Source: Halobellus clavatus (GTDB taxonomy: Archaea > Halobacteriota > Halobacteria > Halobacteriales > Haloferacaceae). Taken from it: a stretch of DNA of 64,000 bases. The stretch spans positions 62,001 to 126,000 of the forward strand of contig NZ_FNPB01000002.1 in assembly GCF_900107195.1 (NCBI RefSeq). The letters are read 5' to 3'. Below, in pieces: positions 1-64,000 of the stretch (positions are counted from its first letter, which is position 1; each line of letters starts with the position of its first letter). The position numbers and the translations under genes were made by a program. A model generated the notes under the pieces. That model did no database searches, had not been told where the DNA came from, and saw nothing but the letters and a program-made list of their open reading frames with translations.

Positions 1-2
1 TC

Positions 3-1025
3 CTGGCGTCGGTGGTCGGGACAGTCTTCTTCGCCGTCACGGTCGCGTATCTCCTGTGGCCGCTTCGACAGGAACTCATCGACCGCGGACAGTCACGACG
101 GATTGCGAGTCTCAGTACGACCGCCGCAGCGTTCTTGGCGACCCTGCTGTTGTTCGCGCCGCTGGCGGTCGTGGCGTATCTGCGATTCGACTCGTTCGTC
201 GCGGTGATCGGCCTGCTCCCGACGGAGATCGACCTTTCCATCCTGGGGTTCGAGTACCGCTCCTCGCTGGATTCGTTCGTCGAACTCGCCGTCGTGTACG
301 TCGAACAGGCCGCGCGTCGTGCCGCCCGAGCGGCCCCCGTCATTCTGGTGAAAGTCACGCTGTTCGTGTTTCTGATCTACTCGCTGCTGTTCTACGGCGA
401 GGACGCCAAACACGCGGCGCTGGCGCTTGTCCCTCCCACGTACCGCGACACCGCCCGCGCGCTCAACCGCCGCGCCCGCGACACGCTGTTCGCGATCTAC
501 ATCCTGCAGGCGGCCACCGCGCTCGGCACGTTCGTGCTCGCGCTTCCGGTCTTCTTCGCGCTCGGCTACGACGCGGTCGTGACGCTTGCGACGATCGCTG
601 CGGTCCTGCAGTTCGTCCCGATTGTCGGTCCGGTCATCCTCCTCGTGGGGCTCGCAGCCTACCACGTCGCACTGGGACAGCTCGTTCAGGCGGTGCTGGT
701 GTTCCTGATCGGTGGCTTCGTCGTCGCGTGGCTCCCGGACGTCCTGATCAGACCCCGGCTCGCACGCGAGACGGCTGGCGTCCCCGGGAGCCTCTATTTC
801 GTCGGGTTCTTCGGCGGCGCACTCACCCTCGGCCCGATCGGACTGGTCGCCGGCCCGCTGGCCGTGGGGCTCTTCGTCGAGTCGGCGTCGCTGCTCTCCA
901 CGGAACTGAACCCGACGGCGGTCGAATCAGACGCCGACGCTGTTGAGTCCGCAGACGCCGACGCTGCTGGACCCACAGACCCGGACCCAGTCGGCTCCGA
1001 CGAGTCGAGATCCGACCCCGGCTGA
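3..1025 (+). CDS. AI-2E family membrane permease, 5' end outside window
   Basis: Polytopic membrane protein of the AI-2E/PerM exporter family (PF01594); substrates in archaea are unknown. The frame is open to the left edge, and the residues before the first GTG at position 12 already look like the first membrane helix, so the true start lies upstream. About seven hydrophobic segments follow, with the family's characteristic late block (hydrophobic VPIVGPVI-type stretch, then GFVVAWLPDVLIRPRLA, then a Gly-rich GGALTLGPIGLVAGPL segment). The C-terminus is an Asp/Ala/Ser-rich acidic tail of about 40 residues, expected on the cytosolic side of a halophile protein. It converges on hef with only an 8-base gap. 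Function beyond 'permease' is inferred from family membership. Confidence 0.85.
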   Translation: MASVVGTVFFAVTVAYLLWPLRQELIDRGQSRRIASLSTTAAAFLATLLLFAPLAVVAYLRFDSFVAVIGLLPTEIDLSILGFEYRSSLDSFVELAVVYVEQAARRAARAAPVILVKVTLFVFLIYSLLFYGEDAKHAALALVPPTYRDTARALNRRARDTLFAIYILQAATALGTFVLALPVFFALGYDAVVTLATIAAVLQFVPIVGPVILLVGLAAYHVALGQLVQAVLVFLIGGFVVAWLPDVLIRPRLARETAGVPGSLYFVGFFGGALTLGPIGLVAGPLAVGLFVESASLLSTELNPTAVESDADAVESADADAAGPTDPDPVGSDESRSDPG

Positions 1026-1033
1026 CGTCGCCG

Positions 1034-3691
1034 CTACTGGTAGTCGCTGCCGACGACCTCGCGGATCCGTCCGGCAGTCACTTCGCCGATCCCGTCGACC
1101 TCACGGAGGTCGGCCTCCCGCGCGGTCATCACTCCTTCGACGGTCCCAAACTCCCGGAGCAACGACTGTGCGGTGACGGGGCCGATGTCTGCGATCGCGG
1201 AGACGACGTACTCCTGCTGTTCGCTCAACGTCTTCGCGCTCTTCTCCCCGTGGACGCTGACGGTCCGATCGCGCTCGGTCTGCTCGCGCTCGGCGATCGT
1301 CAGGAGCAACTCTCCGGTATCGTTCTCGTCGACCGTCCGGAGGACGCTCACGTCGAAGTCCACCGCGAGGGAGGCGAGCGCCCCGCGGATCGCGCCCGGG
1401 TGGACGTTGCGTTCCTCGTAGAGGCCCTCTCCCTCGATGATCATCACGGGCCGGGCGTACGCCCGAGCGAGGTCCCCGATCTGCTCGAACAGCGAGCGCT
1501 CGCCCTCCAAGAGCGTGTCGAGGAAGTCGGCGATCGATTTACGCTCGACGGCGACCCGATCCGAGAGCACGTAGTCGCCGACTGCGAGGGTTTCGAGTCG
1601 CGTCCGCACGTCGTCGCGCTTGGAGAGATCCTTCGCGATCGAGGCCTCGAGTTCCCGCTGGTCGACGACGATCTCCGTCTCCTCGCTATCGTCGCCGGCG
1701 GTCGCGACGACGCCGTCCGGTTCACCGGTGCTGTCGGCCGTGTTGGTACTGTCGGTCGACTCGGTGGTCTCGGCCGTCTCAGTGTTGCCAGCCGTCTCAG
1801 TGTTGCCGACCGTCTCGCCGCCATTACCGTCGGATCCGTCGATGTCGTCGCCGTCAGTGTCATCCGCGCGAGCGTGGCCCTCGCCAGTCTCGATTCCTTC
1901 TCCCTCGGCACGCTCGATCTCTTCGTCCGTCGCGGCGAAGTCGGTCAACCCGGCCTGCCCGTTCGTCGCTTCGCGGTCCCCGGACGCGGCGGTGGCTCCG
2001 TCGGCCGATCCGGATCCGCTCCCCGACGACTCTCCGACGGTGTCATCAGATGCCGACGCCGGACTCGCTCCCGTCCCGGTCGCTCCCGCGTCGGCCTCGT
2101 CCTCGTAAGCACCGAGCGATCCCTGTGGCGGGTCCAGTTCGGATTCGATGTCACCGGCGAGGCTCTTCAGCTCTCTGAGTTCGGACTCCATCTCCTTCTC
2201 TCGTCGACGCGAGATCCAGAAGTACGCCTCGTCGCGGGTGTCCTCGGCCAGGAGCACGACCACGCGCCCTTCGGCCTGCCGGCCCGTCCGGCCCTTCCGC
2301 TGGATCGACCGGATGGCCGTCGGGACCGGCTCGAAGAAGAGGACGAGATCGACCTCCGGCACGTCCAGCCCCTCCTCGGCCACGGAGGTCGAGACCAGTA
2401 CCTCGAACTCGCCCGCTCTGAACGCGTCGAGGGTTTCCTGTTGCTCCGTTTGAGTCATCCCCTCGGAACTCTCCTTGTCGCCCTGACCGACGAAGCGCCG
2501 GACGTCGAACGACGCCGAGAGGAACTCGGTCACGGCCTCGGCGGTGTCGCGCGACTCGGTGAAGACGATGACGCGCTCGCCCCCCTCGATCCCGAGCGTC
2601 TGCGCCAGCAGGATCCGCGCCCGCGAGAACTTCGGGTGCGTCCCGTCGAACGACTCGGCCAGTCGCATCGCTTCGCGGACTTTCGGCTCGGCGACGAGTC
2701 GCTGGCTCGCCTTCGAGGCACCCGACGAGCGCGCGGCGTTCCGCTGTCGCTCGAAGTACCGGCGCACGGACTCGACGGACTGCGTCTCGACGAGTTCGAC
2801 CGCTCGACGGAGTTTCATCACCTCGGCGTGCGTCGACATCCCCTTGTAGCCCTCCGACTTGTCGGCGTTCATCAGCTCCTGCAACTTTCCGCGCATCCGG
2901 TTCAGTTGCTTTTGCGAGATGTCGGGTTGCGTCGTGTTCGTCACCCCGAGCGACTTCAGCTTCTGGAGCCGATCTTTGATCACCTCGTTCAGTGCGTCTC
3001 TGATCTGCAGGATCTCGTCCGGCAGTTCGATCCGCTCCCACTCGACGGACGTGTCGTGCGTGTACGCTTCGACGTCGGCGTCCTCGTCGGTCATCACCTC
3101 GACCTCCCGGATACCGAGGTTCTGACACACTGCCAGAATCGCCTCCTTGTCGCCACCCGGCGACGCGCTCATACCCGTCACGAGCGGGTTCTCGGCGTCT
3201 TGGTGGTAGCGCTCAGCGATGTAGACGTACGCGTAGTCCCCGCTCGCGCGGTGACACTCGTCGAACGTGAGATGCGTCACCTCCGCCAGCGAGATCCGGC
3301 TCCCGACGAGGTCGTTCTCGACGACCTGCGGGGTCGCGACGACGATCCGCGCGTCGTCCCACGCGGCCGCCCGGTCCTCGGGTCTGATCTCTCCGGTGAA
3401 GACGACGATTTCCTCGTTGGGGATCTCGAGCGCCTCGCGGTAGAACTCGGCGTGCTGCTGGACCAGCGGCTTCGTCGGTGCGAGAAAGAGGGCCGTCCCG
3501 CCGTGCTCATCGAGGCGGTCCGCGGTCACGAGCAGACTCACCGTCGTCTTCCCTAGGCCCGTCGGGAGACAGACCAGCGTGTGCGTGTTTCGGGCCGCGG
3601 TCGCGAGTTCGAGTTGGTAGCGCCGCCGCTCGATGAACGACGGGCTCAGGAGGGGGTGATCCACGTACGCGGGGTCGTCGCTAGCCGCCAT
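1034..3691 (-). CDS. hef: Hef/FANCM-type helicase-nuclease
   Basis: Archaeal fork-processing enzyme with an SF2 helicase and an XPF-type structure-specific endonuclease in one chain (885 residues). Visible: Walker A TGLGKTT near residues 45-51, DECH box near 145, motif VI ending IQRKGRTGR near 460, then a long acidic Ser/Thr/Asp/Gly linker with NTETAGNTETAE-type repeats, an ERCC4 nuclease domain with the ERKSIADF motif near 720, and a C-terminal tandem helix-hairpin-helix (IGPVTAQSLL and VDGIGEVTAGRI). The ATG at 3691 is preferred to the GTG one codon upstream. It acts on stalled forks and flap or fork DNA. Hel308 lies 1 kb away on the other strand, a sensible repair neighbourhood. The linker is the only unusual part and is typical of halophilic proteins. 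Confidence 0.96.
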   Translation of the reverse strand: MAASDDPAYVDHPLLSPSFIERRRYQLELATAARNTHTLVCLPTGLGKTTVSLLVTADRLDEHGGTALFLAPTKPLVQQHAEFYREALEIPNEEIVVFTGEIRPEDRAAAWDDARIVVATPQVVENDLVGSRISLAEVTHLTFDECHRASGDYAYVYIAERYHQDAENPLVTGMSASPGGDKEAILAVCQNLGIREVEVMTDEDADVEAYTHDTSVEWERIELPDEILQIRDALNEVIKDRLQKLKSLGVTNTTQPDISQKQLNRMRGKLQELMNADKSEGYKGMSTHAEVMKLRRAVELVETQSVESVRRYFERQRNAARSSGASKASQRLVAEPKVREAMRLAESFDGTHPKFSRARILLAQTLGIEGGERVIVFTESRDTAEAVTEFLSASFDVRRFVGQGDKESSEGMTQTEQQETLDAFRAGEFEVLVSTSVAEEGLDVPEVDLVLFFEPVPTAIRSIQRKGRTGRQAEGRVVVLLAEDTRDEAYFWISRRREKEMESELRELKSLAGDIESELDPPQGSLGAYEDEADAGATGTGASPASASDDTVGESSGSGSGSADGATAASGDREATNGQAGLTDFAATDEEIERAEGEGIETGEGHARADDTDGDDIDGSDGNGGETVGNTETAGNTETAETTESTDSTNTADSTGEPDGVVATAGDDSEETEIVVDQRELEASIAKDLSKRDDVRTRLETLAVGDYVLSDRVAVERKSIADFLDTLLEGERSLFEQIGDLARAYARPVMIIEGEGLYEERNVHPGAIRGALASLAVDFDVSVLRTVDENDTGELLLTIAEREQTERDRTVSVHGEKSAKTLSEQQEYVVSAIADIGPVTAQSLLREFGTVEGVMTAREADLREVDGIGEVTAGRIREVVGSDYQ

Positions 3692-3805
3692 CACGCACGA
3701 TTGGTCGCCATCGCTGTTAAGGGTTCGCCGCCGAGAGTGAACGTGAAAATCAGCGCACTCGTACGTCTTACGGACGGTTATCCCGGTCGGGCGTCCGAAA
3801 CGGGG

Positions 3806-3985
3806 CTATCGGCTTCGATCTGTCTCGGAGCCGAACTCTGTGCCGAACGCGTCGAACGACTCGGGGCTCCGATAGGCGTCTCCCGACGCGCTCGTTCCGT
3901 TGGAATCCTCGACGGAGTCCGGCAGCGACGCTCCCACGAGGTCTGCCCACTCCGAGAGGTTCCGATCACGACTTCTGTGGCTCAT
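3806..3985 (-). CDS. Small acidic protein, 59 aa, unknown function
   Basis: A short reading frame starting MSHRSRDRNLSEWADLVGAS and ending ETDRSR. It is rich in Ser, Asp and Glu, keeps C/G at most third codon positions, has one Trp and no Cys, and no membrane segment. A GAGG ribosome-binding-like sequence lies about 8 nt before the ATG and a TATA-like GTTATATAC about 34-42 nt before it, which is what makes the call. It sits alone between hef and the ferredoxin gene, on the same strand. I do not recognise the family. The alternative is a chance open frame in GC-rich DNA; the promoter and halophilic composition argue against that. Confidence 0.55.
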   Translation of the reverse strand: MSHRSRDRNLSEWADLVGASLPDSVEDSNGTSASGDAYRSPESFDAFGTEFGSETDRSR

Positions 3986-4018
3986 AGTTTCGCCTCAGAA
4001 GATAATCTCTCCAGCATC

Positions 4019-4027
4019 GTATATAAC
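4019..4027 (-). promoter_or_regulatory. TATA box for the 59-aa gene
   Basis: Reads GTTATATAC on the minus strand in otherwise GC-rich DNA. Transcription would start about 25 nt downstream, near 3996, leaving a short leader with a GAGG motif before the ATG at 3985. The remaining gap between here and the ferredoxin stop (4028-4269) shows no gene. Confidence 0.5.
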
Positions 4028-4269
4028 GATTGTGCTGAGTCCGTCGAGTTGGGACCGATGTCCGGCAATCACTCCGAAGGACTGGCCGTCGGTGGCTCCC
4101 GTCGCCACGGACGGCCACCTCGCCCGGGAGCGGGAGTCGTCGCCTCACTCCAGAGCAGGGTCCGTCGTCCCACTCGCGAGCAGGATTCGTCGGCTCACTC
4201 GGCAGTCGGATTCGTCGCCACGCGAGCGGCCGCTTTCAGCCGACGCGTCGAACGATCCGTGTGCCGCCT

Positions 4270-4509
4270 TCAGACGACCTGTTCGTCGCCGTCGTAGAGT
4301 TCGATCGCGTCCACGGGACACGCCCGGGCCGCGAACTCCGCGTCGAGTTCGGCGCCGTCGGGCACCTCCAGTTCGAAGACCCCGTCCTCGACTTCGGTGC
4401 TCTCCGCCAGGTCGGCTTTCCCCTCGTCGAGGTTCTTCTCGAAGGCGTCCCACTCCTCGACGCACTGGAACATCCCGATGCAGGTCTCGCGATCGTAGCG
4501 AATCTTCAT
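4270..4509 (-). CDS. Ferredoxin, 3Fe-4S/4Fe-4S type
   Basis: Small soluble electron carrier of 79 residues starting [10 protein letters not shown]. Cluster ligands are visible as C10-x5-C16 (CIGMFQC) and a later CP pair (ARACPVDAI). The middle position of a standard CxxCxxC motif lacks Cys, as in the single-cluster ferredoxins that serve P450s or bind a 3Fe-4S cluster. The C-terminal half is acidic. The ATG at 4509 was chosen because the upstream in-frame sequence runs through the 38-bp tandem repeat and is not protein-like. It is divergent from hel308, with the repeat array lying between them. Redox partners are not evident locally. Confidence 0.9.
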
Positions 4510-4580
4510 ATCTCCTGTTCGGCGACGACCCACATATCCCTGACGACGCCGGGCGGTCGGGCTCTCGACGTGCCGCCACC

Positions 4581-4693
4581 GTCTCTGGGTTCGGCCCGCC
4601 AGAAACCACTTTACCACTGTCTGCGGGTTCGGCCCGCCAGAAACCACTTTACCACTGTCTGCGGGTTCGGCCGCCAGAAACCACTTTGCCACT
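4581..4693. repeat. 38-bp tandem repeat, three copies
   Basis: Units at 4581-4618, 4619-4656 and 4657-4693 (the last is 37 bp). Each contains GTTCGGCCCGCCAGAAACCA followed by CTTTACCACTGTCTGCGG, with only a few mismatches. The units abut directly with no spacers, so this is not CRISPR. The array fills the space between the divergent ferredoxin and hel308 genes, starting about 70 nt upstream of the ferredoxin ATG and ending about 50 nt before the hel308 TATA box. Confidence 0.93.
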
Positions 4694-4744
4694 GTCTGCG
4701 GGATCACCCCGGCAGGACCCGCCTCACCCAGGCCGTCTCCGACG

Positions 4745-4757
4745 GTTTAAATCCGAG
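4745..4757 (+). promoter_or_regulatory. Core promoter of hel308
   Basis: GTTTAAATCCGAG with TTTAAA at 4746-4751, 31 nt before the ATG at 4777, the spacing expected of a leaderless haloarchaeal transcript. The same 13 bases occur before the DHH nuclease gene at 56530-56542. Confidence 0.7.
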
Positions 4758-4776
4758 CACGGCGTACCCCGGACCG

Positions 4777-7356
4777 ATGCACCCGGAGGAGGTCCCAGAA
4801 CTGCCCGAGGGGGTCGCCTCACACCTACGCGAGGAGGGGATCGAGGCGCTGTACCCCCCACAGGCCGACGCCGTCGAGGCGGGCGTCACCCGCGGTGAGA
4901 GCCTCGTCGCGTCGGTCCCGACGGCCTCGGGCAAGACCCTGATCGCCGAGTTGGCGATGCTGTCGAGCGTCGCCCGTGGCGGCAAGGCGCTTTATATCGT
5001 CCCCCTGCGCGCGCTGGCGTCCGAAAAGAAAGCCGAGTTCGAGCGCTGGGAGGACTACGGCTTCGACATCGGCGTCTCGACCGGTAACTACGACTCCGAC
5101 GGCGAGTGGCTGGCCTCCCGCGACATCGTGGTCGCCACCTCCGAGAAAGTCGACTCGCTGGTTCGGAACGGCGCGGGCTGGATCGACGACCTGACCTGCG
5201 TCGTCGCCGACGAGGTCCACCTGGTCGACGACGCCGAACGCGGGCCGACTCTGGAGGTCACCCTCGGGAAACTGCGGACGCTCAACCCCGGTCTCCAGGT
5301 CGTCGCCCTCTCTGCGACCGTCGGCAACGCCGACGCCGTCGCCGAGTGGCTCGACGCCGAACTCGTCGAATCCACCTGGCGGCCGATCGACCTCCGGATG
5401 GGAGTCCACTACGGCAACGCGATCTCCTTCGACGACGGCAGCCAGCGCGAAGTCCCGGTCGAATCTGGTGGGCGACCCACCGCCGCGCTCGTCGACGACG
5501 CGCTCGCCGGCGACGACGACGTCGCGCGCGAGTCCGGCGACGATCAGGGCTCGTCACTCGTGTTCGTCAACTCCCGCCGGAACGCCGAAGCGTCGGCCAA
5601 GCGCCTGCGCGACGTGACCGCTGCCCACCTCACTGACGACGAACGCGGCCGCCTGGCGGAACTCGCCGCAGAGCTCAGAGACGTCTCCGACGCCGAGACG
5701 AGCGACACGCTCGCCGACTGCGTTGCGAAGGGCGCGGCGTTCCACCACGCCGGCCTCGCGCCGGAGCACCGCTCGATCGTCGAGGCGGCGTTCCGCGACC
5801 GACTCGTGAAGTGCGTGTCGGCGACGCCGACGCTCGCTGCGGGCGTCAACACGCCCAGTCGGCGGGTGATCGTCCGCGACTGGCGGCGCTACGACGGCGA
5901 GTTCGGCGGGATGAAACCGCTCGACGTCCTCGAAATCCACCAGATGATGGGGCGGGCCGGCCGCCCCGGACTCGACCCCTACGGCGAGGCCGTCCTGCTG
6001 GCGAAGAACTCCGAGACCCGAGACGAACTGTTCGAGCGGTACATCTGGGCCGATCCCGAACCCGTCCGCTCGAAACTCGCCGCCGAGCCGGCGTTGCGAA
6101 CCCACGCACTCGCCACCGTCGCCTCGGGGTTCGCACACACCCGCGCGGAACTGCTCGAGTTCCTCGGCCGGACGCTCTACGCCACGCAGACCGACGATTC
6201 CAGCCGCCTGGAGACGGTCACCGACGACGTGCTGGCGTACCTCGATCGCAACGGATTCATCGAGCGCGACGACGGCTCGCTCTCCGCGACCAGCATCGGA
6301 CACACCGTTTCACAGCTCTATCTCGATCCGATGACTGCCGCCGAGATCATCGACGGCCTGGAGTGGGCCGACGCCAACCGGGGTGAGATGGCTCGTGCGC
6401 TGGGCGACGGATCGGGCGCAGCTACCGCCGACGGATCGGATGCAGCCACCGCCGACCGACCGTCCGCCAATTCCGACGGTGTCGCGGCGGGCTCCGACTC
6501 CGACGACGATCCGCCGTCGACCGGGTTCCAGCGAGCCAGCGAGTTGGCGTCGAACACGGGAGACGAACGCGGCAGCGACGCCGACGGTCCGGCCGCTGCT
6601 GACAACTCGGACCCCGAGGAGGCGCTCGACGACGTCACGTATCCGACGGCGCTGGGGCTCTTTCACCTCGTCTCGCGGACGCCGGATATGTATCAGCTGT
6701 ACCTCAAATCGGGCGACCGCGAGACCTACACCGAAGTCTGCTACGAGCGCGAGGCCGAACTACTCGGACGAACGCCCTCTGAGTACGAAGACGTCAGATT
6801 CGAGGAGTGGCTCTCCGCGCTGAAGACCGCGAAACTCCTCGAAGACTGGGCCACCGAAGTCGACGAGGACCGGATCACCGAGCGCTACGGCGTCGGGCCG
6901 GGCGACATCCGCGGGAAGGTCGAGACCGCGGAGTGGCTCCTCGGCGCGGCCGAACGCCTCGCGGGCGAACTCGGCCTCTCGCCCGTCCCCGTCAGGGAGG
7001 CGAAGAAACGCGTCCAGTACGGCGTCCGCGACGAACTCCTTGCTCTCGCTGGGGTCCGCAACGTCGGCCGAAAGCGGGCCCGGCGGCTCTTCGAGGCCGG
7101 CATCGAGAGCCGCGCAGACCTCCGTGAGGCGGACAAATCGACCGTCCTCGGTGCGCTCCGGGGCCGCCGCAAGACGGCGGAACGAATCCTCGAGAACGTC
7201 GGTCGGCAGGACCCCTCGATGGACGACGTCACCTCCGACGGATCCGCGGCGCAGTCGACCGGGAGCGACGGCTCCTCGACGGACCACTCCGGCGGCACCG
7301 GTGCCGACGCCCCCGAGGACCCCGACGAACAGGCCAGCCTGGGTGACTTCGGATGA
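4777..7356 (+). CDS. hel308: Hel308 3'-5' DNA helicase
   Basis: Ski2-like SF2 helicase that unwinds lagging strands at stalled forks (859 residues). Walker A PTASGKT at 48-54, DEVH near 148, SAT motif (ALSATVG) near 178, motif [12 protein letters not shown] near 390, then winged-helix and ratchet regions and a C-terminal HhH segment ([20 protein letters not shown]). Two features are halophile-specific: an Asp/Ala/Ser-rich insertion at about 544-618 and an acidic tail after about 810 ending [12 protein letters not shown]. That ending resembles a PCNA-interacting QxxLxxF motif (QASLGDFG), which is an inference. The promoter places the start at 4777. The next gene, cgi121, begins 34 bases after the stop. 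Confidence 0.96.
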
Positions 7357-7390
7357 CGTCGCCGATCGCGGGACGTGCCGGAGGACGGCG

Positions 7391-7885
7391 ATGAGACTCG
7401 TCGAGGGGGTCGTCGACGTCGACGACGTCGACTCGTTCGTCGCTGCGATCGACGAGATCAGCCGCGAAACAGGAGCGACCATCCAGGCGTTCGACGCGCG
7501 GTACCTCGTGAGCGACCGACACCTCGAACGGGCTGTCGAACTGGCCGACCGGGCGATCGACCGTGACGAGGCCATCGCCCGCGACCGCGCGGTCGAAATC
7601 CTGCTGTACGCGGCCGCTCGACGACAGATATCCGACGCTCTGGAACTCGGCGTCGACGAGGGACCGAACCGCACCGTCGTCCTCGTCGACGGCGGCGACG
7701 AACGCCAGGCGGCGGCGGCAGTCCGATCACGGCTCCTCACCGCGGTCGAACCGACGCTCGGCGAGTACGACCCCGAACGCGTCCGGACGTTCTTCGACGT
7801 CGGTGACGACGAACTCGCCGTGGTCGATGGCGACCTCGAAGCCGTCGTCCTCGAACGCGTCGCACTCTTGGTCGTCGAGAAGTGA
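7391..7885 (+). CDS. cgi121: KEOPS complex subunit Cgi121
   Basis: 164-residue protein matching the Cgi121/TPRKB fold: N-terminal MRLVEGVV strand, a central block with ARDRAVEILLYAAARRQISDAL (about residues 61-82) characteristic of the family, and a C-terminal IRxF-like stretch (VRTFFDVGDDELAV). Cgi121 binds the Bud32 kinase and tRNA within KEOPS, which makes the N6-threonylcarbamoyl-adenosine at position 37 of ANN-decoding tRNAs. Linkage hel308-cgi121 is common in haloarchaea (established knowledge). The short intergenic distance suggests co-transcription with hel308. Confidence 0.85.
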   Translation: MRLVEGVVDVDDVDSFVAAIDEISRETGATIQAFDARYLVSDRHLERAVELADRAIDRDEAIARDRAVEILLYAAARRQISDALELGVDEGPNRTVVLVDGGDERQAAAAVRSRLLTAVEPTLGEYDPERVRTFFDVGDDELAVVDGDLEAVVLERVALLVVEK

Positions 7886-8024
7886 CTGGGCGGCCCGCAG
7901 GCGACCGGCCAACCCCTTCGTTTCAACTGGAGATTCTCGGTGTAGCGTTCCGCAGCAGCGCGGATGTGCCGATGGATCGGCGGTGACCGTCCGCCCAACG
8001 CCGCCGACAACGACCACGGAGTAA

Positions 8025-8053
8025 ACTACATTACACACGAGTGTAGAGGTAGT
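8025..8053. promoter_or_regulatory. Inverted repeat just before a winged-helix gene
   Basis: ACTACATTACAC, ACGA, then GTGTAGAGGTAGT. The arms pair as ACTAC and TACAC with GTGTA and GTAGT, with a 2 versus 3 base interior mismatch. It ends 3 nt before the ATG at 8057, so a bound protein would block initiation. A good candidate for autoregulation by the adjacent regulator. Confidence 0.6.
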
Positions 8054-8056
8054 CCT

Positions 8057-8644
8057 ATGTCCGAGACGGCGACCGGCCGCGGCTCCGACGGCGGCGGACA
8101 GTTTCCGCTCGACGCCGTCCTCGCCGTCTTCCAGGACCGGACCGATCTCGCGCGGCCGCTGACGGCGAACGACGTGATGGACCGCCTCGGCTGCTCGCGT
8201 CGCACCGCGCACAACAAACTCAACGCACTCGTCGATCAGGGCGCGCTCGCGACCCGTAAGGTCGGCGCGCGCGGTCGCGTCTGGTGGATCCCACTCCCCG
8301 ACGAACGGTCCGCCGACCGCGCGCCCGACGCTCCCGGTACCTCCGGGGCTGCGACGCCCGATCGTGACCCTGCGGTCGAGGCCGAGATCGCCGCCGCGGA
8401 CATCCCGGGCACGGGTGACACGCTCCGGCAGCGCCGCGAGGCACTCCGGGCGACGTACGACTACCTCAGCGAGAACCCCGACGCGACGGAGACCGAGTTC
8501 CTCACCGAGGTGTTCCCGGAGCACCCGGCGGGGTTCAAAACCGCCGACAAGTGGTGGGCGGTGATCAAGCCGGCACTGACCGAGTTGCCCAACGTCGACG
8601 TTGCGGAAGACCGCGAACACGTGTGGCATTACCTCGGCGGCTGA
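8057..8644 (+). CDS. Winged-helix DNA-binding protein
   Basis: 195-residue protein. Residues about 17-75 form a helix-turn-helix with LTANDVMDRLGCSRRTAHNKLNALVDQGALATRKVGARGRVWWIP-type wing (quoted here in shortened form: DRLGCSRRTAHNKLNALVDQ, wing VGARGRVWW). A linker rich in Asp/Ala/Pro leads to a C-terminal region with RREALRATYDYLSENPDAT and HVWHYLGG whose family I do not recognise. ATG 8057 is preferred over the in-frame upstream ATG at 7964 because the upstream residues are not haloarchaeal in composition and the inverted repeat abuts 8057. Probably a transcriptional regulator, possibly of itself. Confidence 0.75.
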   Translation: MSETATGRGSDGGGQFPLDAVLAVFQDRTDLARPLTANDVMDRLGCSRRTAHNKLNALVDQGALATRKVGARGRVWWIPLPDERSADRAPDAPGTSGAATPDRDPAVEAEIAAADIPGTGDTLRQRREALRATYDYLSENPDATETEFLTEVFPEHPAGFKTADKWWAVIKPALTELPNVDVAEDREHVWHYLGG

Positions 8645-8783
8645 CGGCTGCGTTGCGGCTGCCAACAAAGGGGGCCCGCTCCGGAGAGGAGGGACAGATC
8701 TGACGGAGAAGTGCTGGCCGACTATCCCACGACGAACCGACATCCGAAGCCGATACGACACGACGATGGAGCGGAACTAACAC

Positions 8784-10505
8784 ATGCCGGACGCCGAGTC
8801 GACGCCGGACGAAGAGGTCTACGCTTCTCCCGATGAACTCGGCGGGCCGACGTCCTCCTACACCCCGGTCGCGTACGACAACCTCGATCAGGCTCCGGAC
8901 ACCGACGACCACCCCGAGGAGGGTCGGGGCGGGCCGCTCCAACTGCTCGACCTGCCGAAGGTGCCGAAACTCAAGTACGTCGTCGGGCCGAGCGCGATTA
9001 TGCTCGGCGCGTCGCTCGGAAGCGGTGAGACGCTCTTCTGGCCGTCGCTCGTCGCGCGGTACGGGTGGGCGCTGTACTGGATCTTCCTCGCGGGCGTCCT
9101 CGTCCAGTTCGTCGTCAACACGGAGATCCAGCGCTGGACGCTCGCCACCGGCGAGAGCGTCTTCCGGGCGATGGAACGGGTGCACCCGGCGATCCCCCTG
9201 GCGTTCCTCTTCGGAGGCTTCGCCAGCCTCGGGTGGCCCGGCTGGGCGGCGAGCGCCGCGAAGGTCGGGGCCGCCGGGCTCTCGCTCGGGACGTACCGCG
9301 TGCTCGACGTCGCAGTACCCGGGTGGCGAATCCTGGGCATCGCGCTGATGGTGCTGATCTGGCTCACCTACCAGGTCACGCCGTTGATGTACAACGTCGT
9401 CGAACGGTTCCAGCTGCTGCTCGTGGTCCTCTCGATGCTCGCTGCGCTCGTCCTCTTCGCGCTCATCGGATCGCCGGCGGCGCTCTCGGGACTTCCGGCG
9501 AGCCTGACGGCACCGGGCACCCAGCCACCGCCGACCGCCATCGCCGTCCTCCTCGGCGCCATCGCCTACGCCGGCGCGGGCGGCTATCTGAACCTCTCAC
9601 AGAGCCTCTGGATCCGCGAGAAGGGCTACGGAATGGGTCGATACCAGGGTCGCATCAAGAACCCCTTCGCCGGCGACGACCCCGAAACCGTCCACGAGGA
9701 CGGCTTCTCGTTCCCCCCCGACTCGCCGAACCTCGAGCGCTGGCGGGGCTGGTGGCGCGTCACCCAACTCGAACACCTGCTCACGTTCGTCGTCGGGCTG
9801 ATCCTCGTCACGACAGCGATGGTGACGATCGCAGTGACGCAGGCCCCCGGAACCGACCTCGGCGGGGTCGACCTCTGGCTCGTCGGGATCGCCCCCGCTG
9901 TCGGTCCAGCCGCCACCGCCCTCATCTACGTCACGCTGTTCTTGGCGCTGTTCACGACCGAGTACGCCATCATCGAATCGTTCGTCCGCAACAGCTCCGA
10001 CGTGATTTACGAACTGTACGGCCGCGACGCCGGCTGGCGGCTCCCGCGGCTGTTCTGGGGGCTCCTGACCGTTTTTTGCGGGTGGGGAATCCTCATCCTC
10101 GCGCTTCCGATCGAGGTCGAGAATCCCTTCAACCTCCTCGTGATCGGCGCGGCGCTCTCGGGGCTGATTATGTGGCCATACATCGTCGTGATTCAGTTAC
10201 TCAACGCTCGCCGCCTGCCGGCACACACCGGTCCCGGATGGGGTCGCGCGGTCGCGATGTGGTTCGCCGCCGGCTTCTTCGGCTACTTCAGCGTCCTCTT
10301 GACCGGCACGTTCGCTGCCGACCGACTCGGCCTCGCGGTCTTCGACGTCTCGACGGTGGTGCTCGGGAGCGCACCCGGTGGCTACCTCCTGTGGCTCGGG
10401 TACGGACTCATCCAGGCGTACGTCGTCGTCCGAGTCACGCAGGCGAAAATCGATCGAGACGGGAGCGAGAAGACGCTCGCGAGCGGCAGGGGGCCGTTCC
10501 CGTGA
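8784..10505 (+). CDS. Nramp-like metal/solute transporter
   Basis: 573 residues: an acidic cytosolic N-terminus of about 60 residues, then 11-12 hydrophobic segments. The first helix, GPSAIMLGASLGSGETLFWP, aligns with Nramp TM1 but lacks the DPGN metal-binding motif (it has GASLGSGE). A cytosolic loop around 285-315 (YGMGRYQGRIKNPF) is also unusual. Haloarchaeal relatives are annotated as Nramp family, but without the canonical TM1 ligands the transported ion is uncertain. The next gene starts within the stop codon (GTGA overlap), implying translational coupling. Could equally be placed in the broader APC-fold superfamily. Confidence 0.8.
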   Translation: MPDAESTPDEEVYASPDELGGPTSSYTPVAYDNLDQAPDTDDHPEEGRGGPLQLLDLPKVPKLKYVVGPSAIMLGASLGSGETLFWPSLVARYGWALYWIFLAGVLVQFVVNTEIQRWTLATGESVFRAMERVHPAIPLAFLFGGFASLGWPGWAASAAKVGAAGLSLGTYRVLDVAVPGWRILGIALMVLIWLTYQVTPLMYNVVERFQLLLVVLSMLAALVLFALIGSPAALSGLPASLTAPGTQPPPTAIAVLLGAIAYAGAGGYLNLSQSLWIREKGYGMGRYQGRIKNPFAGDDPETVHEDGFSFPPDSPNLERWRGWWRVTQLEHLLTFVVGLILVTTAMVTIAVTQAPGTDLGGVDLWLVGIAPAVGPAATALIYVTLFLALFTTEYAIIESFVRNSSDVIYELYGRDAGWRLPRLFWGLLTVFCGWGILILALPIEVENPFNLLVIGAALSGLIMWPYIVVIQLLNARRLPAHTGPGWGRAVAMWFAAGFFGYFSVLLTGTFAADRLGLAVFDVSTVVLGSAPGGYLLWLGYGLIQAYVVVRVTQAKIDRDGSEKTLASGRGPFP

Positions 10506-10978
10506 CGTCGCCGCCGGTCCGCGTCCACCTCCACTACGCGATGACTGGGACCTACCCGCTCCGACTCGTCGACCTGCTGTTCCTCGACGACAGCGTGCTC
10601 CTCGTGGAGTACGACTACCTCACTGGCTTCGACCTCGCGACCGCGGGTGCCGACCGCCGCGCGGCGTCGTTCGCCGAAACGCTCGAGTCAGAGGGGCTCG
10701 CGGCTGCCCGGGCGGCGGCCGAACGCGAACAGCGGATCGACTACGACGACCTCGACCGGATCGTCGTCTACGGCGGCGGCGCAGTCGCCCGCGAGAAGGT
10801 CGTCCTCGACCGGACCGACGCCGCGCCGATCCGCGTCCGCGTCCACGGCGACGTCGACGTCGACGCGCTGTGTGGCGCGCTCGAATCGACGGTCGCGTCG
10901 GAGGACACCGCAGTCGACCGGCACGCGGGAGTGGGCGTCGGCGACCGCTTCCGTCGGCTCTGCGGTATCAGCCGCTGA
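10502..10978 (+). CDS. Conserved haloarchaeal protein coupled to the Nramp-like gene
   Basis: 158-residue soluble protein beginning (GTG) VTSPPVRVHLHYAMTGTYPL; an internal ATG at 10541 is an alternative. It contains repeated beta-strand-like stretches (SVLLVEYDYLTGFDLATAG; DRIVVYGGGAVAREKVVLDR; PIRVRVHGDVDVDALCGAL) and no catalytic motif or membrane segment. The GTG overlaps the transporter stop codon, so the two are probably made together; a cytosolic accessory or regulatory role is inferred only from this. I do not recognise a named family. Confidence 0.7.
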   Translation: MTSPPVRVHLHYAMTGTYPLRLVDLLFLDDSVLLVEYDYLTGFDLATAGADRRAASFAETLESEGLAAARAAAEREQRIDYDDLDRIVVYGGGAVAREKVVLDRTDAAPIRVRVHGDVDVDALCGALESTVASEDTAVDRHAGVGVGDRFRRLCGISR

Positions 10979-11017
10979 GCGTCCGGGTGGGACCCCCGAA
11001 TCTCTCCCGAGCGTCCG

Positions 11018-13222
11018 CTACTCGGGCGCGAGCAGTTCGATCGGATGGCGGCTCGGTCGCTCCAGTAGGTCCTCGAGTTGGTCCAGACACGACGTCCCGC
11101 TGGCGACGACGGCCCGGTCTGCGGTCTCCTCAGTCCGGAACTGCGCTGTCAGATCCTCGCCTACGGCGACGCTCACGTCGTAGTATTCCTGCTTGTAGCC
11201 GAAGCTCCCGGCCATCCCGCAGCACTCCGCGTCGGAGGTGACGACGTCGAAGTCCCGCTCGTCGAGCACGGCCTCGGTGTAGCGCTCGACGCCGAGGGTT
11301 CGCTGCTGACAGTGACTGTGGTAGGCGACTCGTTCTCCGTCACCGTCGGCGAGCTCGTCGGCGTCGGCGCCGTTGGCCAGCAGGCCGTAGACGTACTCCA
11401 GCAGTTCGTAGCTGTTCGCGGCGAGCGCCTCGTGGGACGGCTCGTCCAGGAGCTTCTCGTACTCCCGCTGGAACAGCGCGTGGTCGCTGGGCTCGATGAC
11501 GACGATGTCGTAGCCCGCTTCGACGTGCGGAACGAGCGCCTCGGCGACCGCCTCAGCGCGCTCCCGGGCGGTCGCGATCATTCCCTGTGAGAGCGGCGCG
11601 CGGCCGCTCGCGGTCACGTCGGGGACTTGGACAGCCACGCCCAGCGCTTCGAGGGTTCGGACCGCTGCCTTCCCACGTTCGACCTGCACGTGGTTGGTGT
11701 AGAGATCCGGGAACAGCACGACTGTCCGCTCGGCGTCCGCGAGGGCGAGTCCGTCACGCGCGCTCACCCACTCGCGGAAGGTCTCGCGCTGGAACTGCGG
11801 CAGGTCGCGGCGGCGATCGATTCCGACGAAGCGCTCGGCAAGCGCGCGTGCGACGTCCGTGTCAGCCACCCAGTTCGACAGCGGCGCGGTCGCACTTCCC
11901 AACCGGGCCACGGTGCCGAAGTTCCCGAAGAGCCGTTTCTGGACGTCGACGCCGCTGGGATCCGCGTCGGGTGTCAGCCCCTCGACGAGCCACTCCACCG
12001 CCCCCTCGTCGGCGTCGACGTCGCCGCGGTTGATCCGGTCTCTGACGACCGTGTTGATCCACGGGATGTCGATGCCCACCGGACAGGCGTTCACGCAGCG
12101 CGAACAGCCCGTACAGAGGTCGTTGAACTCCGCGGCGACGTCGGTCCCCTCGACGCCGGCCTCCCACCCGGTGGCGATGCCGCCGGAGTAGGTCTCGCCG
12201 CCGAAGACGTGGCCGCCGACCTGCTGGAAGTTGGCGCAGGCGTTCGAGCAGGCCGAACACCGGATGCAGTACAGGGTCTCCCGGAGGTCGTCGTCCTGGC
12301 GCATCGCCAGCCGCCCGTTGTCGACGAGGACGAGGTGGAACTCCCGGTCGTCTGGCGTGCCGCGTTCGTCGGCCGCAAAGTCGAGCGTCGGCGACCCGAC
12401 CGGCGGCGTCAGCAGCGAGACGTAGGACGTGATGTCCTGTCCCGTCCCCGAGCGTCCGATGAGTTCGAGGAACGGTGCGAGATCCTCCACCGTCGGGACC
12501 ACCTTCTCCACGCCCGCGACCGCGACGTGGACGTCTGTCGCCGCCACCGTTTTGCGGGCGTTGCCTTCGCTCGTCACGAGCGCCATCGTCCCCGAGTCGG
12601 CAGTAACGAAGTTCGCGCCCGTGACGCCCACGTCGGCGTCGGCGAGCTGCTCACCGAGCCGTTCGCGGGCGAACCGCGTGAGTTCCTCGGCGCTCTCTAA
12701 GGACTGGTCGGGATCGAAGCGCGCCTCGAACAACGCGGCAATGCTCTCGCGGGATTTGTGGATCGCGGGCGCGACGATGTGACTCGGCGCCTCGTCGGCG
12801 AGTTGGAGCACCCACTCGCCGAGATCCGTCTCGACGACGTCGACGCCGTCGGTTTCGAGGACGGTGTTCAGTTCGAGTTCCTCGGTCGTCATCGACTTGC
12901 TCTTGACGACCCGCTCGCCGTCTGCGTCGTCGACAACTTGGCGGACGTACTCGTTGGCGTCGGCCGCGTCGTCCGCGAGGTACAGCGTCCCGCCGTTCGC
13001 TTCGACGGCCTCGCGGAGGTCGTCGAGCAGTTCAGGCAGCCGCTCGATCGCGTCTTCTTTGATCTCCCGGGCCTCGCGCTTCAGTCCCTCGTAGTCCTCG
13101 AGGTCGGCGACGGACTCGTACCGGCCGTCGTTGAAGCCCTGGGTGTTCTGTTCGATCGCCGCTCCTTCCGTCTCCAGAATGTGACGGATGTGTTCGGCCT
13201 TGGTGGTTCTGGCGTCGGACAT
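11018..13222 (-). CDS. LutB-LutA fusion, lactate utilisation iron-sulfur protein
   Basis: 734 residues joining two normally separate subunits. Residues about 1-300 are a LUD domain (GVTGANFVTADSGTMALV, HVAVAGVEKVVPTVED); about 310-390 carry two CxxCxxCxxxC cluster motifs (CIRCSACSNAC and CTGCSRCVNACPVGIDIP), as in LutB. From about 470 to the end there are two CCG-type domains (HSHCQQRTLGVE and SDAECCGMAGSFGYKQEYYD) as in LutA/GlpC. It should oxidise L-lactate, or feed electrons in glycolate/lactate oxidation, to the quinone pool with LutC. The ATG overlaps the lutC stop by one base (TAATG). lctP lies upstream on the same strand. Confidence 0.92.
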   Translation of the reverse strand: MSDARTTKAEHIRHILETEGAAIEQNTQGFNDGRYESVADLEDYEGLKREAREIKEDAIERLPELLDDLREAVEANGGTLYLADDAADANEYVRQVVDDADGERVVKSKSMTTEELELNTVLETDGVDVVETDLGEWVLQLADEAPSHIVAPAIHKSRESIAALFEARFDPDQSLESAEELTRFARERLGEQLADADVGVTGANFVTADSGTMALVTSEGNARKTVAATDVHVAVAGVEKVVPTVEDLAPFLELIGRSGTGQDITSYVSLLTPPVGSPTLDFAADERGTPDDREFHLVLVDNGRLAMRQDDDLRETLYCIRCSACSNACANFQQVGGHVFGGETYSGGIATGWEAGVEGTDVAAEFNDLCTGCSRCVNACPVGIDIPWINTVVRDRINRGDVDADEGAVEWLVEGLTPDADPSGVDVQKRLFGNFGTVARLGSATAPLSNWVADTDVARALAERFVGIDRRRDLPQFQRETFREWVSARDGLALADAERTVVLFPDLYTNHVQVERGKAAVRTLEALGVAVQVPDVTASGRAPLSQGMIATARERAEAVAEALVPHVEAGYDIVVIEPSDHALFQREYEKLLDEPSHEALAANSYELLEYVYGLLANGADADELADGDGERVAYHSHCQQRTLGVERYTEAVLDERDFDVVTSDAECCGMAGSFGYKQEYYDVSVAVGEDLTAQFRTEETADRAVVASGTSCLDQLEDLLERPSRHPIELLAPE

Positions 13223-13752
13223 TATGATCGGACGATGATCGCGTGGACCGCCTTCGGCCCGTGGGCTCCCTGCACCAGCGCGCCCATATCGGCGGTCGCG
13301 CTGGGACCCGTCGCCACGATCGCGCTCCCGCGGTCGGCCCGGAAGCGGTCCCCGAGGCGGGCGAGCGCGCTCGCCATCCCGCCAACGACGTCGTCCTCGG
13401 CGACGACGGCGACGTGGCGATCGGCGAACAGACTGACCGGCTCTACGCCGTCGGCGGTCGTCGGCAGCACCAGGCTGCCGTAGTCCGCGATGCCGAGCGA
13501 CGCTGGCGTCACGCCCGTCGCCGCCCCCCTGAGGTCCGCCGGCGACCACACCGTCGTCACCCCTGGCGGCAGTTCACCGCGGCCCTCGGGGAGGTCGACG
13601 CCGATCGCAGGGGGTTCGAGGACCGCCTCGACGGCGTCGCTCACCCCGTCCGGATCGACGGTCGTGTGCGATACGTCGAAGTCGTCGAGGCGGTCGCGGA
13701 AGCGGCCGAGCACCCGGTCACGTCCCGCGGCGTCTGTGGTGTCAGTCGTCAT
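13222..13752 (-). CDS. lutC: LutC, LUD-domain lactate utilisation protein
   Basis: 176-residue LUD-domain protein (PF02589). The conserved C-terminal core is visible: GVTPASLGIADYGSLVLPTT, HVAVVAEDDVVGGMASAL and ATGPSATADMGALVQGAHGP, the last being the family's nucleotide/metal-site-like signature. It partners the LutB-LutA fusion encoded immediately downstream with a one-base overlap. The N-terminus is an acidic helix (DRVLGRFRDRLDDFDVSHTT). An 18-bp tandem repeat lies in the 270 bases between its start and lctP. Confidence 0.92.
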   Translation of the reverse strand: MTTDTTDAAGRDRVLGRFRDRLDDFDVSHTTVDPDGVSDAVEAVLEPPAIGVDLPEGRGELPPGVTTVWSPADLRGAATGVTPASLGIADYGSLVLPTTADGVEPVSLFADRHVAVVAEDDVVGGMASALARLGDRFRADRGSAIVATGPSATADMGALVQGAHGPKAVHAIIVRS

Positions 13753-13820
13753 CGGTCGGTCGTGTTCGCCAGACGTCGGTGATAGCAGTCATCGGTCGGT
13801 GATCGTCTCCACACGTCGGG

Positions 13821-13910
13821 TAGTTGCCATACATCAGGTGGTTGCCATACGTCACGTAGTTACCACACGTCGGGTGGTTGCTACGCATCAGATAGTTGCT
13901 ATCTGTCGAT
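13821..13910. repeat. 18-bp degenerate tandem repeat, five copies
   Basis: Units of the form TRGTTGCCATACRTCAGG at 13821, 13839, 13857, 13875 and 13893. On the minus strand these lie inside a 90-codon open frame (13742-14014), where they would encode a hexapeptide repeat GN(Y/H)-x-x-Y. That frame overlaps lutC by 11 bases and has a non-halophilic composition, so I treat the array as a DNA repeat in the lctP-lutC leader rather than a gene. It is between two co-oriented lactate genes. Confidence 0.85.
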
Positions 13911-14021
13911 CTCGCTATCGACTGCCTGCGCGCAGTGAGCGCGTGTGCGTGTGACCCATCCGTTCCGCTCGCGACCGCATCGTCGAGGGAGGGCGTCGGC
14001 CTGCCGAGGACCACCCATCGC

Positions 14022-15746
14022 TCAGAACGTCCCCGGCGCGAGCACGTACACGAAGAGCAGTGCGAGGAGCCCCGTCATCGTCGCGTAGTAGGCCAGCGGG
14101 ATGAGTTCGAGTCTGATCACTCGACCCTCCTCGCCCACGAGACCGACGACCGCCAGCGCGGCGACGACGTTGTGCACCGCGATGAGGTTCCCGATCGCCC
14201 CACCGACGGCCTGTGCGCCCACGAGGATCGTCCGCGAGACGCCGAGGTCGGTGGCGACGTTGTACTGGAACGTGCCGAACAGGATGTCGCTGACCGTGTT
14301 CGATCCCGCCAGGAACGCGCCGAACGCACCGACCAGTGCTGCGAAGAACGGATAGACCGCTCCGGCGCCGTTCGCGGTCGCCTCCGAGAGCACCACGAGC
14401 ATACTGTCGATGCCGGCGGACTGTCCGGACTGGATCATAATCTGGACGGTCGCGACCGCGAAGAGCAGGGCCACGACCGCCGGAAGCACCTTCTCGACCG
14501 TCTCGCGCCACGCGGCGGTGACTTCTCGGCGATCCATCCCGTGGAGCGGGATCGTCAGCACGTGCACGGCAACGAAGATCGCACCGGGTAGGTACAGCAC
14601 CGCGAAACTGTTGCTCATCGACGTTCCGAGGATGTTGCCCCACTCCAAGACCAGCGTCGACGTGACGAAGTCGTTGATCGGACCCACGACGCGCGTGACC
14701 ACGAGCAGCGCGGCGAGGACGAGATACGGCGTCCAGGCCCGCGTCAGCGACATCTGCGGTTCGGCGGTGACGTGCCCGCCGTCGGCGGCGACCGCGCCGC
14801 CCCGATTGCTCGCCGTTTCGCCCGGCTGGATGTCGCCGACCCAGTGGTCCGGCCACTCCGCTTCGGGACCGAAGTCCCAGTCCTCATCAGGGTGGAAGTA
14901 GCCGAGCTTGAGCGCGCCGACCGTGGCGGCCATCCCGCCCATCGCCCCGAAGAGTCCGGGGAACGTCGGTCCGAGGAAGTACGCGGTGAGCCAGTAGGGA
15001 ATCGCGAACGAGATCCACGCGAAGAGCGTGAGCGGGAGCACTTCCAGCGCCGGCCGGATCGAGCGCTCCTCGCCGAAGAACCGTGTCATCATCGCGACGC
15101 CGATGAACGGGAGCAGCACCCCGACCACAACGTGATACGTGGCCGCCCAGAGACCGATCTGTGCGACCCACTCGGGAATCGTCCACCCCTGGGCGGCGAC
15201 CGCCGAGGAGACCGTGTCGGTAGAACTGAAGATGTCCTGCAGCCCGATGATGAGTGGCGTCCCGACCGCGCCGAAGGTGATCGCCATCAGGTTCCCCGTG
15301 AGCGCGACCACGACCGCCGCGAGGGGCGGGAAGCCGAGGCCGACCAGCAGCGGCCCAACGACCGCGGCGGGCGTTCCGAATCCCGCGGCGGCCTCGATGA
15401 ACGACCCCATCAGGAACACGAGGAGCACGACCTGAACGCGCCGGTCGTCGCTGATCGACGTGAACCCCTGATTGATGACGTCGAACGCGCCGGTCTGCTT
15501 GAGCGTGTACAACACCAGTATCGCCCCGAACACGATATAGAGGATGTTCGAGGCCGTGATCGCGCCGTTGATCGACGCCGCCGCGATCCACTGCGGCGAC
15601 ATCTGCCAGCCGAGGTATCCGACGACGGCTGCGATCACCCACGCGACCGGCATCGCGCGAGTGGCCGACCAGTACCGGCCGATCATCAGGAATGCGATCG
15701 CCGCCAGCGGGAGGATGGCTAGTCCCAGCTGCGCCGCCGTGGCCAT
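14022..15746 (-). CDS. lctP: L-lactate permease
   Basis: 574-residue LctP-family proton-coupled lactate/glycolate importer with about 14 membrane helices. Signatures include SFIEAAAGFGTPAAVVGPLL, ALTGNLMAITFGAVGTPLII and a late LAGSNTVSDILFGTFQYNVA segment typical of the family. A soluble loop of about 60 residues around 285-345 is Asp/Trp-rich (DEDWDFGPEAEWPDHW). ATG 15746 is preferred to the GTG one codon upstream. It heads the minus-strand lactate cluster; a TATA-like box lies about 95-105 nt upstream. Confidence 0.95.
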   Translation of the reverse strand: MATAAQLGLAILPLAAIAFLMIGRYWSATRAMPVAWVIAAVVGYLGWQMSPQWIAAASINGAITASNILYIVFGAILVLYTLKQTGAFDVINQGFTSISDDRRVQVVLLVFLMGSFIEAAAGFGTPAAVVGPLLVGLGFPPLAAVVVALTGNLMAITFGAVGTPLIIGLQDIFSSTDTVSSAVAAQGWTIPEWVAQIGLWAATYHVVVGVLLPFIGVAMMTRFFGEERSIRPALEVLPLTLFAWISFAIPYWLTAYFLGPTFPGLFGAMGGMAATVGALKLGYFHPDEDWDFGPEAEWPDHWVGDIQPGETASNRGGAVAADGGHVTAEPQMSLTRAWTPYLVLAALLVVTRVVGPINDFVTSTLVLEWGNILGTSMSNSFAVLYLPGAIFVAVHVLTIPLHGMDRREVTAAWRETVEKVLPAVVALLFAVATVQIMIQSGQSAGIDSMLVVLSEATANGAGAVYPFFAALVGAFGAFLAGSNTVSDILFGTFQYNVATDLGVSRTILVGAQAVGGAIGNLIAVHNVVAALAVVGLVGEEGRVIRLELIPLAYYATMTGLLALLFVYVLAPGTF

Positions 15747-15840
15747 CACCGACCACCTCCCGCTACGCTACTGCTTACTGTTCTGTGCGCCGCCTCGTCT
15801 GCCACTGTCAGAGGCATACCCGCCACATCCCGACACTCAT

Positions 15841-15850
15841 CATTTATAAT
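15841..15850 (-). promoter_or_regulatory. TATA box upstream of lctP
   Basis: ATTATAAATG on the minus strand at the edge of an AT-rich stretch. It would start transcription near 15815, giving a leader of about 70 nt before the lctP ATG. Confidence 0.45.
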
Positions 15851-15982
15851 GTGTCCACGGTTCATCGATGGTGATGAATACCGAAAATCGATCTAAGAAC
15901 GGATAACAATTTATCGCGGTATCTAATGGATTGTTTCGAGCATATACTATGAATAAAACCGGGTCCTGCGTCTCAGTTGTTG

Positions 15983-16064
15983 CAGTTGTGTGTATCCACT
16001 TCGATCAAATGCAGTCAACTGTATACGCGGGACGGCGGACGGAATCTCCTCTTACACACAACTG
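15983..16064. promoter_or_regulatory. Long-spaced 12-bp inverted repeat upstream of lctP
   Basis: CAGTTGTGTGTA at 15983-15994 and its exact reverse complement TACACACAACTG at 16053-16064, 58 bases apart. Partial CAGTTG copies lie between and before them (15974-15979, and GTCAACTGTATAC near 16014). The cluster is 230-320 nt upstream of lctP with no gene nearby, so it may be paired regulator sites. Confidence 0.4.
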
Positions 16065-16349
16065 TAAACGCACGACTGCAGCGGGATACTCTCGGACCAA
16101 CGCGTCGATCACTCCCGACCGACCCGTGGGGGTCGTGATCGGCCGTGCGAGCCCGGCGCTCGCGCGCGGTGGATAGATCCGCTCCACGCCAGCCACGAGC
16201 AGCCCCACTGACGGACATCGAGACGCGAACCGACGACCACGTACCCGGACTACGACAGTCGAGTCACTGCAGACAAGCACCTGTGGGGGGACGCTGTAGC
16301 CGAGCGCCCCGGCGCTGCACGCCGCTGTAGCCCGTCGAATCCAGAGAAG
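16065..16349. other. Intergenic, no gene seen
   Basis: GC-rich DNA downstream of the tRNA-Gln gene. Contains a short GCGAGC-CCGGC-GCTCGC hairpin near 16147-16163 but no supported reading frame. Confidence 0.5.
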
Positions 16350-16422
16350 TAGTCCCACCAGGATTCGAACCTGGGTCGAAGCCCCCAGAAGGCTTCAGGA
16401 TTGGCCGCTACCCCATGGGACT
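16350..16422 (-). tRNA. tRNA-Gln (anticodon CUG)
   Basis: 73-nt cloverleaf on the minus strand. Acceptor arms AGTCCCA / TGGGACT with discriminator A, D arm with GGGGTAGCGGCCAATCC, anticodon stem AAGCC / GGCTT around the loop TTCTGGG, so the anticodon is CTG reading CAG, and a T arm ACCCAGGTTCGAATCCTGGT. No intron and no encoded CCA. A TATA-like ACTCATATGG lies about 50 nt upstream (16471-16480). Confidence 0.95.
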
Positions 16423-16792
16423 GCGCACCGGCGTCGTCGCCGACTGCGTGCCCGTCCGTTGCCCGTGGCTCCATATGAGTGTTGCGAAGTCAGACCTCCA
16501 CAGCGCCTGGAGACGAGCGGGACTCGATCGGTTCGGTCCTCGGCATTCCCGTTCTGTCGGGCGGTGCGAGGCGCAGTTCGAGACCGGTGGCGACGCCCCT
16601 CACCCACAGCGGCGTGCACGCAGCAGGGACAGAACTCTCGACCCACAGCGTCAGGCCGCTGCCTCCACCCGCGCTGGCGACGTTCGACGGCGACCCGGTT
16701 CGGGCTATGTGTCGGCTGTCGGCCCACCCCGACGTCAGCGCTTTCGTGCACAATCCACTACCTATTTACCGATCTCTTGGCCACGTTCGTGT
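16423..16792. other. Intergenic between tRNA-Gln and purO
   Basis: Holds the divergent promoters of the tRNA gene (TATA-like near 16471-16480, minus strand) and of purO (CCTATTTACC near 16761-16770, plus strand). Open frames here have no halophilic signature and are not called. Confidence 0.5.
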
Positions 16793-17374
16793 ATGTACAT
16801 CGGCCGATTCGTGATCGTCGCGCCCGACTTCGGCGCGTACCGCGTCTCCTCGCGTTCGTTTCCCAACCGCCGGATCACCGACCGGGGCGGCACGCTGACT
16901 GTCGGGCCGACGCCCGACGCACCCGAAAACGACAACCCCTACGTCTCCTACAACTGCGTCCGGGAGGGTGGCGACGCGGTCGTCGTCGGCAACGGGTCGC
17001 ACGTCGATCCGATCGCCGAGAAACTCGACCTCGGCTACCCCGCTCGCGACGCCCTCGCGACACCGCTTCTCGCGCTCGATTACGAGAAGGACGACTACGA
17101 CACGCCGCGCGTCGCGGGCGTGATCGGCGAGGAGTCCTACGTCGGCGTCGTCCGACGCGATGCGCTCCGCGTCGAGGCGGTGACAGAACCGACGCTCGTT
17201 GCGACCTACGAGGAGAACGAGCCGACTCCGATCGACTTCGCCGGCGACGCGTCGGCCGACCCCGCCGAACTGGCCCGGCGCGCGTACGACCTCGACTACG
17301 AACACGCGGTCTGTGCCGCCGGCGTCACCTACGACGAGGGCGACGTCGCCGTCGGCTACTCCAACGACGAGTAA
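16793..17374 (+). CDS. purO: Archaeal IMP cyclohydrolase
   Basis: 193-residue PurO (PF07826), the archaea-specific last enzyme of purine synthesis, closing FAICAR to IMP. Recognisable by the start [12 protein letters not shown], the block [12 protein letters not shown], the [10 protein letters not shown] motif and [12 protein letters not shown], all near their usual places. ATG 16793 follows a TATA-like element by about 30 nt. It is followed 91 bases later by a phosphodiesterase gene on the same strand; no functional link is apparent. Confidence 0.95.
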
Positions 17375-17465
17375 CCGTTCACCTCCGGAGCTGGATTCCT
17401 CGAGTCCTCGTCTCACGATCACGCCGGAACCGGCCCTTTTGTCGCTGGCCGCCGTACAGCGTGGT

Positions 17466-18125
17466 ATGCAGGTCGCGGTCATCTCCGACGTTCACTCGAA
17501 CAAGGTCGCACTCGAGGCCGTCCTCGACGATATGCCGCCCGTGGACTCGATCGTCTGTGCGGGCGACGTCGTGGGTTACAACCCCTGGCCCGCCGAGTGC
17601 GTCGCCACGGTTCGCGAGCGGTCGATCCAGACCGTGATGGGGAATCACGACCGCGCGGCGTCCTCGGGGACGTCGTTTCGGTTCAACTCGATGGCGGGCG
17701 CCGGCGTCGAGCACGCCCGCGCGGAACTCGACGACGACGCACTGGCGTGGCTGGCCGAACTCCCCGACACTCGGACGGTCCTCGACGGACGGGTGAAACT
17801 CGTCCACGGGCACCCCGACGACCCCGACCGCTACACCTACCCCGAGTCGTTCGCGCCGTCGATGCTCGGCGAGGAGGACGTGCTCGTCACGGGGCACACG
17901 CACGTCCAGGGGCACGAGACGTTCGAGGAGGGGATCGTGATGAACCCCGGCAGCGTCGGTCAGCCCCGCGACAGCGATCCCCGGGCGGCGTACGCGCTCC
18001 TCGACCTCGACGGTCTCGCCGTCGACGAGCGCCGGGTCGAGTACGATATCGATCGGGTGATGACCGCCGTCGAAGAGACCGGCCTGCCCGACCGGATCGG
18101 CGAGCGCCTCTACGAGGGGCGGTAG
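17466..18125 (+). CDS. Calcineurin-like metallophosphoesterase (YfcE/MJ0936 type)
   Basis: 219-residue phosphodiesterase with the full di-metal set: DVHSN at 8-12, GDVVGYNP near 38-45, GNHD near 59-62, a late H in KLVHGHPDD and GHTH near 140-143, then MNPGSVGQPRD. Family members hydrolyse cyclic or bis-phosphodiesters, and the natural substrate here is unknown. Soluble, with no signal peptide. Its stop is 21 bases from the convergent small membrane protein gene. Confidence 0.92.
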   Translation: MQVAVISDVHSNKVALEAVLDDMPPVDSIVCAGDVVGYNPWPAECVATVRERSIQTVMGNHDRAASSGTSFRFNSMAGAGVEHARAELDDDALAWLAELPDTRTVLDGRVKLVHGHPDDPDRYTYPESFAPSMLGEEDVLVTGHTHVQGHETFEEGIVMNPGSVGQPRDSDPRAAYALLDLDGLAVDERRVEYDIDRVMTAVEETGLPDRIGERLYEGR

Positions 18126-18146
18126 GGCTGCGACGGAACGGTTGTG

Positions 18147-18392
18147 TTACTCCGCGGTCGAGCCGACGCCGCTGAGCCCCGCCATCGGGGTCGCGCCCGC
18201 GACGATCGCGCCCGTCGCGAGGAGTGCCGCAGAGAGGACGACGAAATCGCCGCTCGGGGTGTATCCCGCCAGTCCGGCGCCCACCTGAACGATGAACACT
18301 GTGATGAAGAAACTGAGAATCGCGAAGCCGAGCATTACACCGGCGGTGACGATACTGGCGACGAGCGCGCCGAACGAACCGAGAATAGACAT
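18147..18392 (-). CDS. Small two-helix membrane protein
   Basis: 81 residues, starting MSILGSFGALVASIVTAGVM. The first 45 residues are one or two hydrophobic helices (FAILSFFITVFIVQVGAGLAG), a polar turn (YTPSGDF) follows, and a second helix (VVLSAALLATGAIVAGATP). This pattern is common among conserved haloarchaeal small membrane proteins of unknown role. The ATG at 18392 was chosen because residues upstream of it are basic and not membrane-like. Located downstream of aspartate kinase on the same strand. Confidence 0.7.
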   Translation of the reverse strand: MSILGSFGALVASIVTAGVMLGFAILSFFITVFIVQVGAGLAGYTPSGDFVVLSAALLATGAIVAGATPMAGLSGVGSTAE

Positions 18393-18491
18393 CCGGTTCG
18401 ACGATGACCGCGCACGCGGATACCACTGACCGGTCCGAATGTTTTCGCCCGCCCTCTCGCACCGTCCCACGTGGGGCACCAGTCCGCTCGG

Positions 18492-19670
18492 TTAGAACTC
18501 GCCCTGAACGATTTCGAGGGTTTCCTCTCTGTCGTCCCACGCGACGAAGATCGCCACTGAGGTCGCAGAGGTGATGACGTCGTGGATGTTGATCCCCGCC
18601 TCGGAGATCGGCTGCACGATGTCGAGGATGACGCCGGGGCGGTTCGGGAGTTCGCCGCCGGTGACGCGGATGACGGCGACGTCGTCGTCGACGGTGATCG
18701 ACGAGAGCGTCTGATCGTCGACCACTTTCGCGTGGAGCAGATTCTCGGCCTCTTCGGCGCGAGATTCGCCCACGTAGAACGTGATCGAGTCCATCCCCGA
18801 CGCGACGGCGTCGATGTTGATGTCGGCATCCCGGAGCGCCTGTGAGAGCTCTGCGAGGATCCCCGGGCTGTTTCGGATGGCCCGACCCGCGACCGTGAGA
18901 CACGCCAGCGGCTCGTCCTCCATGTCGATGAGGTTCTGGAACTGTCCCTCGATGAGCGTCCCGCCGGTCAGTAGATCGCCGTGCTGATAGTGAACGACGC
19001 GGACGTCGAGATTCCCGTCCTTGTACGAGAGCGCCGACGGCGCGACCACCTCGGCGCCGCGGAACGAGAGGTTTCGGAGTTCGTCGACCGTGATGCGTCC
19101 GACGTTGCGTGCGCCCTCGACGACGTGTGGGTCGCCGGTCATCACGCCCTCGACGTCGGTGACGATGACGACCTCGTCGGCCTCCATGTACCGGCCGAGC
19201 ATCACCGCGGTCGTGTCGGAACCGCCCCGTCCGAGGGTCGTGATCTCACCGTCGTGGTTCTGTGCGAGGAAGCCCGTGACGACCGGAACGACGCCGTCGA
19301 GGTCGTCGGCGAGCGCTGTCGCCCGCCGCTGGGTCTCTTCGACGTCGACCTCGCCGAGGTCGTTCGTGATGACCGGCCACGCGTCGGAGCCGGGTTCGAC
19401 GAACATCGCCTCGATGCCCCGGGACGCCAGCGCCGCCTTCAGCATCCTGACGCTGGTCCGTTCGCCCATCGAGACGATCTCCGCGCGGTCGCGGTCGTCG
19501 GCGTCGAACTCGATGTCCTCCAGCAGGTCGTCCGTCGTGTTGCCCATCGCCGAGGCGACGACGGCGATCTCGTGACCCGCTTCGACTGCAGCGGCGATCG
19601 AGTCGGCGGCCCGATTGATTCGGTCGCCGCTCCCTAGCGACGTCCCGCCGAACTTCGCAACTACGCGCAC
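18492..19670 (-). CDS. lysC: Aspartate kinase
   Basis: 392-residue aspartokinase phosphorylating aspartate, the first step to threonine, methionine and diaminopimelate-type products. Kinase motif KFGGTSLG at 5-12, SMGERTS near 67-73, GRGGSDTTAVMLG near 148-160 and VTDVEGVMTGDP near 170-181, then two C-terminal ACT domains (NSPGILAELSQALRDADINID and ELPNRPGVILDIVQPISEAG, quoted in part) expected to bind an end-product amino acid. No fused homoserine dehydrogenase. Monocistronic as far as can be seen. Confidence 0.95.
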   Translation of the reverse strand: MRVVAKFGGTSLGSGDRINRAADSIAAAVEAGHEIAVVASAMGNTTDDLLEDIEFDADDRDRAEIVSMGERTSVRMLKAALASRGIEAMFVEPGSDAWPVITNDLGEVDVEETQRRATALADDLDGVVPVVTGFLAQNHDGEITTLGRGGSDTTAVMLGRYMEADEVVIVTDVEGVMTGDPHVVEGARNVGRITVDELRNLSFRGAEVVAPSALSYKDGNLDVRVVHYQHGDLLTGGTLIEGQFQNLIDMEDEPLACLTVAGRAIRNSPGILAELSQALRDADINIDAVASGMDSITFYVGESRAEEAENLLHAKVVDDQTLSSITVDDDVAVIRVTGGELPNRPGVILDIVQPISEAGINIHDVITSATSVAIFVAWDDREETLEIVQGEF

Positions 19671-19894
19671 GGTCGATCCTCCTGTCGGGTGACAGACTGC
19701 GAGTGGTGCTCTGACATACTCGGGGAATTGCCCGGGGTAGTGTAAAATCTTGTCTCCTCTCCCAACGGTTGCCGAATACGCTCGTACCGGTCGATCGACC
19801 CACGCTCGGCCCCCGTCCGATCGGGGACAGTCAGTCCATCTGGGTGTCGCCGCCCGCGGCGTCAGTTTAAGGTTCTCCGGGCGAAAGTATGTGT

Positions 19895-20359
19895 ATGGAT
19901 GCCACGATCCGGGACGCGGTCGAGTCGGACGCCGAGACGCTCGGATCCATCGTCGACCTCCCGGCGGATGCGCTCCGGAACGTCGTCCACGATCGGACGG
20001 TCCGACTCGCGGTCGAACCGGCGTCAGATCCGGGCCCGAACGCGGACGTCGAGTCCGACGCGGACGGCGATGCCGATGCGGTAGACGAGTCGATCCTGGG
20101 ATTCGTCGCCTTCGACGTTCGCGACGGGACGGTTCACGTGACGCAACTCGCCGGCGACGAGGCGGTCGCCGAGCAACTGCTCGCAGAGCCGATTCGCTTC
20201 GCGCTCAACGAGGGGTTCACCGTCGAGTTCGTCGTGCCTCGGTCGGACGACGACGCGGAGGCCGCCGCCGAGGCGGCAGGGTTCGACCCCGTGGGCCCCG
20301 GTCCCCACTTCGACGGCGAGTCGACCACGCGGTACCGCTACCGGCCCGGGACCGACTGA
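19895..20359 (+). CDS. GNAT-like acetyltransferase, divergent
   Basis: 154 residues (two more if the ATG at 19889 is used). The N-terminal MDATIRDAVESDAETLGSIV resembles the first GNAT strand-helix, followed by an acidic loop (about 45-65), a strand ILGFVAFDVRDGTVHVTQLA and an AEAAGFDPVGPGPHF segment like GNAT motif B. The usual R/Q-x-x-G-x-G/A acetyl-CoA loop is not clear, so activity is doubtful. A TTTAAG element at 19866-19871 supports a leaderless start at 19895. Converges on the DP1 gene. Confidence 0.65.
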   Translation: MDATIRDAVESDAETLGSIVDLPADALRNVVHDRTVRLAVEPASDPGPNADVESDADGDADAVDESILGFVAFDVRDGTVHVTQLAGDEAVAEQLLAEPIRFALNEGFTVEFVVPRSDDDAEAAAEAAGFDPVGPGPHFDGESTTRYRYRPGTD

Positions 20360-20380
20360 CGGACACGAGGCGAGCGGCAG

Positions 20381-22222
20381 TCAGGCGAATTTCCGGACCG
20401 TCATGTCGAGGGTGTCGAGGTCGAGAATCGGTGCGTAGCCCACGTCGGGATCGATGTTCACCGACTTCTGGAAGTCGGTCTGCGCCTGCCAGCACCCGGA
20501 GTTGACCGCCAAGACGTTGTGGTACTTGCCCCATCCGAGCTTGTGGACGTGGCCCGTATGGAAGACGTCCGGGACCTCTTCCATCACGAGGTAGTCCATC
20601 TCCTCGGGTGCGAGCCGCGTCTTCCCGCCGAACTGCGGGGCAACGTGTCGCTTCTTCAGGAGTTGATACATCGCCTTGTGCGGGTCGTCGTAGCTGGCTT
20701 TCTCCTCGGGCAGTTCCGCGATGACCTCGTCGAGGGAGACGCCGTGATACATCTGGATCTTCACGCCCTCGACGGTGACGAGCGAGGGATTGCCGGTGAT
20801 CCGGGCGTCGTGTGCCGACATAATTTCTCTGAGTTGCTCGTCGAAGCCGGGTTGTGGCTCCGCTAAGCGGACGGCATCGTGGTTGCCCGGGATCATCAGA
20901 ATCTCGATGTCGCCGGGGACGTCCTTCAGGTGCTCGGAGAACCGCTCGTACTGCTCGTAGATGTCGACGATGTCGAGTTCCTCGTCCTGTCCGGGGTAGA
21001 CGCCCACCCCCTCGACCATATCGCCAGCGATGAGGAGGTACTCCACGCGCGCGGCCTCCTCGGTGTGGAGCCAGTCGGCGAAGCGGCTCCACGCGTCTGC
21101 TCTGAACTCCTCGCTCCCGACGTGGATGTCTGAGACGAGCGCGGCCTGGACCGCCCTGTCGGCGGTGTTCGGCGAGTACGTCCGGGGAACGTCGGGGAAA
21201 TACATCGCGTCCACGAACATAATCCCGGCGTCGTCCGAGAGCGTCCCCTCGACGGCGATGCACTCGTCTAAGAGGAGTTCGTCGACGAGGTCCGCGAACT
21301 CGCGGTCTTTCATCACCAGACAGGGGAACGTCCCGGTCGTATCCTCCAACTCGACGAGCCAGTGGCCGCTCTTCGTCGAACGGATGTCGTTGACCAGCCC
21401 GATCATCGCCGCGTCGGAGCCGCCGTTCATCGACTGGATCGCCTGTGCAGGCCGGTGGTTCACCCGCCCGCGGAGCTGCGCCGAGAGCTTCTCGTAGCGG
21501 TCCCGGAACACCGTCACGAAGTCGTCGTAGGTCCCGGTACCGGTGCTCTGACCGGTCACGTCTCCGCTGACGTCGAGCGAGCGCAACTCCGGATCCACCG
21601 TCCGCCCGCGGGGCTCGGTGCGTGCCTCCGCACTCGCTCCCGCAGGCTCGCCGCCGTCTCGCCGATCGCTATCCTCTGTTTCGACTGGAACATCACTTTC
21701 ATTTGAAACCTCTGCAGTCTGTCGATTCGATGCCGACATTCCAGTCGAAACAGGAGGGGAAGAACCGGGGTGGTCGTCACCGGGCGTCTCGTCAGTCCGT
21801 CCATCGGAGTGGGGTGTCGCCTCGGTGTCGGTGTCGCCTGCCTCCCCGATGCTGTTCTTGTCTGCCTCTCCGATGCTGTTCTTGTCTGCCTCCCCGATGC
21901 CGGTGTCGCCTGCTTCCTCGCGGTCGACGCTGTTCGTTTCCCCGTGACCGACGCTGTTCGTCTCCGCTCCGAGAGCGCCGCCGCCCGATGAAGTCGGCTC
22001 CGGTGCCGCGACCGCCGTGTCGTCGTCCGCTGGGGTCTTCAGCGCCTCCCGGACGTCGGCGGCGGTGATCCGGAGCGTCTCGTCGTCGACCCGGTCGACC
22101 ACCGTTTCGAGCGCGCGGCCGGGGTGCTCCGTGCTCGCGATCAGCGTCACGGCTTCCTGTTCGGCGTTGTGACCGCGCCTGGCGAGCTCCCGCACGATCC
22201 GTACCGGCGTCTCCAGAGGCAC
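20381..22222 (-). CDS. polB: DNA polymerase D small subunit DP1
   Basis: 613-residue exonuclease subunit of replicative polymerase D. The N-terminal helical domain (LETPVRIVRELARRGHNAEQ) is followed by a very acidic linker of about 150 residues, an OB-fold region, and a C-terminal Mre11-like phosphoesterase: SDIHVGS, GDMVEGVG, PGNHDAVR, YHGVSLDEV and TGHVHKLG. The linker includes an 8-residue repeat (NSIGEADK, encoded by 24-bp DNA repeats at about 21847-21900). The start is taken as GTG 22222 because upstream residues are not protein-like and overlap the promoter region of the divergent signal peptidase. Large subunit DP2 is not in the window. Confidence 0.93.
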   Translation of the reverse strand: MPLETPVRIVRELARRGHNAEQEAVTLIASTEHPGRALETVVDRVDDETLRITAADVREALKTPADDDTAVAAPEPTSSGGGALGAETNSVGHGETNSVDREEAGDTGIGEADKNSIGEADKNSIGEAGDTDTEATPHSDGRTDETPGDDHPGSSPPVSTGMSASNRQTAEVSNESDVPVETEDSDRRDGGEPAGASAEARTEPRGRTVDPELRSLDVSGDVTGQSTGTGTYDDFVTVFRDRYEKLSAQLRGRVNHRPAQAIQSMNGGSDAAMIGLVNDIRSTKSGHWLVELEDTTGTFPCLVMKDREFADLVDELLLDECIAVEGTLSDDAGIMFVDAMYFPDVPRTYSPNTADRAVQAALVSDIHVGSEEFRADAWSRFADWLHTEEAARVEYLLIAGDMVEGVGVYPGQDEELDIVDIYEQYERFSEHLKDVPGDIEILMIPGNHDAVRLAEPQPGFDEQLREIMSAHDARITGNPSLVTVEGVKIQMYHGVSLDEVIAELPEEKASYDDPHKAMYQLLKKRHVAPQFGGKTRLAPEEMDYLVMEEVPDVFHTGHVHKLGWGKYHNVLAVNSGCWQAQTDFQKSVNIDPDVGYAPILDLDTLDMTVRKFA

Positions 22223-22328
22223 ACCGGCCGAACGCGGTTCTCGAAGAAAAGCGTACTGACCCCGCCTTCGGACGCGACTCGGCTGCGGCCCAGAAGGTTG
22301 AAACGCACCGGCGCTGAATCGCAGGTAG

Positions 22329-23228
22329 ATGACGGACGACGAGGGCGGCGCCGATCGGGATGGCCGGCCGACCGAGGGGCCCCCGTCACCCGATCCGGCG
22401 GCCGACACCGACGTCGCTTCCGATACGACTGCCGAGACCGACGACACCGACGTCGCGGTCGACTCGGCTGACTCCGGCGGTGCCGACCCAGATGACGACG
22501 GTGAGGACCCCGATGAAGTGGGTAACGAGCCCGACGTACCGGTCGGCGTCGCCGAGTCCCGACGTGAGGGACGGCCGCGGCCCCAACCGAGCTCGGCCGC
22601 AACCGGCTCCCAGAACGTTCTCACCCGGTTTCGGACGGCGCAGAGCGGCCCACTGGTCTTCATTCGCGAGACGCTCTACAGCGTGGCTGCGGTGCTCGCC
22701 GTCGGATTCCTGCTCTTTGCGATCAGCGGTGTCTGGCCGCCAATGGTCGCCGTCGAGAGCGGGAGTATGGAGCCACAGATGCACCGCGGCGACCTGATCT
22801 TCGTCACCGAACCGCAGCGGTTCTCGCCCGACTACGCTCGCGGCGGGACGGGCGTCGTCACCGTCGAGGTCGGATCCGACAACGGCTACCGGAGTTTCGG
22901 TGGTAACGGCTCGGTCGTGATCTACGACCCGCCCGACCGCCGGGGGTCGCCGATCATCCACCGCGCACACTTCTACGTCGACGACGGGGAGAACTGGTAC
23001 GACGAGGCGAACCCCGACCACGTGCGGGCGAGCAACTGTGCGGAACTCACGAACTGCCCCGCGCCGCACGCCGGATTCATCACCAAAGGCGACGCGAACG
23101 CCCGGTACGATCAGGCTAGCGGCATCGCGGGACCGGTCCGCCCCGGGTGGGTCCGCGGGACTGCACGGTTCCGGATCCCGTATCTCGGCTACGTCCGTCT
23201 CAAACTCGTGGGACTGCTCGCCGCATAA
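22329..23228 (+). CDS. Signal peptidase I, Sec11/S26B type
   Basis: 299-residue archaeal signal peptidase that removes Sec and Tat signal peptides. About 110 acidic cytosolic residues, a transmembrane helix near 113-137 (ETLYSVAAVLAVGFLLFAIS), then the catalytic Ser146 in ESGSMEPQMHRGDL and His211 in IIHRAHFYV, the Ser/His arrangement of archaeal and ER enzymes rather than the bacterial Ser/Lys pair. A second hydrophobic segment ends the protein (GYVRLKLVGLLAA). The long acidic N-terminus is halophile-specific. Divergent from DP1. Confidence 0.93.
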   Translation: MTDDEGGADRDGRPTEGPPSPDPAADTDVASDTTAETDDTDVAVDSADSGGADPDDDGEDPDEVGNEPDVPVGVAESRREGRPRPQPSSAATGSQNVLTRFRTAQSGPLVFIRETLYSVAAVLAVGFLLFAISGVWPPMVAVESGSMEPQMHRGDLIFVTEPQRFSPDYARGGTGVVTVEVGSDNGYRSFGGNGSVVIYDPPDRRGSPIIHRAHFYVDDGENWYDEANPDHVRASNCAELTNCPAPHAGFITKGDANARYDQASGIAGPVRPGWVRGTARFRIPYLGYVRLKLVGLLAA

Positions 23229-23252
23229 CGACCGGCACTCCGCCTCGGCCGA

Positions 23253-23942
23253 TCACCGATCGAGCGCGGCTAACGCCTCGGCAGCCTCCCGCGCCGCCGA
23301 GAGGTGGTCTTTCGCCCGCCGCGGATCGTCGGCCGCCGCGGCCGCGTCAGCGTGCTGTTCCAGGGCGTTCAACAGCGCCGTACGCGCAGTCTCGCTTTCT
23401 GCACTGGCGCTGCCGACACCACGAGACGCGTCCGTAGACCGGGCGTTCGCGGCCCGCTGCGGATTGCGCTCTCCGTCGGAGGATCCCGAATTCGTGTCAC
23501 GCTGGTGGATCCCTGCGCCGCGGTCGACGCCGTCCGACGACGCGCCAGACCGGCCTGCCGACGGTCTCCCCGCGCGCTCGTCAGCCACGGGACCGACGTC
23601 GATCGATTCGGCCGCCGTCTCTTTCGGACTCGGTCCGGCCGATCCGGTGGGGTTCGCCGCCTGCTGGGCCCGGTCCGCTGTCTCGCCGGTGTCCGCTTCA
23701 CTCCCCCCTGCGGCTCCCTGCTGGGCCGCTTCGCCGCCCGTGACGCGCTGACAGCTCGGGCAGAACTCCTGGCCGTCGTATCGGAAGATCGGCGATCCGC
23801 ACTCGCCGCAGTGCTGATTCGTCATCGTCGCGCCTTTCAGCAGCAGCTCGCTCATCTGCTGCGTCTCTTTCCGGCGCTCCTCGTCTTTCTCGTACTTCTC
23901 GCGCAGTCGCCGCCGCTCGGCCTCCTCGTCGAAGTCGCTCAC
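23253..23942 (-). CDS. Sjogren/scleroderma autoantigen 1 (UPF0148) family zinc protein
   Basis: 229 residues. N-terminal charged helix (MSDFDEEAERRRLREKYEKD), the family signature MSELLLKGATM at 30-40, then a zinc ribbon with CGECGSPIFRYDGQEFCPSC at about 45-64. The middle is a low-complexity Gly/Ala/Ser/Asp linker, and a C-terminal helical segment (TALLNALEQHADAAAAADDP) closes it. The family is widespread in archaea and its role is unknown. Convergent with the signal peptidase gene, 24 bases between stops. Confidence 0.88.
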   Translation of the reverse strand: MSDFDEEAERRRLREKYEKDEERRKETQQMSELLLKGATMTNQHCGECGSPIFRYDGQEFCPSCQRVTGGEAAQQGAAGGSEADTGETADRAQQAANPTGSAGPSPKETAAESIDVGPVADERAGRPSAGRSGASSDGVDRGAGIHQRDTNSGSSDGERNPQRAANARSTDASRGVGSASAESETARTALLNALEQHADAAAAADDPRRAKDHLSAAREAAEALAALDR

Positions 23943-24094
23943 GTCCGGAGTTCACGCCCCGTATCTCGAAAAAGCCTCCGGGAACACACGTGGGGGACCG
24001 ACCGAGGCTTCGACGCGGTCACTGTCCGTCTCGTCGGGCGCACGTTTTATCATGACCCCAGCGCGTACCAACGCGTGTTCATCTACGTGGCCCT

Positions 24095-24871
24095 ATGGAT
24101 ACTGTTATCTTCCAGTCCTTCGAGTCCCTCGAGTTCTTCCAGCTCGATCTGTCGCTGGTCGTCTCCTTCTGTGTGCTCGTCGTGTACGTGCTTCAGTACC
24201 GCCGACAGGGTCGACAGCTCGAAGAACAGCACCGTCAGATCCAGAATCAGGAAGCGCAACTGGCGGCACAGCGCGAACAGCTCGACAAACAGGAGCAGGA
24301 ACTCGAGCAGTACGAACGCGAACTGGCGCAACTCGAACAGCAGACCGAACTCGCCGAGGTTGAGCACCAGGCCCATATCGAGGTGGAAGACTACGAGTTC
24401 GAGAACGATCGTGTCATCGTCCTGCTCTCGAACTACGGGAACGGCGTCGCAACCGACCTCCGATTGGAAACCATACTGACGGCCGCTGAGTCCGAGTACG
24501 TGCAGCCGCACGCGGGCGAGTCACGGCTCCGGCGTCGGGACGCCGACGGCAATCAGCCCTACGAGGGACAGGCACTCCGACCCGGCGCGCAGCGCGTCGA
24601 GTTCGAGGGCGAGGCGATCGTCGAGGTGGAGACGCCGACACCGTCACCGAAGAGATCCTCCCGCTCGTCCGCGAACACCGGCGCTCGGACGGGCGAATCG
24701 GCCAGTCACAGCGTTCTCGGAGGTGTCCGTTCTACAGCAGCGTCCCGCCGAAGAGGTACAGCCCCGCGAGCGCGACCTCGAACGCGAGCGTGCCGAGCGC
24801 CGACAGCCCGACGAACCGCCGATCGTCCATCTCTGCGAACCCCGCTGGGACGGTCAGCATCCCGCGCGTGA
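24095..24871 (+). CDS. Membrane-anchored coiled-coil protein with probable 3' frameshift
   Basis: N-terminal helix (SLVVSFCVLVVYVLQY, about residues 20-36), then a Gln/Glu-rich coiled coil to about 92 (RQLEEQHRQIQNQEAQLAAQ and onward), then a beta-type domain (HIEVEDYEFENDRVIVLLSN). After about residue 178 (near 24630) the frame becomes Arg/Pro-rich and unlike any halophilic protein. The +1 sister frame there reads DTVTEEILPLVREHRRSDGR, which looks native, so a one-base indel is likely. Both frames run into the convergent DedA gene without an early stop, so the true end is unclear. Family not recognised. Confidence 0.6.
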   Translation: MDTVIFQSFESLEFFQLDLSLVVSFCVLVVYVLQYRRQGRQLEEQHRQIQNQEAQLAAQREQLDKQEQELEQYERELAQLEQQTELAEVEHQAHIEVEDYEFENDRVIVLLSNYGNGVATDLRLETILTAAESEYVQPHAGESRLRRRDADGNQPYEGQALRPGAQRVEFEGEAIVEVETPTPSPKRSSRSSANTGARTGESASHSVLGGVRSTAASRRRGTAPRARPRTRACRAPTARRTADRPSLRTPLGRSASRA

Positions 24872-25253
24872 ACAGGAGTGCGTTGCTCACTGGAACCACC
24901 ACTGGACCCCACCGCTCGAACCAGCCGTCGAACCGCTCGAGCTTCGACTCCTCGATCCGGAACCATCGCTTCTCGAGAAGGTACTCACGGCCGCCACGCT
25001 CGGCCACCTTGAAGAGCGCGTACTGCCCGAGCGTCGCACCGGCGACGGCGACGGCGAGCACGGGAACGAGCGCGTCACCCCCGAGCAAGAGGAGCGACCC
25101 CGGGACGATGAGTTCGCTCGGCATGAAGTACATCAGCATCGCGCCCTCAAGGACGAACACCCCGAAGAGCGCCACGTAGGCCCACTCGGACTCTAGCAGT
25201 GCCAGCAACTGTGGCGGCATCGCGTCGAGCTGGAGGGCGAGCGCCGGCACCAT
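24732..25253 (-). CDS. DedA/VTT family membrane protein
   Basis: 173-residue membrane protein of the DedA (SNARE-associated, VTT) superfamily, implicated in lipid flipping across membranes. Visible features: the early hydrophobic ALFGVFVLEGAMLMYFMPSE, with Glu in the helix as in the family; the re-entrant-loop signature VPGSLLLLGG; a conserved Arg/Gly segment FERWGPVVVPVSNALLFTRG; and a final helix (LGTLAFEVALAGLYLFGG). It is near the short end of the family's usual length. The start was set at ATG 25253. Its 3' end overlaps the coiled-coil gene on the other strand by about 140 bases. Confidence 0.85.
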   Translation of the reverse strand: MVPALALQLDAMPPQLLALLESEWAYVALFGVFVLEGAMLMYFMPSELIVPGSLLLLGGDALVPVLAVAVAGATLGQYALFKVAERGGREYLLEKRWFRIEESKLERFDGWFERWGPVVVPVSNALLFTRGMLTVPAGFAEMDDRRFVGLSALGTLAFEVALAGLYLFGGTLL

Positions 25254-25378
25254 CGTCTGCACGTACTTCCGACCCGCACAAACGCGTTTCGTTCCGCCGT
25301 GATGCGAGCGATGTGAGTGCACACGCGCGCAGGAGATGCGAACGATGCGATTTTTTCCGCTCGGGGTCAAGCGTCGGT

Positions 25379-26359
25379 ATGGACCTCACAGCGCGCCCGC
25401 GACGGCTCCGTCGGGACGGGATCCGATCGCTCGTCAGCGAGACCGACCTGCACGCGACGGACCTCGTCGCGCCGATCTTCGTCGACGCGACGACCGACGA
25501 GCGCGTGCCGATCGAGTCGATGCCGAACCACGAGCGGGTACCCGTCGACGACGCCGTCGCCCGCGTCGAGGCGGTGCGCGAGACTGGCGTCGAAGCGGTG
25601 ATGGTGTTCGGGATCCCCGAGTCGAAGGACGAACGTGGGACGCGCGCCTGGGCGGACGACGGCGTCGTCCAGGAGGCCGTCCGCCGCATCGCCGCCGAAA
25701 CCGACGCGTACGTGATCACCGACGTGTGTCTCTGTGAGTACACGAGCCACGGTCACTGCGGCGTCCTCGAACCCGACGCCGAGTCGGATTCGGACCTGAC
25801 TGTCCAGAACGATCCGACGCTCGACCTGCTCGCGAAGACAGCCGTCTCACACGCCGAGGCGGGGGCTGATATGGTCGCGCCGAGTTCGATGACCGACGGG
25901 ATGATCGCGGCGATCCGAACCGCACTCGACGACGCCGGCTTCGAGAACCTCCCGATTATGTCCTACGCGGCGAAGTACGAGAGTGCCTTCTACGGGCCCT
26001 TCCGGGACGCCGCGGACGGCGCGCCGGCCTTCGGTGACCGGCGCCACTACCAGATGGATCCGGCGAACGCCCGCGAGGCCCGTCGAGAGGTCCGCCTCGA
26101 CGTCGAACAGGGCGCCGATGTGCTCATGGTCAAACCGGCCCTGGCCTACCTCGACGTCGTGCGCTCGGTCCGGGAGTCGTTCGATCGTCCCGTGGCCGCA
26201 TACAACGTCTCCGGTGAGTACGCGATGATCCACGCCGCGGCCGAGAACGGCTGGCTCGACCTCGAGGAAGCGGCCCACGAGTCGCTGCTGGCGATGAAGC
26301 GCGCCGGCGCGGACCTCATCGTCACGTACTTCGCTGAGGATCTCGCCGGTCGACTCTGA
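25379..26359 (+). CDS. hemB: Porphobilinogen synthase (ALA dehydratase)
   Basis: 326-residue enzyme joining two 5-aminolevulinates to porphobilinogen. The zinc-site motif DVCLCEYTSHGHCG (about 118-131) shows the three-Cys metal site of zinc-dependent enzymes. The Schiff-base lysines are in SYAAKYESAFYGPF (about 197) and LMVKPALAYLDV (about 250). SPGF-like and GEYAMI blocks are also in place. ATG 25379 begins MDLTARPRRLRRDGIR. It is monocistronic, with a T-run 60 bases after the stop. Works with hemL (31.7 kb) and hemC-sumT-hemD (52.5 kb). Confidence 0.97.
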   Translation: MDLTARPRRLRRDGIRSLVSETDLHATDLVAPIFVDATTDERVPIESMPNHERVPVDDAVARVEAVRETGVEAVMVFGIPESKDERGTRAWADDGVVQEAVRRIAAETDAYVITDVCLCEYTSHGHCGVLEPDAESDSDLTVQNDPTLDLLAKTAVSHAEAGADMVAPSSMTDGMIAAIRTALDDAGFENLPIMSYAAKYESAFYGPFRDAADGAPAFGDRRHYQMDPANAREARREVRLDVEQGADVLMVKPALAYLDVVRSVRESFDRPVAAYNVSGEYAMIHAAAENGWLDLEEAAHESLLAMKRAGADLIVTYFAEDLAGRL

Positions 26360-26420
26360 GCGCCCGCGGGGCGCGACAGTCGGACTCTACGCAGTCGTCA
26401 CATCCTCGCCGCGCACCACG

Positions 26421-26426
26421 TTTTTT
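26421..26426 (+). terminator. T6 terminator after hemB
   Basis: Six T residues following GC-rich DNA, 62 bases after the hemB stop; archaeal termination needs only a T-run. Confidence 0.5.
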
Positions 26427-26583
26427 GGTCACTTTGGCAGGATTTGCCTGAACAAACGTCCAGTAATTCACCGTACCAGCACGTACCAGTATCTGGTATT
26501 GGACCTTATATTCGTTATATTATTCCCTAAATCATACGAATGTCTCCGTATCGATGCATATTTTGAACATCTTCAACTCCAAA

Positions 26584-26592
26584 TTTTATATA
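26584..26592 (+). promoter_or_regulatory. TATA box and AT-rich control region of amt1
   Basis: TTTTATATA, about 95 nt before the amt1 ATG. It sits in a conspicuously AT-rich 200-base region (about 26450-26600) unlike the GC-rich surroundings, which could hold sites for a nitrogen regulator. Downstream, TCCAAGCCAC at 26620-26629 also occurs in the leader of amt2. Confidence 0.55.
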
Positions 26593-26686
26593 GTACCTGC
26601 ACCAGAGGATATCTCGTGATCCAAGCCACGAATCACACCGAATACGGCGGACAGTTGACCAAACGTACTCTCAGTGAGGTGGCTGT

Positions 26687-28063
26687 ATGGTAACGCTGTT
26701 GCAGGTCGATCCATCGGCGGTTGCATCGGGAATCAACAACGTCTGGGTCCTCGTCGTCTCGTTCCTGATCTTCTTCATGCAGCCGGGCTTCGCCCTGCTG
26801 GAGTCCGGGCAGGTCCGCGCGAAGAACGTCGGAAACGTGCTGATGAAGAATATGAGTGACTGGTTCCTCGGCGTCCTGATCTACTTCGTCGTCGGTTCGG
26901 GCGTCGTCAGCGTCATCGGAGCGCTCACCTCGGGTGGGAGCGTCGCCGGTGCGTTCGCGTACATCAGCGATCCGACCGCCTGGATCGGCTGGCTGTTCGG
27001 CGCGGTGTTCGCGATGACGGCGGCGACGATCGTCTCCGGCGCGGTCGCCGAACGGATGAACTTCAAGGCGTACGTGATCTTCACGATCCTGATGACGGCG
27101 TTCATCTACCCCGTCGTCGTCGGCTTCACCTGGGGCGGCGGCCTCCTGTCGAGTAGCGGCTTCATCGGCGCCGCGCTCGGTGCGGGGTACCTCGACTTCG
27201 CCGGTGCGACCGTGGTCCATATGTGCGGTGGCATTGCCGGCCTGGTCGCAGCGAAACTGGTCGGCGCCCGCAAGGGTCGCTACGACGAGAACGGCAACAG
27301 TCAGGCGATCCCGGGCCACTCGATGCTGCTGGCGGTTCTCGGCACGTTCATCCTGGCGTTCGGCTGGTACGGCTTCAACGTCGGCACGCAGGCGACGATC
27401 CTCGCGGTCGCCGACGACGGCAGCCTCACGTTCATGGGCGCCGCGCTGGGCCGTGTCGCGCTCGTGACGACCCTGGGAATGGGGGCTGGCGGCGCGATGG
27501 CGATGGTCACGTCCTCGTACTACCAGGGCAAGCCCGATCCGCTCTGGACGGCCAACGGGCTGCTCGCCGGGCTGGTCGCCGTGACCGGTGCGGTTCCGCA
27601 CGTCACGTGGTGGGGCGGCGCGCTGCTCGGCGGTCTGGGCGGCTTCCTGGTCCTGCCGGCGTTCCGCTTCACGGTCGACACGCTGAAAGTGGACGACGTC
27701 TGCGGCGTCTTCGCGGTCCACGGCGTCGCGGGCGCGGTCGGGACGGCGCTGATCCCGGTCTTCGCGGTCGGCGGCTTCGCAGTTAACCAGTTCGCGCTCC
27801 AGATCGTCGGCGTCCTGGTCATCGCGCTGTGGACGATCGTCGCCTCGGCTGTCGTGCTCGTCGCGCTCGACTCGATCGTCGGCCTGCGCGTCAGCGAGGA
27901 AGAAGAGAACGAAGGACTCGACGAGGGCGAACACGGCGTCGCCGTCTACCCCGAGTTCGTCCCCAACGAGACCCGCGAGGGGACGGTCGCCACCGACGGT
28001 GGGGACGTCCGCACTGACGGCGGCGTCTCGGTCGCAGAGACGGAGGTGACCGACGATGAGTGA
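26687..28063 (+). CDS. amt: Ammonium transporter, first copy
   Basis: 458-residue Amt/Rh channel for ammonium. Eleven hydrophobic segments, starting with an extracytosolic N-terminus rather than a signal peptide. Signatures: [19 protein letters not shown] (signature 1), [20 protein letters not shown] (quoted in part), [12 protein letters not shown] with the first pore His, FGWYGFNVG and [11 protein letters not shown] with the second pore His. The C-terminal tail of about 60 residues is acidic and ends at the glnK start; the genes overlap by 8 bases, coupling the channel to its PII regulator. Confidence 0.96.
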
Positions 28064-28406
28064 CGAGATCAAACTCGTAATGGCGTTCATCCGGCCGGAC
28101 AAGCTCAGCGACGTCAAACAGGCGCTCGCGGAAGTCGGCGCCCCCTCCCTGACGGTGACGAACGTCTCCGGACGGGGATCCCAGCCCGCGAAGAAGGGGC
28201 AGTGGCGCGGCGAAGAGTACACTGTCGACCTCCACCAGAAGGTGAAAGTCGAGTGTGTCGTCGCCGACATCCCTGCTGACGACGTCGCCGATGCGATCGT
28301 CGACGCCGCCAACACCGACGAGAAGGGCGACGGCAAGGTGTTCATCCTGCCGGTCGAATCGGCCTACCAGATCCGGACGGGCAAAACGGGGCCCGACGCG
28401 GTGTAG
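28056..28406 (+). CDS. glnK: Nitrogen regulatory protein PII (GlnK), first copy
   Basis: 116-residue PII protein that blocks Amt when nitrogen is plentiful by inserting its T-loop in the pore. T-loop [20 protein letters not shown] with the equivalent of Tyr51 at Tyr55, B-loop [12 protein letters not shown] near 89-100 and C-terminal [11 protein letters not shown]. Starts eight bases before the amt stop. About 90 percent identical to the second GlnK, counted by eye over 112 residues. Confidence 0.96.
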
Positions 28407-28840
28407 GGGGCCGCTCACCGGCGCTGCCGGTCTCGAGTGCCTCCATCCGGTGCTGTTTTTCTGTTCTCGTCTCGATGCCGTTTGCGTTGCTGTGACTGCT
28501 TGAGCTGTGCTGTTCTATTCAATTCTATTCTGTGCTATTCTGTGCTGCTCATCCGCGACTCCTCGAGCTGTGCTGCTCGTCCGCGACTTCTTGATCCCCG
28601 TTGTTTTGCCCGTTTGTGACCGCTCGATGACCCGGCGCTCGGGCGCACCGAGCGCGCGGCGACCCGCACGTCTCCCGACGCGAGACTCACTCGCGGTGCC
28701 CGACCGGTCACACGACTGTTGGAAAGTTAGGCAACACTTGTGTCCTTTTCCTCCCAAGTACGTCCTTATATTCTTTGTATCTCATAGTGTATTGTACGAA
28801 CGTTCTGAGACAAGCGAATTATTTGAAAAACCAAACGAAA
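28407..28840. other. Intergenic with low-complexity direct repeats
   Basis: A T5 tract at 28456-28460 is a likely terminator for amt1-glnK1. From about 28501 to 28600 the sequence is built of short related units (GAGCTGTGCTG, TTCTATTC, TTCTGTGCT, and GCTCRTCCGCGACT at 28546 and 28571). I see no reading frame of halophilic character. From 28730 the DNA becomes AT-rich toward amt2. Confidence 0.5.
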
Positions 28841-28850
28841 ATTATTATAT
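28841..28850 (+). promoter_or_regulatory. TATA box of amt2
   Basis: ATTATTATAT, about 113 nt before the amt2 ATG, inside an AT-rich island (about 28735-28860). The leader contains TCCAAGCCAC at 28924-28933, shared with the amt1 leader, 30 nt from the start codon. Confidence 0.5.
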
Positions 28851-28962
28851 CCTCTTGGGTTGGTAGAAACTATCGAGATTCGCGAACGAACCAACGCGAA
28901 TCGAGATCACAGATGTACGATCGTCCAAGCCACAACAGAGCACCACGCGTCGGTGGTATCGT

Positions 28963-30381
28963 ATGCTGAACACTGCACTGCAATCAGATCTCTCCGCCCT
29001 GGTTCAGGGCGTGAATATGATCTGGGTCCTCACGGTGACGTTCCTGATCTTCTTCATGCACGCCGGGTTCGCGATGCTCGAAGCGGGCCAGGTCCGCTCG
29101 AAGAACGTCGCGAACCAGCTGACGAAGAATCTCCTGACGTGGAGCGTCGGCGTCGTGATCTACTTCCTGGTCGGTGCGGCCATCTCGACGATCACCGGCG
29201 GCCTGACCGGCGGGGGTTCCTACGCCGTCGTCGACGCGTTCGCTGCCATCTATATGCCCGAGGCGGGCGCGGCGGCCGCCTGGGTGAACTGGCTGTTCGG
29301 GGCCGTGTTCGCGATGACGGCGGCGACGATCGTTTCCGGAGCCGTCGCCGGCCGCGCGAAACTCCGCGCGTACGTCAGCTACACCATCCTGCTGGCAGCC
29401 GTCATCTACCCAGTCATCGTCGGCTTCACCTGGGGCGGCGGCTTCCTCTCGTCGCTCGGATTCAAAGACTTCGCCGGCGGCGTGATCGTCCACGCGATGG
29501 GCGGTATCGCCGGTCTCACGGCAGCGTGGATCATCGGTCCGCGGATGAACCGCTTCAACGACGACGGCACCGCGAACGTGATCCCCGGTCACTCGCTGAC
29601 GTTCGCCGTTCTGGGAACCCTCATCCTGGCGTTCGGCTGGTACGGCTTCAACGTCGGTACCTCGGCCTCGCCGCTCGCGCTCGACGGGAGTGCCGTCGTC
29701 CTGGGTTCGTTCGCGACGGTCGGCCGCGTCGCGCTCGTGACGACGCTCGGGATGGCTGCGGGCGCAATCGGGGCCGCCGGCGTCGCGATCTACAAAACGG
29801 GCAAGGTCGACACGCTCTACGTCGCTAACGGCCTCCTCGCCGGTCTGGTCGGCATCACCTCGATCGCCGACGCCATCGTCTGGCCGGGCGCCATCGCCGT
29901 CGGCATCCTGGCGGGCGCACAGCTCCCGGTCGTCTTCGAGTTCGTCGAGAAGCGCCTGCACATCGACGACGTCTGTGCGGTCTTCCCGGTCCACGGCTCC
30001 GCCGGGATCCTCGGCGCGCTCGCGTACCCGTTCGTGGCGACGAGCTTCTGGAGCGGAAGCGCCTCGTTCGTCGGCCTGCTCGTTCCGCAGGTCGTCGGCG
30101 TCGCGGTCATCGCTGTGTGGACGTTCGCCGCCACCGCGCTCGTCTTCGGCGCGCTGCGGGCGATCGGCCAGGCGCGGGTCTCGCGCCAGCACGAGGTCGA
30201 AGGGCTCGACACCTCCGAACACGGCGTCGATACCTACCCCGAGTTCGGCGGTCCGGACGAGTCGAGTGCGCGCGTCGACGGCGGTACGATCCGCTCCGAC
30301 GGCGGCGTCGCCTCGAACACGTTCGAGCCGGCCTCGACCAGCGAAACTGATTCCGAGGCTCGCACGGAGGATGAACTATGA
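28963..30381 (+). CDS. amt: Ammonium transporter, second copy
   Basis: 472-residue Amt paralogue of the upstream gene, with the same landmarks: [59 protein letters not shown] and [13 protein letters not shown]. It has a longer loop with [20 protein letters not shown] (about 86-105) absent from Amt1, and a different acidic C-terminal tail (ending SEARTEDEL). The stop overlaps the second glnK by four bases (ATGA). The two copies are divergent enough that they may differ in affinity. Confidence 0.96.
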
Positions 30382-30740
30382 GTGATGCAACAGACGGCGA
30401 GATCAAACTCGTGATGGGGTTCGTCCGACCAGACAAACTCAGCGACGTCAAACAGGCGCTCGCGGAAGTGGGGGCCCCCTCGCTGACGGTCACCGACGTC
30501 TCCGGACGCGGGTCGCAACCCGCGAAGAAGGGGCAGTGGCGCGGCGAGGAGTACACCGTCGATCTCCATCAGAAGGTGAAGGTCGAGTGTATCGTCGCCG
30601 ACATCCCTGCTGACGACGTCGTCGAGGCCATCGCCGACGCGGCCCACACCGGCGAGAAGGGCGACGGCAAGGTGTTCGTCCTCCCGGTCGAATCGGCCTA
30701 CCAGATCCGGACGGGCAAGACCGGGCCCGACGCGGTGTAG
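30378..30740 (+). CDS. glnK: Nitrogen regulatory protein PII (GlnK), second copy
   Basis: 120-residue PII protein, four residues longer at the N-terminus than the first ([15 protein letters not shown]). T-loop identical to the first copy including the modifiable Tyr; differences fall mainly in the helix after residue 75 ([15 protein letters not shown]). Probable dedicated partner of the second Amt, though mixed trimers with the other GlnK are plausible given identity. Confidence 0.96.
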
Positions 30741-30756
30741 CGACCGCCGACGCTCG

Positions 30757-30761
30757 TTTTT
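30757..30761 (+). terminator. T5 terminator after glnK2
   Basis: CGCTCGTTTTTCC, sixteen bases after the glnK2 stop and just before the next gene. Confidence 0.45.
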
Positions 30762-30781
30762 CCACGGCGTGACTCGGCGGT

Positions 30782-31630
30782 GTGACTCCGGAGAGAAAGA
30801 GCAAAGACGGAGCCACGCTCCCTTCGCATGTGGACCCGACTCCGATCACCGCCGTCGGTCTCCTCGTCGCCCTCGTCGGCTTCGAGTTGCTCGACCGGCT
30901 GCGCCGCGCGGCCGCCGATCGGACATCACCCGCGAGCACCGGGGACACACCGCCTGCGCCCACCCGGGCGACGGAACTCCGCGAGCACGTCTGGAAGTGG
31001 GCCGTGCCCGCGGTGTTACTTCTCGTCGTCGCCCTCGAAGGCAACTCGCTCGCGTCGGTCGGCTGGCGGATCGAGTCCATCGAGCGCCTCGTCTGGCAGA
31101 TCGGCGTCGGCCTCGCCGCGATGCTCGGCCTGAATATGTTCACTGCACCGCTGTGGGCCAGAGTCGGTGACGGCGGCGAGAGCCTGGCGTCCGGGCTTGG
31201 CTCGTTCGCCGCGCTGTCGATTCCCGAACGGTTGTTCGTCGCATTCACCGCGGGGGCGACAGAAGAGACCGCGTTCCACGGGTACGCCCTGGAGCGACTC
31301 CTCGCGCTCACGGGCAGTCCGCCGGTCGCCGCCGGGATCTCGTTCCTCGCGTTCACTGCCGGTCACGCCGGTGACACGTGGGATCGCGAAGCGGTCCTCC
31401 GCATCGCCCAACCGGCGCTGGTGACGACGCTCCTGTACCTCTGGTTCCGATCGCTCCCCGCGCTGATCGCCATCCACGCGCTGAACGACGCCGTCGGCCT
31501 CCTGCTCGCCGAACTGTACACGCCCGACGACGGTGCCGGCGAAAGCGGTGCGGGCACTGGTGCCGATGCGGACACCGACGCCGACGACCCCGACGATTCG
31601 ACGGCCGTCGGCTGGCTCCGGGGAGAGTGA
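30782..31630 (+). CDS. CPBP/CAAX-type intramembrane metalloprotease
   Basis: 282-residue membrane protein of the Abi/CPBP family (PF02517). Motif 1 reads TEETAFHGYALERL near 161-174, motif 2 FLAFTAGHAGDTWD near 182-195, and motif 3 IHALNDAVGLLLAEL near 236-250. The pair of Glu, the two His and Asn are present, but the Arg of the usual EExxxR is replaced by the HG of the EExxFHG arrangement. Six or so helices; the acidic C-terminal tail carries Asp/Gly repeats. Family roles include prenyl-protein processing, bacteriocin immunity and regulated proteolysis; which applies is unknown. Start GTG 30782 is tentative. Confidence 0.8.
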   Translation: MTPERKSKDGATLPSHVDPTPITAVGLLVALVGFELLDRLRRAAADRTSPASTGDTPPAPTRATELREHVWKWAVPAVLLLVVALEGNSLASVGWRIESIERLVWQIGVGLAAMLGLNMFTAPLWARVGDGGESLASGLGSFAALSIPERLFVAFTAGATEETAFHGYALERLLALTGSPPVAAGISFLAFTAGHAGDTWDREAVLRIAQPALVTTLLYLWFRSLPALIAIHALNDAVGLLLAELYTPDDGAGESGAGTGADADTDADDPDDSTAVGWLRGE

Positions 31631-31696
31631 GCCGTCGCGTCCCGCCCGCCGACGAAACCGGGAAGGATTTTTGCCGCTCCTCTCGAACCGGCACGT

Positions 31697-33037
31697 ATGA
31701 ACCACGACGAGTCGCGGGCGCTGTACGACCGCGCCCTGTCGGTGCTGCCTGGCGGCGTCAACTCCTCCGTTCGGGCGACCCGCCCGTACCCGTTCTTCGT
31801 CGAGCACGGTGACGGCGCGCACGTCGTCGACGCCGACGGGAACCGCTACGTCGACTACGTGATGGGGTACGGGCCGCTCCTGTACGGCCACGACCCGCCC
31901 GACGCGGTCCAGGCGGCGGTCCAGTCTCACGCCGCGGACGGCCCGATGTACGGCGCGCCCACCGAGGTCGAGGTCGATCTCGCGGAGTTCGTCGCCAGAC
32001 ACGTCCCGAGCGTCGAGATGGTCCGCTTCGTCAACTCCGGGACGGAGGCGACGGTCTCGGCGGTCCGCTTGGCCCGCGGCTACACCGGTCGCGACAAGAT
32101 CGTCGTGATGCAGGGCGGCTACCACGGCGCGCAGGAGTCGACGCTCGTGGAGGGGAGCCCCGACGGTGCCGAACCCAGCAGTCCGGGCATCCCTTCGTCG
32201 TTCGCCGAACACACGATCCCGGTCCCGTTCAACGACACCGACGCAATCGAGGCGGTCTTCGAGGAGCACGGCGAGGACATCGCAGCGATCCTGACCGAAC
32301 CGATCCTCGGCAACACGGGGATCGTCCTCCCGGTCGACGGCTACTTGGAACGACTCCGCGAACTGACTGAGGCGCATAACTCGCTCTTGATTTTCGACGA
32401 GGTCATCACGGGCTTCCGCGTCGGCGGACTCCAGTGCGCCCAGGGGAAGTTTGGCGTCACGCCCGACGTGACGACGTTCGGCAAGATCGTCGGCGGCGGC
32501 TTCCCGGTCGGCGCAATCGGCGGGCGCTCGGACATCATCGAGCAGTTCACGCCCGCGGGTGAGGTCTTCCAGTCCGGCACGTTCTCCGGGCATCCCGTCA
32601 CGATGGCCGCGGGCTATGAGTACCTGAAATACGCCGCCGAGAACGACGTCTACGAGCACGTCAACCGCCTCGGAGAGCGCCTCCGACGGGGTATCTCCGA
32701 GATTGCGGCCGACCAGGCGCCGGCCTACACGGTCGTCGGGACCGATTCGATGTTCAAGACGGTCTTCACGCGCGAGGGGCCGGGCGACGGCTCCGAGGAC
32801 GTCTGTGACGCCGGCTGTCGCCAGCGCGAGTCCTGCGCGCGCTTCGATCACTGTCCGAAGACGGGCGCAGACGTCTCAGACGCCGAAACCGAGCGTTGGG
32901 AGCGGCTCTTCTGGCAGGAGATGAAAGCGCGCGCGATCTTCCTCACTGCCAACCAGTTCGAGTCCCAGTTCGTCTCCTACGCCCACACCGACGAGGACGT
33001 CGAGGAGACGCTCGAAGCGTACAAGGAAGCACTTTAG
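31697..33037 (+). CDS. hemL: Glutamate-1-semialdehyde 2,1-aminomutase with Cys-rich insertion
   Basis: 446-residue PLP enzyme converting glutamate-1-semialdehyde to 5-aminolevulinate, the precursor used by HemB. Landmarks: [43 protein letters not shown] and PLP-binding Lys in [17 protein letters not shown] (about 259). Unusual: a segment near 370-386 has four Cys (C370, C374, C380, C386; [17 protein letters not shown]) that the ordinary enzyme lacks; it may bind zinc or an iron-sulfur cluster. Start [14 protein letters not shown] is the family's usual N-terminus. HemA, the preceding step, is outside the window. Confidence 0.96.
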
Positions 33038-33251
33038 GGAAGCCTCGCTCCTGGTCCGGACTGCTGGCCGGTCCGGGAACCGATTCGGCGACCCATTTTC
33101 TGCTCTCAGACCGGACTCCCGCGAACGATTCGGTTCGGAAACTAACAATCTAAGTTAGTATCTATGATTGTATACTATACAAATGAGATGCGAAAGAAGA
33201 AGGCTCAGAAGCCGACAGAAATCTAATTTACGTGTATATTGTCTTCCCAGA

Positions 33252-34136
33252 TTAGAGATATGAACACGTATTTTCAAGCGTTCCGATACTTTCGACGCTG
33301 ACAGTGACCTCGTCGCCATCTTCGAGGAGCACGGGCGGTTCACGGTAGACGCCGACGCCTGGCGGGGTCCCAGTGAAGAGCAGGTCGCCCGGTTCGAGCG
33401 TGAAGGCCTGACTGCAGAACGACACCAGTTCGTCGATGCCGAAGATCAGATTCGACGTCGTCGATTCTTGCAGGCGCTCGCCGTTCACTTCGGTCCAGAT
33501 GTCGAGGGCTTCGGGATCCTCGACCTCGTCGGTGGTGACGAGTTCCGGCCCGATGGGGGCGAAGGTATCGAGGCTCTTGCCGCGGACCCACTGCCCGTCG
33601 CCGTGCTGGAGGTCCCGCGCGGAGACGTCGTTGCCAACGAGGTAGCCTGCCACGTGATCGAGCGCCGCTTCCTCGTCGACGTGCCGCGCCTCCTCACCGA
33701 TGACGACGACCAGTTCCGCCTCGTAGTCGACCTTCTGGGTGAGGTCTGGGTCCCACTCGATCGTTCCGCCGGGACCGTTCACCGAGGTCGGAAACTTCGA
33801 GAACAGGACCGGTTCGTCGGGGATGGGATTGTCGCCCTCCTCGGCGTGATCCACGTAATTGAGACCGACACAGACGACTTTCGACGGATCGCTCACCGGC
33901 GCGCTCGCTGCGACGTCGGCGACGTCGTAGACGCCGACGCCCGTCTCTGTGGCGTACTCAACGGCCAGTTCGGCCTTCGCCTGCCACTGCCACTCGGCGA
34001 GGAGTTGACCGGTCGCTCGCGGGAGATCGAGCCCCGCGGCCGCGCCGGCTTCCGGGAGGCTGACGACTGTCTCGTCGTCGGTTTTCACGCCGCACCACGG
34101 CTGTTCGTCGTCGACACTGTATTGTCCGATTCTCAT
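33252..34136 (-). CDS. Fumarylacetoacetate hydrolase (FAH) family protein
   Basis: 294 residues. C-terminal FAH fold with metal ligands visible in VDYEAELVVVIG (about 138-149), GYLVGNDVSARDLQ and the RGKSLDTFAPIGPEL block; KVVCVGLNYVDHAEE is the family's substrate loop. Members cleave or decarboxylate 2-oxo acids, for example 2-keto-3-deoxy sugar acids or homoprotocatechuate products. Downstream of the amidohydrolase on the same strand with a 54-base gap, so probably co-transcribed. Exact substrate unknown. Confidence 0.9.
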   Translation of the reverse strand: MRIGQYSVDDEQPWCGVKTDDETVVSLPEAGAAAGLDLPRATGQLLAEWQWQAKAELAVEYATETGVGVYDVADVAASAPVSDPSKVVCVGLNYVDHAEEGDNPIPDEPVLFSKFPTSVNGPGGTIEWDPDLTQKVDYEAELVVVIGEEARHVDEEAALDHVAGYLVGNDVSARDLQHGDGQWVRGKSLDTFAPIGPELVTTDEVEDPEALDIWTEVNGERLQESTTSNLIFGIDELVSFCSQAFTLEPGDLLFTGTPPGVGVYREPPVLLEDGDEVTVSVESIGTLENTCSYL

Positions 34137-34190
34137 ACGGTGTGGCCTTCGCGGACGCGCATCTTTTGTGCTTCGGAACGTCGGAGCGGG

Positions 34191-35546
34191 TCAGATCTCA
34201 ATGCCGGCCTCGTCGAGGAGTCGGTGTCCGGATTCGATGAACCGATCGAACTCTTCCTCGAGGCGGGGGTTCTCCAGTTGTCCCCCGCGCTTTTTGACTT
34301 CGCCGTCGACGAGGACCGTGTCGATGTGCGAGGGATCCGACTGGAAGACGACCGTCTGGATCGGCGAGTGCGCGGGTGCGGTCATAAAGTCGGTCTCGTC
34401 GATCAGCACGATGTCGGCGCGCTTGCCCGGCGTGAGCGTCCCGATCTCGTCCTCCAACCCGAGCGCCCTCGCGCCTTCGATCGTCGCCATCTCGAGCGTC
34501 TCCCGGCAGTTCATACTGACCTCCGAGACCTCCTCGTCGCCTTCGAGGACTTTTTGATTGTCGAACATCCGCTGGAGTTGCATCCCGACCCGCATCTGGG
34601 TGCCCATATCGCCGCTGATGCTCGAACAGACGTCGACGCCCCACGTCGGTCGGCCGCCGGCCTCGAGCACCTTGTCGGTCACGGGGATGCCGTGGCCCAT
34701 CTGCATCTCGACCTCCGGCGTCGCCGAGAAGGAGACGCCCTGCTCGACCGCGTAGTCGATGTCCTCCTGCGCGAAGTGATTCGCGTGCGCGACGTTCACG
34801 TCGGGGCCGAGCATGTCTTCGATGGCGCCGAACCCGTTGTACTCCTCGCCGTAGACCGAGGAGCCCCAGAGCGCGGCACCCATATGGACTGTCGCGAGGG
34901 CGTCCATCTCTCGCGCCAACTCCAGGTCGCCGCGGGCGGTCTCGTCGACACAGAAGTCCGGCCCCCGGAGTCCGATTCCCAGACTGAGCAGGTCGTCGTC
35001 GCGGATCTTCTCCTCGTGGAGCGTACGGATGTTCTGTTCGGGCAGACCGACGTCGCTCTCGAACCACCACTTCGCCGCGTCGTCACCCGGTGGGCCGTAG
35101 GTGTACACCGCGCGCAACCCGGCGTCTTTCAGCGCGTCGATGGCCCGCTCTCCGTGTTCGAGCGAGTTGGGATACGACCAGTCAAGGGCCGTGGTCGTCC
35201 CCGTATAGAGTTTCTCCAGCCCGCCGAAGAGGCCACCGAGGTACATATCCTCGGGCTGATAGAGCCCGGTGATGTTCCCGAGCATGTGATCGAAGTACTC
35301 GCCCATGAGCGACCAGTCGCCGGCGATGCCTCTGACCTGCGTCTGTGCGAGGTGGATGTGTGAATCGACGAACCCCGGTACGACGATGTGATCCGACGCG
35401 TCGATGATCTCCGCGTTCGAGGCCGACAGCCCCCGACCGATCTCGACGATTTCGCCGTCCTCGATCAGGATGTCCGCATCCTCTTGCTCCCCGATTTCTG
35501 GATCGAGAGATACAACCGTCCCATTCTGGATGATTTTTCGTGCCAT
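34191..35546 (-). CDS. Deaminase/chlorohydrolase-type amidohydrolase
   Basis: 451-residue cytosolic metal hydrolase of the ATZ/TRZ family. The HxH motif VDSHIHLAQTQ at about 61-71, VHMGAALWG-type and VAHANHFAQEDI metal-ligand regions, and a late WGVDVCSSIS with the Asp. It ends in a composite-sandwich tail (LTPGKRADIVLIDETDF). Family activities are cytosine, guanine, SAH or melamine-type deamination. Start ATG 35546 (MARKIIQNGTVVSLDPEIG); upstream residues are not protein-like. Divergent from the TetR-type gene across 108 bases, a plausible regulated pair. Confidence 0.9.
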   Translation of the reverse strand: MARKIIQNGTVVSLDPEIGEQEDADILIEDGEIVEIGRGLSASNAEIIDASDHIVVPGFVDSHIHLAQTQVRGIAGDWSLMGEYFDHMLGNITGLYQPEDMYLGGLFGGLEKLYTGTTTALDWSYPNSLEHGERAIDALKDAGLRAVYTYGPPGDDAAKWWFESDVGLPEQNIRTLHEEKIRDDDLLSLGIGLRGPDFCVDETARGDLELAREMDALATVHMGAALWGSSVYGEEYNGFGAIEDMLGPDVNVAHANHFAQEDIDYAVEQGVSFSATPEVEMQMGHGIPVTDKVLEAGGRPTWGVDVCSSISGDMGTQMRVGMQLQRMFDNQKVLEGDEEVSEVSMNCRETLEMATIEGARALGLEDEIGTLTPGKRADIVLIDETDFMTAPAHSPIQTVVFQSDPSHIDTVLVDGEVKKRGGQLENPRLEEEFDRFIESGHRLLDEAGIEI

Positions 35547-35654
35547 CCTACGTGTGCTGTTTGACCAAGAGCGTAAAAGTTTACTGCCCAGTAAAGACCC
35601 GACACTTCCCGCCACCGCCAGTCGTCTTATGACCCTGAGTGTCGAAATAGCACT

Positions 35655-36275
35655 ATGGCCACACCCGACGACGAGATCGCTGCGACGGACACCCGCGAAG
35701 CGATTATGGAGGCGACGTTCCGAGCGCTGAAGCGACGCGGGTACTCGGATCTGCGGTTACGGGACATCGGCGAAGAAATGTCGATGACCCGACAGGTAAT
35801 CCACTACCACTTCGACGGCAAGCGGGATCTGATGTCGTCGTTTCTGGAGCACATCATCGATCAGTACGAGGGCAGCGTCGACGTGGGATCCGACGCGGAT
35901 CCGCGAACCGAACTCGACGCCCGTATCGATCAGTGCCTGTTCGGCCCCGACTTCGAGGAGTTCTCTCACTGGGACCGGATGAAGGTCTATCACGAACTGT
36001 TCGCGCACGCCCGGAATGACGAGGAGCACCGCGAGACGTTCACCGAACACTACGACCGGATCCGCGGGAGTATCGTCGAGGTGATCGAAGCCGGCATCGA
36101 ACAGGGCGTGTTCCGCGACGTCGACCCCGTTCGGGTCGGACAGCTCATCACGGATATGATCCACGTCGCCCGCGAGCGCCGACTCGCTCTGGGTCACGAG
36201 GACGCCCCCGAAGAGATGCGGGCGTCGATCGACGATTTCGTCGTGGAGCGGCTCTGCATCGACGAGGAGTCGTAG
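35655..36275 (+). CDS. TetR/AcrR family regulator
   Basis: 206 residues. N-terminal TetR helix-turn-helix: AIMEATFRALKRRGYSDLRL then RDIGEEMSMTRQVIHYHFDG at about residues 38-57, the classic sequence in which HYHF ends the recognition helix. C-terminal all-helical ligand domain (YRETFTEHYDRIRGSIVEVI-type helices, and QLITDMIHVARERRLALGHE). Divergent from the amidohydrolase-FAH genes; it probably controls them or the catabolic cluster downstream. Ligand unknown. Confidence 0.92.
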   Translation: MATPDDEIAATDTREAIMEATFRALKRRGYSDLRLRDIGEEMSMTRQVIHYHFDGKRDLMSSFLEHIIDQYEGSVDVGSDADPRTELDARIDQCLFGPDFEEFSHWDRMKVYHELFAHARNDEEHRETFTEHYDRIRGSIVEVIEAGIEQGVFRDVDPVRVGQLITDMIHVARERRLALGHEDAPEEMRASIDDFVVERLCIDEES

Positions 36276-36320
36276 GCCGTCCTCCCGTTCGGATCCGCCT
36301 CTCGGACTCCATCCCGCGGG

Positions 36321-36689
36321 TCACTCCGCTGTGGCCACCGGGGTCAACCGCGGATGGGTCTGCTCGTCCCCCTCGCGCAGGGTGTGCTCCCCCGAAAACG
36401 TCACTCGGTCCCCGACGCTTACCCCCTCGCCGTCGAGTTGCGCGATCACCTGCACGTCGTCGAAGGCGACCAACCCGAGACGGTTCGGGCTGCGGACGTC
36501 TTCGGGCGTCACGTCGACCCGCGTCGACGCGAGCAGTTCGCCGACGCCGAGTTCGTCGGTCGTGACCTCCTCCTCGCCGCAGTCCGGACAGCGTCCCCGG
36601 GTGTAGTACCAGCGGTGACCGCACTGTTCACAGCGGAACGCCAGGTCGGTCCGCATTCGGTCGTCCGCGTTGGCTCCATCCGTCGTCAT
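36321..36689 (-). CDS. DUF35 zinc-ribbon OB-fold protein, thiolase partner
   Basis: 122 residues. Zinc ribbon CEQCGHRWYYTRGRCPDCGE at about 20-39, then an OB fold (ELLASTRVDVTPEDV, LVAFDDVQVIAQLDGEGV, GDRVTFSGEHTL). DUF35 proteins form complexes with thiolases, for example feeding acetoacetyl-CoA to HMG-CoA synthase. The ATG overlaps the thiolase stop by four bases, the standard arrangement. Last gene of the minus-strand operon. Confidence 0.92.
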   Translation of the reverse strand: MTTDGANADDRMRTDLAFRCEQCGHRWYYTRGRCPDCGEEEVTTDELGVGELLASTRVDVTPEDVRSPNRLGLVAFDDVQVIAQLDGEGVSVGDRVTFSGEHTLREGDEQTHPRLTPVATAE

Positions 36690-37819
36690 CCGCTGAGCAC
36701 CGTACACACGCTGTTGTTTCCGAACCCGGCAACGTTGATCGCCAGGCCCGTCTCCGGTTCACCCGGGACCTGCCGCGCCGTCGGTGCGTCCCCGCGAAAC
36801 TGCCAGACCAGTTCGACGATCTGCGAGACGCCGGTCGCGCCGAGCGGGTGGCCCCTGGCCTTGAGTCCCCCGCCGGGATTCACCGCCAGTTGCCCGTCGA
36901 GCGCCGTCTCACCGGCCTGCGTCGCCCGCCAGGCCGTACCGGCGTCGTAGAACCCGAGTTCTTCGAGTTCGAGCAGTTCCAGAATCGTGAACGCGTCGTG
37001 GATGCACGCGACGTCGACGTCGTCGCGGTCACACGCTGTCCGCGCGAACGCGCGCTCGCCCGCCGTCCGCACGCTCGTAATCTTCAGCGGGTCCGGCCGC
37101 GCCGCGACGGCGTGCGTCCCGGTCGCACCGGCGACGCCCTCCACGCTGACGTCGCCCTCGCGCGAGAGCACCACAGCAGCGGCTCCGTCCGTCATCGAAC
37201 AGCAGTCGAACAGCCGCAGCGGCGCGGCGATCACCGGCGACTCAAGCGCCTCCTCGGCGGTCACCGACGTCCGGAACTGCGCGAACTGATTGTGCACTGC
37301 GTTCTCGTGATTCTTCACCGCGACGGTCGCGAGCGCCTCTCGCGGTACGTCGTATCGATCGAGATACGCGTCGGCCGCGATGCCCGCGAACGAGGGTAGC
37401 GTCAACCCCTGCGCGTACTCCCGCTCGTGAACGAGCCGGCTGATCGACTCGGTCACGGCGGCCGTCTCGCCGCCGGACATCTTCTCGACGCCGACGACGA
37501 GCGCCACGTCCGCGCCGCCGGCGATGGCCTCCACGCCGCGATGGATTGCGCTCGCGCCGCTGGCGCTCGTGTTCTCGACCCGGTCGGCGCGGGCCCCTTC
37601 GACCCCGAGGCGCGAGACCAGCGCGTTCGCGATCCCGGCCTGGGCGTTCAACTCGCCGGCGAGCGCGTTCCCGACATGGAGCGACGCGACGTCCGACGGT
37701 TCACAGGCCGCATCGGAGAGCGCTCGCTCGGCCGCGAGACGGCCCAGTTCCAGGATCGATCGATCGGCCTCGCTCTCGAACGCGGTCATTCCGACCCCCG
37801 AGATCTCGACGTCTCTCAC
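36686..37819 (-). CDS. Thiolase-like protein with Ser replacing the nucleophilic Cys
   Basis: 377-residue SCP2/acetyl-CoA acetyltransferase-type thiolase. The conserved loop reads VENTSASGASAIHRG (residues 81-95); the position normally holding the acyl-accepting Cys of CASG is Ser85. The other catalytic elements are kept: HDAFT (about 270) and NPGGGLKARGHPLGATG (about 315-331). Without Cys normal thiolysis is unlikely unless Ser works or the reaction is different (lyase or scaffold). Seven bases separate it from the CoA-transferase upstream, and it overlaps the DUF35 gene. Homology certain, activity not. Confidence 0.85.
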   Translation of the reverse strand: MRDVEISGVGMTAFESEADRSILELGRLAAERALSDAACEPSDVASLHVGNALAGELNAQAGIANALVSRLGVEGARADRVENTSASGASAIHRGVEAIAGGADVALVVGVEKMSGGETAAVTESISRLVHEREYAQGLTLPSFAGIAADAYLDRYDVPREALATVAVKNHENAVHNQFAQFRTSVTAEEALESPVIAAPLRLFDCCSMTDGAAAVVLSREGDVSVEGVAGATGTHAVAARPDPLKITSVRTAGERAFARTACDRDDVDVACIHDAFTILELLELEELGFYDAGTAWRATQAGETALDGQLAVNPGGGLKARGHPLGATGVSQIVELVWQFRGDAPTARQVPGEPETGLAINVAGFGNNSVCTVLSG

Positions 37820-37825
37820 GGCGAA

Positions 37826-39046
37826 TCACTCCGCCCAGTCGTCCGATTCGCCGAAGACGCCGGCCGCTTCCATCTCGTCAAGTTCGGCCTCGGAGTAGCC
37901 CAACTCCGCGAACACCGATCGGTTGTGCTCGCCGAGCAGCGGCGGCGGCAACTCGAATCCGCTCTCGGATCCCTCGAACTTCAGGGGGTGTTCGATCACG
38001 GGAATCTCTCCTAATTCCGGGTGGTCGATCTCCGAAATCGTCCCACGGGCGTCGATCTGCGGGTTGTTCAACGCCTGTTCGACGTCGTAGACGGGACCCG
38101 CGGGCACGCCGCCTTCCTCGGCGATGGTCTCGACCCACTCGTCGGTCGTCCGCTCCGCGAGCGTCTCCTCGATCTCGCGTTCCAGCGCGTCGACGTTCTC
38201 GACCCGGTCGGCGTTCGTCGCGAACCGGTCGTCGTCGACGAGTTCGGGCCGATCGAGCGCCTCGCACAGTTCACCCCACAGCTTCTCGTTGAGGATGCAG
38301 ATGTTGATGTAGCTGTCTTTCGTCTCGAAGGTCTGATACGGCGCGAGGACCGGGTCTTTCGTCCCCATCCGTTCTGGTTCCTCGTCCGCGAAGACTTGGC
38401 CGGCCTGCTTTGTCAGCCACGGTAACGTCGATTCGAGCATCCCCAGATCGATGTACTCTCCCTCGCCGGTCAGCGCCCGCCTGTACAGCGCCGTCGACAC
38501 GCCGAAGGCGGCCCACATCGCCGTGATGAGGTCCGTCATCGGGAGCCCGACCTTCACCGGCTGTCGACCCTCCTCGCCCGTGACGCTCATAATCCCGCTC
38601 AGTCCCTGGATGAGGAGGTCGTATCCGGTCCGTTCGCGCCAGGGTCCCGTCTGTCCGAAGGCGGACACGGCGAGATAGATGATATCGTCGTTCTCCGCCT
38701 TGATCGATTCGTAGTCCACGTCGAGGCGCTCGGCGACACCCGGGCGGAAGTTCTGGATGAAGACGTCCGCCTCCTCGACGAGGTCGTAGAGCGCCGCCGT
38801 GGCTTCGGGGTTCTTCAGATCGAGTTCGACGCTCCGCTTCCCGTAGTTCACCGTCCAGTAGTACGGCGACTCGCCCTCGATGAACGGCGGTCCCGAGTGA
38901 CGGATCGCGTCGCCGTAGTCGGGCTGTTCGATCTTGATTACCTCTGCGCCCTGGTTCGCGAGCATCGCGGAGCAGAACCCTCCGGTGACGAACGTGGAGA
39001 GGTCTACCACCGTGATGCCGTCGAGTATTTTGGTTTCGTCAGTCAT
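37826..39046 (-). CDS. Class III CoA-transferase (CaiB/BaiF)
   Basis: 406-residue family III CoA-transferase, which moves CoA between an acyl-CoA and a free acid. Landmarks: DGITVVDLSTFVTGGFCSAM (N-terminal CoA-binding region), IKIEQPDYGDAIRHSGPPF, DVFIQNFRPGVAERL, then GLPMTDLITAMWAAFGV in which Asp172 aligns with the catalytic Asp169 of formyl-CoA transferase, and TGEGEYIDLGMLEST. It should activate the compound imported by the Liv-type system encoded upstream, or pass CoA to it. Substrate unknown. Confidence 0.92.
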   Translation of the reverse strand: MTDETKILDGITVVDLSTFVTGGFCSAMLANQGAEVIKIEQPDYGDAIRHSGPPFIEGESPYYWTVNYGKRSVELDLKNPEATAALYDLVEEADVFIQNFRPGVAERLDVDYESIKAENDDIIYLAVSAFGQTGPWRERTGYDLLIQGLSGIMSVTGEEGRQPVKVGLPMTDLITAMWAAFGVSTALYRRALTGEGEYIDLGMLESTLPWLTKQAGQVFADEEPERMGTKDPVLAPYQTFETKDSYINICILNEKLWGELCEALDRPELVDDDRFATNADRVENVDALEREIEETLAERTTDEWVETIAEEGGVPAGPVYDVEQALNNPQIDARGTISEIDHPELGEIPVIEHPLKFEGSESGFELPPPLLGEHNRSVFAELGYSEAELDEMEAAGVFGESDDWAE

Positions 39047-39236
39047 ATTCTCTTGTCGTCGGTGTCGCTGTCGTCTCGGCCGCTCGGACGAGTCGATTCC
39101 CGCGGGCCAACTGCGGTTGTCACTGCGATCGTCCGGGTGGGTGCCGGACCAATCCGCCGTCCACGTTCGGACGCTCCGAGCGTGGGGAAGGTATCCGTGT
39201 CGGTTCTCGGCGTCGGTGTCACTGGGTGGTCCTCAC

Positions 39237-39980
39237 TCAGTCGAACGCCTCGACGTCCGGGTTGGTGCCGACGCCGAGATACTGCTGTTGGGTCTCCGTG
39301 TCGTCGCGGAGTTCGGCCACCGTGCCCTCGTAGACGTTCCGCCCCTGTTCGAGGATGAAGACCCGATCGGCCACCTCGAAGATGGTGTTCAGGTTCTGTT
39401 CGACCACGAGGATCGGGATGTCCTGTTCTTGGATCCGCTCGATGGCGTCGATCACGTCCTCGACGATCTGCGGCGCGAGTCCCTCCGTCGGCTCGTCGAG
39501 GAGCAGGAGTTCGGTCTTCCCCCGCAGTGCCCGCCCGATGGCGAGCATCTGCTGTTCGCCGCCGCTCAGCTTCGAGGCCTTCAGCTCCTTGCGCTCGTCC
39601 AGCCGAGGCATCCACTCGAAGATCTCTTCGATCGTCATGATCCCCGAGGGCTGTTTGATCCCGCCCATCCGGAGGTTCTCCTCGACGGTGAGGTCGGGGA
39701 ACACGGCCCGCTCCTCGACCACGTAACTGATCCCGAGATTGCTGATCTCGTGATCCGAGAGCGCGGTGATGTCCTGCCCTCTGAACTCGATCTTCCCCGA
39801 CCGCGGCTTGATGACGCCCGTGATCGATCGCAGCGTCGTCGTCTTGCCGGCCCCGTTGCGACCCAGGAGGCCGACGACTTCGCCCTTCCCGACGGTCAGC
39901 GAGACGTCCTCGAGGACGAGTCCCGAACCGTACGACGAGGAGATCTCCTCCACCGCGAGGATCGTCTCTGTCTCACTCAC
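39237..39980 (-). CDS. livF: Liv-type ABC transporter ATPase LivF
   Basis: 247-residue ATP-binding subunit. Walker A GRNGAGKTTTLRS at about 39-51, Q-loop region VVEERAVFPDLTVEENL, signature LSGGEQQMLAIGRAL at about 138, Walker B LLLLDEPTEGLAP and H-loop. Start GTG 39980 overlaps the livG stop (GTGAGTGA), giving translational coupling. Of the two ATPases this one resembles LivF by length and by ISYVVEERAVFPDLT. Confidence 0.94.
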   Translation of the reverse strand: MSETETILAVEEISSSYGSGLVLEDVSLTVGKGEVVGLLGRNGAGKTTTLRSITGVIKPRSGKIEFRGQDITALSDHEISNLGISYVVEERAVFPDLTVEENLRMGGIKQPSGIMTIEEIFEWMPRLDERKELKASKLSGGEQQMLAIGRALRGKTELLLLDEPTEGLAPQIVEDVIDAIERIQEQDIPILVVEQNLNTIFEVADRVFILEQGRNVYEGTVAELRDDTETQQQYLGVGTNPDVEAFD

Positions 39981-40737
39981 TGGCCTCACCTCGCTTCGTC
40001 CCAATGTAGGCCTCCTGGACGCGTTCGTTCTGCTGGATCTCCTCGGGACTGCCTTCGGCGATGATCTGCCCACGGTTCAGCACCGAGATTCGATCGGAAA
40101 TCCGCATCACGATCCCGATATCGTGTTCGATCAGAATCAGTTTGATGTCCCGTTCATCGACGAGCCGACGGATGAGGCGGACCATCTGCACCGACTCCTG
40201 CTTTCCCATCCCCGCGGTCGGTTCGTCGAGGAGGATGAGATCCGGTTCGACGGCGAGCGCCAGCCCGATCTCCAGTTTCCGCTGGTCGCCGTGGCTGAGG
40301 GCGTCCGCGCGAACGTCCGCGAGATCGACCAGTTCGATGTCTTCCAACAACTGTTCGGTCTTCTCGAGCGTCGTCGTGAGCGACTCCGAATCGACCCACA
40401 GCGAGTTTCGCTTCTCGTCTAACGCCTGCGTCGCGATCTGGAGGTTCTCTTTGACGGTCAGCCCCTCGAACAGGTCCGCGATCTGGAACGACCGGCTGAT
40501 CCCCTTCTGGACGATCTTCCGCGGCGGCAGTCCCGCGATGTCTTCGTCCTTGTATCGGATCTCACCTCCCGTCGGGTTCAAATACCCCGTCAACAGGTGA
40601 AACAGGGTGGACTTGCCGGCCCCGTTCGGTCCGATGATCGAGTGAATCCCCTCCCGATCTATCGATAGATTGACATCGTCGACCGCCTGCAGTTCGCCGA
40701 ACCGTTTGTGTAGATTCGTGGTTTCGAGCATACTCAT
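39973..40737 (-). CDS. livG: Liv-type ABC transporter ATPase LivG
   Basis: 254-residue ATPase. Walker A GPNGAGKSTLFHLLTG at about 37-52, then the LivG-specific PRKIVQKGISRSFQIADLFE block, signature LSHGDQRKLEIGLALA and Walker B LILLDEPTAGMG. Overlaps the fused permease gene by four bases. Pairs with LivF on the cytosolic face of the membrane permease. Confidence 0.94.
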   Translation of the reverse strand: MSMLETTNLHKRFGELQAVDDVNLSIDREGIHSIIGPNGAGKSTLFHLLTGYLNPTGGEIRYKDEDIAGLPPRKIVQKGISRSFQIADLFEGLTVKENLQIATQALDEKRNSLWVDSESLTTTLEKTEQLLEDIELVDLADVRADALSHGDQRKLEIGLALAVEPDLILLDEPTAGMGKQESVQMVRLIRRLVDERDIKLILIEHDIGIVMRISDRISVLNRGQIIAEGSPEEIQQNERVQEAYIGTKRGEASE

Positions 40738-42695
40738 TCCTGCACTGCCTCCTCTTCGTCTCTGGGTGCCACTGTCTCCGGGTTGGCCGTCCCTCCGGCC
40801 GGATCGTCGTCACCCAGTCGATCCTCGAAGATGTAGTAGAAGCTGACGAGCCCTCGCGGCGCGAAGAGCACGATGAAGATCAGCACTGCCCCCAGGATCA
40901 GCCGCCAGTAGTCGAAGTAGATCGTCAGTGCCTGATCCAGGCCCAGCAGGACCGCACCGCCGATGATGGGTCCATAGAGCGTCCCCACACCCCCGAGGAT
41001 GACGGCGAACAGCGCATCGCCCGAGACGATCCAGTACAGCGTGTCCGGACTGGTGAACGTCTGTCGGGTAGTGAACAGCGCCCCGGCGACGCCGCCGACT
41101 GCGCCGGAGATGGCGAACACCCGGCGTTTCGCCTTGTTGGTGTCGTAGCCGAGGAACTTCGCGCGGCGTTCGCTCTCGCGGATCGCTTTCAGCTGCAGCC
41201 CGAACGGCGAGTCCATGATCCGCTTCACCAGGTAGTAGCACAGCACCAGCAGCGAGAGTGCGAGGTAGTAGAACACGAACGTGTTCGACAGGTCGAGCGC
41301 CCCGAGTAACGTGACGTTGTCGATCGCCAGGCCGTTACTGCCGCCGGTGAATCCGGACCACGACAGCGCCAGTTGGTACAGCATCTGTCCGACGGCGAAG
41401 GTGACGACCGCGAAGTACAGCCCCGAGAGCCGCGCCGAGACCGCCCCGACGAGCCACGCGACGACCGCCGCGACAGTGACCGCCGCGGCCAGCCCCAAAA
41501 CGAACGAACTCGTGAAGTGAACCGTGAGCAGCGCCACGGCGTAACTCCCGATCCCGTAGAACGCCGCGTGTCCGAACGAGATCAGCCCGGTGTAGCCGGT
41601 CACGGTGTCCAGGCTGAGCGCCAGGATACCCCAGACGAACATCAGCGCGATCAGGCCCATCCCGTACTGACTCAGCGAGAACCCCTCGAACGCCAGCGGA
41701 ATGAGGAGCAACAGTCCCAACACCACCAGAACCCGTCTGTCGGTCAGGTTGAGCGGATCGATGGTTCGGTCGTAGGAGAGTTTCGCCGCCTGTTCGCGGA
41801 TCTCGTAGGCACCTAGGATCCCCTCGGGTTTGAGAATCAGGACGCCGAACAGGAGTAGATAGAGGACGAACCCCGAGATCTCGGAGGCGAAGGTGTTCGT
41901 GATCGTCTGAATGAAGCCGACGATCACGCCGGCGACGATCGAACCGCCGAAGCTTCCCAGGCCGCCGATGGCGACGACGACGAACGCGATGATGAGCGCG
42001 TCGTCGCCCATCGCGGGGTTCACGCTCAGGAACGGGGCCGCCAGCGCACCGGCGATCGCCGCGAGGAACGTGCCGAGGCCGAAGATGAGGGTGTAGTACC
42101 GACTGATATTCACACCCATCAGGCGCACGGTCTGCTTGTCCTGCGCACCGCCCCGGACGATGAGCCCGAAGTCGGAGTACCGAAAGAGCGCCCAGGTGAG
42201 AAACGCGATACACGCGCCTGCGGCGATCGTGAAGAGTCGGTACCGCGGATAGATGACCGGCCCGATCGACACCGCACCGCCGAGCAGGTCGGGCGTCGGG
42301 AAGAACTTCGTTCCGGTGCCCCACACGAACTCCACGACGTCTGTCACGATCAGCAGGACGCCGAACGTGATCAACACGTGATACAGCGGCGAACGGTCGT
42401 AGATGTAGTGGAGCGTAAGCCGTTCGATTCCGATACCCAACCCGGCAACGACGAGCGGTCCCAGGATGAGCGCGATGGCGAAGCTCCCCGTCGCGTCGAC
42501 GACAGTGAACGCCAGGTACGCCCCGAGCATATAGAACACGCCGTGGGCGAAGTTGAGGACGTCGGTGATTCCGAAGATGACGGCGAACCCCGACGCGATC
42601 AGGATGTACAGCATACTCAGTGCGAGGCCGTTCAGAATCAGAAACGCCAACTGATTCGTGCTCATTCCAAGTACCGCGAGCGAAACAGGTTCCAT
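40734..42695 (-). CDS. Fused LivH-LivM permease
   Basis: 653 residues joining the two membrane subunits usually encoded separately. Residues about 1-300 match LivH (LYILIASGFAVIFGITDVLNF, FSVNPAMGDD-type and IAFVVVAIGGLGSFGGSIVA). Residues about 325-625 match LivM (ILALSLDTVTGYTGLISFGHA, KAIRESERRAKFLGYDTNKA and AVILGGVGTLYGPIIGGAV). The join is a short charged linker (LSYDRTIDPLNLTDRR, about 300-320) with no internal stop or obvious start. C-terminal tail acidic. A single chain would fix the H:M stoichiometry. Confidence 0.92.
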   Translation of the reverse strand: MEPVSLAVLGMSTNQLAFLILNGLALSMLYILIASGFAVIFGITDVLNFAHGVFYMLGAYLAFTVVDATGSFAIALILGPLVVAGLGIGIERLTLHYIYDRSPLYHVLITFGVLLIVTDVVEFVWGTGTKFFPTPDLLGGAVSIGPVIYPRYRLFTIAAGACIAFLTWALFRYSDFGLIVRGGAQDKQTVRLMGVNISRYYTLIFGLGTFLAAIAGALAAPFLSVNPAMGDDALIIAFVVVAIGGLGSFGGSIVAGVIVGFIQTITNTFASEISGFVLYLLLFGVLILKPEGILGAYEIREQAAKLSYDRTIDPLNLTDRRVLVVLGLLLLIPLAFEGFSLSQYGMGLIALMFVWGILALSLDTVTGYTGLISFGHAAFYGIGSYAVALLTVHFTSSFVLGLAAAVTVAAVVAWLVGAVSARLSGLYFAVVTFAVGQMLYQLALSWSGFTGGSNGLAIDNVTLLGALDLSNTFVFYYLALSLLVLCYYLVKRIMDSPFGLQLKAIRESERRAKFLGYDTNKAKRRVFAISGAVGGVAGALFTTRQTFTSPDTLYWIVSGDALFAVILGGVGTLYGPIIGGAVLLGLDQALTIYFDYWRLILGAVLIFIVLFAPRGLVSFYYIFEDRLGDDDPAGGTANPETVAPRDEEEAVQE

Positions 42696-42722
42696 AGTAG
42701 TGATGTCGAATTCGCCCTCGCC

Positions 42723-44042
42723 TTACAGCGACGGCAGGTCGCACCCGGTCTCTTCGCAGGTACGGGTGATGTCGTCGGCCGTCCGGGTCGCGACGATCTC
42801 CTGACCGGGCCAGTCGTACTGGTCCGGCTCGGTGATCCGTCCCACGAACCCGTCACGGACGGCCTGGTGGTCGCACTCCCGCATCGTCGTCGATCCCATC
42901 GGCTCGTCGCTCTCGAGTCCTTCCATCGCCGAAACCACCGCCGAGGTCTCCAGCGACCCGGCGCTCTCGGCAGCCTGCGCGTACAGGCGGAGGCTGCTCC
43001 ACATCACGAGCGCGAAGTCGGTCGGCGGCTCGTCGAACGTCGACGTGTACCGATCGACCAGCATCTGGTTCGCCTCCGACTCGTAGGTCGGCTCGTACCT
43101 GATCGTGGTGTAGGTGCCGACGGCGGAACTGCCCGCACCCTGTCGGAGCGGCAGGTAGGTGTTGGTGGTGCTCATGATGTCCTGCCCGAGTTCGAACTGC
43201 TCGGCCTGACTGAGGAAGTTGACGGCGTCGGAGCCGCTGAACCCCTGGAGCACCCAGTCGGCGTCCGACGACTGGATCTGACTGATGACCGCGGAGTAAT
43301 CCGACGTCCCGAGGGGAGTCTGCGTCTCGTTGACGATGGTGTAATCCAGCCCCGAGGCCTCGAACGCGTCCTTCCACGTCCGTGCGATAGACTGGCCGAA
43401 GGCGTAGTCCGCGATGTGGATCCAGACGCGCGATCCGAGATTCTCGAGCGCCCACTCCGCGCCCGAGCGGGCGATCTGCGCGTCGGAGTACTGATATCTG
43501 AACGTCGTCGGCAGGCACTCCTCGCCGGTGATCTCCTCGGGTCCACCGTACGCGAAGTACGGGACGCCGACGTCGTAGGCGTAGTCCGCCACCGAGAGGT
43601 TGACCGCCCCGGAGACGCCGCCGATCAACACGTCGACGTCGTTGGTCTCGACGTGTCGCCGGGCCATCTCCCGGCCCGTACTCGGATCGCCCTCGGTGTC
43701 CTCGACGAACCGCCGGACGTTGTTCCCCAGAATGCCGCCGAGGTCCTCGTTGACGTGCGCCGTCGCTACCTCGGAACCGCGCTGTTGCGCCTCGCCCAGT
43801 GCCGCGAACGGGCCGCTTGTCGGATGGAGGAAGCCCACCCGGACCTCGTCGTCGCTCCCACTGCTGGACGTCGTGGTCGTCTCGTCCATCGACGCTTCAG
43901 TCTCCGTGTCCTCGCCACCGGAGTCGCCCTCATCGCCGCCGTCACCACCAGAACTCGAACATCCCGCGAGACCGACCAACCCCGCACCCACGCCGGCCTG
44001 TTTCAGTACTGTCCGTCGGCTGAGCCAGTCGCTATCTGACAT
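42723..44042 (-). CDS. Liv-type substrate-binding lipoprotein
   Basis: 439-residue type I periplasmic-binding fold protein. N-terminus has a Tat motif (SRRTVLKQAG) followed by a hydrophobic stretch and a lipobox LVGLAGCSSSGG, so it is exported folded and lipid-anchored, the haloarchaeal norm. An acidic linker (about 35-65) precedes the binding domain (VRVGFLHPTSGPFAALGEAQ; VLIGGVSGAVNLSVADYAYD; DWVLQGFSGSDAVNFLSQAE). Ligand class for this family includes branched-chain amino acids, amides, urea and aromatic acids. First component of the Liv block; start ATG 44042. Confidence 0.93.
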   Translation of the reverse strand: MSDSDWLSRRTVLKQAGVGAGLVGLAGCSSSGGDGGDEGDSGGEDTETEASMDETTTTSSSGSDDEVRVGFLHPTSGPFAALGEAQQRGSEVATAHVNEDLGGILGNNVRRFVEDTEGDPSTGREMARRHVETNDVDVLIGGVSGAVNLSVADYAYDVGVPYFAYGGPEEITGEECLPTTFRYQYSDAQIARSGAEWALENLGSRVWIHIADYAFGQSIARTWKDAFEASGLDYTIVNETQTPLGTSDYSAVISQIQSSDADWVLQGFSGSDAVNFLSQAEQFELGQDIMSTTNTYLPLRQGAGSSAVGTYTTIRYEPTYESEANQMLVDRYTSTFDEPPTDFALVMWSSLRLYAQAAESAGSLETSAVVSAMEGLESDEPMGSTTMRECDHQAVRDGFVGRITEPDQYDWPGQEIVATRTADDITRTCEETGCDLPSL

Positions 44043-44129
44043 ACTATTCACGTTCCAACACTCTATAATAAATCTTTGTGCTAAATTCCCAAACGGCACG
44101 GGGCTCGTGCGGACACGACGCCGACTTCC

Positions 44130-45050
44130 TCACTCGGTGAACATGATGTCGGTGAGGAACTGCGCCGATTTACTGACCCCCTCGTGGAGTGGCTGGGGGG
44201 TGTTCAACTGCTGGATGCTCACCGGGCCGTCGTACCCGACGAGGTCGAGCGTCGAGATGATGTCCCGCCACTCGGACTCGCCGTGGCCGTAGCCGACCGC
44301 GCAGAAGGCCCAGGACCGATCGAGTCGGTCGTCGAGCGGGGTCATATCCCACGTCCCCTGCAACTTCTTTTGCTCGGGGTACTCGACGACGTCGGAGGTC
44401 TCGAAGTGCATAATCGCGTCGTGCTCCGCCAGATAGCGGATCGAGGCCACCGGGTCGATCTCCTGAAGCCAGAGGTGACCGGGGTCGACGTACGCGCCGA
44501 TCCGCTCGCTCGTCGCTTCCCGCAACCGGACCAGCGTCGGCGGGCTGTTCACCAGCATATTGACGTGAATCTCCAGCGCGACGTCGACGTCGTGGTCGTC
44601 GGCGAAGGCCCCCAGTTCGTTCCAGTACGGAATCGCGACCTCTTCCCACTGGTACTCGTACTGTTCGTGCTGCTCGCCGGGCGGGATGGGTGAGACGATC
44701 CAGTTCGGCGTCTCGTCGTTCGGGCCGCCGCCCGGCAGCCCCGAGAACGCCGAGACCGTCTCGACGCCGAGTTGCTCCGCCAGCCTGATCGTATCCCTGA
44801 GCAGTTCGTCGGCCTCGGCAGCCTGGTCCTCGTCAGGATGGAGCATATTGTGGCCGGTCGCGCCGAGCATCGAGAGTTCGATGTCGTGGTCCGCGAACGT
44901 CTCCAGCAACTCTGCCTGCGCGTCGGGGTCGTCGAGATACTCGTCGGGGTCACAGCGCCAGTCGACGCTCTCGACGCCGAGGCCGCTGAGAAACGCGAGT
45001 GTCTCCTCGATCGGTTCCTCGAACGGCAGCGTCTGTACGCTCAGATGCAT
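44130..45050 (-). CDS. Xylose-isomerase-like TIM-barrel protein
   Basis: 306 residues of the sugar phosphate isomerase/epimerase superfamily (AP endonuclease 2 fold). Metal-site features: LEIHVNMLVNSPPTLVRLRE with Glu, AYVDPGHLWLQE with Asp/His and HFETSDVVEYP; GHNMLHPDEDQ gives an earlier His. Members isomerise or epimerise sugars or inositols. Begins MHLSVQTLPFEEPIEETLAF; ATG 45050. It is 87 bases upstream of the binding-protein gene on the same strand and probably heads the operon. A 39-bp tandem repeat lies just upstream of it. Confidence 0.85.
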   Translation of the reverse strand: MHLSVQTLPFEEPIEETLAFLSGLGVESVDWRCDPDEYLDDPDAQAELLETFADHDIELSMLGATGHNMLHPDEDQAAEADELLRDTIRLAEQLGVETVSAFSGLPGGGPNDETPNWIVSPIPPGEQHEQYEYQWEEVAIPYWNELGAFADDHDVDVALEIHVNMLVNSPPTLVRLREATSERIGAYVDPGHLWLQEIDPVASIRYLAEHDAIMHFETSDVVEYPEQKKLQGTWDMTPLDDRLDRSWAFCAVGYGHGESEWRDIISTLDLVGYDGPVSIQQLNTPQPLHEGVSKSAQFLTDIMFTE

Positions 45051-45127
45051 ACTGGCCGGTACGCTGGAACCCAAATAAGTGTACCTCCGGCCTCGGTCGG
45101 TTCTCCCCGCCGACACTGGGGTCACGT

Positions 45128-45240
45128 CAAGTACGCTGCGGTCTCACCGACGACGCCGCATCACCGCAAGTACGCTGCGGTCCCACCGACGACGCCGCAT
45201 CACCGCAAGTACGCCGCAGTCACACCGCCGACACTGTACT
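45128..45240. repeat. 39-bp tandem repeat, about three copies
   Basis: Units beginning CAAGTACGCTGCGGTCTCAC at 45128, 45167 and 45206; the third is diverged and partial. Each has CGACGACGCCGCATCACCG in its second half. No spacers. It fills the divergent intergenic region between the isomerase-like gene (minus) and the SDR gene (plus), as the 38-bp array does between ferredoxin and hel308, although the sequences differ. Confidence 0.9.
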
Positions 45241-45317
45241 CCTCGTGCTCGGTGCCGCGGACTGCTATCGTGCTCCTGCAGCAAACGCTTTTGTCTCCTC
45301 GTGTGGTGGTCATACTC

Positions 45318-46091
45318 GTGCTTGCAGACAAGACAGCGTTCGTCACAGGTGCCAGTCAAAACATCGGTCGCGAGATCGCGCTCACGCTCGCCGATCGCGG
45401 GGCGAACGTGGCCATCGCGGCCAGAAGCGACGGCATATACGAGACGGCGGAGTTGATCGACGATCCCGACCGCACGCTTCCCGTGGAGGTCGATCTCACG
45501 GACACCGCGGCGGTCGAAGACGCCATCGAAGCGACCGCGGATACCTTCGGCGGACTGGACATCCTCGTCAACAACGCGGGCGTTCCGGGACCGACGAGCC
45601 CGATCGAAGAGACGGGACTCGACGAGTGGAACCACGTCTTCGACGTGAACCTCCTCGGGCAAGTCCGGACGATCAGAGCCGCGGTGCCGCACCTGCGAGA
45701 GAGCGACGCGGGTCGCATCGTCAACATCGCCTCGACGGCGGCGAAGGACGTCGTCCCGGAGAAATCACCGTACAACACCTCCAAATCGGCCGTCATCGGA
45801 CTGAGCCGATCGCTGGCCGCCGAACTCGGCGCCGACAACATCACCGTCAACGCCGTCTGTCCCGGGGCGACCGACGGCGAGCGGATCGAGCGATCGATCT
45901 CCCAGCAGGCCGAAAATATGGGCGTCTCCTTCGAAGAAGCCAAAGAGCGGCTCTTCACCGGCGACGCGGCCCTGAGCACGCTCGTCGAGACACAGGATAC
46001 GGCCGCGCTGGTCGCCTTCTTGGTCAGCGACGAGGCGCGGTACATCTCCGGGCAGGACCTCAACGTCGACGCGGGTGCCTGTTTCGAGTAG
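45318..46091 (+). CDS. Short-chain dehydrogenase/reductase
   Basis: 257-residue classical SDR. Cofactor motif FVTGASQNIGREIALTLADR at 8-27, a variant of TGxxxGIG; IAARSDG end of strand two suggests NADP use; NNAG near 84; catalytic Ser in NIASTAAKDV, Tyr/Lys in YNTSKSAV (about 155-160); and C-terminal SGQDLNVDAGACFE. Starts at GTG 45318 (VLADKTAF). It reduces or oxidises an alcohol/keto group; probable pathway enzyme of the surrounding cluster. Substrate unknown. Confidence 0.92.
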   Translation: MLADKTAFVTGASQNIGREIALTLADRGANVAIAARSDGIYETAELIDDPDRTLPVEVDLTDTAAVEDAIEATADTFGGLDILVNNAGVPGPTSPIEETGLDEWNHVFDVNLLGQVRTIRAAVPHLRESDAGRIVNIASTAAKDVVPEKSPYNTSKSAVIGLSRSLAAELGADNITVNAVCPGATDGERIERSISQQAENMGVSFEEAKERLFTGDAALSTLVETQDTAALVAFLVSDEARYISGQDLNVDAGACFE

Positions 46092-46228
46092 GCCCCGCGG
46101 GAGGGGCGTCGTTTCCGGGACGGCTTCCGCTGTGGCGAAGAAGCTATGTATCTATGTAGCGAATCTACGCTCCGTTATGTGCGTGCATCGCCAGACGTTC
46201 CGATCGGACACACCGCCGACTGAGACCG

Positions 46229-46630
46229 ATGAGTGACGACGACGCCGACTCCAGACGCCCGCCCTCGTTCCTCGGCCGGCTGCTGTACGGCGGCACGCTG
46301 TTTTATATGAGCGTGGACGGGTTCAGAAACAACGAAAAGCGGGTCGAGATCGCCCGCGACAGCGGGGTTCCGGCCCCCGAACTCCTGGTCCCGTTCGCTA
46401 CCGGGATGCTGCTGGTCGCGACTCTGCTCCTCACGCTGTGGGTGTGGCCGCTCGTCGCGGCCGGACTGATCCTCGTGTTCTTCTTCTCGACTACCCCGGT
46501 GATCCACAGTTTCTGGGAGTTCGAGGGGAAGGACCGGGCGAATCAGAAGATCAACTTCCTGAAGAACATCGCCCTCATCGGCGCTGCGGTCACCTTCCTC
46601 GTCGAGGCGCTTCGCGCCCGCGAGGACTGA
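46229..46630 (+). CDS. DoxX-like membrane protein
   Basis: 133 residues with four hydrophobic segments: GRLLYGGTLFYMSVDGFRNN (short first helix with the DoxX loop), LLVPFATGMLLVATLLLTLW, PLVAAGLILVFFFSTTPVIH and INFLKNIALIGAAVTFLVEA. The pattern Gly-rich first helix, ..HSFW.., then K-N-IALIGA is typical of haloarchaeal DoxX proteins. Role in this cluster unknown; its stop is 16 bases from the convergent BNR gene. Confidence 0.8.
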   Translation: MSDDDADSRRPPSFLGRLLYGGTLFYMSVDGFRNNEKRVEIARDSGVPAPELLVPFATGMLLVATLLLTLWVWPLVAAGLILVFFFSTTPVIHSFWEFEGKDRANQKINFLKNIALIGAAVTFLVEALRARED

Positions 46631-46646
46631 CGCGTCTGCCGGTCTC

Positions 46647-47690
46647 TCAGACCGGTTCGATCCGACTCACGTTCGCCTCCAGCCGCCCGACCGTCTCGTA
46701 GGCGCCGTCCTCGGTTCGCCGCATCAGCCGTCCCTCGACGTCGTCGCGCGGTTCCGGGACGTCGAACAGGCCGGAGCCGCAGACCACGTCGCCGTCGTGG
46801 ACCGCCCACGTCTCGATGACCTCGTGGGGTTCGCCGGGGAACTCGACGCGCTCCCAGTCGCGGCCGAAGTTCGTCGACTCGAACAGGGCCACCTCGTGAT
46901 CGTCTTCGCGCCACGCGGGCGGGGCCTCCTCGCCGCCGCAGAAGATGACGGTGCCGTCGTGGATGAACACCCGCCTGATGTACGAGAAGTCGTTCCCCTG
47001 GTCGATTCGGGTCCAGGACTCACCCCCGTCGGTCGTCCGGTGGAGCCCGCCCTCCGCGACCGCGTGACCGAGACCGAGATTTTCGAGGTTGTGATCCAGA
47101 TAGCCCGTCGCGGCCAACCAGACGTCTTCGGTGATCGGCAGGATCTGGTGGATGTCGTCGACGATGGTGTCCCGGCGGTCGTCCCAGGTCTGGCCGCCGT
47201 CGTCGCTCACGTGGATCCCTCCGGCCTCGACGCCCGCGATCAGTTGGTCGGGCCGGCCGGGGACGTTCTCGAGCGCCCTGAGGCGGGCGTAGTGGGGATC
47301 AATCGGCGACTCCCAGTGACCGCGCGAGGGGATGTCGCGGAAGCCCTTGCACTCGGCCCAGGTATCGCCGCCGTCGGTCGAACGGAAGATGTAGGGATCG
47401 TTCGTCCCTGCGTAGAGGGCGTCCTCTGTTCCCAGGATCGACCACACTTCGCTCTGTCCCGCGTGCCAGAACCGGTCACCCAGGGGCACTTCGAGGTCTT
47501 CCCACGTGTGCCCGCCGTCCCCCGATCGATAGGCCCCCTCCGTGGACGCCACGAACACGCCCTCGAAGGCGTCGAAGGTCTTGACCGCCGTGACGATCCC
47601 ACAGTCGAGGACCTGTTCCGCGTCGGGTCGGTCGAATGGGACGTCGTCGACGCGATACAGTCCGGCGTCGGTGCCGATTAACAGCGCCAT
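46647..47690 (-). CDS. BNR/sortilin-type beta-propeller protein
   Basis: 347 residues made of repeated propeller blades with Asp-box motifs: SGDGGHTWEDLEV, STDGGDTWAECKG, SDDGGQTWDDRRD, TTDGGESWTRIDQ and STNFGRDWERVEF, five copies spaced 50-70 residues apart. No signal peptide, so it appears cytosolic. BNR proteins bind or hydrolyse glycans, but some are structural; no catalytic pair can be assigned. It starts MALLIGTDAGLYRVDDV. Divergent from the GcvT-like gene across about 140 bases. Confidence 0.9.
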   Translation of the reverse strand: MALLIGTDAGLYRVDDVPFDRPDAEQVLDCGIVTAVKTFDAFEGVFVASTEGAYRSGDGGHTWEDLEVPLGDRFWHAGQSEVWSILGTEDALYAGTNDPYIFRSTDGGDTWAECKGFRDIPSRGHWESPIDPHYARLRALENVPGRPDQLIAGVEAGGIHVSDDGGQTWDDRRDTIVDDIHQILPITEDVWLAATGYLDHNLENLGLGHAVAEGGLHRTTDGGESWTRIDQGNDFSYIRRVFIHDGTVIFCGGEEAPPAWREDDHEVALFESTNFGRDWERVEFPGEPHEVIETWAVHDGDVVCGSGLFDVPEPRDDVEGRLMRRTEDGAYETVGRLEANVSRIEPV

Positions 47691-47806
47691 ATGGCAACGC
47701 TCACCACCTTCCGTAATAAACTTTGGTGGCAGACGGCTCCCGGTCGACCGACCCCGGTCGTCCGCCGACGCAGTCGACGGATCCGCCCTTACCGTCGCCC
47801 AAACAG

Positions 47807-47813
47807 TTATATC
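47807..47813 (+). promoter_or_regulatory. TATA box of the GcvT-like gene
   Basis: GTTATATC about 27 nt before ATG 47835, implying a leaderless transcript. Confidence 0.6.
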
Positions 47814-47834
47814 GATAGTGATGGACTCGAACCT

Positions 47835-49175
47835 ATGGGCGAGGCAGACCCCGACGACGTAGACGAGCGTCCAGTAACCGCAATGCGGACGGCCAACCGT
47901 CGTGAGGACTTCGGTGGGCGCCGTCCCGGCGAGTACACCCACTGGATCGAAGAACAGCTCTCCTGGAAAGAGACGTGCTACATCGGCGATTGGACGTTTC
48001 TGGCGAACCTCCGGCTGACCGGCCCCGACGCGCTCGAACTCCTCTCGGACGTCAGCATCAATTCCTTCGACGACTACGCCGTCGGCGAAGGCAAACACCT
48101 CGTACAGTGTAACGAAGAGGGCGACGTCGTCGCCGACGGCGTCATCGTCCGCGAGGGCGACGAGGAGTTCATCATCCACGGCGTGCCGTCGTACTGGACC
48201 GCCTACCACCTGGAGCAGGGCGACTACGACGCCTCCACGGAGTGGCGGGACACGTTCAATTTCCAGATTCAGGGACCGAACTCCCTGCAGGTCCTCGACG
48301 AGGTCGCCGACGAGGCCCCACGCGACGTGGACTTTATGCACTTCGGACATATCGAGATCGCCGGCCACGACGTGCGAGCCGTCCGGTTCGGGATGTCCGG
48401 CGAGGTCGGGTTCGAACTGCAGGGCCCCGGTGAGTACGGCGACGAGGTGTGGGACGCCATCCTCGAGGCCGGCGAGGAGTACGGCATCCGTCGACTCAGC
48501 GTGAAGACCTCCGCGATCAATCAGCTCGAGTCCGGCATCCCGACGCGGATCCGCGACTACGTCTCGGCGATCCTCCACGACGAGATGACGGAGTACCGAG
48601 ACTGGCTGCGCGAGCATATGCACCGCGACCTGATCACGCATCCGATCGAGGGCAGTTTCGACTCCGACGACATCACAGACTGGTACCGTGACCCCGTCGA
48701 ACTGGGCTGGGACTGGTACATGGACGAGGACGACGACTTCATCGGGAGCGACGCGCTCAAGGCGAAAGCCGAAGATCCCGACCGCACCCTGGTCACCCTC
48801 GAGTGGAACGACGACGACGTCTCAGACGTCTATGACTCCCTCTTCGGATCGGGTGAGACGTACAAGTATATGGATATGCCCCACCAGCAAAAGCGGGCGA
48901 TGATCGCCGACGAGGTCCACAAAGACGGCGATCAGGTCGGTGTCGCGACGATGCGCGGGTACACCTACTACTTCCGGAAGATGCTCTCGCTCGCGGTCAT
49001 CGACACGGAGCACGCCGAGCCCGGGACCGAGGTGACGGTGCTCTGGGGCGAAGGCAACGAACCGGAGAGCCCCACCGTCGAATCGCACGCGCAGAAGGAA
49101 ATCGACGCGACGGTCGCCGCGACACCGTACAAGAAGGACCGCCGGCGGGCGAATCTGCAGGAAGCAGACGACTGA
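47835..49175 (+). CDS. GcvT/LigM/DmdA-type folate-dependent methyltransferase
   Basis: 446 residues. N-terminal GcvT folate-binding fold: GPDALELLSDVSINSFDDYA, GKHLVQCNEEGDVVADGVIV, NFQIQGPNSLQVL and a mid MSGEVGFELQGPGEY block with the folate-site motif. C-terminal barrel domain with MRGYTYYFRKMLSLAVIDTE. The protein is longer than glycine-cleavage GcvT and resembles O-demethylases (vanillate/syringate LigM) and DMSP demethylase, which pass a methyl group to tetrahydrofolate. Start ATG 47835 fits the TATA box. Suggests that a methoxy-, S-methyl or N-methyl compound is handled by this region. Substrate is inference. Confidence 0.85.
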   Translation: MGEADPDDVDERPVTAMRTANRREDFGGRRPGEYTHWIEEQLSWKETCYIGDWTFLANLRLTGPDALELLSDVSINSFDDYAVGEGKHLVQCNEEGDVVADGVIVREGDEEFIIHGVPSYWTAYHLEQGDYDASTEWRDTFNFQIQGPNSLQVLDEVADEAPRDVDFMHFGHIEIAGHDVRAVRFGMSGEVGFELQGPGEYGDEVWDAILEAGEEYGIRRLSVKTSAINQLESGIPTRIRDYVSAILHDEMTEYRDWLREHMHRDLITHPIEGSFDSDDITDWYRDPVELGWDWYMDEDDDFIGSDALKAKAEDPDRTLVTLEWNDDDVSDVYDSLFGSGETYKYMDMPHQQKRAMIADEVHKDGDQVGVATMRGYTYYFRKMLSLAVIDTEHAEPGTEVTVLWGEGNEPESPTVESHAQKEIDATVAATPYKKDRRRANLQEADD

Positions 49176-49194
49176 GTCTCCAACGAACGGAGTC

Positions 49195-50199
49195 TTATGA
49201 ATCGCCAAGTCCGAAGACGGACGCCGGATTCTCGTAGACCACCTGTCGAATGTGCTCGACGTCGATCCCGAGGCGGTACAGTTCGAGGATCGCGCGCTTG
49301 AGCGACAGCGGATCCGATCGGAGGATGTTCGCGCAGTCGGTGTCGATCATGATTCGTTCGGGCCCGTACGTCTCGACCGCGTCGGCGACGTCCGCGACGG
49401 TCACGCCGGTCATCCACGAGTGTCCAAGCGTGAAACTCGCGTAGCAGTCGGTCTCCTCTAAGAGGAATTCGAGGTTGTTGCCGTCGGCGTGCGAGGCAAC
49501 GATTTGCTCCTCGTCGAGTCCGGCGGCCGCAGCGGCCTCGACGTCGATCCGGACCGCCTCGAGTTCGGGGTTCGCCGCGTCGATCACGGGGTCCGCGCCG
49601 AGCGAGACGTTCTTCTCGTAGCCGGGAACCCCCAGTTCCGGTCGGTAACTCCGACCCTCACCGACGCCGGTGTTCGGCGTGTGGAGGATGACGGGGAGCC
49701 CGTTCTCGTCGGCGATCTCCATCTGTCGCTGGACCGCCGCGCGCTGTTCTTCCACCGGCCAGGCGCTGACGTGCTGTGCGGGCGTGACGCCGGTCTCGCC
49801 GACCGCGACCACCTCGTCGAGGGCCACGTACGCCTCCATCGCGTCGAACAGCGCGTCGGGATCCTCGATGCGGATTCGGGTCGGCGCGCCGATTCCGAGT
49901 TTCGTCTCGTAGAAGTGGTTCCGCTCGATCGCGGCGCGTCGGTTGATCGCGTCGTCCCAGAGATATCTGACATCCTCGGCCTCGACCGGCCTGTACGGCG
50001 TCCAGTGTGCCCCCGAGGCAATCATCACCATCGCTTGGCACCCGGCGAGAGCGTACTGCTCTCTGTCCGTCCACGACAGGGTGTGGGCGTGATTGTGTGG
50101 GTCGATCCACGGCAGAGTGAGCAGCTCCGAAGGGAGGTCGAGATCGCTGTCGAGTGACGCGGCGTCGGTCGGACGCTTCGTCGGGTTCGCTGAAGTCAC
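49195..50199 (-). CDS. TatD-like metal-dependent hydrolase
   Basis: 334 residues with a TIM-barrel metal site: PWIDPHNHAHTL (about 31-42, the HxH motif), VAVGETGVTPAQHV near 135, VILHTPNTGVGEG near 170, VASHADGNNLEF near 230 and RIMIDTDCANIL near 293. This is the order of TatD or amidohydrolase-2 enzymes. C-terminal LGIDVEHIRQVVYENPASVF closes the barrel as in TatD. Family members are DNases or deacylase/lactonase-like hydrolases; the cluster location favours a small molecule. Downstream of the IclR gene on the same strand, 75 bases. Confidence 0.85.
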   Translation of the reverse strand: MTSANPTKRPTDAASLDSDLDLPSELLTLPWIDPHNHAHTLSWTDREQYALAGCQAMVMIASGAHWTPYRPVEAEDVRYLWDDAINRRAAIERNHFYETKLGIGAPTRIRIEDPDALFDAMEAYVALDEVVAVGETGVTPAQHVSAWPVEEQRAAVQRQMEIADENGLPVILHTPNTGVGEGRSYRPELGVPGYEKNVSLGADPVIDAANPELEAVRIDVEAAAAAGLDEEQIVASHADGNNLEFLLEETDCYASFTLGHSWMTGVTVADVADAVETYGPERIMIDTDCANILRSDPLSLKRAILELYRLGIDVEHIRQVVYENPASVFGLGDS

Positions 50200-50274
50200 T
50201 ACGAGGCGATAGCGGATTGTCGGGTTAATCTCTTTTGGAACGGCGGCTGAGCGGCTGAATCGGGCACTCCGCGC

Positions 50275-51039
50275 TTAACTGTGTTCGATGTGCAGTTCGA
50301 GTTCGTTCGTCGCGGCCAACACCAGATCGGGCAGTTCGTTCTCCAGTCGGTCGCTCTTCAGCCGCGTGGCGGGTCCGGAGACGCTGATCGCGCCGATGAT
50401 CTCGTCGTCGTTCACCGTGACGGGGGCTCCGATCGCGTGGACGCCCGCCGTCGACTCCTCGCGATTGAGCGCGTATCCTCGCTCGCGGATCTCGGCGAGG
50501 TCCTCCCGGAGCCGCTCGGGATCCGTGATCGTGTTCGGTCCGGTCTGTTCGAGGCTGATCGAGTCGATGACCTGCTCGCGCTCCTCCGCGGGCAGGAACG
50601 CGACGATCGCCTTCCCCGCGGCGCTGGAGTGGATCGGTCCGCGGCGTCCGGTGTGCGCGCCGGTCTGTACGGGATTGTCGCCGATCTCGGTGTACAGATA
50701 CACTCGATCGGTCCCTTCCCGGATAATGAACTGTGCCCGCTCGTCGGTCTGGCTGGCCAGATCGTCGATCTTCTGTTTGACCATGGAATAGCCTGGGACT
50801 TCTCGCCGGAGGAAGCCCCCGAACGTGAGAAACTTGAAGCTCAGGCGGTATCCCTCGGGGCCGCGGACGACGTACCCGTACTCCTGGAGCGTCGCCAAGT
50901 GCCGGTGGACGGTACTCGTCGCCATTCCGAGTCGCTCTTCGAGTTCCTCTCTGGTCGCCTCGCCCTCCTGGAAAAGCGCTTCTAGCATCTCGAACGACGT
51001 TTCCGTCGTCTTGACCCGCGATGCGCTTTGGTTTTCCAT
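50275..51039 (-). CDS. IclR family transcriptional regulator
   Basis: 254 residues. Winged helix TSFEMLEALFQEGEATREEL then MATSTVHRHLATLQEYGYVV (recognition helix about 35-50), and the C-terminal effector domain with HTGRRGPIHSSAAGKAIVAF, IRERGYALNREESTAGVHAI and APVTVNDDEIIGAISVSGPA (quoted in fragments). IclR-type proteins in haloarchaea control sugar and aromatic catabolism. It closes the catabolic region and is followed by an AT-rich intergenic stretch. Ligand unknown. Confidence 0.93.
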   Translation of the reverse strand: MENQSASRVKTTETSFEMLEALFQEGEATREELEERLGMATSTVHRHLATLQEYGYVVRGPEGYRLSFKFLTFGGFLRREVPGYSMVKQKIDDLASQTDERAQFIIREGTDRVYLYTEIGDNPVQTGAHTGRRGPIHSSAAGKAIVAFLPAEEREQVIDSISLEQTGPNTITDPERLREDLAEIRERGYALNREESTAGVHAIGAPVTVNDDEIIGAISVSGPATRLKSDRLENELPDLVLAATNELELHIEHS

Positions 51040-51605
51040 ACCATATACTCGTGTGCATCGGACTTATATTTCCCGGATACTGGGAGGCCGCTTGCAGAAC
51101 GGTCACAACAGGACTACAATCGGGCCGAGTCCCTCACGCTGTGTCCTATCTGCAGCACGGTTATTCACATATCGAAAAGCGTGAGTGAAACCGGCGTCTC
51201 AACGACTCAGACAGATTTATTCAGCCACCAATGACAAAGACTATTCCGATATTGCGGGAAGATTTGGGCCAACCCACCGCTACGACGACGCACTGTTAGT
51301 AACATCCGTACATCTGTTACGTGACCGGCGGTCGGATTCCGTGAAGTGGTACCAAAGCAGCATCTGGTCGAATAGTATAGGTTTTTATAGTATGACAATG
51401 AAATTACCACTTAATTATTTTATGACACAAAATAGCACTTCTGACCGATAGAAACTCGAATAATTCTGAAATAGGTCGATATAAAAATATCACTAATACA
51501 GAAAAGATAGTTCATATCTAATCGACGACACAACGAAGTGTGCGGTGATCGGCTCCGGGCCGACGCAGGCACGATTTTTTGTACGATCCCGTCGTACTCG
51601 GGGCT
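51040..51605. other. AT-rich intergenic region upstream of iclR
   Basis: 566 bases without a supported gene. From about 51230 to 51520 the sequence is strongly AT-rich (ATTTTATGACACAAAATAGC, AAAAATATCACTAATACAGA), unlike the flanking GC-rich genes. Open frames there encode non-halophilic sequence and are not called. It may be an old insertion or a large regulatory region; a TATA-like ACTTATATT lies at about 51062 for the opposite-strand direction only. Confidence 0.6.
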
Positions 51606-52100
51606 ATGAACGAGTCCCCGCAAACCGATGCCGCTCACCCGCCCGACGAAGACGATGCGGATTTCGGAAGTCGGAACGGCGGCGACGAGATCGAGGACCC
51701 CGTCGGCGACCTCCTGCCACGCGCGAGCGTCGACTCCCGCTGGTGGTACTGGATCGCCGCCGTTCCCCTCTACGTCGTCTTCGGCGGCGTCCTCGCCGTT
51801 TTCTTCGTCGGCGCGCTCCTCTTCGATCTCTTCCTCACCGGCGGGCTCGTGACGCTCTTCGGCGCGGTCGTGATCGTCCCAATCGTCGGGCTCGGCGGAC
51901 TACTGCTCACGATCCTGTTCCCGATCGCGACGTACATCGACGCCCGCGCCATCGCCGAATCCGACGCCTCCTGGACGCCCAGTCCGCTGCTGTGGGGGCT
52001 GATCGCCCTCGCGACTGTCGTCGGAAGCGTGTTCACGCTGTCGCTGGTCGTGGCCCTGTACTACCTGTACAAGCGCCACGTCGAAATCGGGACGCCCTGA
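51606..52100 (+). CDS. Haloarchaeal integral membrane protein
   Basis: 164 residues. Acidic N-terminus (about 55 residues, NESPQTDAAHPPDEDDADFG) then three hydrophobic segments: WYWIAAVPLYVVFGGVLAVF, GGLVTLFGAVVIVPIVGLGG with LLLTILFPIATYIDARAI, and LLWGLIALATVVGSVFTLSL, then YYLYKRHVEIGTP. The TYIDARAIAESDASWTPSP loop between helices three and four recurs in a haloarchaeal family of unknown function. Start ATG 51606 is preferred to the upstream in-frame ATG, which lies in unconvincing sequence. Confidence 0.75.
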   Translation: MNESPQTDAAHPPDEDDADFGSRNGGDEIEDPVGDLLPRASVDSRWWYWIAAVPLYVVFGGVLAVFFVGALLFDLFLTGGLVTLFGAVVIVPIVGLGGLLLTILFPIATYIDARAIAESDASWTPSPLLWGLIALATVVGSVFTLSLVVALYYLYKRHVEIGTP

Positions 52101-52145
52101 CCGGGCCGGCCGCCAGTCGTCACCCGACACCGACGACGCCGCAGT

Positions 52146-52286
52146 GCCGCGTCCACCCCCACGGACGAGTGCTACTTCGACGCTGCGGAGGGCGCGGACG
52201 CAGAGCGCATCGGGCATCGACTGGAGCGCCCGATCGGATACGACAGCGCGGACGCTGCGACTGTCGTGGTGCGAGCGCGGGGCTGA
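52146..52286 (+). other. Orphan coding-like segment without a start
   Basis: In the same frame as the preceding membrane protein's stop, 46 codons read acidic, halophile-like sequence (DECYFDAAEGADAERIGHRL, then ERPIGYDSADAATVVVRARG and a stop). G/C dominates the third position. No ATG or GTG precedes it in frame. It may be the 3' end of a decayed gene or chance. The rest of the 52101-52460 gap shows no gene. Confidence 0.3.
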
Positions 52287-52460
52287 GTACGAACCATCAC
52301 AGCGCGATCGGAGCGCGTCCGTCGAACTCGGTCGTAGCGGAATCCGTCCGGTCTGCCCCGTCCGGGCGACGCCGGCTCGGTAGAGAGCCGTGGTGAACGA
52401 CCCCGGTCGGTCGCGACTGAAATGGTGGCCTTTTCACTCGTGGCCGTCGAGGATACATCA

Positions 52461-53597
52461 ATGACCACTCGCGCCACACTCCGATTGGCGACCCGGGGCT
52501 CGGACCTCGCGCTCCGGCAGGCGGCGACAGTCCGGGACTCGCTCTCGGGCCGACGCCAGGACGTCGACCTCGTCGAGGTCGAGACGCGGGGCGACCAGAT
52601 TCGGGACGAACTCATTCACCGACTCGGCAAGACCGGCGCGTTCGTCCGCGCGCTCGACGAGAAGATCCTCGACGGCGATGTCGACGCCGCGGTTCACTCG
52701 ATGAAGGACATGCCCACCGAGGGGCCCGCCGAACTCGTCGTCTCGGGCGTCCCGGAGCGCGAGTCGGCCACCGACCTCCTCCTGACGCCCGACGGAACCC
52801 CGCTCGAGGACCTGCCGCAGGGCGCGGTCGTCGGCACCTCCTCGCTCCGGCGAAAGGCCCAACTGCTCGCCGAGCGGCCCGACCTCGAGGTCGAACCGCT
52901 CCGCGGCAACGTCGACACGCGGATCGAGAAACTCCTCGCCCCCGAACTACAGGCCGAACACGAGCGCCGTCTCGAAGCCGAACAGGACGAGAAAGCCGAC
53001 GGTCCCGACGCCGACGAGGGAGACACCGACGGTGGGGCCGAGCGTTCTGACGCCGACGCCGACTTCGCGGAGTCGACCGAGGCGTGGTTCGACGGCCTCG
53101 CGGAGATCGAGCGGCGCGCGCTCGAACGCGACCTCGACACCGAGTACGACGCGATCGTCCTCGCGGAGGCCGGCCTGCGCCGCGCCGGACTCCTCCACCA
53201 CGTCGAATACGTCCCCCTCGACCCCGCGTCGTTCGTACCCGCCCCCGGCCAGGGCGCCATCGCCGTCACGTCCCACGCTGATGGCGACGTGTCGGAGACG
53301 GTCCGATCGGCGATCGATCACCCGCGGACGCGCGTGGAGACGACCGTCGAGCGGACGGTGCTCGCCGAACTCGGTGGCGGCTGTATCGCGCCGATCGGCG
53401 TCCACGCGACACTCCAGGGCGAATACGTCCACACGGCCGCGCGAATCCTCTCCGGGGACGGGACCGAGGAGGTCGCGGCGACTCGCGACATTCCGGTCAC
53501 AGACCACGCGAACGCGGCGGCGGCGTTCGCGGCTGACCTCGCCGATCGAGGTGCCGACGACCTGATTGCCGCGGCCCGCGAAGCCGCGGAGGAGTGA
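52461..53597 (+). CDS. hemC: Hydroxymethylbilane synthase
   Basis: 378-residue porphobilinogen deaminase, linking four porphobilinogens into hydroxymethylbilane. N-terminal RLATRGSDLALRQAATVRDS, DAAVHSMKDMPTE with catalytic Asp, SSLRRKAQLLAERPD, GNVDTRIEKL and the dipyrromethane-carrying Cys in LGGGCIAPIGVH (about 310). A strongly acidic insertion of about 60 residues (around 160-220, ADGPDADEGDTDGGAERSDA) interrupts the second domain between RGNVDTR and YDAIVLAEAGLRR. Start ATG 52461. First gene of a three-gene operon; overlaps sumT. Confidence 0.96.
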   Translation: MTTRATLRLATRGSDLALRQAATVRDSLSGRRQDVDLVEVETRGDQIRDELIHRLGKTGAFVRALDEKILDGDVDAAVHSMKDMPTEGPAELVVSGVPERESATDLLLTPDGTPLEDLPQGAVVGTSSLRRKAQLLAERPDLEVEPLRGNVDTRIEKLLAPELQAEHERRLEAEQDEKADGPDADEGDTDGGAERSDADADFAESTEAWFDGLAEIERRALERDLDTEYDAIVLAEAGLRRAGLLHHVEYVPLDPASFVPAPGQGAIAVTSHADGDVSETVRSAIDHPRTRVETTVERTVLAELGGGCIAPIGVHATLQGEYVHTAARILSGDGTEEVAATRDIPVTDHANAAAAFAADLADRGADDLIAAAREAAEE

Positions 53598-53599
53598 CG

Positions 53600-54556
53600 A
53601 TGCGCGAGGAAGACGCGGACACGCCGGATGCGACCCAGTCGGACACGACCCAGCCGGAGGCGACCCAGTCGGACACGACCCAGCCGGAGGCGACTCAGTC
53701 GGATGCGACCCAGTCGGAGGCGACCCGATTGGAGGCGGGTCCCACAGAAACGGACGCGATGAACTCCGACGCGACGGCGCCGGACCTCGGTTTCGTCTCG
53801 CTCGTCGGGAGCGGTCCCGGCGATCCGGAACTGCTGACGGTGAAGGCGAAGCGCCTGCTGACGGAAGCCGACGTCGTCCTCCACGACAAGCTTCCCGGGC
53901 CCGAGATCATCGAGTCGATTCCCGAGGCCAACCGCGAGGACGTCGGCAAGCGCGCCGGCGGCGAGTGGACGCCACAGGAGTACACCAACCGCCGCCTCGT
54001 CGAACTCGCTCGGGACGGCAAGCACGTCGTCCGACTGAAAGGCGGCGACCCGTTCGTCTTCGGCCGCGGCGGCGAGGAGATGGAACACCTCGCGAGCGAG
54101 GGGATCCCCTTCGAGGTCGTGCCCGGGATCACCTCCGCAGTGGCCGGTCCCGGTGTGGCGGGGATCCCCGTGACCCACCGCGACCACGCCTCCTCGGTCT
54201 CGTTCGTCACGGGCCACGAGGACCCGACGAAAGACGAGTCCGCAGTGAACTGGGAAGCGCTCGCGGCGACCGGCGGCACGCTCGTCGTCCTGATGGGCGT
54301 CGGGAAACTGCCCGACTACACCGCGGCGCTCCGCGAAGCAGGGATGGAGCCCGACACGCCGGTCGCGCTCGTCGAACGGGCGACCTGGCCGGGAATGCGC
54401 GTCGCGACCGGGACGCTCGAAACCATCGTCGACGTCCGTGATGCGGAGGGGATCGAACCCCCCGCGATCACCGTGATCGGCGCGGTCGCAGCCACGCGCG
54501 AACGCGTCCTGGAGTTCCTTCGAAACCGACCCGGCGACGCGGAGGACGAGGGATGA
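53600..54556 (+). CDS. sumT: Uroporphyrinogen-III C-methyltransferase
   Basis: 318 residues. SAM-dependent double methylation of uroporphyrinogen III to precorrin-2, the entry to siroheme, cobalamin and the archaeal heme route. Core motifs: LVGSGPGDPELLTVKAKRLL, VLHDKLPGP, RLKGGDPFVFGRGGEE, VPGITSAVAGPGVAGIPVTH and TLVVLMGVGKL. An N-terminal extension of about 55 residues carries a decapeptide-like repeat (DTTQPEATQS) coded by 30-bp DNA repeats at about 53640-53700. Start is ATG 53600, just after the hemC stop; GTG 53594 overlapping the stop is an alternative. Overlaps hemD by four bases. Confidence 0.95.
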   Translation: MREEDADTPDATQSDTTQPEATQSDTTQPEATQSDATQSEATRLEAGPTETDAMNSDATAPDLGFVSLVGSGPGDPELLTVKAKRLLTEADVVLHDKLPGPEIIESIPEANREDVGKRAGGEWTPQEYTNRRLVELARDGKHVVRLKGGDPFVFGRGGEEMEHLASEGIPFEVVPGITSAVAGPGVAGIPVTHRDHASSVSFVTGHEDPTKDESAVNWEALAATGGTLVVLMGVGKLPDYTAALREAGMEPDTPVALVERATWPGMRVATGTLETIVDVRDAEGIEPPAITVIGAVAATRERVLEFLRNRPGDAEDEG

Positions 54557-55317
54557 ACCGGGACGTCCGCGTCGCGGTCTTCCGCCCGGACGACGAGCGG
54601 ATGGCCGACGCCGTGGAACTGCTCGACTCGCTCGGTGCGATTCCCGTCCCGGATCCGATGCTCGCCGTCGACCCGACGGGGGCGGTGCCGGGCGACGCCG
54701 ACGAGGCTACGCCCGACCCGGACGTCGTCGTCCTGACGAGCAAGACCGGCGTCGAACTGCTCGCCGAGGCGGACTGGTCCCCCGGCGACGCGACGCTCGC
54801 GTGCATCGGACCGAAGACCGCATCGACAGCACGCGACGCCGGCTGGACGGTCGATCTCGTGCCCGAGGAGTACACCTCCGCGGGACTCGTGGCCGCGCTC
54901 GCCGACCGGGTGGCCGGACGCGCGGTCGAAGTCGCCCGGAGTGACCACGGGAGCGACGTCCTCCTCGACGGTCTCCGCGACGCCGGCGCAGACGTTCACG
55001 AGACCGTCCTCTACCGCCTCGCTCGCCCCGAGGGCTCGGGCCAGTCGGCAGTGATGGCCGCCGGCGACGAGTTGGACGCGGTCTGTTTCACTTCCTCGCT
55101 CACCGTCGAGAACTTCCTCGAGGCGGCCGCCGAGCGCGACCTCCGGGCGGAGGCGATCGCCGGGCTGAACCGCGCCGTCGTCGGCGCGATCGGTGCCCCG
55201 ACCCGGGAGACCGCCGAGAGTCACGGAATCCGGGTCGACGTCGTCCCCGACGACGCCACCTTCGAGGCGCTCGCGACAGCCGCGGTCGAGGAGGCCGCCC
55301 CGACGTACCACGACTGA
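54553..55317 (+). CDS. hemD: Uroporphyrinogen-III synthase
   Basis: 254-residue enzyme closing and inverting ring D of hydroxymethylbilane. The family is weakly conserved; features seen are VVVLTSKTGVELLAEADW, ATLACIGPKTASTARDAGWT, ESYTSAGLV-type DLVPEEYTSAGLVAALADRV, DELDAVCFTSSLTVENFLEA and AIGAPTRETAESHGI. The ATG overlaps the sumT stop (ATGA). Position after hemC and sumT confirms the assignment. Confidence 0.93.
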   Translation: MNRDVRVAVFRPDDERMADAVELLDSLGAIPVPDPMLAVDPTGAVPGDADEATPDPDVVVLTSKTGVELLAEADWSPGDATLACIGPKTASTARDAGWTVDLVPEEYTSAGLVAALADRVAGRAVEVARSDHGSDVLLDGLRDAGADVHETVLYRLARPEGSGQSAVMAAGDELDAVCFTSSLTVENFLEAAAERDLRAEAIAGLNRAVVGAIGAPTRETAESHGIRVDVVPDDATFEALATAAVEEAAPTYHD

Positions 55318-55326
55318 CTCGACAGC

Positions 55327-56535
55327 GTGAAGTCGGCGACTCGCCGAGCCATCGACGTGTCGGAGACGTGGCGAGCGGTCGGGCTGATCGGCGGGTGGCA
55401 GACGGCGGCGAGTCTCTGCTACTACAGCATCTTCGCCGCGACGGGCTTCGTTCGCGAGGCGTTCTCGCTCTCGGAATCGCTCGTCGGGGTCTTTCTCACG
55501 GCCGCGCTCGTGGGCTACACGGTCGCGCTCTTCCCGAGCGGCGCGGCCGTCGACGGATACGGCGAGCGACCCGTGATGCTGGCTGGACTCGTCGGCCTCG
55601 CGGTCGCCGCGGTCGCCGTCCCGCTCGCACCCACGTACGCCGCGCTGCTCGCGGTGGCCGTGATTCTCGGCGCTGCGTACTCGACGGCGATGCCGGCCTC
55701 GAACCGGGGGATCGTCGCCGCCGCGCCGACCGGCCGGACGAGTCTGGCGATGGGGTTCAAACAGGTCGGCGTCACGACCGGCAGCGCCGCGGCCTCGCTC
55801 GTCGTCACGGGCGTCGCGGCCGTGGCCGCCTGGCAGGTCGGCTTCTGGGCGATCGGGTTGCTCGCTGCCGGCTACGCCGCCCTCTTCGCGGTCCAGTACC
55901 GCGGTCGCTCCGGGACGGGCGAACTCTCGGTACCGGACGTGCGCGGCCTGCTCGGGCGGCCGACGTACCTCGCTCTCGTCGCCGCGGGGTTCTTCGTCGG
56001 CGCGTCGATCTTCACGATGCTCGGGTACATCGTCCTCTACGTACAGGACGCTGTCGGCGCGAGCCCTGCGCTCGGGGGTGTTGTGCTCGCGCTGACGCAA
56101 CTGACTGGCAGCGGAGCCCGCATCGGGGCCGGCAGCCTCGCGGACCGCCTCGGCGGCGCTCACGGGGCTGCGCTCGTCGCGCTCGCCCAACTCGCCCTCG
56201 GGGGGACGCTGTTCGGTGCTCTCGCGCTCGCACCGGGATCGATCGGGCTCGCGCTCGTCCTCTTCGCGGGCCTCGGCGTGTCCATCCACGGGTCGACCGG
56301 CGTGTTCTACTCCTGTCTCACCGAACTCGTCGACGGCGACGAGGTGGGCGCAGCCACGGCCGGCGGGCAGACCGCGATCAACCTGGGCGGCGTCGTGACG
56401 CCCCCGCTCTTCGGCCTCCTCGTCGAGACTGCCGGCTACGACGCCGCGTGGGCGTTACTCGCGGCCACTGCCGGTCTGGGAGCCGTTCTCTTGTTTACCG
56501 TCGTCCGCCGGACGTCGGCCGGAACGTGGGTTTAA
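55327..56535 (+). CDS. MFS transporter
   Basis: 402 residues with 12 hydrophobic segments. MFS loop motif DGYGERPVMLAGLVG (about 76-90, a GxxxDRxGxR relative) and a second-half SLADRLGGAHGAALVALAQL. No large soluble domain. Starts at GTG 55327, nine bases after the hemD stop, so it could be co-transcribed with the heme operon; substrate unknown. Its stop codon overlaps the promoter of the next gene. Confidence 0.9.
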   Translation: MKSATRRAIDVSETWRAVGLIGGWQTAASLCYYSIFAATGFVREAFSLSESLVGVFLTAALVGYTVALFPSGAAVDGYGERPVMLAGLVGLAVAAVAVPLAPTYAALLAVAVILGAAYSTAMPASNRGIVAAAPTGRTSLAMGFKQVGVTTGSAAASLVVTGVAAVAAWQVGFWAIGLLAAGYAALFAVQYRGRSGTGELSVPDVRGLLGRPTYLALVAAGFFVGASIFTMLGYIVLYVQDAVGASPALGGVVLALTQLTGSGARIGAGSLADRLGGAHGAALVALAQLALGGTLFGALALAPGSIGLALVLFAGLGVSIHGSTGVFYSCLTELVDGDEVGAATAGGQTAINLGGVVTPPLFGLLVETAGYDAAWALLAATAGLGAVLLFTVVRRTSAGTWV

Positions 56536-56542
56536 ATCCGAG
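56530..56542 (+). promoter_or_regulatory. Core promoter of the DHH nuclease gene
   Basis: GTTTAAATCCGAG, identical over 13 bases to the hel308 core promoter; TTTAAA at 56531-56536 is 30 nt before ATG 56561. The MFS stop codon is inside it. Confidence 0.7.
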
Positions 56543-56560
56543 AACGACACACGACCGGGT

Positions 56561-58012
56561 ATGAGCGCGGACACGACTACCGGTCGAGACGCCCCCGTGC
56601 CCGACCTCCGCGATCGGGCGGCCGCCTGTGCGGAGCGCCTGCGCGACGCCGACCGCGTCCTCCTCGCCTCGCACATCGACGCCGACGGGCTGACGAGCGC
56701 GGCGATCGCCGCGACCGCGCTCGAACGCGCCGACATCCCGTTCGAGACCGTGTTCGCGAAGCAACTCGACGAGACCGAAGTCGCGCGGATCGCCGCTACC
56801 GACTACGAGACGGTCCTGTTCACCGACTTCGGGAGCGGGCAACTGGACGTGATCGCACCGTACGCGGCCGACGGCGCGTTCACGCCGGTGATCGCCGATC
56901 ACCACCAGCCGGCCGACCTCGCGGATGAGACCCCCGAACCCGAGTATCACCTCAATCCACTCCTGGTCGGGTTGGACGGGGCCGCAGAGCTCTCCGGTGC
57001 GGGCGCGAGCTACGTGCTCGCCCGTGCCCTCGAACCACCGGGGGCCGACAACCGCGATCTCGCAGCGCTGGCGATCGTCGGCGCCGTGGGCGATATGCAG
57101 GCCACCGACGGCGGCCTCTCGGGGGCGAACGAGGGGATCGTCGCCGAGGGCGTCGCCGCCGGTGTCGTCGAGGAGGCGACCGACCTTCTCGTCTACGGCC
57201 GACAGACCCGACCGCTGCCGAAGTTCCTGGAGTACGCCTCCGACGTCCGGATCCCGGGAATCACGAACGACGAGAACGGCGCGATCGAGTTCCTCGCGGA
57301 TCTCGATCTCGACGTGAAAGATGGCGACGGGTGGCGTCGCTGGGTCGACCTGTCGATGGCCGAGCGACAGACGGTCGTGAGCGGTCTCTTGCAGCGCGCG
57401 ATCGCCTCGGGGGTCCCCGCCGACCGGATCGACGAACTCGTCGGGACGACCTACACGCTCACCGACGAGGATCCGGGGACCGAACTCCGCGACGTCAGCG
57501 AGTTCTCGACCCTCCTGAACGCGACGGCCCGCTACGAGCGCGCGGACGTCGGCCTCGCGGTCTGTCTCGGCGACCGCGACGCGGCCCTCGATCGGGCGCG
57601 AACCCTGCTCAGGAACCACCGGCGGAACCTCTCGGAAGGCCTCCAGTGGGTCACAACCGAGGGAACGACCGTCGAGGACAACGTCCAGTGGTTCGACGCC
57701 GGCACCCGGATCCGCGAGACCATCGTCGGCATCGTCGCGGGGATGGCCGTCGGCGCGTCGGGGATCCGCGGCGACGTTCCGATCGTCGCCTTCGCCGAGA
57801 AGTCCGACGAGGAGGTGAAAGTCAGCGCCCGCGGTTCGCACGTCCTCGTCCGGAAGGGGCTCGACCTCTCCCGCGTGATGCGCGAAGCCTCCCGGGCCGT
57901 CGGGGGGGACGGCGGCGGTCACGACGTCGCCGCGGGGGCGACGATCCCGGCCGGGACCCGCGAGGCGTTCATCGCGGAGGCCGACAGACTCGTGGGCGAA
58001 CAGTTGTCCTGA
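56561..58012 (+). CDS. DHH-family single-strand nuclease (RecJ-like/GAN type)
   Basis: 483 residues. DHH motifs: ASHIDADGLTSAAIAA at 36-51, LFTDFGSGQLD, VIADHHQPADLAD (the DHH triad) and AIVGAVGDMQATDGG; C-terminal DHHA1 with GSHVLVRKGLDLSRVM and GGDGGGHDVAAGAT. Archaeal homologues include GINS-associated nuclease and RecJ1/2, acting in lagging-strand processing, single-strand DNA or RNA repair. Which orthologue this is cannot be decided here. Convergent with the transducer gene, 12 bases apart. Confidence 0.92.
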   Translation: MSADTTTGRDAPVPDLRDRAAACAERLRDADRVLLASHIDADGLTSAAIAATALERADIPFETVFAKQLDETEVARIAATDYETVLFTDFGSGQLDVIAPYAADGAFTPVIADHHQPADLADETPEPEYHLNPLLVGLDGAAELSGAGASYVLARALEPPGADNRDLAALAIVGAVGDMQATDGGLSGANEGIVAEGVAAGVVEEATDLLVYGRQTRPLPKFLEYASDVRIPGITNDENGAIEFLADLDLDVKDGDGWRRWVDLSMAERQTVVSGLLQRAIASGVPADRIDELVGTTYTLTDEDPGTELRDVSEFSTLLNATARYERADVGLAVCLGDRDAALDRARTLLRNHRRNLSEGLQWVTTEGTTVEDNVQWFDAGTRIRETIVGIVAGMAVGASGIRGDVPIVAFAEKSDEEVKVSARGSHVLVRKGLDLSRVMREASRAVGGDGGGHDVAAGATIPAGTREAFIAEADRLVGEQLS

Positions 58013-58023
58013 GGTCCCCGGGC

Positions 58024-59607
58024 TCACCGCGTGCTCGGCGCGCCCGGCCGCTCCCGCCGATCGAGCCGGACCGACGGTTCGCCCGCGACTCCGGGCGATT
58101 CGACCACGACCAACTGTCGGTCTCCGGGGTCGCCCGTGACACGGAAGACCTGTTCTGCGGCCCCGACGTAGAACGCGGCGAACGTGTCGTCGATGTCCCG
58201 ATCGTCGACGACGTTCAGGACCGTGTCGGTGGGTTCGAAGACTCCGCCGTCGTTCTCGTAGCGCGCCTCGCGCGCCGCCTGCTCGCCGAGGACCGCAATT
58301 TCGCCCGCGATGTTCCCGACGATGAGGAGCGGTGCGTCCCGCCGTGCGTCGGTCTCTTCGTTCACCTCACCGAGCGACCGCCGCTGGAGATCGAAGACGT
58401 TCGGGCCCCGATTCCAGGTGTCAAACGCGTCGAGGACGAACAGTCGGTCCTCGGCCGTCGCTGTCGACAGCGAATCGTCTCCCGGCGCCGCTCCGAAGGC
58501 GTCCGCGAGCGTTTCGCGGTCCAGCGTCGGTGTCGGCGTCAGCGAGACCGCACGCCCGTCGGCCAGCGCCGCGACGACAAGCCGCGCCAACAGGTCGTCG
58601 ACCGGAACTCCCTCGCCGCTCCGGAGAACGTGCTGTCCCCCCTCGACGAGCCCGCCGCAGTGCTCGTCGACCGGCAGCCCGGTCGACAGCCGATCTCGCG
58701 ATCGCTCGGCGACGTCGGCGGTCGAGAGGGCGTCTTCGACCTCCCGGAGCATCTCGGTCTGTTCCCCACGAGCGTCGCGGATCTCACCGATGCTGGCGCC
58801 GATATCGTCGGCCCGATCTGCGACTCCTTCGGCGCTCGTCGCGATCGATTCGCTCGAATCTGCGAGGTCTTCGGTTGCGGCCGAGACCGACTGCACGTCG
58901 TCGGCGGTCTCTGAGACGACGTCTGCGACCGCGTCGAACTCGTCCATCGTATCGGCGACGTGGTCGGCCCCGCGCTCGATCTGCGCCGTCGTGGCCTCCA
59001 GTTGTGCGACCGTCTCGTCGGCGGCGGACTGCACGCCCGTCAGCGCCGATTCGATCGTATCGGCCTGCGATTGCGCCTCACTCGCGAGGCTCTTGATCTC
59101 GTCGGCGACGACGGCGAACCCCTCGCTGTTGCCGTCCGCACGAGCGGCCTCGATCGAGGCGTTCAGCGCGAGCAGATTCGTCTGCTCGGCGATGTCGTCG
59201 ATGCCGGCCAGCGCCGTCTCGATCGTGTCGATCCGGTCGTTCAACTGTTCGACCTCGGTCGCTAACTCCTCGCTGGTCTCCCGGACAGCTTCGATGACCT
59301 CCATCGCCTCAGTGGCCGCGAGGCGCCCGTCCGCAGCCCGTTCTGCAGCGTCTTCGCTCCGGGTAGCGACCTGATCGGTACTCGCGGCCACCTCCTCGAT
59401 CGTGGCGCTCAGGTCCGATACCTCGTGGACGACCGACGCGATCTCGTCCGCCTGCGAATTCGCCCGCTCGTCGATCGTCGCCAACTGACCGTCGACGGTC
59501 TCCGATGCGGTCCGAACCGCCCCCACTGCGCCCCGAGCGTTCGCGATCGCTCGCTCGTCGACCGCGACGGCCTGTTCGCTCGTCCCGCGCTGTTCGTCAC
59601 TCGGCAT
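58024..59607 (-). CDS. Soluble methyl-accepting taxis transducer-like protein
   Basis: 527 residues and no membrane segment. Residues about 20-290 form the coiled-coil signalling domain; the hairpin tip reads [20 protein letters not shown] then [19 protein letters not shown]. No HAMP domain is seen. The C-terminal part (about 300-527) is an unfamiliar alpha/beta domain ([60 protein letters not shown]). The signalling domain comes first and the sensory-like domain last, the reverse of most transducers. ATG 59607 chosen; cytosolic haloarchaeal transducers are known. Confidence 0.88.
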
Positions 59608-59761
59608 CGGTTTTGATATCGACAGTAAGATCGAGGAACCTGTGTACAAGCGGTACAACTAGACGCATCGAGTAGCTGTTCATCGGCATTCTCTCAACTA
59701 ATAGTGGAATGTATAAAATATCGGGTGGGGGAAAGACGTGCCAACGGATTCTTCGAGGCGA

Positions 59762-59799
59762 GCGACCTCAGTAGGTGAGGCCGATCGTCTCAATGCGTA
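59762..59799 (+). repeat. 38-bp direct repeat, left copy
   Basis: Begins GCGACCTCAGTAGGTGAGGC and ends CGATCGTCTCAATGCGTA. It matches 61110-61147 at about 33 of 38 positions. The two copies flank a 1.3-kb stretch containing a toxin-antitoxin-like module and a transposase remnant. Confidence 0.8.
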
Positions 59800-59850
59800 C
59801 GGTTCTCGAACCTCTGCGGAATGGACAGTTATTCGTCTTCAGAAATTTCG

Positions 59851-59865
59851 TAGGTTTCATACCTA
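59851..59865. promoter_or_regulatory. TAGGT-TTCAT-ACCTA inverted repeat before the antitoxin-like gene
   Basis: Perfect five-base arms separated by five bases, ending 15 nt before ATG 59881. It fits an operator for the product of that gene. Confidence 0.45.
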
Positions 59866-59880
59866 ACGCTTTTACACCGG

Positions 59881-60273
59881 ATGACGTCCCTTCTTTCAAC
59901 GATATCCATCGATCGAGACACATTCGAGAACACGAGCGAGGACGAGCTCGCGGATCTTTCGGTCCCAGATCAGGCCCTCGGGTTTCTCGTCGCCAACGAG
60001 GATCGGGCGTTCAAAGCTCGCGAAATTGCCTCGCAGATCGACGTTGACGAGGGGGCAGTGAGCACTGCACTCTCACGATTGAAGGACCGCGGTCTGGTCG
60101 AACACAAGGCGACGTACTGGGCGGTGACTGACGATGCTGAGCGCCTCGAAGGATACAGCGGGTACGAGCGGGCGACCGCACTGTTCAACGACCAACTCGG
60201 TACAGACGATAAGGAGGCGTGGCGCGAGCACGCACCGCAGGAACCCCACCCGAGCGTTGAGGATGACCAGTGA
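59881..60273 (+). CDS. Winged-helix, antitoxin-like regulator
   Basis: 130 residues, MarR-like. Helix-turn-helix FKAREIASQIDVDEGAVSTA then LSRLKDRGLVEHKATYWAVT wing at about 43-80, then DDAERLEGYSGYERATALFN and an acidic C-terminus. The next gene starts inside its stop (GTGA), as in toxin-antitoxin pairs. The partner below is broken. Genes of this layout occur widely in haloarchaea as a regulator followed by a PemK/MazF-like protein; the antitoxin role is inferred. Confidence 0.8.
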   Translation: MTSLLSTISIDRDTFENTSEDELADLSVPDQALGFLVANEDRAFKAREIASQIDVDEGAVSTALSRLKDRGLVEHKATYWAVTDDAERLEGYSGYERATALFNDQLGTDDKEAWREHAPQEPHPSVEDDQ

Positions 60274-60619
60274 CCGACGAAGAGACACCGATTTTTGAGC
60301 GCGGCGATATCGTCTACGGTGATGATCCATTCAAACGCGAAGAAGACGCTCGCCCCCGGCTTATCCTTTTGAACCACGAAGGCCGACCGTTCCACGGCGA
60401 GCAGTATATTGCGGTAACACTAACGTCGAAGTCTGGATGAATCGCCTCATTGCCATTCCCAAGGAGTGCTGGCTTCGTGGCGGGACGTCGGACGAGAGTC
60501 GGATCGTCCCGTGGGGCGTCCAATCCATTGACCACGAGGATATCGACTTCTGGCAGGGGTGTCTTGCCGGAGATCTCGTTGATGAGACCGTTGCTGCACT
60601 CGGTGAAGAGCTTCAGTAG
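60270..60619 (+). pseudogene. PemK/MazF-like toxin, frameshifted
   Basis: Part one (60270-60440) reads VTDEETPIFERGDIVYGDDP, PRLILLNHEGRPFHGEQYIA then TLTSKSG and a stop. Part two, in another frame from about 60431 to 60619, reads WMNRLIAIPKECWLRGGTSD, SRIVPWGVQSIDHEDIDFWQ and ends ALGEELQ. Joined with one base added near 60433 they give a continuous protein with the PemK/MazF core (RGDIVYGD..., PRLILLNHEG, IPWGVQS). A one-base deletion is the simplest explanation, and the toxin is probably inactive. Confidence 0.7.
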
Positions 60620-60642
60620 CACATACTCCCGGCTCACAGAAG

Positions 60643-60920
60643 TTGATGACGAATTGCGGGAGTGGGCACCTCACGGAGTATGGCTATCGCTGGGAGATCG
60701 AGGGTGGGTACAGGTCGATCAAACGGTTCATGGCAGCGACGACGTCGAAGGATTTCGGGCTTCGATTCTTCTACTTCGCGTTTGCGTGTCTGCTGTACCC
60801 GATCTGGCGAGCGATCGATCTGCTCGTGCCGGTTGAATTAACCGACGAGTACGAGCACTCGCCTATCATGACGGCCGACAATACGTGACGCTGCTGAAGA
60901 AGGAAACCGGAATCGGGTAG
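60643..60920 (+). mobile_element. C-terminal remnant of an IS4/ISH-type transposase
   Basis: Reads HLTEYGYRWEIEGGYRSIKR then FMAATTSKDFGLRFFYFAFA and LLYPIWRAIDLLVPVEL. It holds the DDE-family Y(2)R(3)E(6)K signature exactly (Y-GY-R-WEI-E-GGYRSI-K). The frame breaks at 60888 (ADNT then stop) and continues with TLLKKETGIG in another frame to 60920. No N-terminal domain, no first two Asp, and no intact element. Remnant of an insertion sequence. Confidence 0.85.
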
Positions 60921-61094
60921 AGAGACGCCTTCTGGGTTGGCGAGGCGTCTGAGTGGCTACACTATCCGAGGCCACCGAAACACTCCGAATTAGTTTCTAT
61001 CTCAACAAGAATGGTCGTTTGCAGAGGGATCTGAAGCAGGTTCTACTATCGATTCGTCCGAAACCACGCATCACAGCCCCGCTAAACCTGCTGT

Positions 61095-61130
61095 AGTCTC
61101 AACTTCCCAGCGACCCCAGTAGTTGAGACT
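61095..61130. repeat. 10-bp hairpin within the IS flank
   Basis: AGTCTCAACT at 61095-61104 and AGTTGAGACT at 61121-61130, a perfect stem with a 16-base loop. It overlaps the right direct repeat. The left repeat keeps a shorter related hairpin (CCTCA-GTAGG-TGAGG). Confidence 0.75.
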
Positions 61131-61147
61131 GGTCGTCTCAATGCATA
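61110..61147 (+). repeat. 38-bp direct repeat, right copy
   Basis: Begins GCGACCCCAGTAGTTGAGAC and ends TGGTCGTCTCAATGCATA; matches 59762-59799 in the same orientation. Its presence 1.35 kb away suggests element ends, a recombination product or a conserved non-coding element. Confidence 0.8.
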
Positions 61148-61255
61148 AGATTGGATTCGACGGTTGAACGCCAATCGTTTTCCCCGCTACCCCCTTCGAT
61201 TGAATTGTATCGATCGCCGAGCACGTCGCTCCGGCTGTGTGTACAGATACAACGG

Positions 61256-61543
61256 ATGCCACTCGCTCAACTCCTCGAACAATACGTTAGTCTGGGTATC
61301 TTCGTCCTCGCTGCAGGCCTGAGTGTACTCAGCTTCCTCGCATGGCGGCGGGAACGTGATCGTCGTATGTGGATCGTTACGCTCGGGTACGCGATGTTCG
61401 CCGTCTACGGACTCATCGTGTTTCTCGAGTACCCGCTGCTCCCGTACTTCCCGTACGCGACGCTGGAATTACTCGAACACGGGAGTGCAATCCTGATCCT
61501 CGGTGGCCTCCTGGCGTTTTTCGTCGCTTTGACGCGGGATTGA
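61256..61543 (+). CDS. Small membrane protein next to a two-domain regulator
   Basis: 95 residues with three hydrophobic segments: YVSLGIFVLAAGLSVLSFLA, MWIVTLGYAMFAVYGLIVFL and ATLELLEHGSAILILGGLLA then FFVALTRD. Starts MPLAQLLEQ at ATG 61256; the upstream in-frame ATG is in the repeat flank and not convincing. Its stop is three bases before the next start, so the two are an operon. This arrangement of small membrane protein plus HTH protein recurs in haloarchaea; function unknown. Confidence 0.75.
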   Translation: MPLAQLLEQYVSLGIFVLAAGLSVLSFLAWRRERDRRMWIVTLGYAMFAVYGLIVFLEYPLLPYFPYATLELLEHGSAILILGGLLAFFVALTRD

Positions 61544-61546
61544 GCA

Positions 61547-62068
61547 ATGTCGGACCCGGATCTCGAATTGGCCTCTCGGCGGGAAATCTACCAGTGGATA
61601 GCCGATACGCCTGGAATTCACTTTCGCGCGCTCCTCGACGAACTCGAGTACGCGCAGGGGACGCTCCAGTACCAGCTCAGGTGGCTCGCCGATGAAGACC
61701 TGATCGACGTCTCTGACGACGGCAAGTACACGCGGTACTATCCGGCTGCCGAGTTCGACGAAGCCGATCGAACAGTGATGAACGCGCTGCGCCGGGAATA
61801 CAGTCGCCGCATCCTCGCACATCTTCTCACGGACGGTCCGCTCTCGACAACCGAACTCAGCGACCGCCTCGACAAGGCACAATCGACCGTCTCGTGGCAT
61901 CTTTCGAAGCTCGCCGAGGCTGACCTCGTCACGAAAGAACGCGACGGCCGAAGTGTGGTCTACGAGGTCAGCGATCCCGATCGCGTCAAGTACCTCTACA
62001 CGGTTCACCGGCGCTCGTTCACAGACAAAGTCGTCGACCGTATCCTCGGCCTCTGGGACAGCTACTAA
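61547..62068 (+). CDS. Two-domain winged-helix regulator
   Basis: 173 residues with two helix-turn-helix units: an N-terminal one (SRREIYQWIADTPGIHFRAL then ALLDELEYAQGTLQYQLRWL) and a C-terminal ArsR-like one (LSTTELSDRLDKAQSTVSWH then KLAEADLVTKERDGRSVVYE). Ends VDRILGLWDSY. The final four bases overlap the convergent cytochrome-type gene. It may control the electron-transfer operon on the opposite strand, or the adjacent membrane protein. Confidence 0.85.
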   Translation: MSDPDLELASRREIYQWIADTPGIHFRALLDELEYAQGTLQYQLRWLADEDLIDVSDDGKYTRYYPAAEFDEADRTVMNALRREYSRRILAHLLTDGPLSTTELSDRLDKAQSTVSWHLSKLAEADLVTKERDGRSVVYEVSDPDRVKYLYTVHRRSFTDKVVDRILGLWDSY

Positions 62069-62607
62069 CCCGGGGTCGCGTTCGACGGAATCCCTCGAAG
62101 CACCAACAGACGCAACAGGAGAACGTACACGAGAAACGCCACTGAGGGTCCCAGCAGAGGACGGATGAGTCCCGTTAGATCAGTCCCGATCGCTGCAGCA
62201 TGGATTGTCCCGAACGCGAACCCAGCATATGCGAATGAGTGGACAACACGTGGGCCCCAGGGGCGCTGGAAGCGTTTTGCGTCAGTAAAGCCGAGCACCG
62301 CGACGACGAGCATGAGCAGTGCCCCCGCACCTACGGCGATGCCGCCGAGAAAGTACGGCATCGAGTATGCCGGCGCTGGAACCTGTCCGGTGACGACGAA
62401 CCACGTATCAAGGACACCGAGTCCCGCGTGTAGCAACGTGACGATCATCGCGAACACGGATAGTTCGATATGGATTCGTTGAGCGGCCTCGTGGAGCATT
62501 CCAAACGACTCCGTGTTGTAGAGGATCCCCGTGAGAACTGCCAGATACAACGCCGGATACGTCACGAGTGCGGCGCCTCGGTCGAGGAGCCAGACGAGCT
62601 GTGACAT
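62065..62607 (-). CDS. Ferric-reductase-like heme-b membrane protein
   Basis: 180 residues with about five transmembrane helices. Paired His in two helices suggest bound heme b: HEAAQRIHIELSVFAMIVTL with LHAGLG, and RVVHSFAYAGFAFGTIHAAA. Fold resembles the ferric reductase/YedZ/MsrQ group, which passes electrons across the membrane. Start ATG 62607 overlaps the stop of the TSP3 protein (TGATG). Last gene of the minus-strand operon. Confidence 0.8.
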   Translation of the reverse strand: MSQLVWLLDRGAALVTYPALYLAVLTGILYNTESFGMLHEAAQRIHIELSVFAMIVTLLHAGLGVLDTWFVVTGQVPAPAYSMPYFLGGIAVGAGALLMLVVAVLGFTDAKRFQRPWGPRVVHSFAYAGFAFGTIHAAAIGTDLTGLIRPLLGPSVAFLVYVLLLRLLVLRGIPSNATPG

Positions 62608-62894
62608 CACGATGCCCCCGTCGTTTCGACGACATCGGGACAGCCGTCCACGTCCTGGAACCCGTTTTTCGTTTCCGGTCGTGTCGGACACGTATCCGCG
62701 GAGTCGTTGATACCATCACCATCGTAATCGGCAGGGGCCTGTCGCGTCGAAACGGTCTGGTCGACGAGGTCGCTTTGTTTTTGTTCGGTCGCTTGGGCGG
62801 CACGCACGTCTCCGATCTGCCAAAGAGCAGGGACAGCCACCACTAAGACGACCATCGCCACGACAGTGATTCGTTGCTTATGTGTCCAAGACAT
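62607..62894 (-). CDS. Exported protein with thrombospondin type 3-like calcium-binding repeat
   Basis: 95 residues. One N-terminal hydrophobic anchor (ITVVAMVVLVVAVPALWQIG), a short linker, then DYDGDGINDSADTCPTRPET and NGFQDVDGCPDVVE, a DxDxDG-type calcium loop with two Cys as in thrombospondin type 3 repeats. So it faces outside. ATG 62894 gives 17 bases of overlap with apbE; an earlier ATG (62909) is possible. Its place between ApbE and the heme protein suggests a structural or docking role, which is inference. Confidence 0.75.
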   Translation of the reverse strand: MSWTHKQRITVVAMVVLVVAVPALWQIGDVRAAQATEQKQSDLVDQTVSTRQAPADYDGDGINDSADTCPTRPETKNGFQDVDGCPDVVETTGAS

Positions 62895-63756
62895 GTGTCT
62901 CAAAGCCATCTGTCGTATGGAAGACGCCATCGTGGATGATGAGCGCCTCTAGACCCTCCCATTCCGATGCTAATTCGCGTGCCTTGGCAAGCGGGAGTGC
63001 CGCGAGGGTCGTCGCCAGGGCGTCGGCTTCCATACAGTCTCGGCGCGCCACGACGGTGACCGATTCATGCCGAGAGCCGAGCGATTCGGCGGTCGGATCG
63101 TAGATGTGGTCAGTGCTGTTTCGCGACCGTCGGTATCCGCCGGATGTTGCGACGTACCAGTCCGTGTCGAGGACCTTCAGCGGTGTGTCGTCACCGTACG
63201 GGCTCTCGATGGCGACCGGTCCCGTCGGTGGGGACATGTCACCGCCACCACTGACGAACCCACGTCGGCCGAGTCCCGTGAGCGTCTCGGCGGTTCGCTC
63301 CACGATGTACCCCTTGGCGAGGCCATTCAGGTCGAGTTCGACGTCGGTCGTGACGTGCGACCCGCTGGTTCGGACAGTTCCGGCATCAAACTCTGTTGGT
63401 AGCGTTTCACTGTCACCGCGCAGGAATGTTTTGAGGGTGTGTTCGACGCGGCCCTGATGAATATCGAACACCCCCTCGGTCCGGTCGTTGTATTCCAGCC
63501 CACGGCGGACGATACGAGCGACGTGTTCGTTCATTACCTCCCCTTCACGGTTGAGCTGGCTGACGGCACTCGCCGCATCGAAGGCGTTCAGTTGGGCTTC
63601 GAGTGATTCAGCCGTTTTTCGGGCCGCAGTTGCCCCAGCCTCGGCCCGAACGCCCGTCGCCTGAATCCGAAACGTCGTGTCACAACACTCGAACTCGCGG
63701 TAGGTGTCCCCAAACCGTTCGTAGACCGATGCGAGCGATCCCATCATCTCGGTCAC
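62878..63756 (-). CDS. apbE: FAD:protein FMN transferase (ApbE)
   Basis: 292 residues. ApbE signatures: GDTYREFECCDTTFRIQATG N-terminal block, SQLNREGEVMNEHVARIVRR, FDIHQGRVEHTLKTF, DLNGLAKGYIVERTAETLTG near 143-162 (FAD/Mg site), FVSGGGDMSPPTGPVAIESP, ATSGGYRR and DHIYDPTAE with HxxDP-like motif, and METALATTLA-type EADALATTLAALPLAKARE. It covalently attaches FMN to Thr/Ser of exported or membrane flavoproteins. Start GTG 63756 overlaps the preceding stop; ATG 63747 is an alternative. The FMN acceptor is not within the window. Confidence 0.92.
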   Translation of the reverse strand: MTEMMGSLASVYERFGDTYREFECCDTTFRIQATGVRAEAGATAARKTAESLEAQLNAFDAASAVSQLNREGEVMNEHVARIVRRGLEYNDRTEGVFDIHQGRVEHTLKTFLRGDSETLPTEFDAGTVRTSGSHVTTDVELDLNGLAKGYIVERTAETLTGLGRRGFVSGGGDMSPPTGPVAIESPYGDDTPLKVLDTDWYVATSGGYRRSRNSTDHIYDPTAESLGSRHESVTVVARRDCMEADALATTLAALPLAKARELASEWEGLEALIIHDGVFHTTDGFETHVLDT

Positions 63757-64000
63757 TCGTCCTCTTCGTGTTCTTCGTCCTCGTGTTCCTCTTCGTCTTC
63801 ATCCTCGTCGTCTTCTTCATACTCCTCGTGTTCTTCGTCCTCGTATCCGGACTGGGTCTGGACTGCTGGGGTGAACTCCTGATTCGGCGTCGGCGCATCC
63901 GCAGTAACCTGTTGTGAGGATTCTGACGCGGGCGTATCTGGTGAGTTAGGTTGCTCGCCAGCCTGCGCGAGGCCGCCACCGGGCAGCGCAAGGGCCCCGG
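63753..64000 (-). CDS. Acidic secreted-type protein, cut by window end
   Basis: Only the last 81 or so codons are visible. They read GALALPGGGLAQAGEQPNSP, consistent with the end of a signal peptide, then a Thr/Gln/Pro-rich stretch (ASESSQQVTADAPTPNQEFT, AVQTQSGYEDEEHEEYEEDD) and a run almost entirely of Glu, Asp and His ending EEHEEDE. Such a chain could bind metal cations. Its stop overlaps the apbE start by four bases. The start is outside the window. Confidence 0.7.
   Translation of the reverse strand, partial: GALALPGGGLAQAGEQPNSPDTPASESSQQVTADAPTPNQEFTPAVQTQSGYEDEEHEEYEEDDEDEDEEEHEDEEHEEDE

Follow-up and report, generated by a model that had tools for sequence, protein, structure and literature searches.

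The best-described relatives of the protein considered here are BktB and PhaA of Haloferax mediterranei, which reviews of Hou et al. 2013 (PMC7137286, PMC9049629, PMC11205408) summarize as genetically essential, two-subunit beta-ketothiolases with OB-fold beta subunits and a "Ser-His-His" triad; in the accounts given there, the reviews disagree over which gene pair of this species bears the name BktB. Plasmid pHME505 of H. mediterranei carries a pair (L176), likely HFX_6004/6003, that encodes a 383-aa alpha subunit and a 120-aa zinc-ribbon/OB beta subunit from genes overlapping by 4 nt, with an orc1/cdc6 gene nearby. Nearly every haloarchaeal genome encodes a paralog of the protein reported here, at 44-48% identity, that also has Ser in place of the nucleophilic Cys, with the motifs QTSSSGG, HDMFT, and FGNC. 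In PhlC, which is also partnered by a DUF35 protein, activity is abolished by exchanging Cys88 for Ser, and Ser is therefore not freely exchangeable for Cys in the thiolase fold. A literature search for Cys-to-Ser mutants of classical thiolases gave nothing useful.

The window analyzed here, a 64,000-nt stretch of the Halobellus clavatus genome, encodes a thiolase-like protein related to these systems within the following set of genes.

33252..34136, minus strand, fumarylacetoacetate-hydrolase-fold (FAA-fold) enzyme (PF01557, 4.8e-75; 21 ortholog loci)
34191..35615, minus strand, amidohydrolase of the PRK08204 subfamily (472 bits against a cut-off of 391; 15 ortholog loci)
35655..36275, plus strand, TetR-family regulator facing the thiolase unit (PF00440, 5.9e-9; 11 ortholog loci)
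36321..36689, minus strand, DUF35/OB-fold beta subunit of 122 aa with a CxxC...CxxC zinc ribbon (zf-ChsH2 at 3e-4, below the Pfam cut-off; 6htj at 3.1e-6)
36686..37819, minus strand, thiolase-like alpha subunit of SCP2 type, 377 aa, intact, GTG start, with Ser85 at the CxS cysteine, His274 in HDAF, and His324 in GHP (PF00108, 2.6e-38; PF22691, 1.2e-37)
37826..39046, minus strand, family III (CaiB-type) CoA-transferase of 406 aa, directly upstream of the thiolase gene (PF02515, 2.2e-124)
39237..40073, minus strand, ABC transporter ATPase of branched-chain amino acid (Liv) type (from sequence; same set in L152 and L168)
39973..40737, minus strand, second Liv-type ABC transporter ATPase (from sequence and locus comparison)
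40734..42695, minus strand, Liv-type permease of 653 aa (Halosolutus ortholog annotated 'ABC transporter permease')
42723..44099, minus strand, substrate-binding lipoprotein of the importer (PF13458, 2.1e-78)
44130..45125, minus strand, sugar-phosphate isomerase/epimerase-like TIM barrel (Halosolutus ortholog annotation; weak iolE match)

The CxS loop of the window thiolase reads RVENTSASGAS, with HDAFT and GHPLGATG kept downstream, and in the alignment Ser85 stands where three thiolases of known structure, 6esq, 7yvy, and 6hsj, have their nucleophilic Cys. SCP2 thiolases have another catalytic Cys, in HDCF; the window protein reads HDAF there and so has neither cysteine of the classical/SCP2 Cys-dependent type. 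No replacement Cys was found in the alignment at the CxS, HDCF, or CxG positions, which are occupied by Ser85, Ala276, and Asn362. Cys206, Cys207, Cys272, and Cys372 are invariant among the orthologs, yet they lie off the catalytic positions in the alignment, and the proposal that another Cys serves as the active-site residue was rejected on these grounds; many SCP2-type proteins, among them ones that have the normal Cys, carry the CC preceding DGA (Cys206/207). Both Pfam domains match at full length and above the gathering score, and the score against the NCBIfam thiolase subfamily PRK06064 is 359.3, below its curated cut-off of 420. An AlphaFold2 model, for which 33 sequences from the window and related loci were used, has a pLDDT of 95, and the folds closest to it are 6et9/6esq (TM 0.94-0.95), 4yzo (TM ~0.86), and 7yvy. 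The initial annotation had placed Ser at the nucleophilic position with the other catalytic blocks intact and held that a different Cys at the active site would remove the interest of the gene; the alignment bears out the placement and yields no such Cys.

The same annotation raised the question of whether the Ser is fixed. In a first alignment of 29 orthologs with 58-77% identity to the window thiolase, Ser85, His274, Asp275, Ala276, Phe277, His324, and Phe366-Gly-Asn-Asn369 are invariant in all 29. The single exception at position 85 in a wider set is Asn, in a Halalkalicoccus ortholog (L175:11938-13146) that keeps all remaining motifs and would be a useful natural variant for the question of the nucleophile. 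Comparison with the nearest ortholog, L005, indicates purifying selection (dN/dS ~0.24; dN 0.151, dS 0.625). A reading of the gene as decaying was rejected, given its intact ORF, this selection, and its conserved motifs, in agreement with the initial view that it is kept within a pathway. Orthologs of the window clade were detected at E 1e-115 in 57 of the 391 haloarchaeal genomes searched, and the window thiolase is therefore an accessory trait.

The organization of the locus is likewise as initially described, with the stop of the thiolase gene overlapping the DUF35 gene and a CoA-transferase adjacent. The TGA of the thiolase gene shares bases with the ATG of the DUF35 gene (ATGA, 36686-36689), and 6 nt separate the end of the CoA-transferase ORF from the thiolase start. 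The DUF35 gene directly follows the thiolase gene in 51 of 51 ortholog loci, with an NTGA-type start/stop overlap in 43 of them. A family III CoA-transferase gene lies directly upstream in 30 of the 51, and 43 have one within the ~9 kb compared. The nearest NCBIfam models for the CoA-transferase are those for succinate-glutarate, oxalate, and mesaconate CoA-transferases, with all scores below cut-off. Other frequent companions across the ortholog loci are the FAA-fold hydrolase, the PRK08204 amidohydrolase, TetR or IclR regulators, and a TatD hydrolase. The Liv-type importer and the TIM-barrel protein are common to the window, L152, and L168, and importers at other ortholog loci are NitT-like, TRAP-TAXI, TctABC, or SLC23; exchangeable importers around a constant core are what would be expected of a module that breaks down a variety of carboxylates. 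In the window, the LivH- and LivM-like permease halves are fused in the single 653-aa ORF at 40734-42695. Two tandem pairs of ammonium-transporter-like and GlnK-like genes are found near the operon at 26687-30740, and such genes also lie beside the operon in L086.

On balance, with a probability of about 0.52, the alpha subunit and its DUF35 partner would form a Ser-type alpha/beta thiolase performing CoA-dependent retro-Claisen C-C cleavage on the product of the CoA-transferase. The observations behind a thiolase reading are the fold, Ser85, both His residues, the overlapping DUF35 gene, the conservation of the operon, and purifying selection, and thiolase-like C-C cleavage by the pair is given most weight because the sister family is reported to be active. 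In such a pathway, the importer may take up a carboxylate or its precursor, which the amidohydrolase and/or the FAA-fold hydrolase would process before the CoA-transferase activates it as a CoA thioester. With DUF35 closing over it, the alpha subunit would then break the C-C bond next to the thioester, presumably in the retro-Claisen direction, with His274 and His324 providing the oxyanion hole and acid/base functions. Ser85 would either hold the acyl group as an oxyester or just aid the attack by CoA. Three points speak against this assignment, namely the inactive Cys88-to-Ser form of PhlC, the absence of beta-oxidation genes from the window operon, and the existence of relatives with Pro or Thr at position 85 and both His residues, which fit a mechanism without an acyl-enzyme.

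These relatives emerged from a phylogeny of 72 proteins, with which a reduced tree agrees. In the 72-protein tree, the window clade (100/100) is the sister of a clade of BktB-type proteins plus 4yzo, with a joining branch of 97/84, and both are nested in a larger clade (98/94) in which no member has Cys at position 85. The residue there is Ser or Asn in haloarchaea, Pro in Hadesarchaea, Hodarchaea, Anaerolineae, and Clostridium, and Thr in Rokubacteria and one member of the Thermoproteota; both catalytic His residues are kept in the deeper Pro85 and Thr85 relatives. A thiolase-like protein of Thermoplasmata (L068:3354-4511) has Asp at the Cys position and is unplaced in the tree, and joining it to the Cys-less clade was not rejected by an AU test (p 0.50). 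The Pro85 proteins, counting one with Thr there, are 43-46% identical to the window thiolase and share with it HDAF, GHP, FGNN, and a DUF35 neighbor, but they are coupled to a protein of about 230 aa, in operons with FdrA/AllG or acyl-CoA synthetases. This neighbor (218-233 aa; L064:5312-6013, L055:5312-6004, L053:5136-5792, and other loci) is encoded close to every Pro85 gene that was inspected, in many cases with overlapping reading frames, and the haloarchaeal loci lack it; it has no match in Pfam, NCBIfam, or PDB, and by eye its RGLRIGA stretch looks similar to GNAT. The gene order in Clostridium is FdrA, AllG, cyclase, the 230-aa protein, Cys-less thiolase, DUF35, xanthine-dehydrogenase-like subunits, and uracil permease, the last scoring above its NCBIfam cut-off, and the arrangement in Anaerolineae is similar (L064, L065, L067, L055). 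The Clostridium cluster looks like an undescribed route for N-heterocycle degradation.

The simplest history is a single loss of Cys, after which the position changed among several residues, not all of which can act as nucleophiles. Because other members of the clade have Pro or Thr, Ser85 may be a replacement rather than a retained nucleophile; either archaea recruited Ser anew, or the Cys-less clade works without an acyl-enzyme. A tentative generalization, which we hold as possible but do not favor, is that this archaeal-bacterial clade of DUF35-partnered thiolase-fold proteins lost the nucleophilic Cys once (it is now Ser, Asn, Pro, or Thr), forms no acyl-enzyme, and, within catabolic operons that often serve nucleobases, relies on two histidines to cleave C-C bonds in CoA esters or to decarboxylate them. 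If so, the haloarchaeal Ser would not be a nucleophile, and the published Ser-His-His triad would need to be re-read. With position 85 varying among Ser, Asn, Thr, and Pro and both His residues constant, the clade offers a clean natural test of the need for a nucleophile in thiolases.

Catalysis without a covalent intermediate is also the basis of an unlikely alternative modeled on the steroid side-chain aldolases Ltp2-ChsH2(DUF35) and Sal-Shy, in which the Cys-less fold would split a 3-hydroxyacyl-CoA into an acyl-CoA and an aldehyde or ketone, with His274 as the base instead of Tyr. Like the window pair, these aldolases combine a thiolase fold that has lost the Cys nucleophile with a DUF35 partner, and the Pro and Thr residues of the relatives at position 85 favor non-covalent catalysis. 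In Ltp2 and Sal, however, Gly replaces the Cys and YDHF/YDCY supplies a catalytic Tyr, where the window protein has Ser85 and the His of HDAF, and the GHP His, kept here, is reshaped in Ltp2. The window thiolase does not group with Ltp2, as 6ok1, 4u4e, and the own-genome paralog L004 form a distant branch of their own, and membership in the Ltp2/Sal group was rejected. That paralog (L004 / L098:8994-10169) has Gly in place of the Cys, reads YDSF, groups with Ltp2 and 4u4e, and adjoins enoyl-CoA-hydratase-like and acyl-CoA-dehydrogenase-like genes; it is a candidate aldolase-type protein.

KSQ domains carry out decarboxylation with the Cys replaced. A comparable site in the window protein, with the Cys gone and two His residues, might decarboxylate malonyl- or methylmalonyl-CoA supplied by the CoA-transferase, for example in pyrimidine ring breakdown, and by our own inference, uracil could be oxidized to ureido-malonate and, with release of carbamoyl phosphate, converted to malonyl-CoA. 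Several haloarchaeal orthologs lie beside genes for SLC23 nucleobase permeases, MoeA, Mo-hydroxylase subunits, hydantoinase, carbamoylase, or urease, the Clostridium Pro85 genes sit between FdrA, AllG, a cyclase-family hydrolase, and the xanthine-dehydrogenase-like set with its uracil permease, and TbSLP, which has no Cys, weakly decarboxylates malonyl-CoA. Nevertheless, the window operon contains none of these nucleobase genes, no decarboxylase is known from the clade, and the Cys-less CtSal does not act on malonyl-CoA in this way; a literature search linking such thiolase clusters to uracil or barbiturate breakdown found nothing relevant. We consider decarboxylation quite improbable for the window protein. 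The loss of both catalytic Cys residues would also suit a non-catalytic thiolase fold that binds CoA esters as a scaffold for the CoA-transferase or DUF35, but the conservation of both His residues, HDAF, GHPLGATG, and FGNN, the purifying selection on the gene, and the reported activity of the Ser-type sister family make this very hard to credit.

The interpretation in the initial annotation is supported in part. The Ser is fixed, no substitute Cys stands at either catalytic Cys position, and the gene is maintained in a pathway-like operon with DUF35 and a CoA-transferase, but the idea that the Ser is odd for haloarchaea or points to a non-thiolase reaction is not supported, since the Ser-His-His enzymes BktB and PhaA of haloarchaea are reported as beta-ketothiolases and the matching L176 alpha subunit, from the sister clade, has Ser at the same position and is 45% identical to the window protein. 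As the annotation had itself proposed that ordinary thiolase activity would remove the interest of the gene, the activity reported for the haloarchaeal Ser type removes much of it. What remains of that interest is mechanistic, in that Ser85 may not be a real acyl carrier, given Pro and Thr at this position in deeper relatives.

Compared with known systems, the best fold match, the acetoacetyl-CoA thiolase 6et9/6esq, shares the DUF35 partner, but it has a Cys nucleophile and HDCF, both missing from the window protein, and works with an HMG-CoA synthase that is absent from the window system. The closest solved sequence, ST0096 of Sulfolobus tokodaii (PDB 4yzo; 35-36% identity), likewise has Ser at the Cys position and keeps HDMAT and GHP but, unlike the window protein, falls with the BktB-type proteins, at the end of a long branch; the literature on it that we found is just a structural comparison, with no described operon or activity. 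With BktB and PhaA, the window system shares overlapping genes for a thiolase alpha and an OB-fold (DUF35) beta subunit, Ser in place of the CxS Cys together with the HDxF and GHP His residues, and a haloarchaeal host. It differs in falling in a sister clade rather than within the BktB/PhaA clade (45% identity), in having HDAF and FGNN rather than HDMF and FGNC, in its occurrence in a minority of haloarchaeal genomes rather than nearly all, and in its association with a CoA-transferase, which is not found beside the BktB-type genes inspected. What had appeared an oddity thus becomes a defined family, in which Ser-type thiolases are standard in haloarchaea and a second, catabolic branch is coupled to a CoA-transferase; haloarchaeal thiolases of Ser type with a DUF35 partner were already known, and the window gene is a new catabolic branch of this known type.
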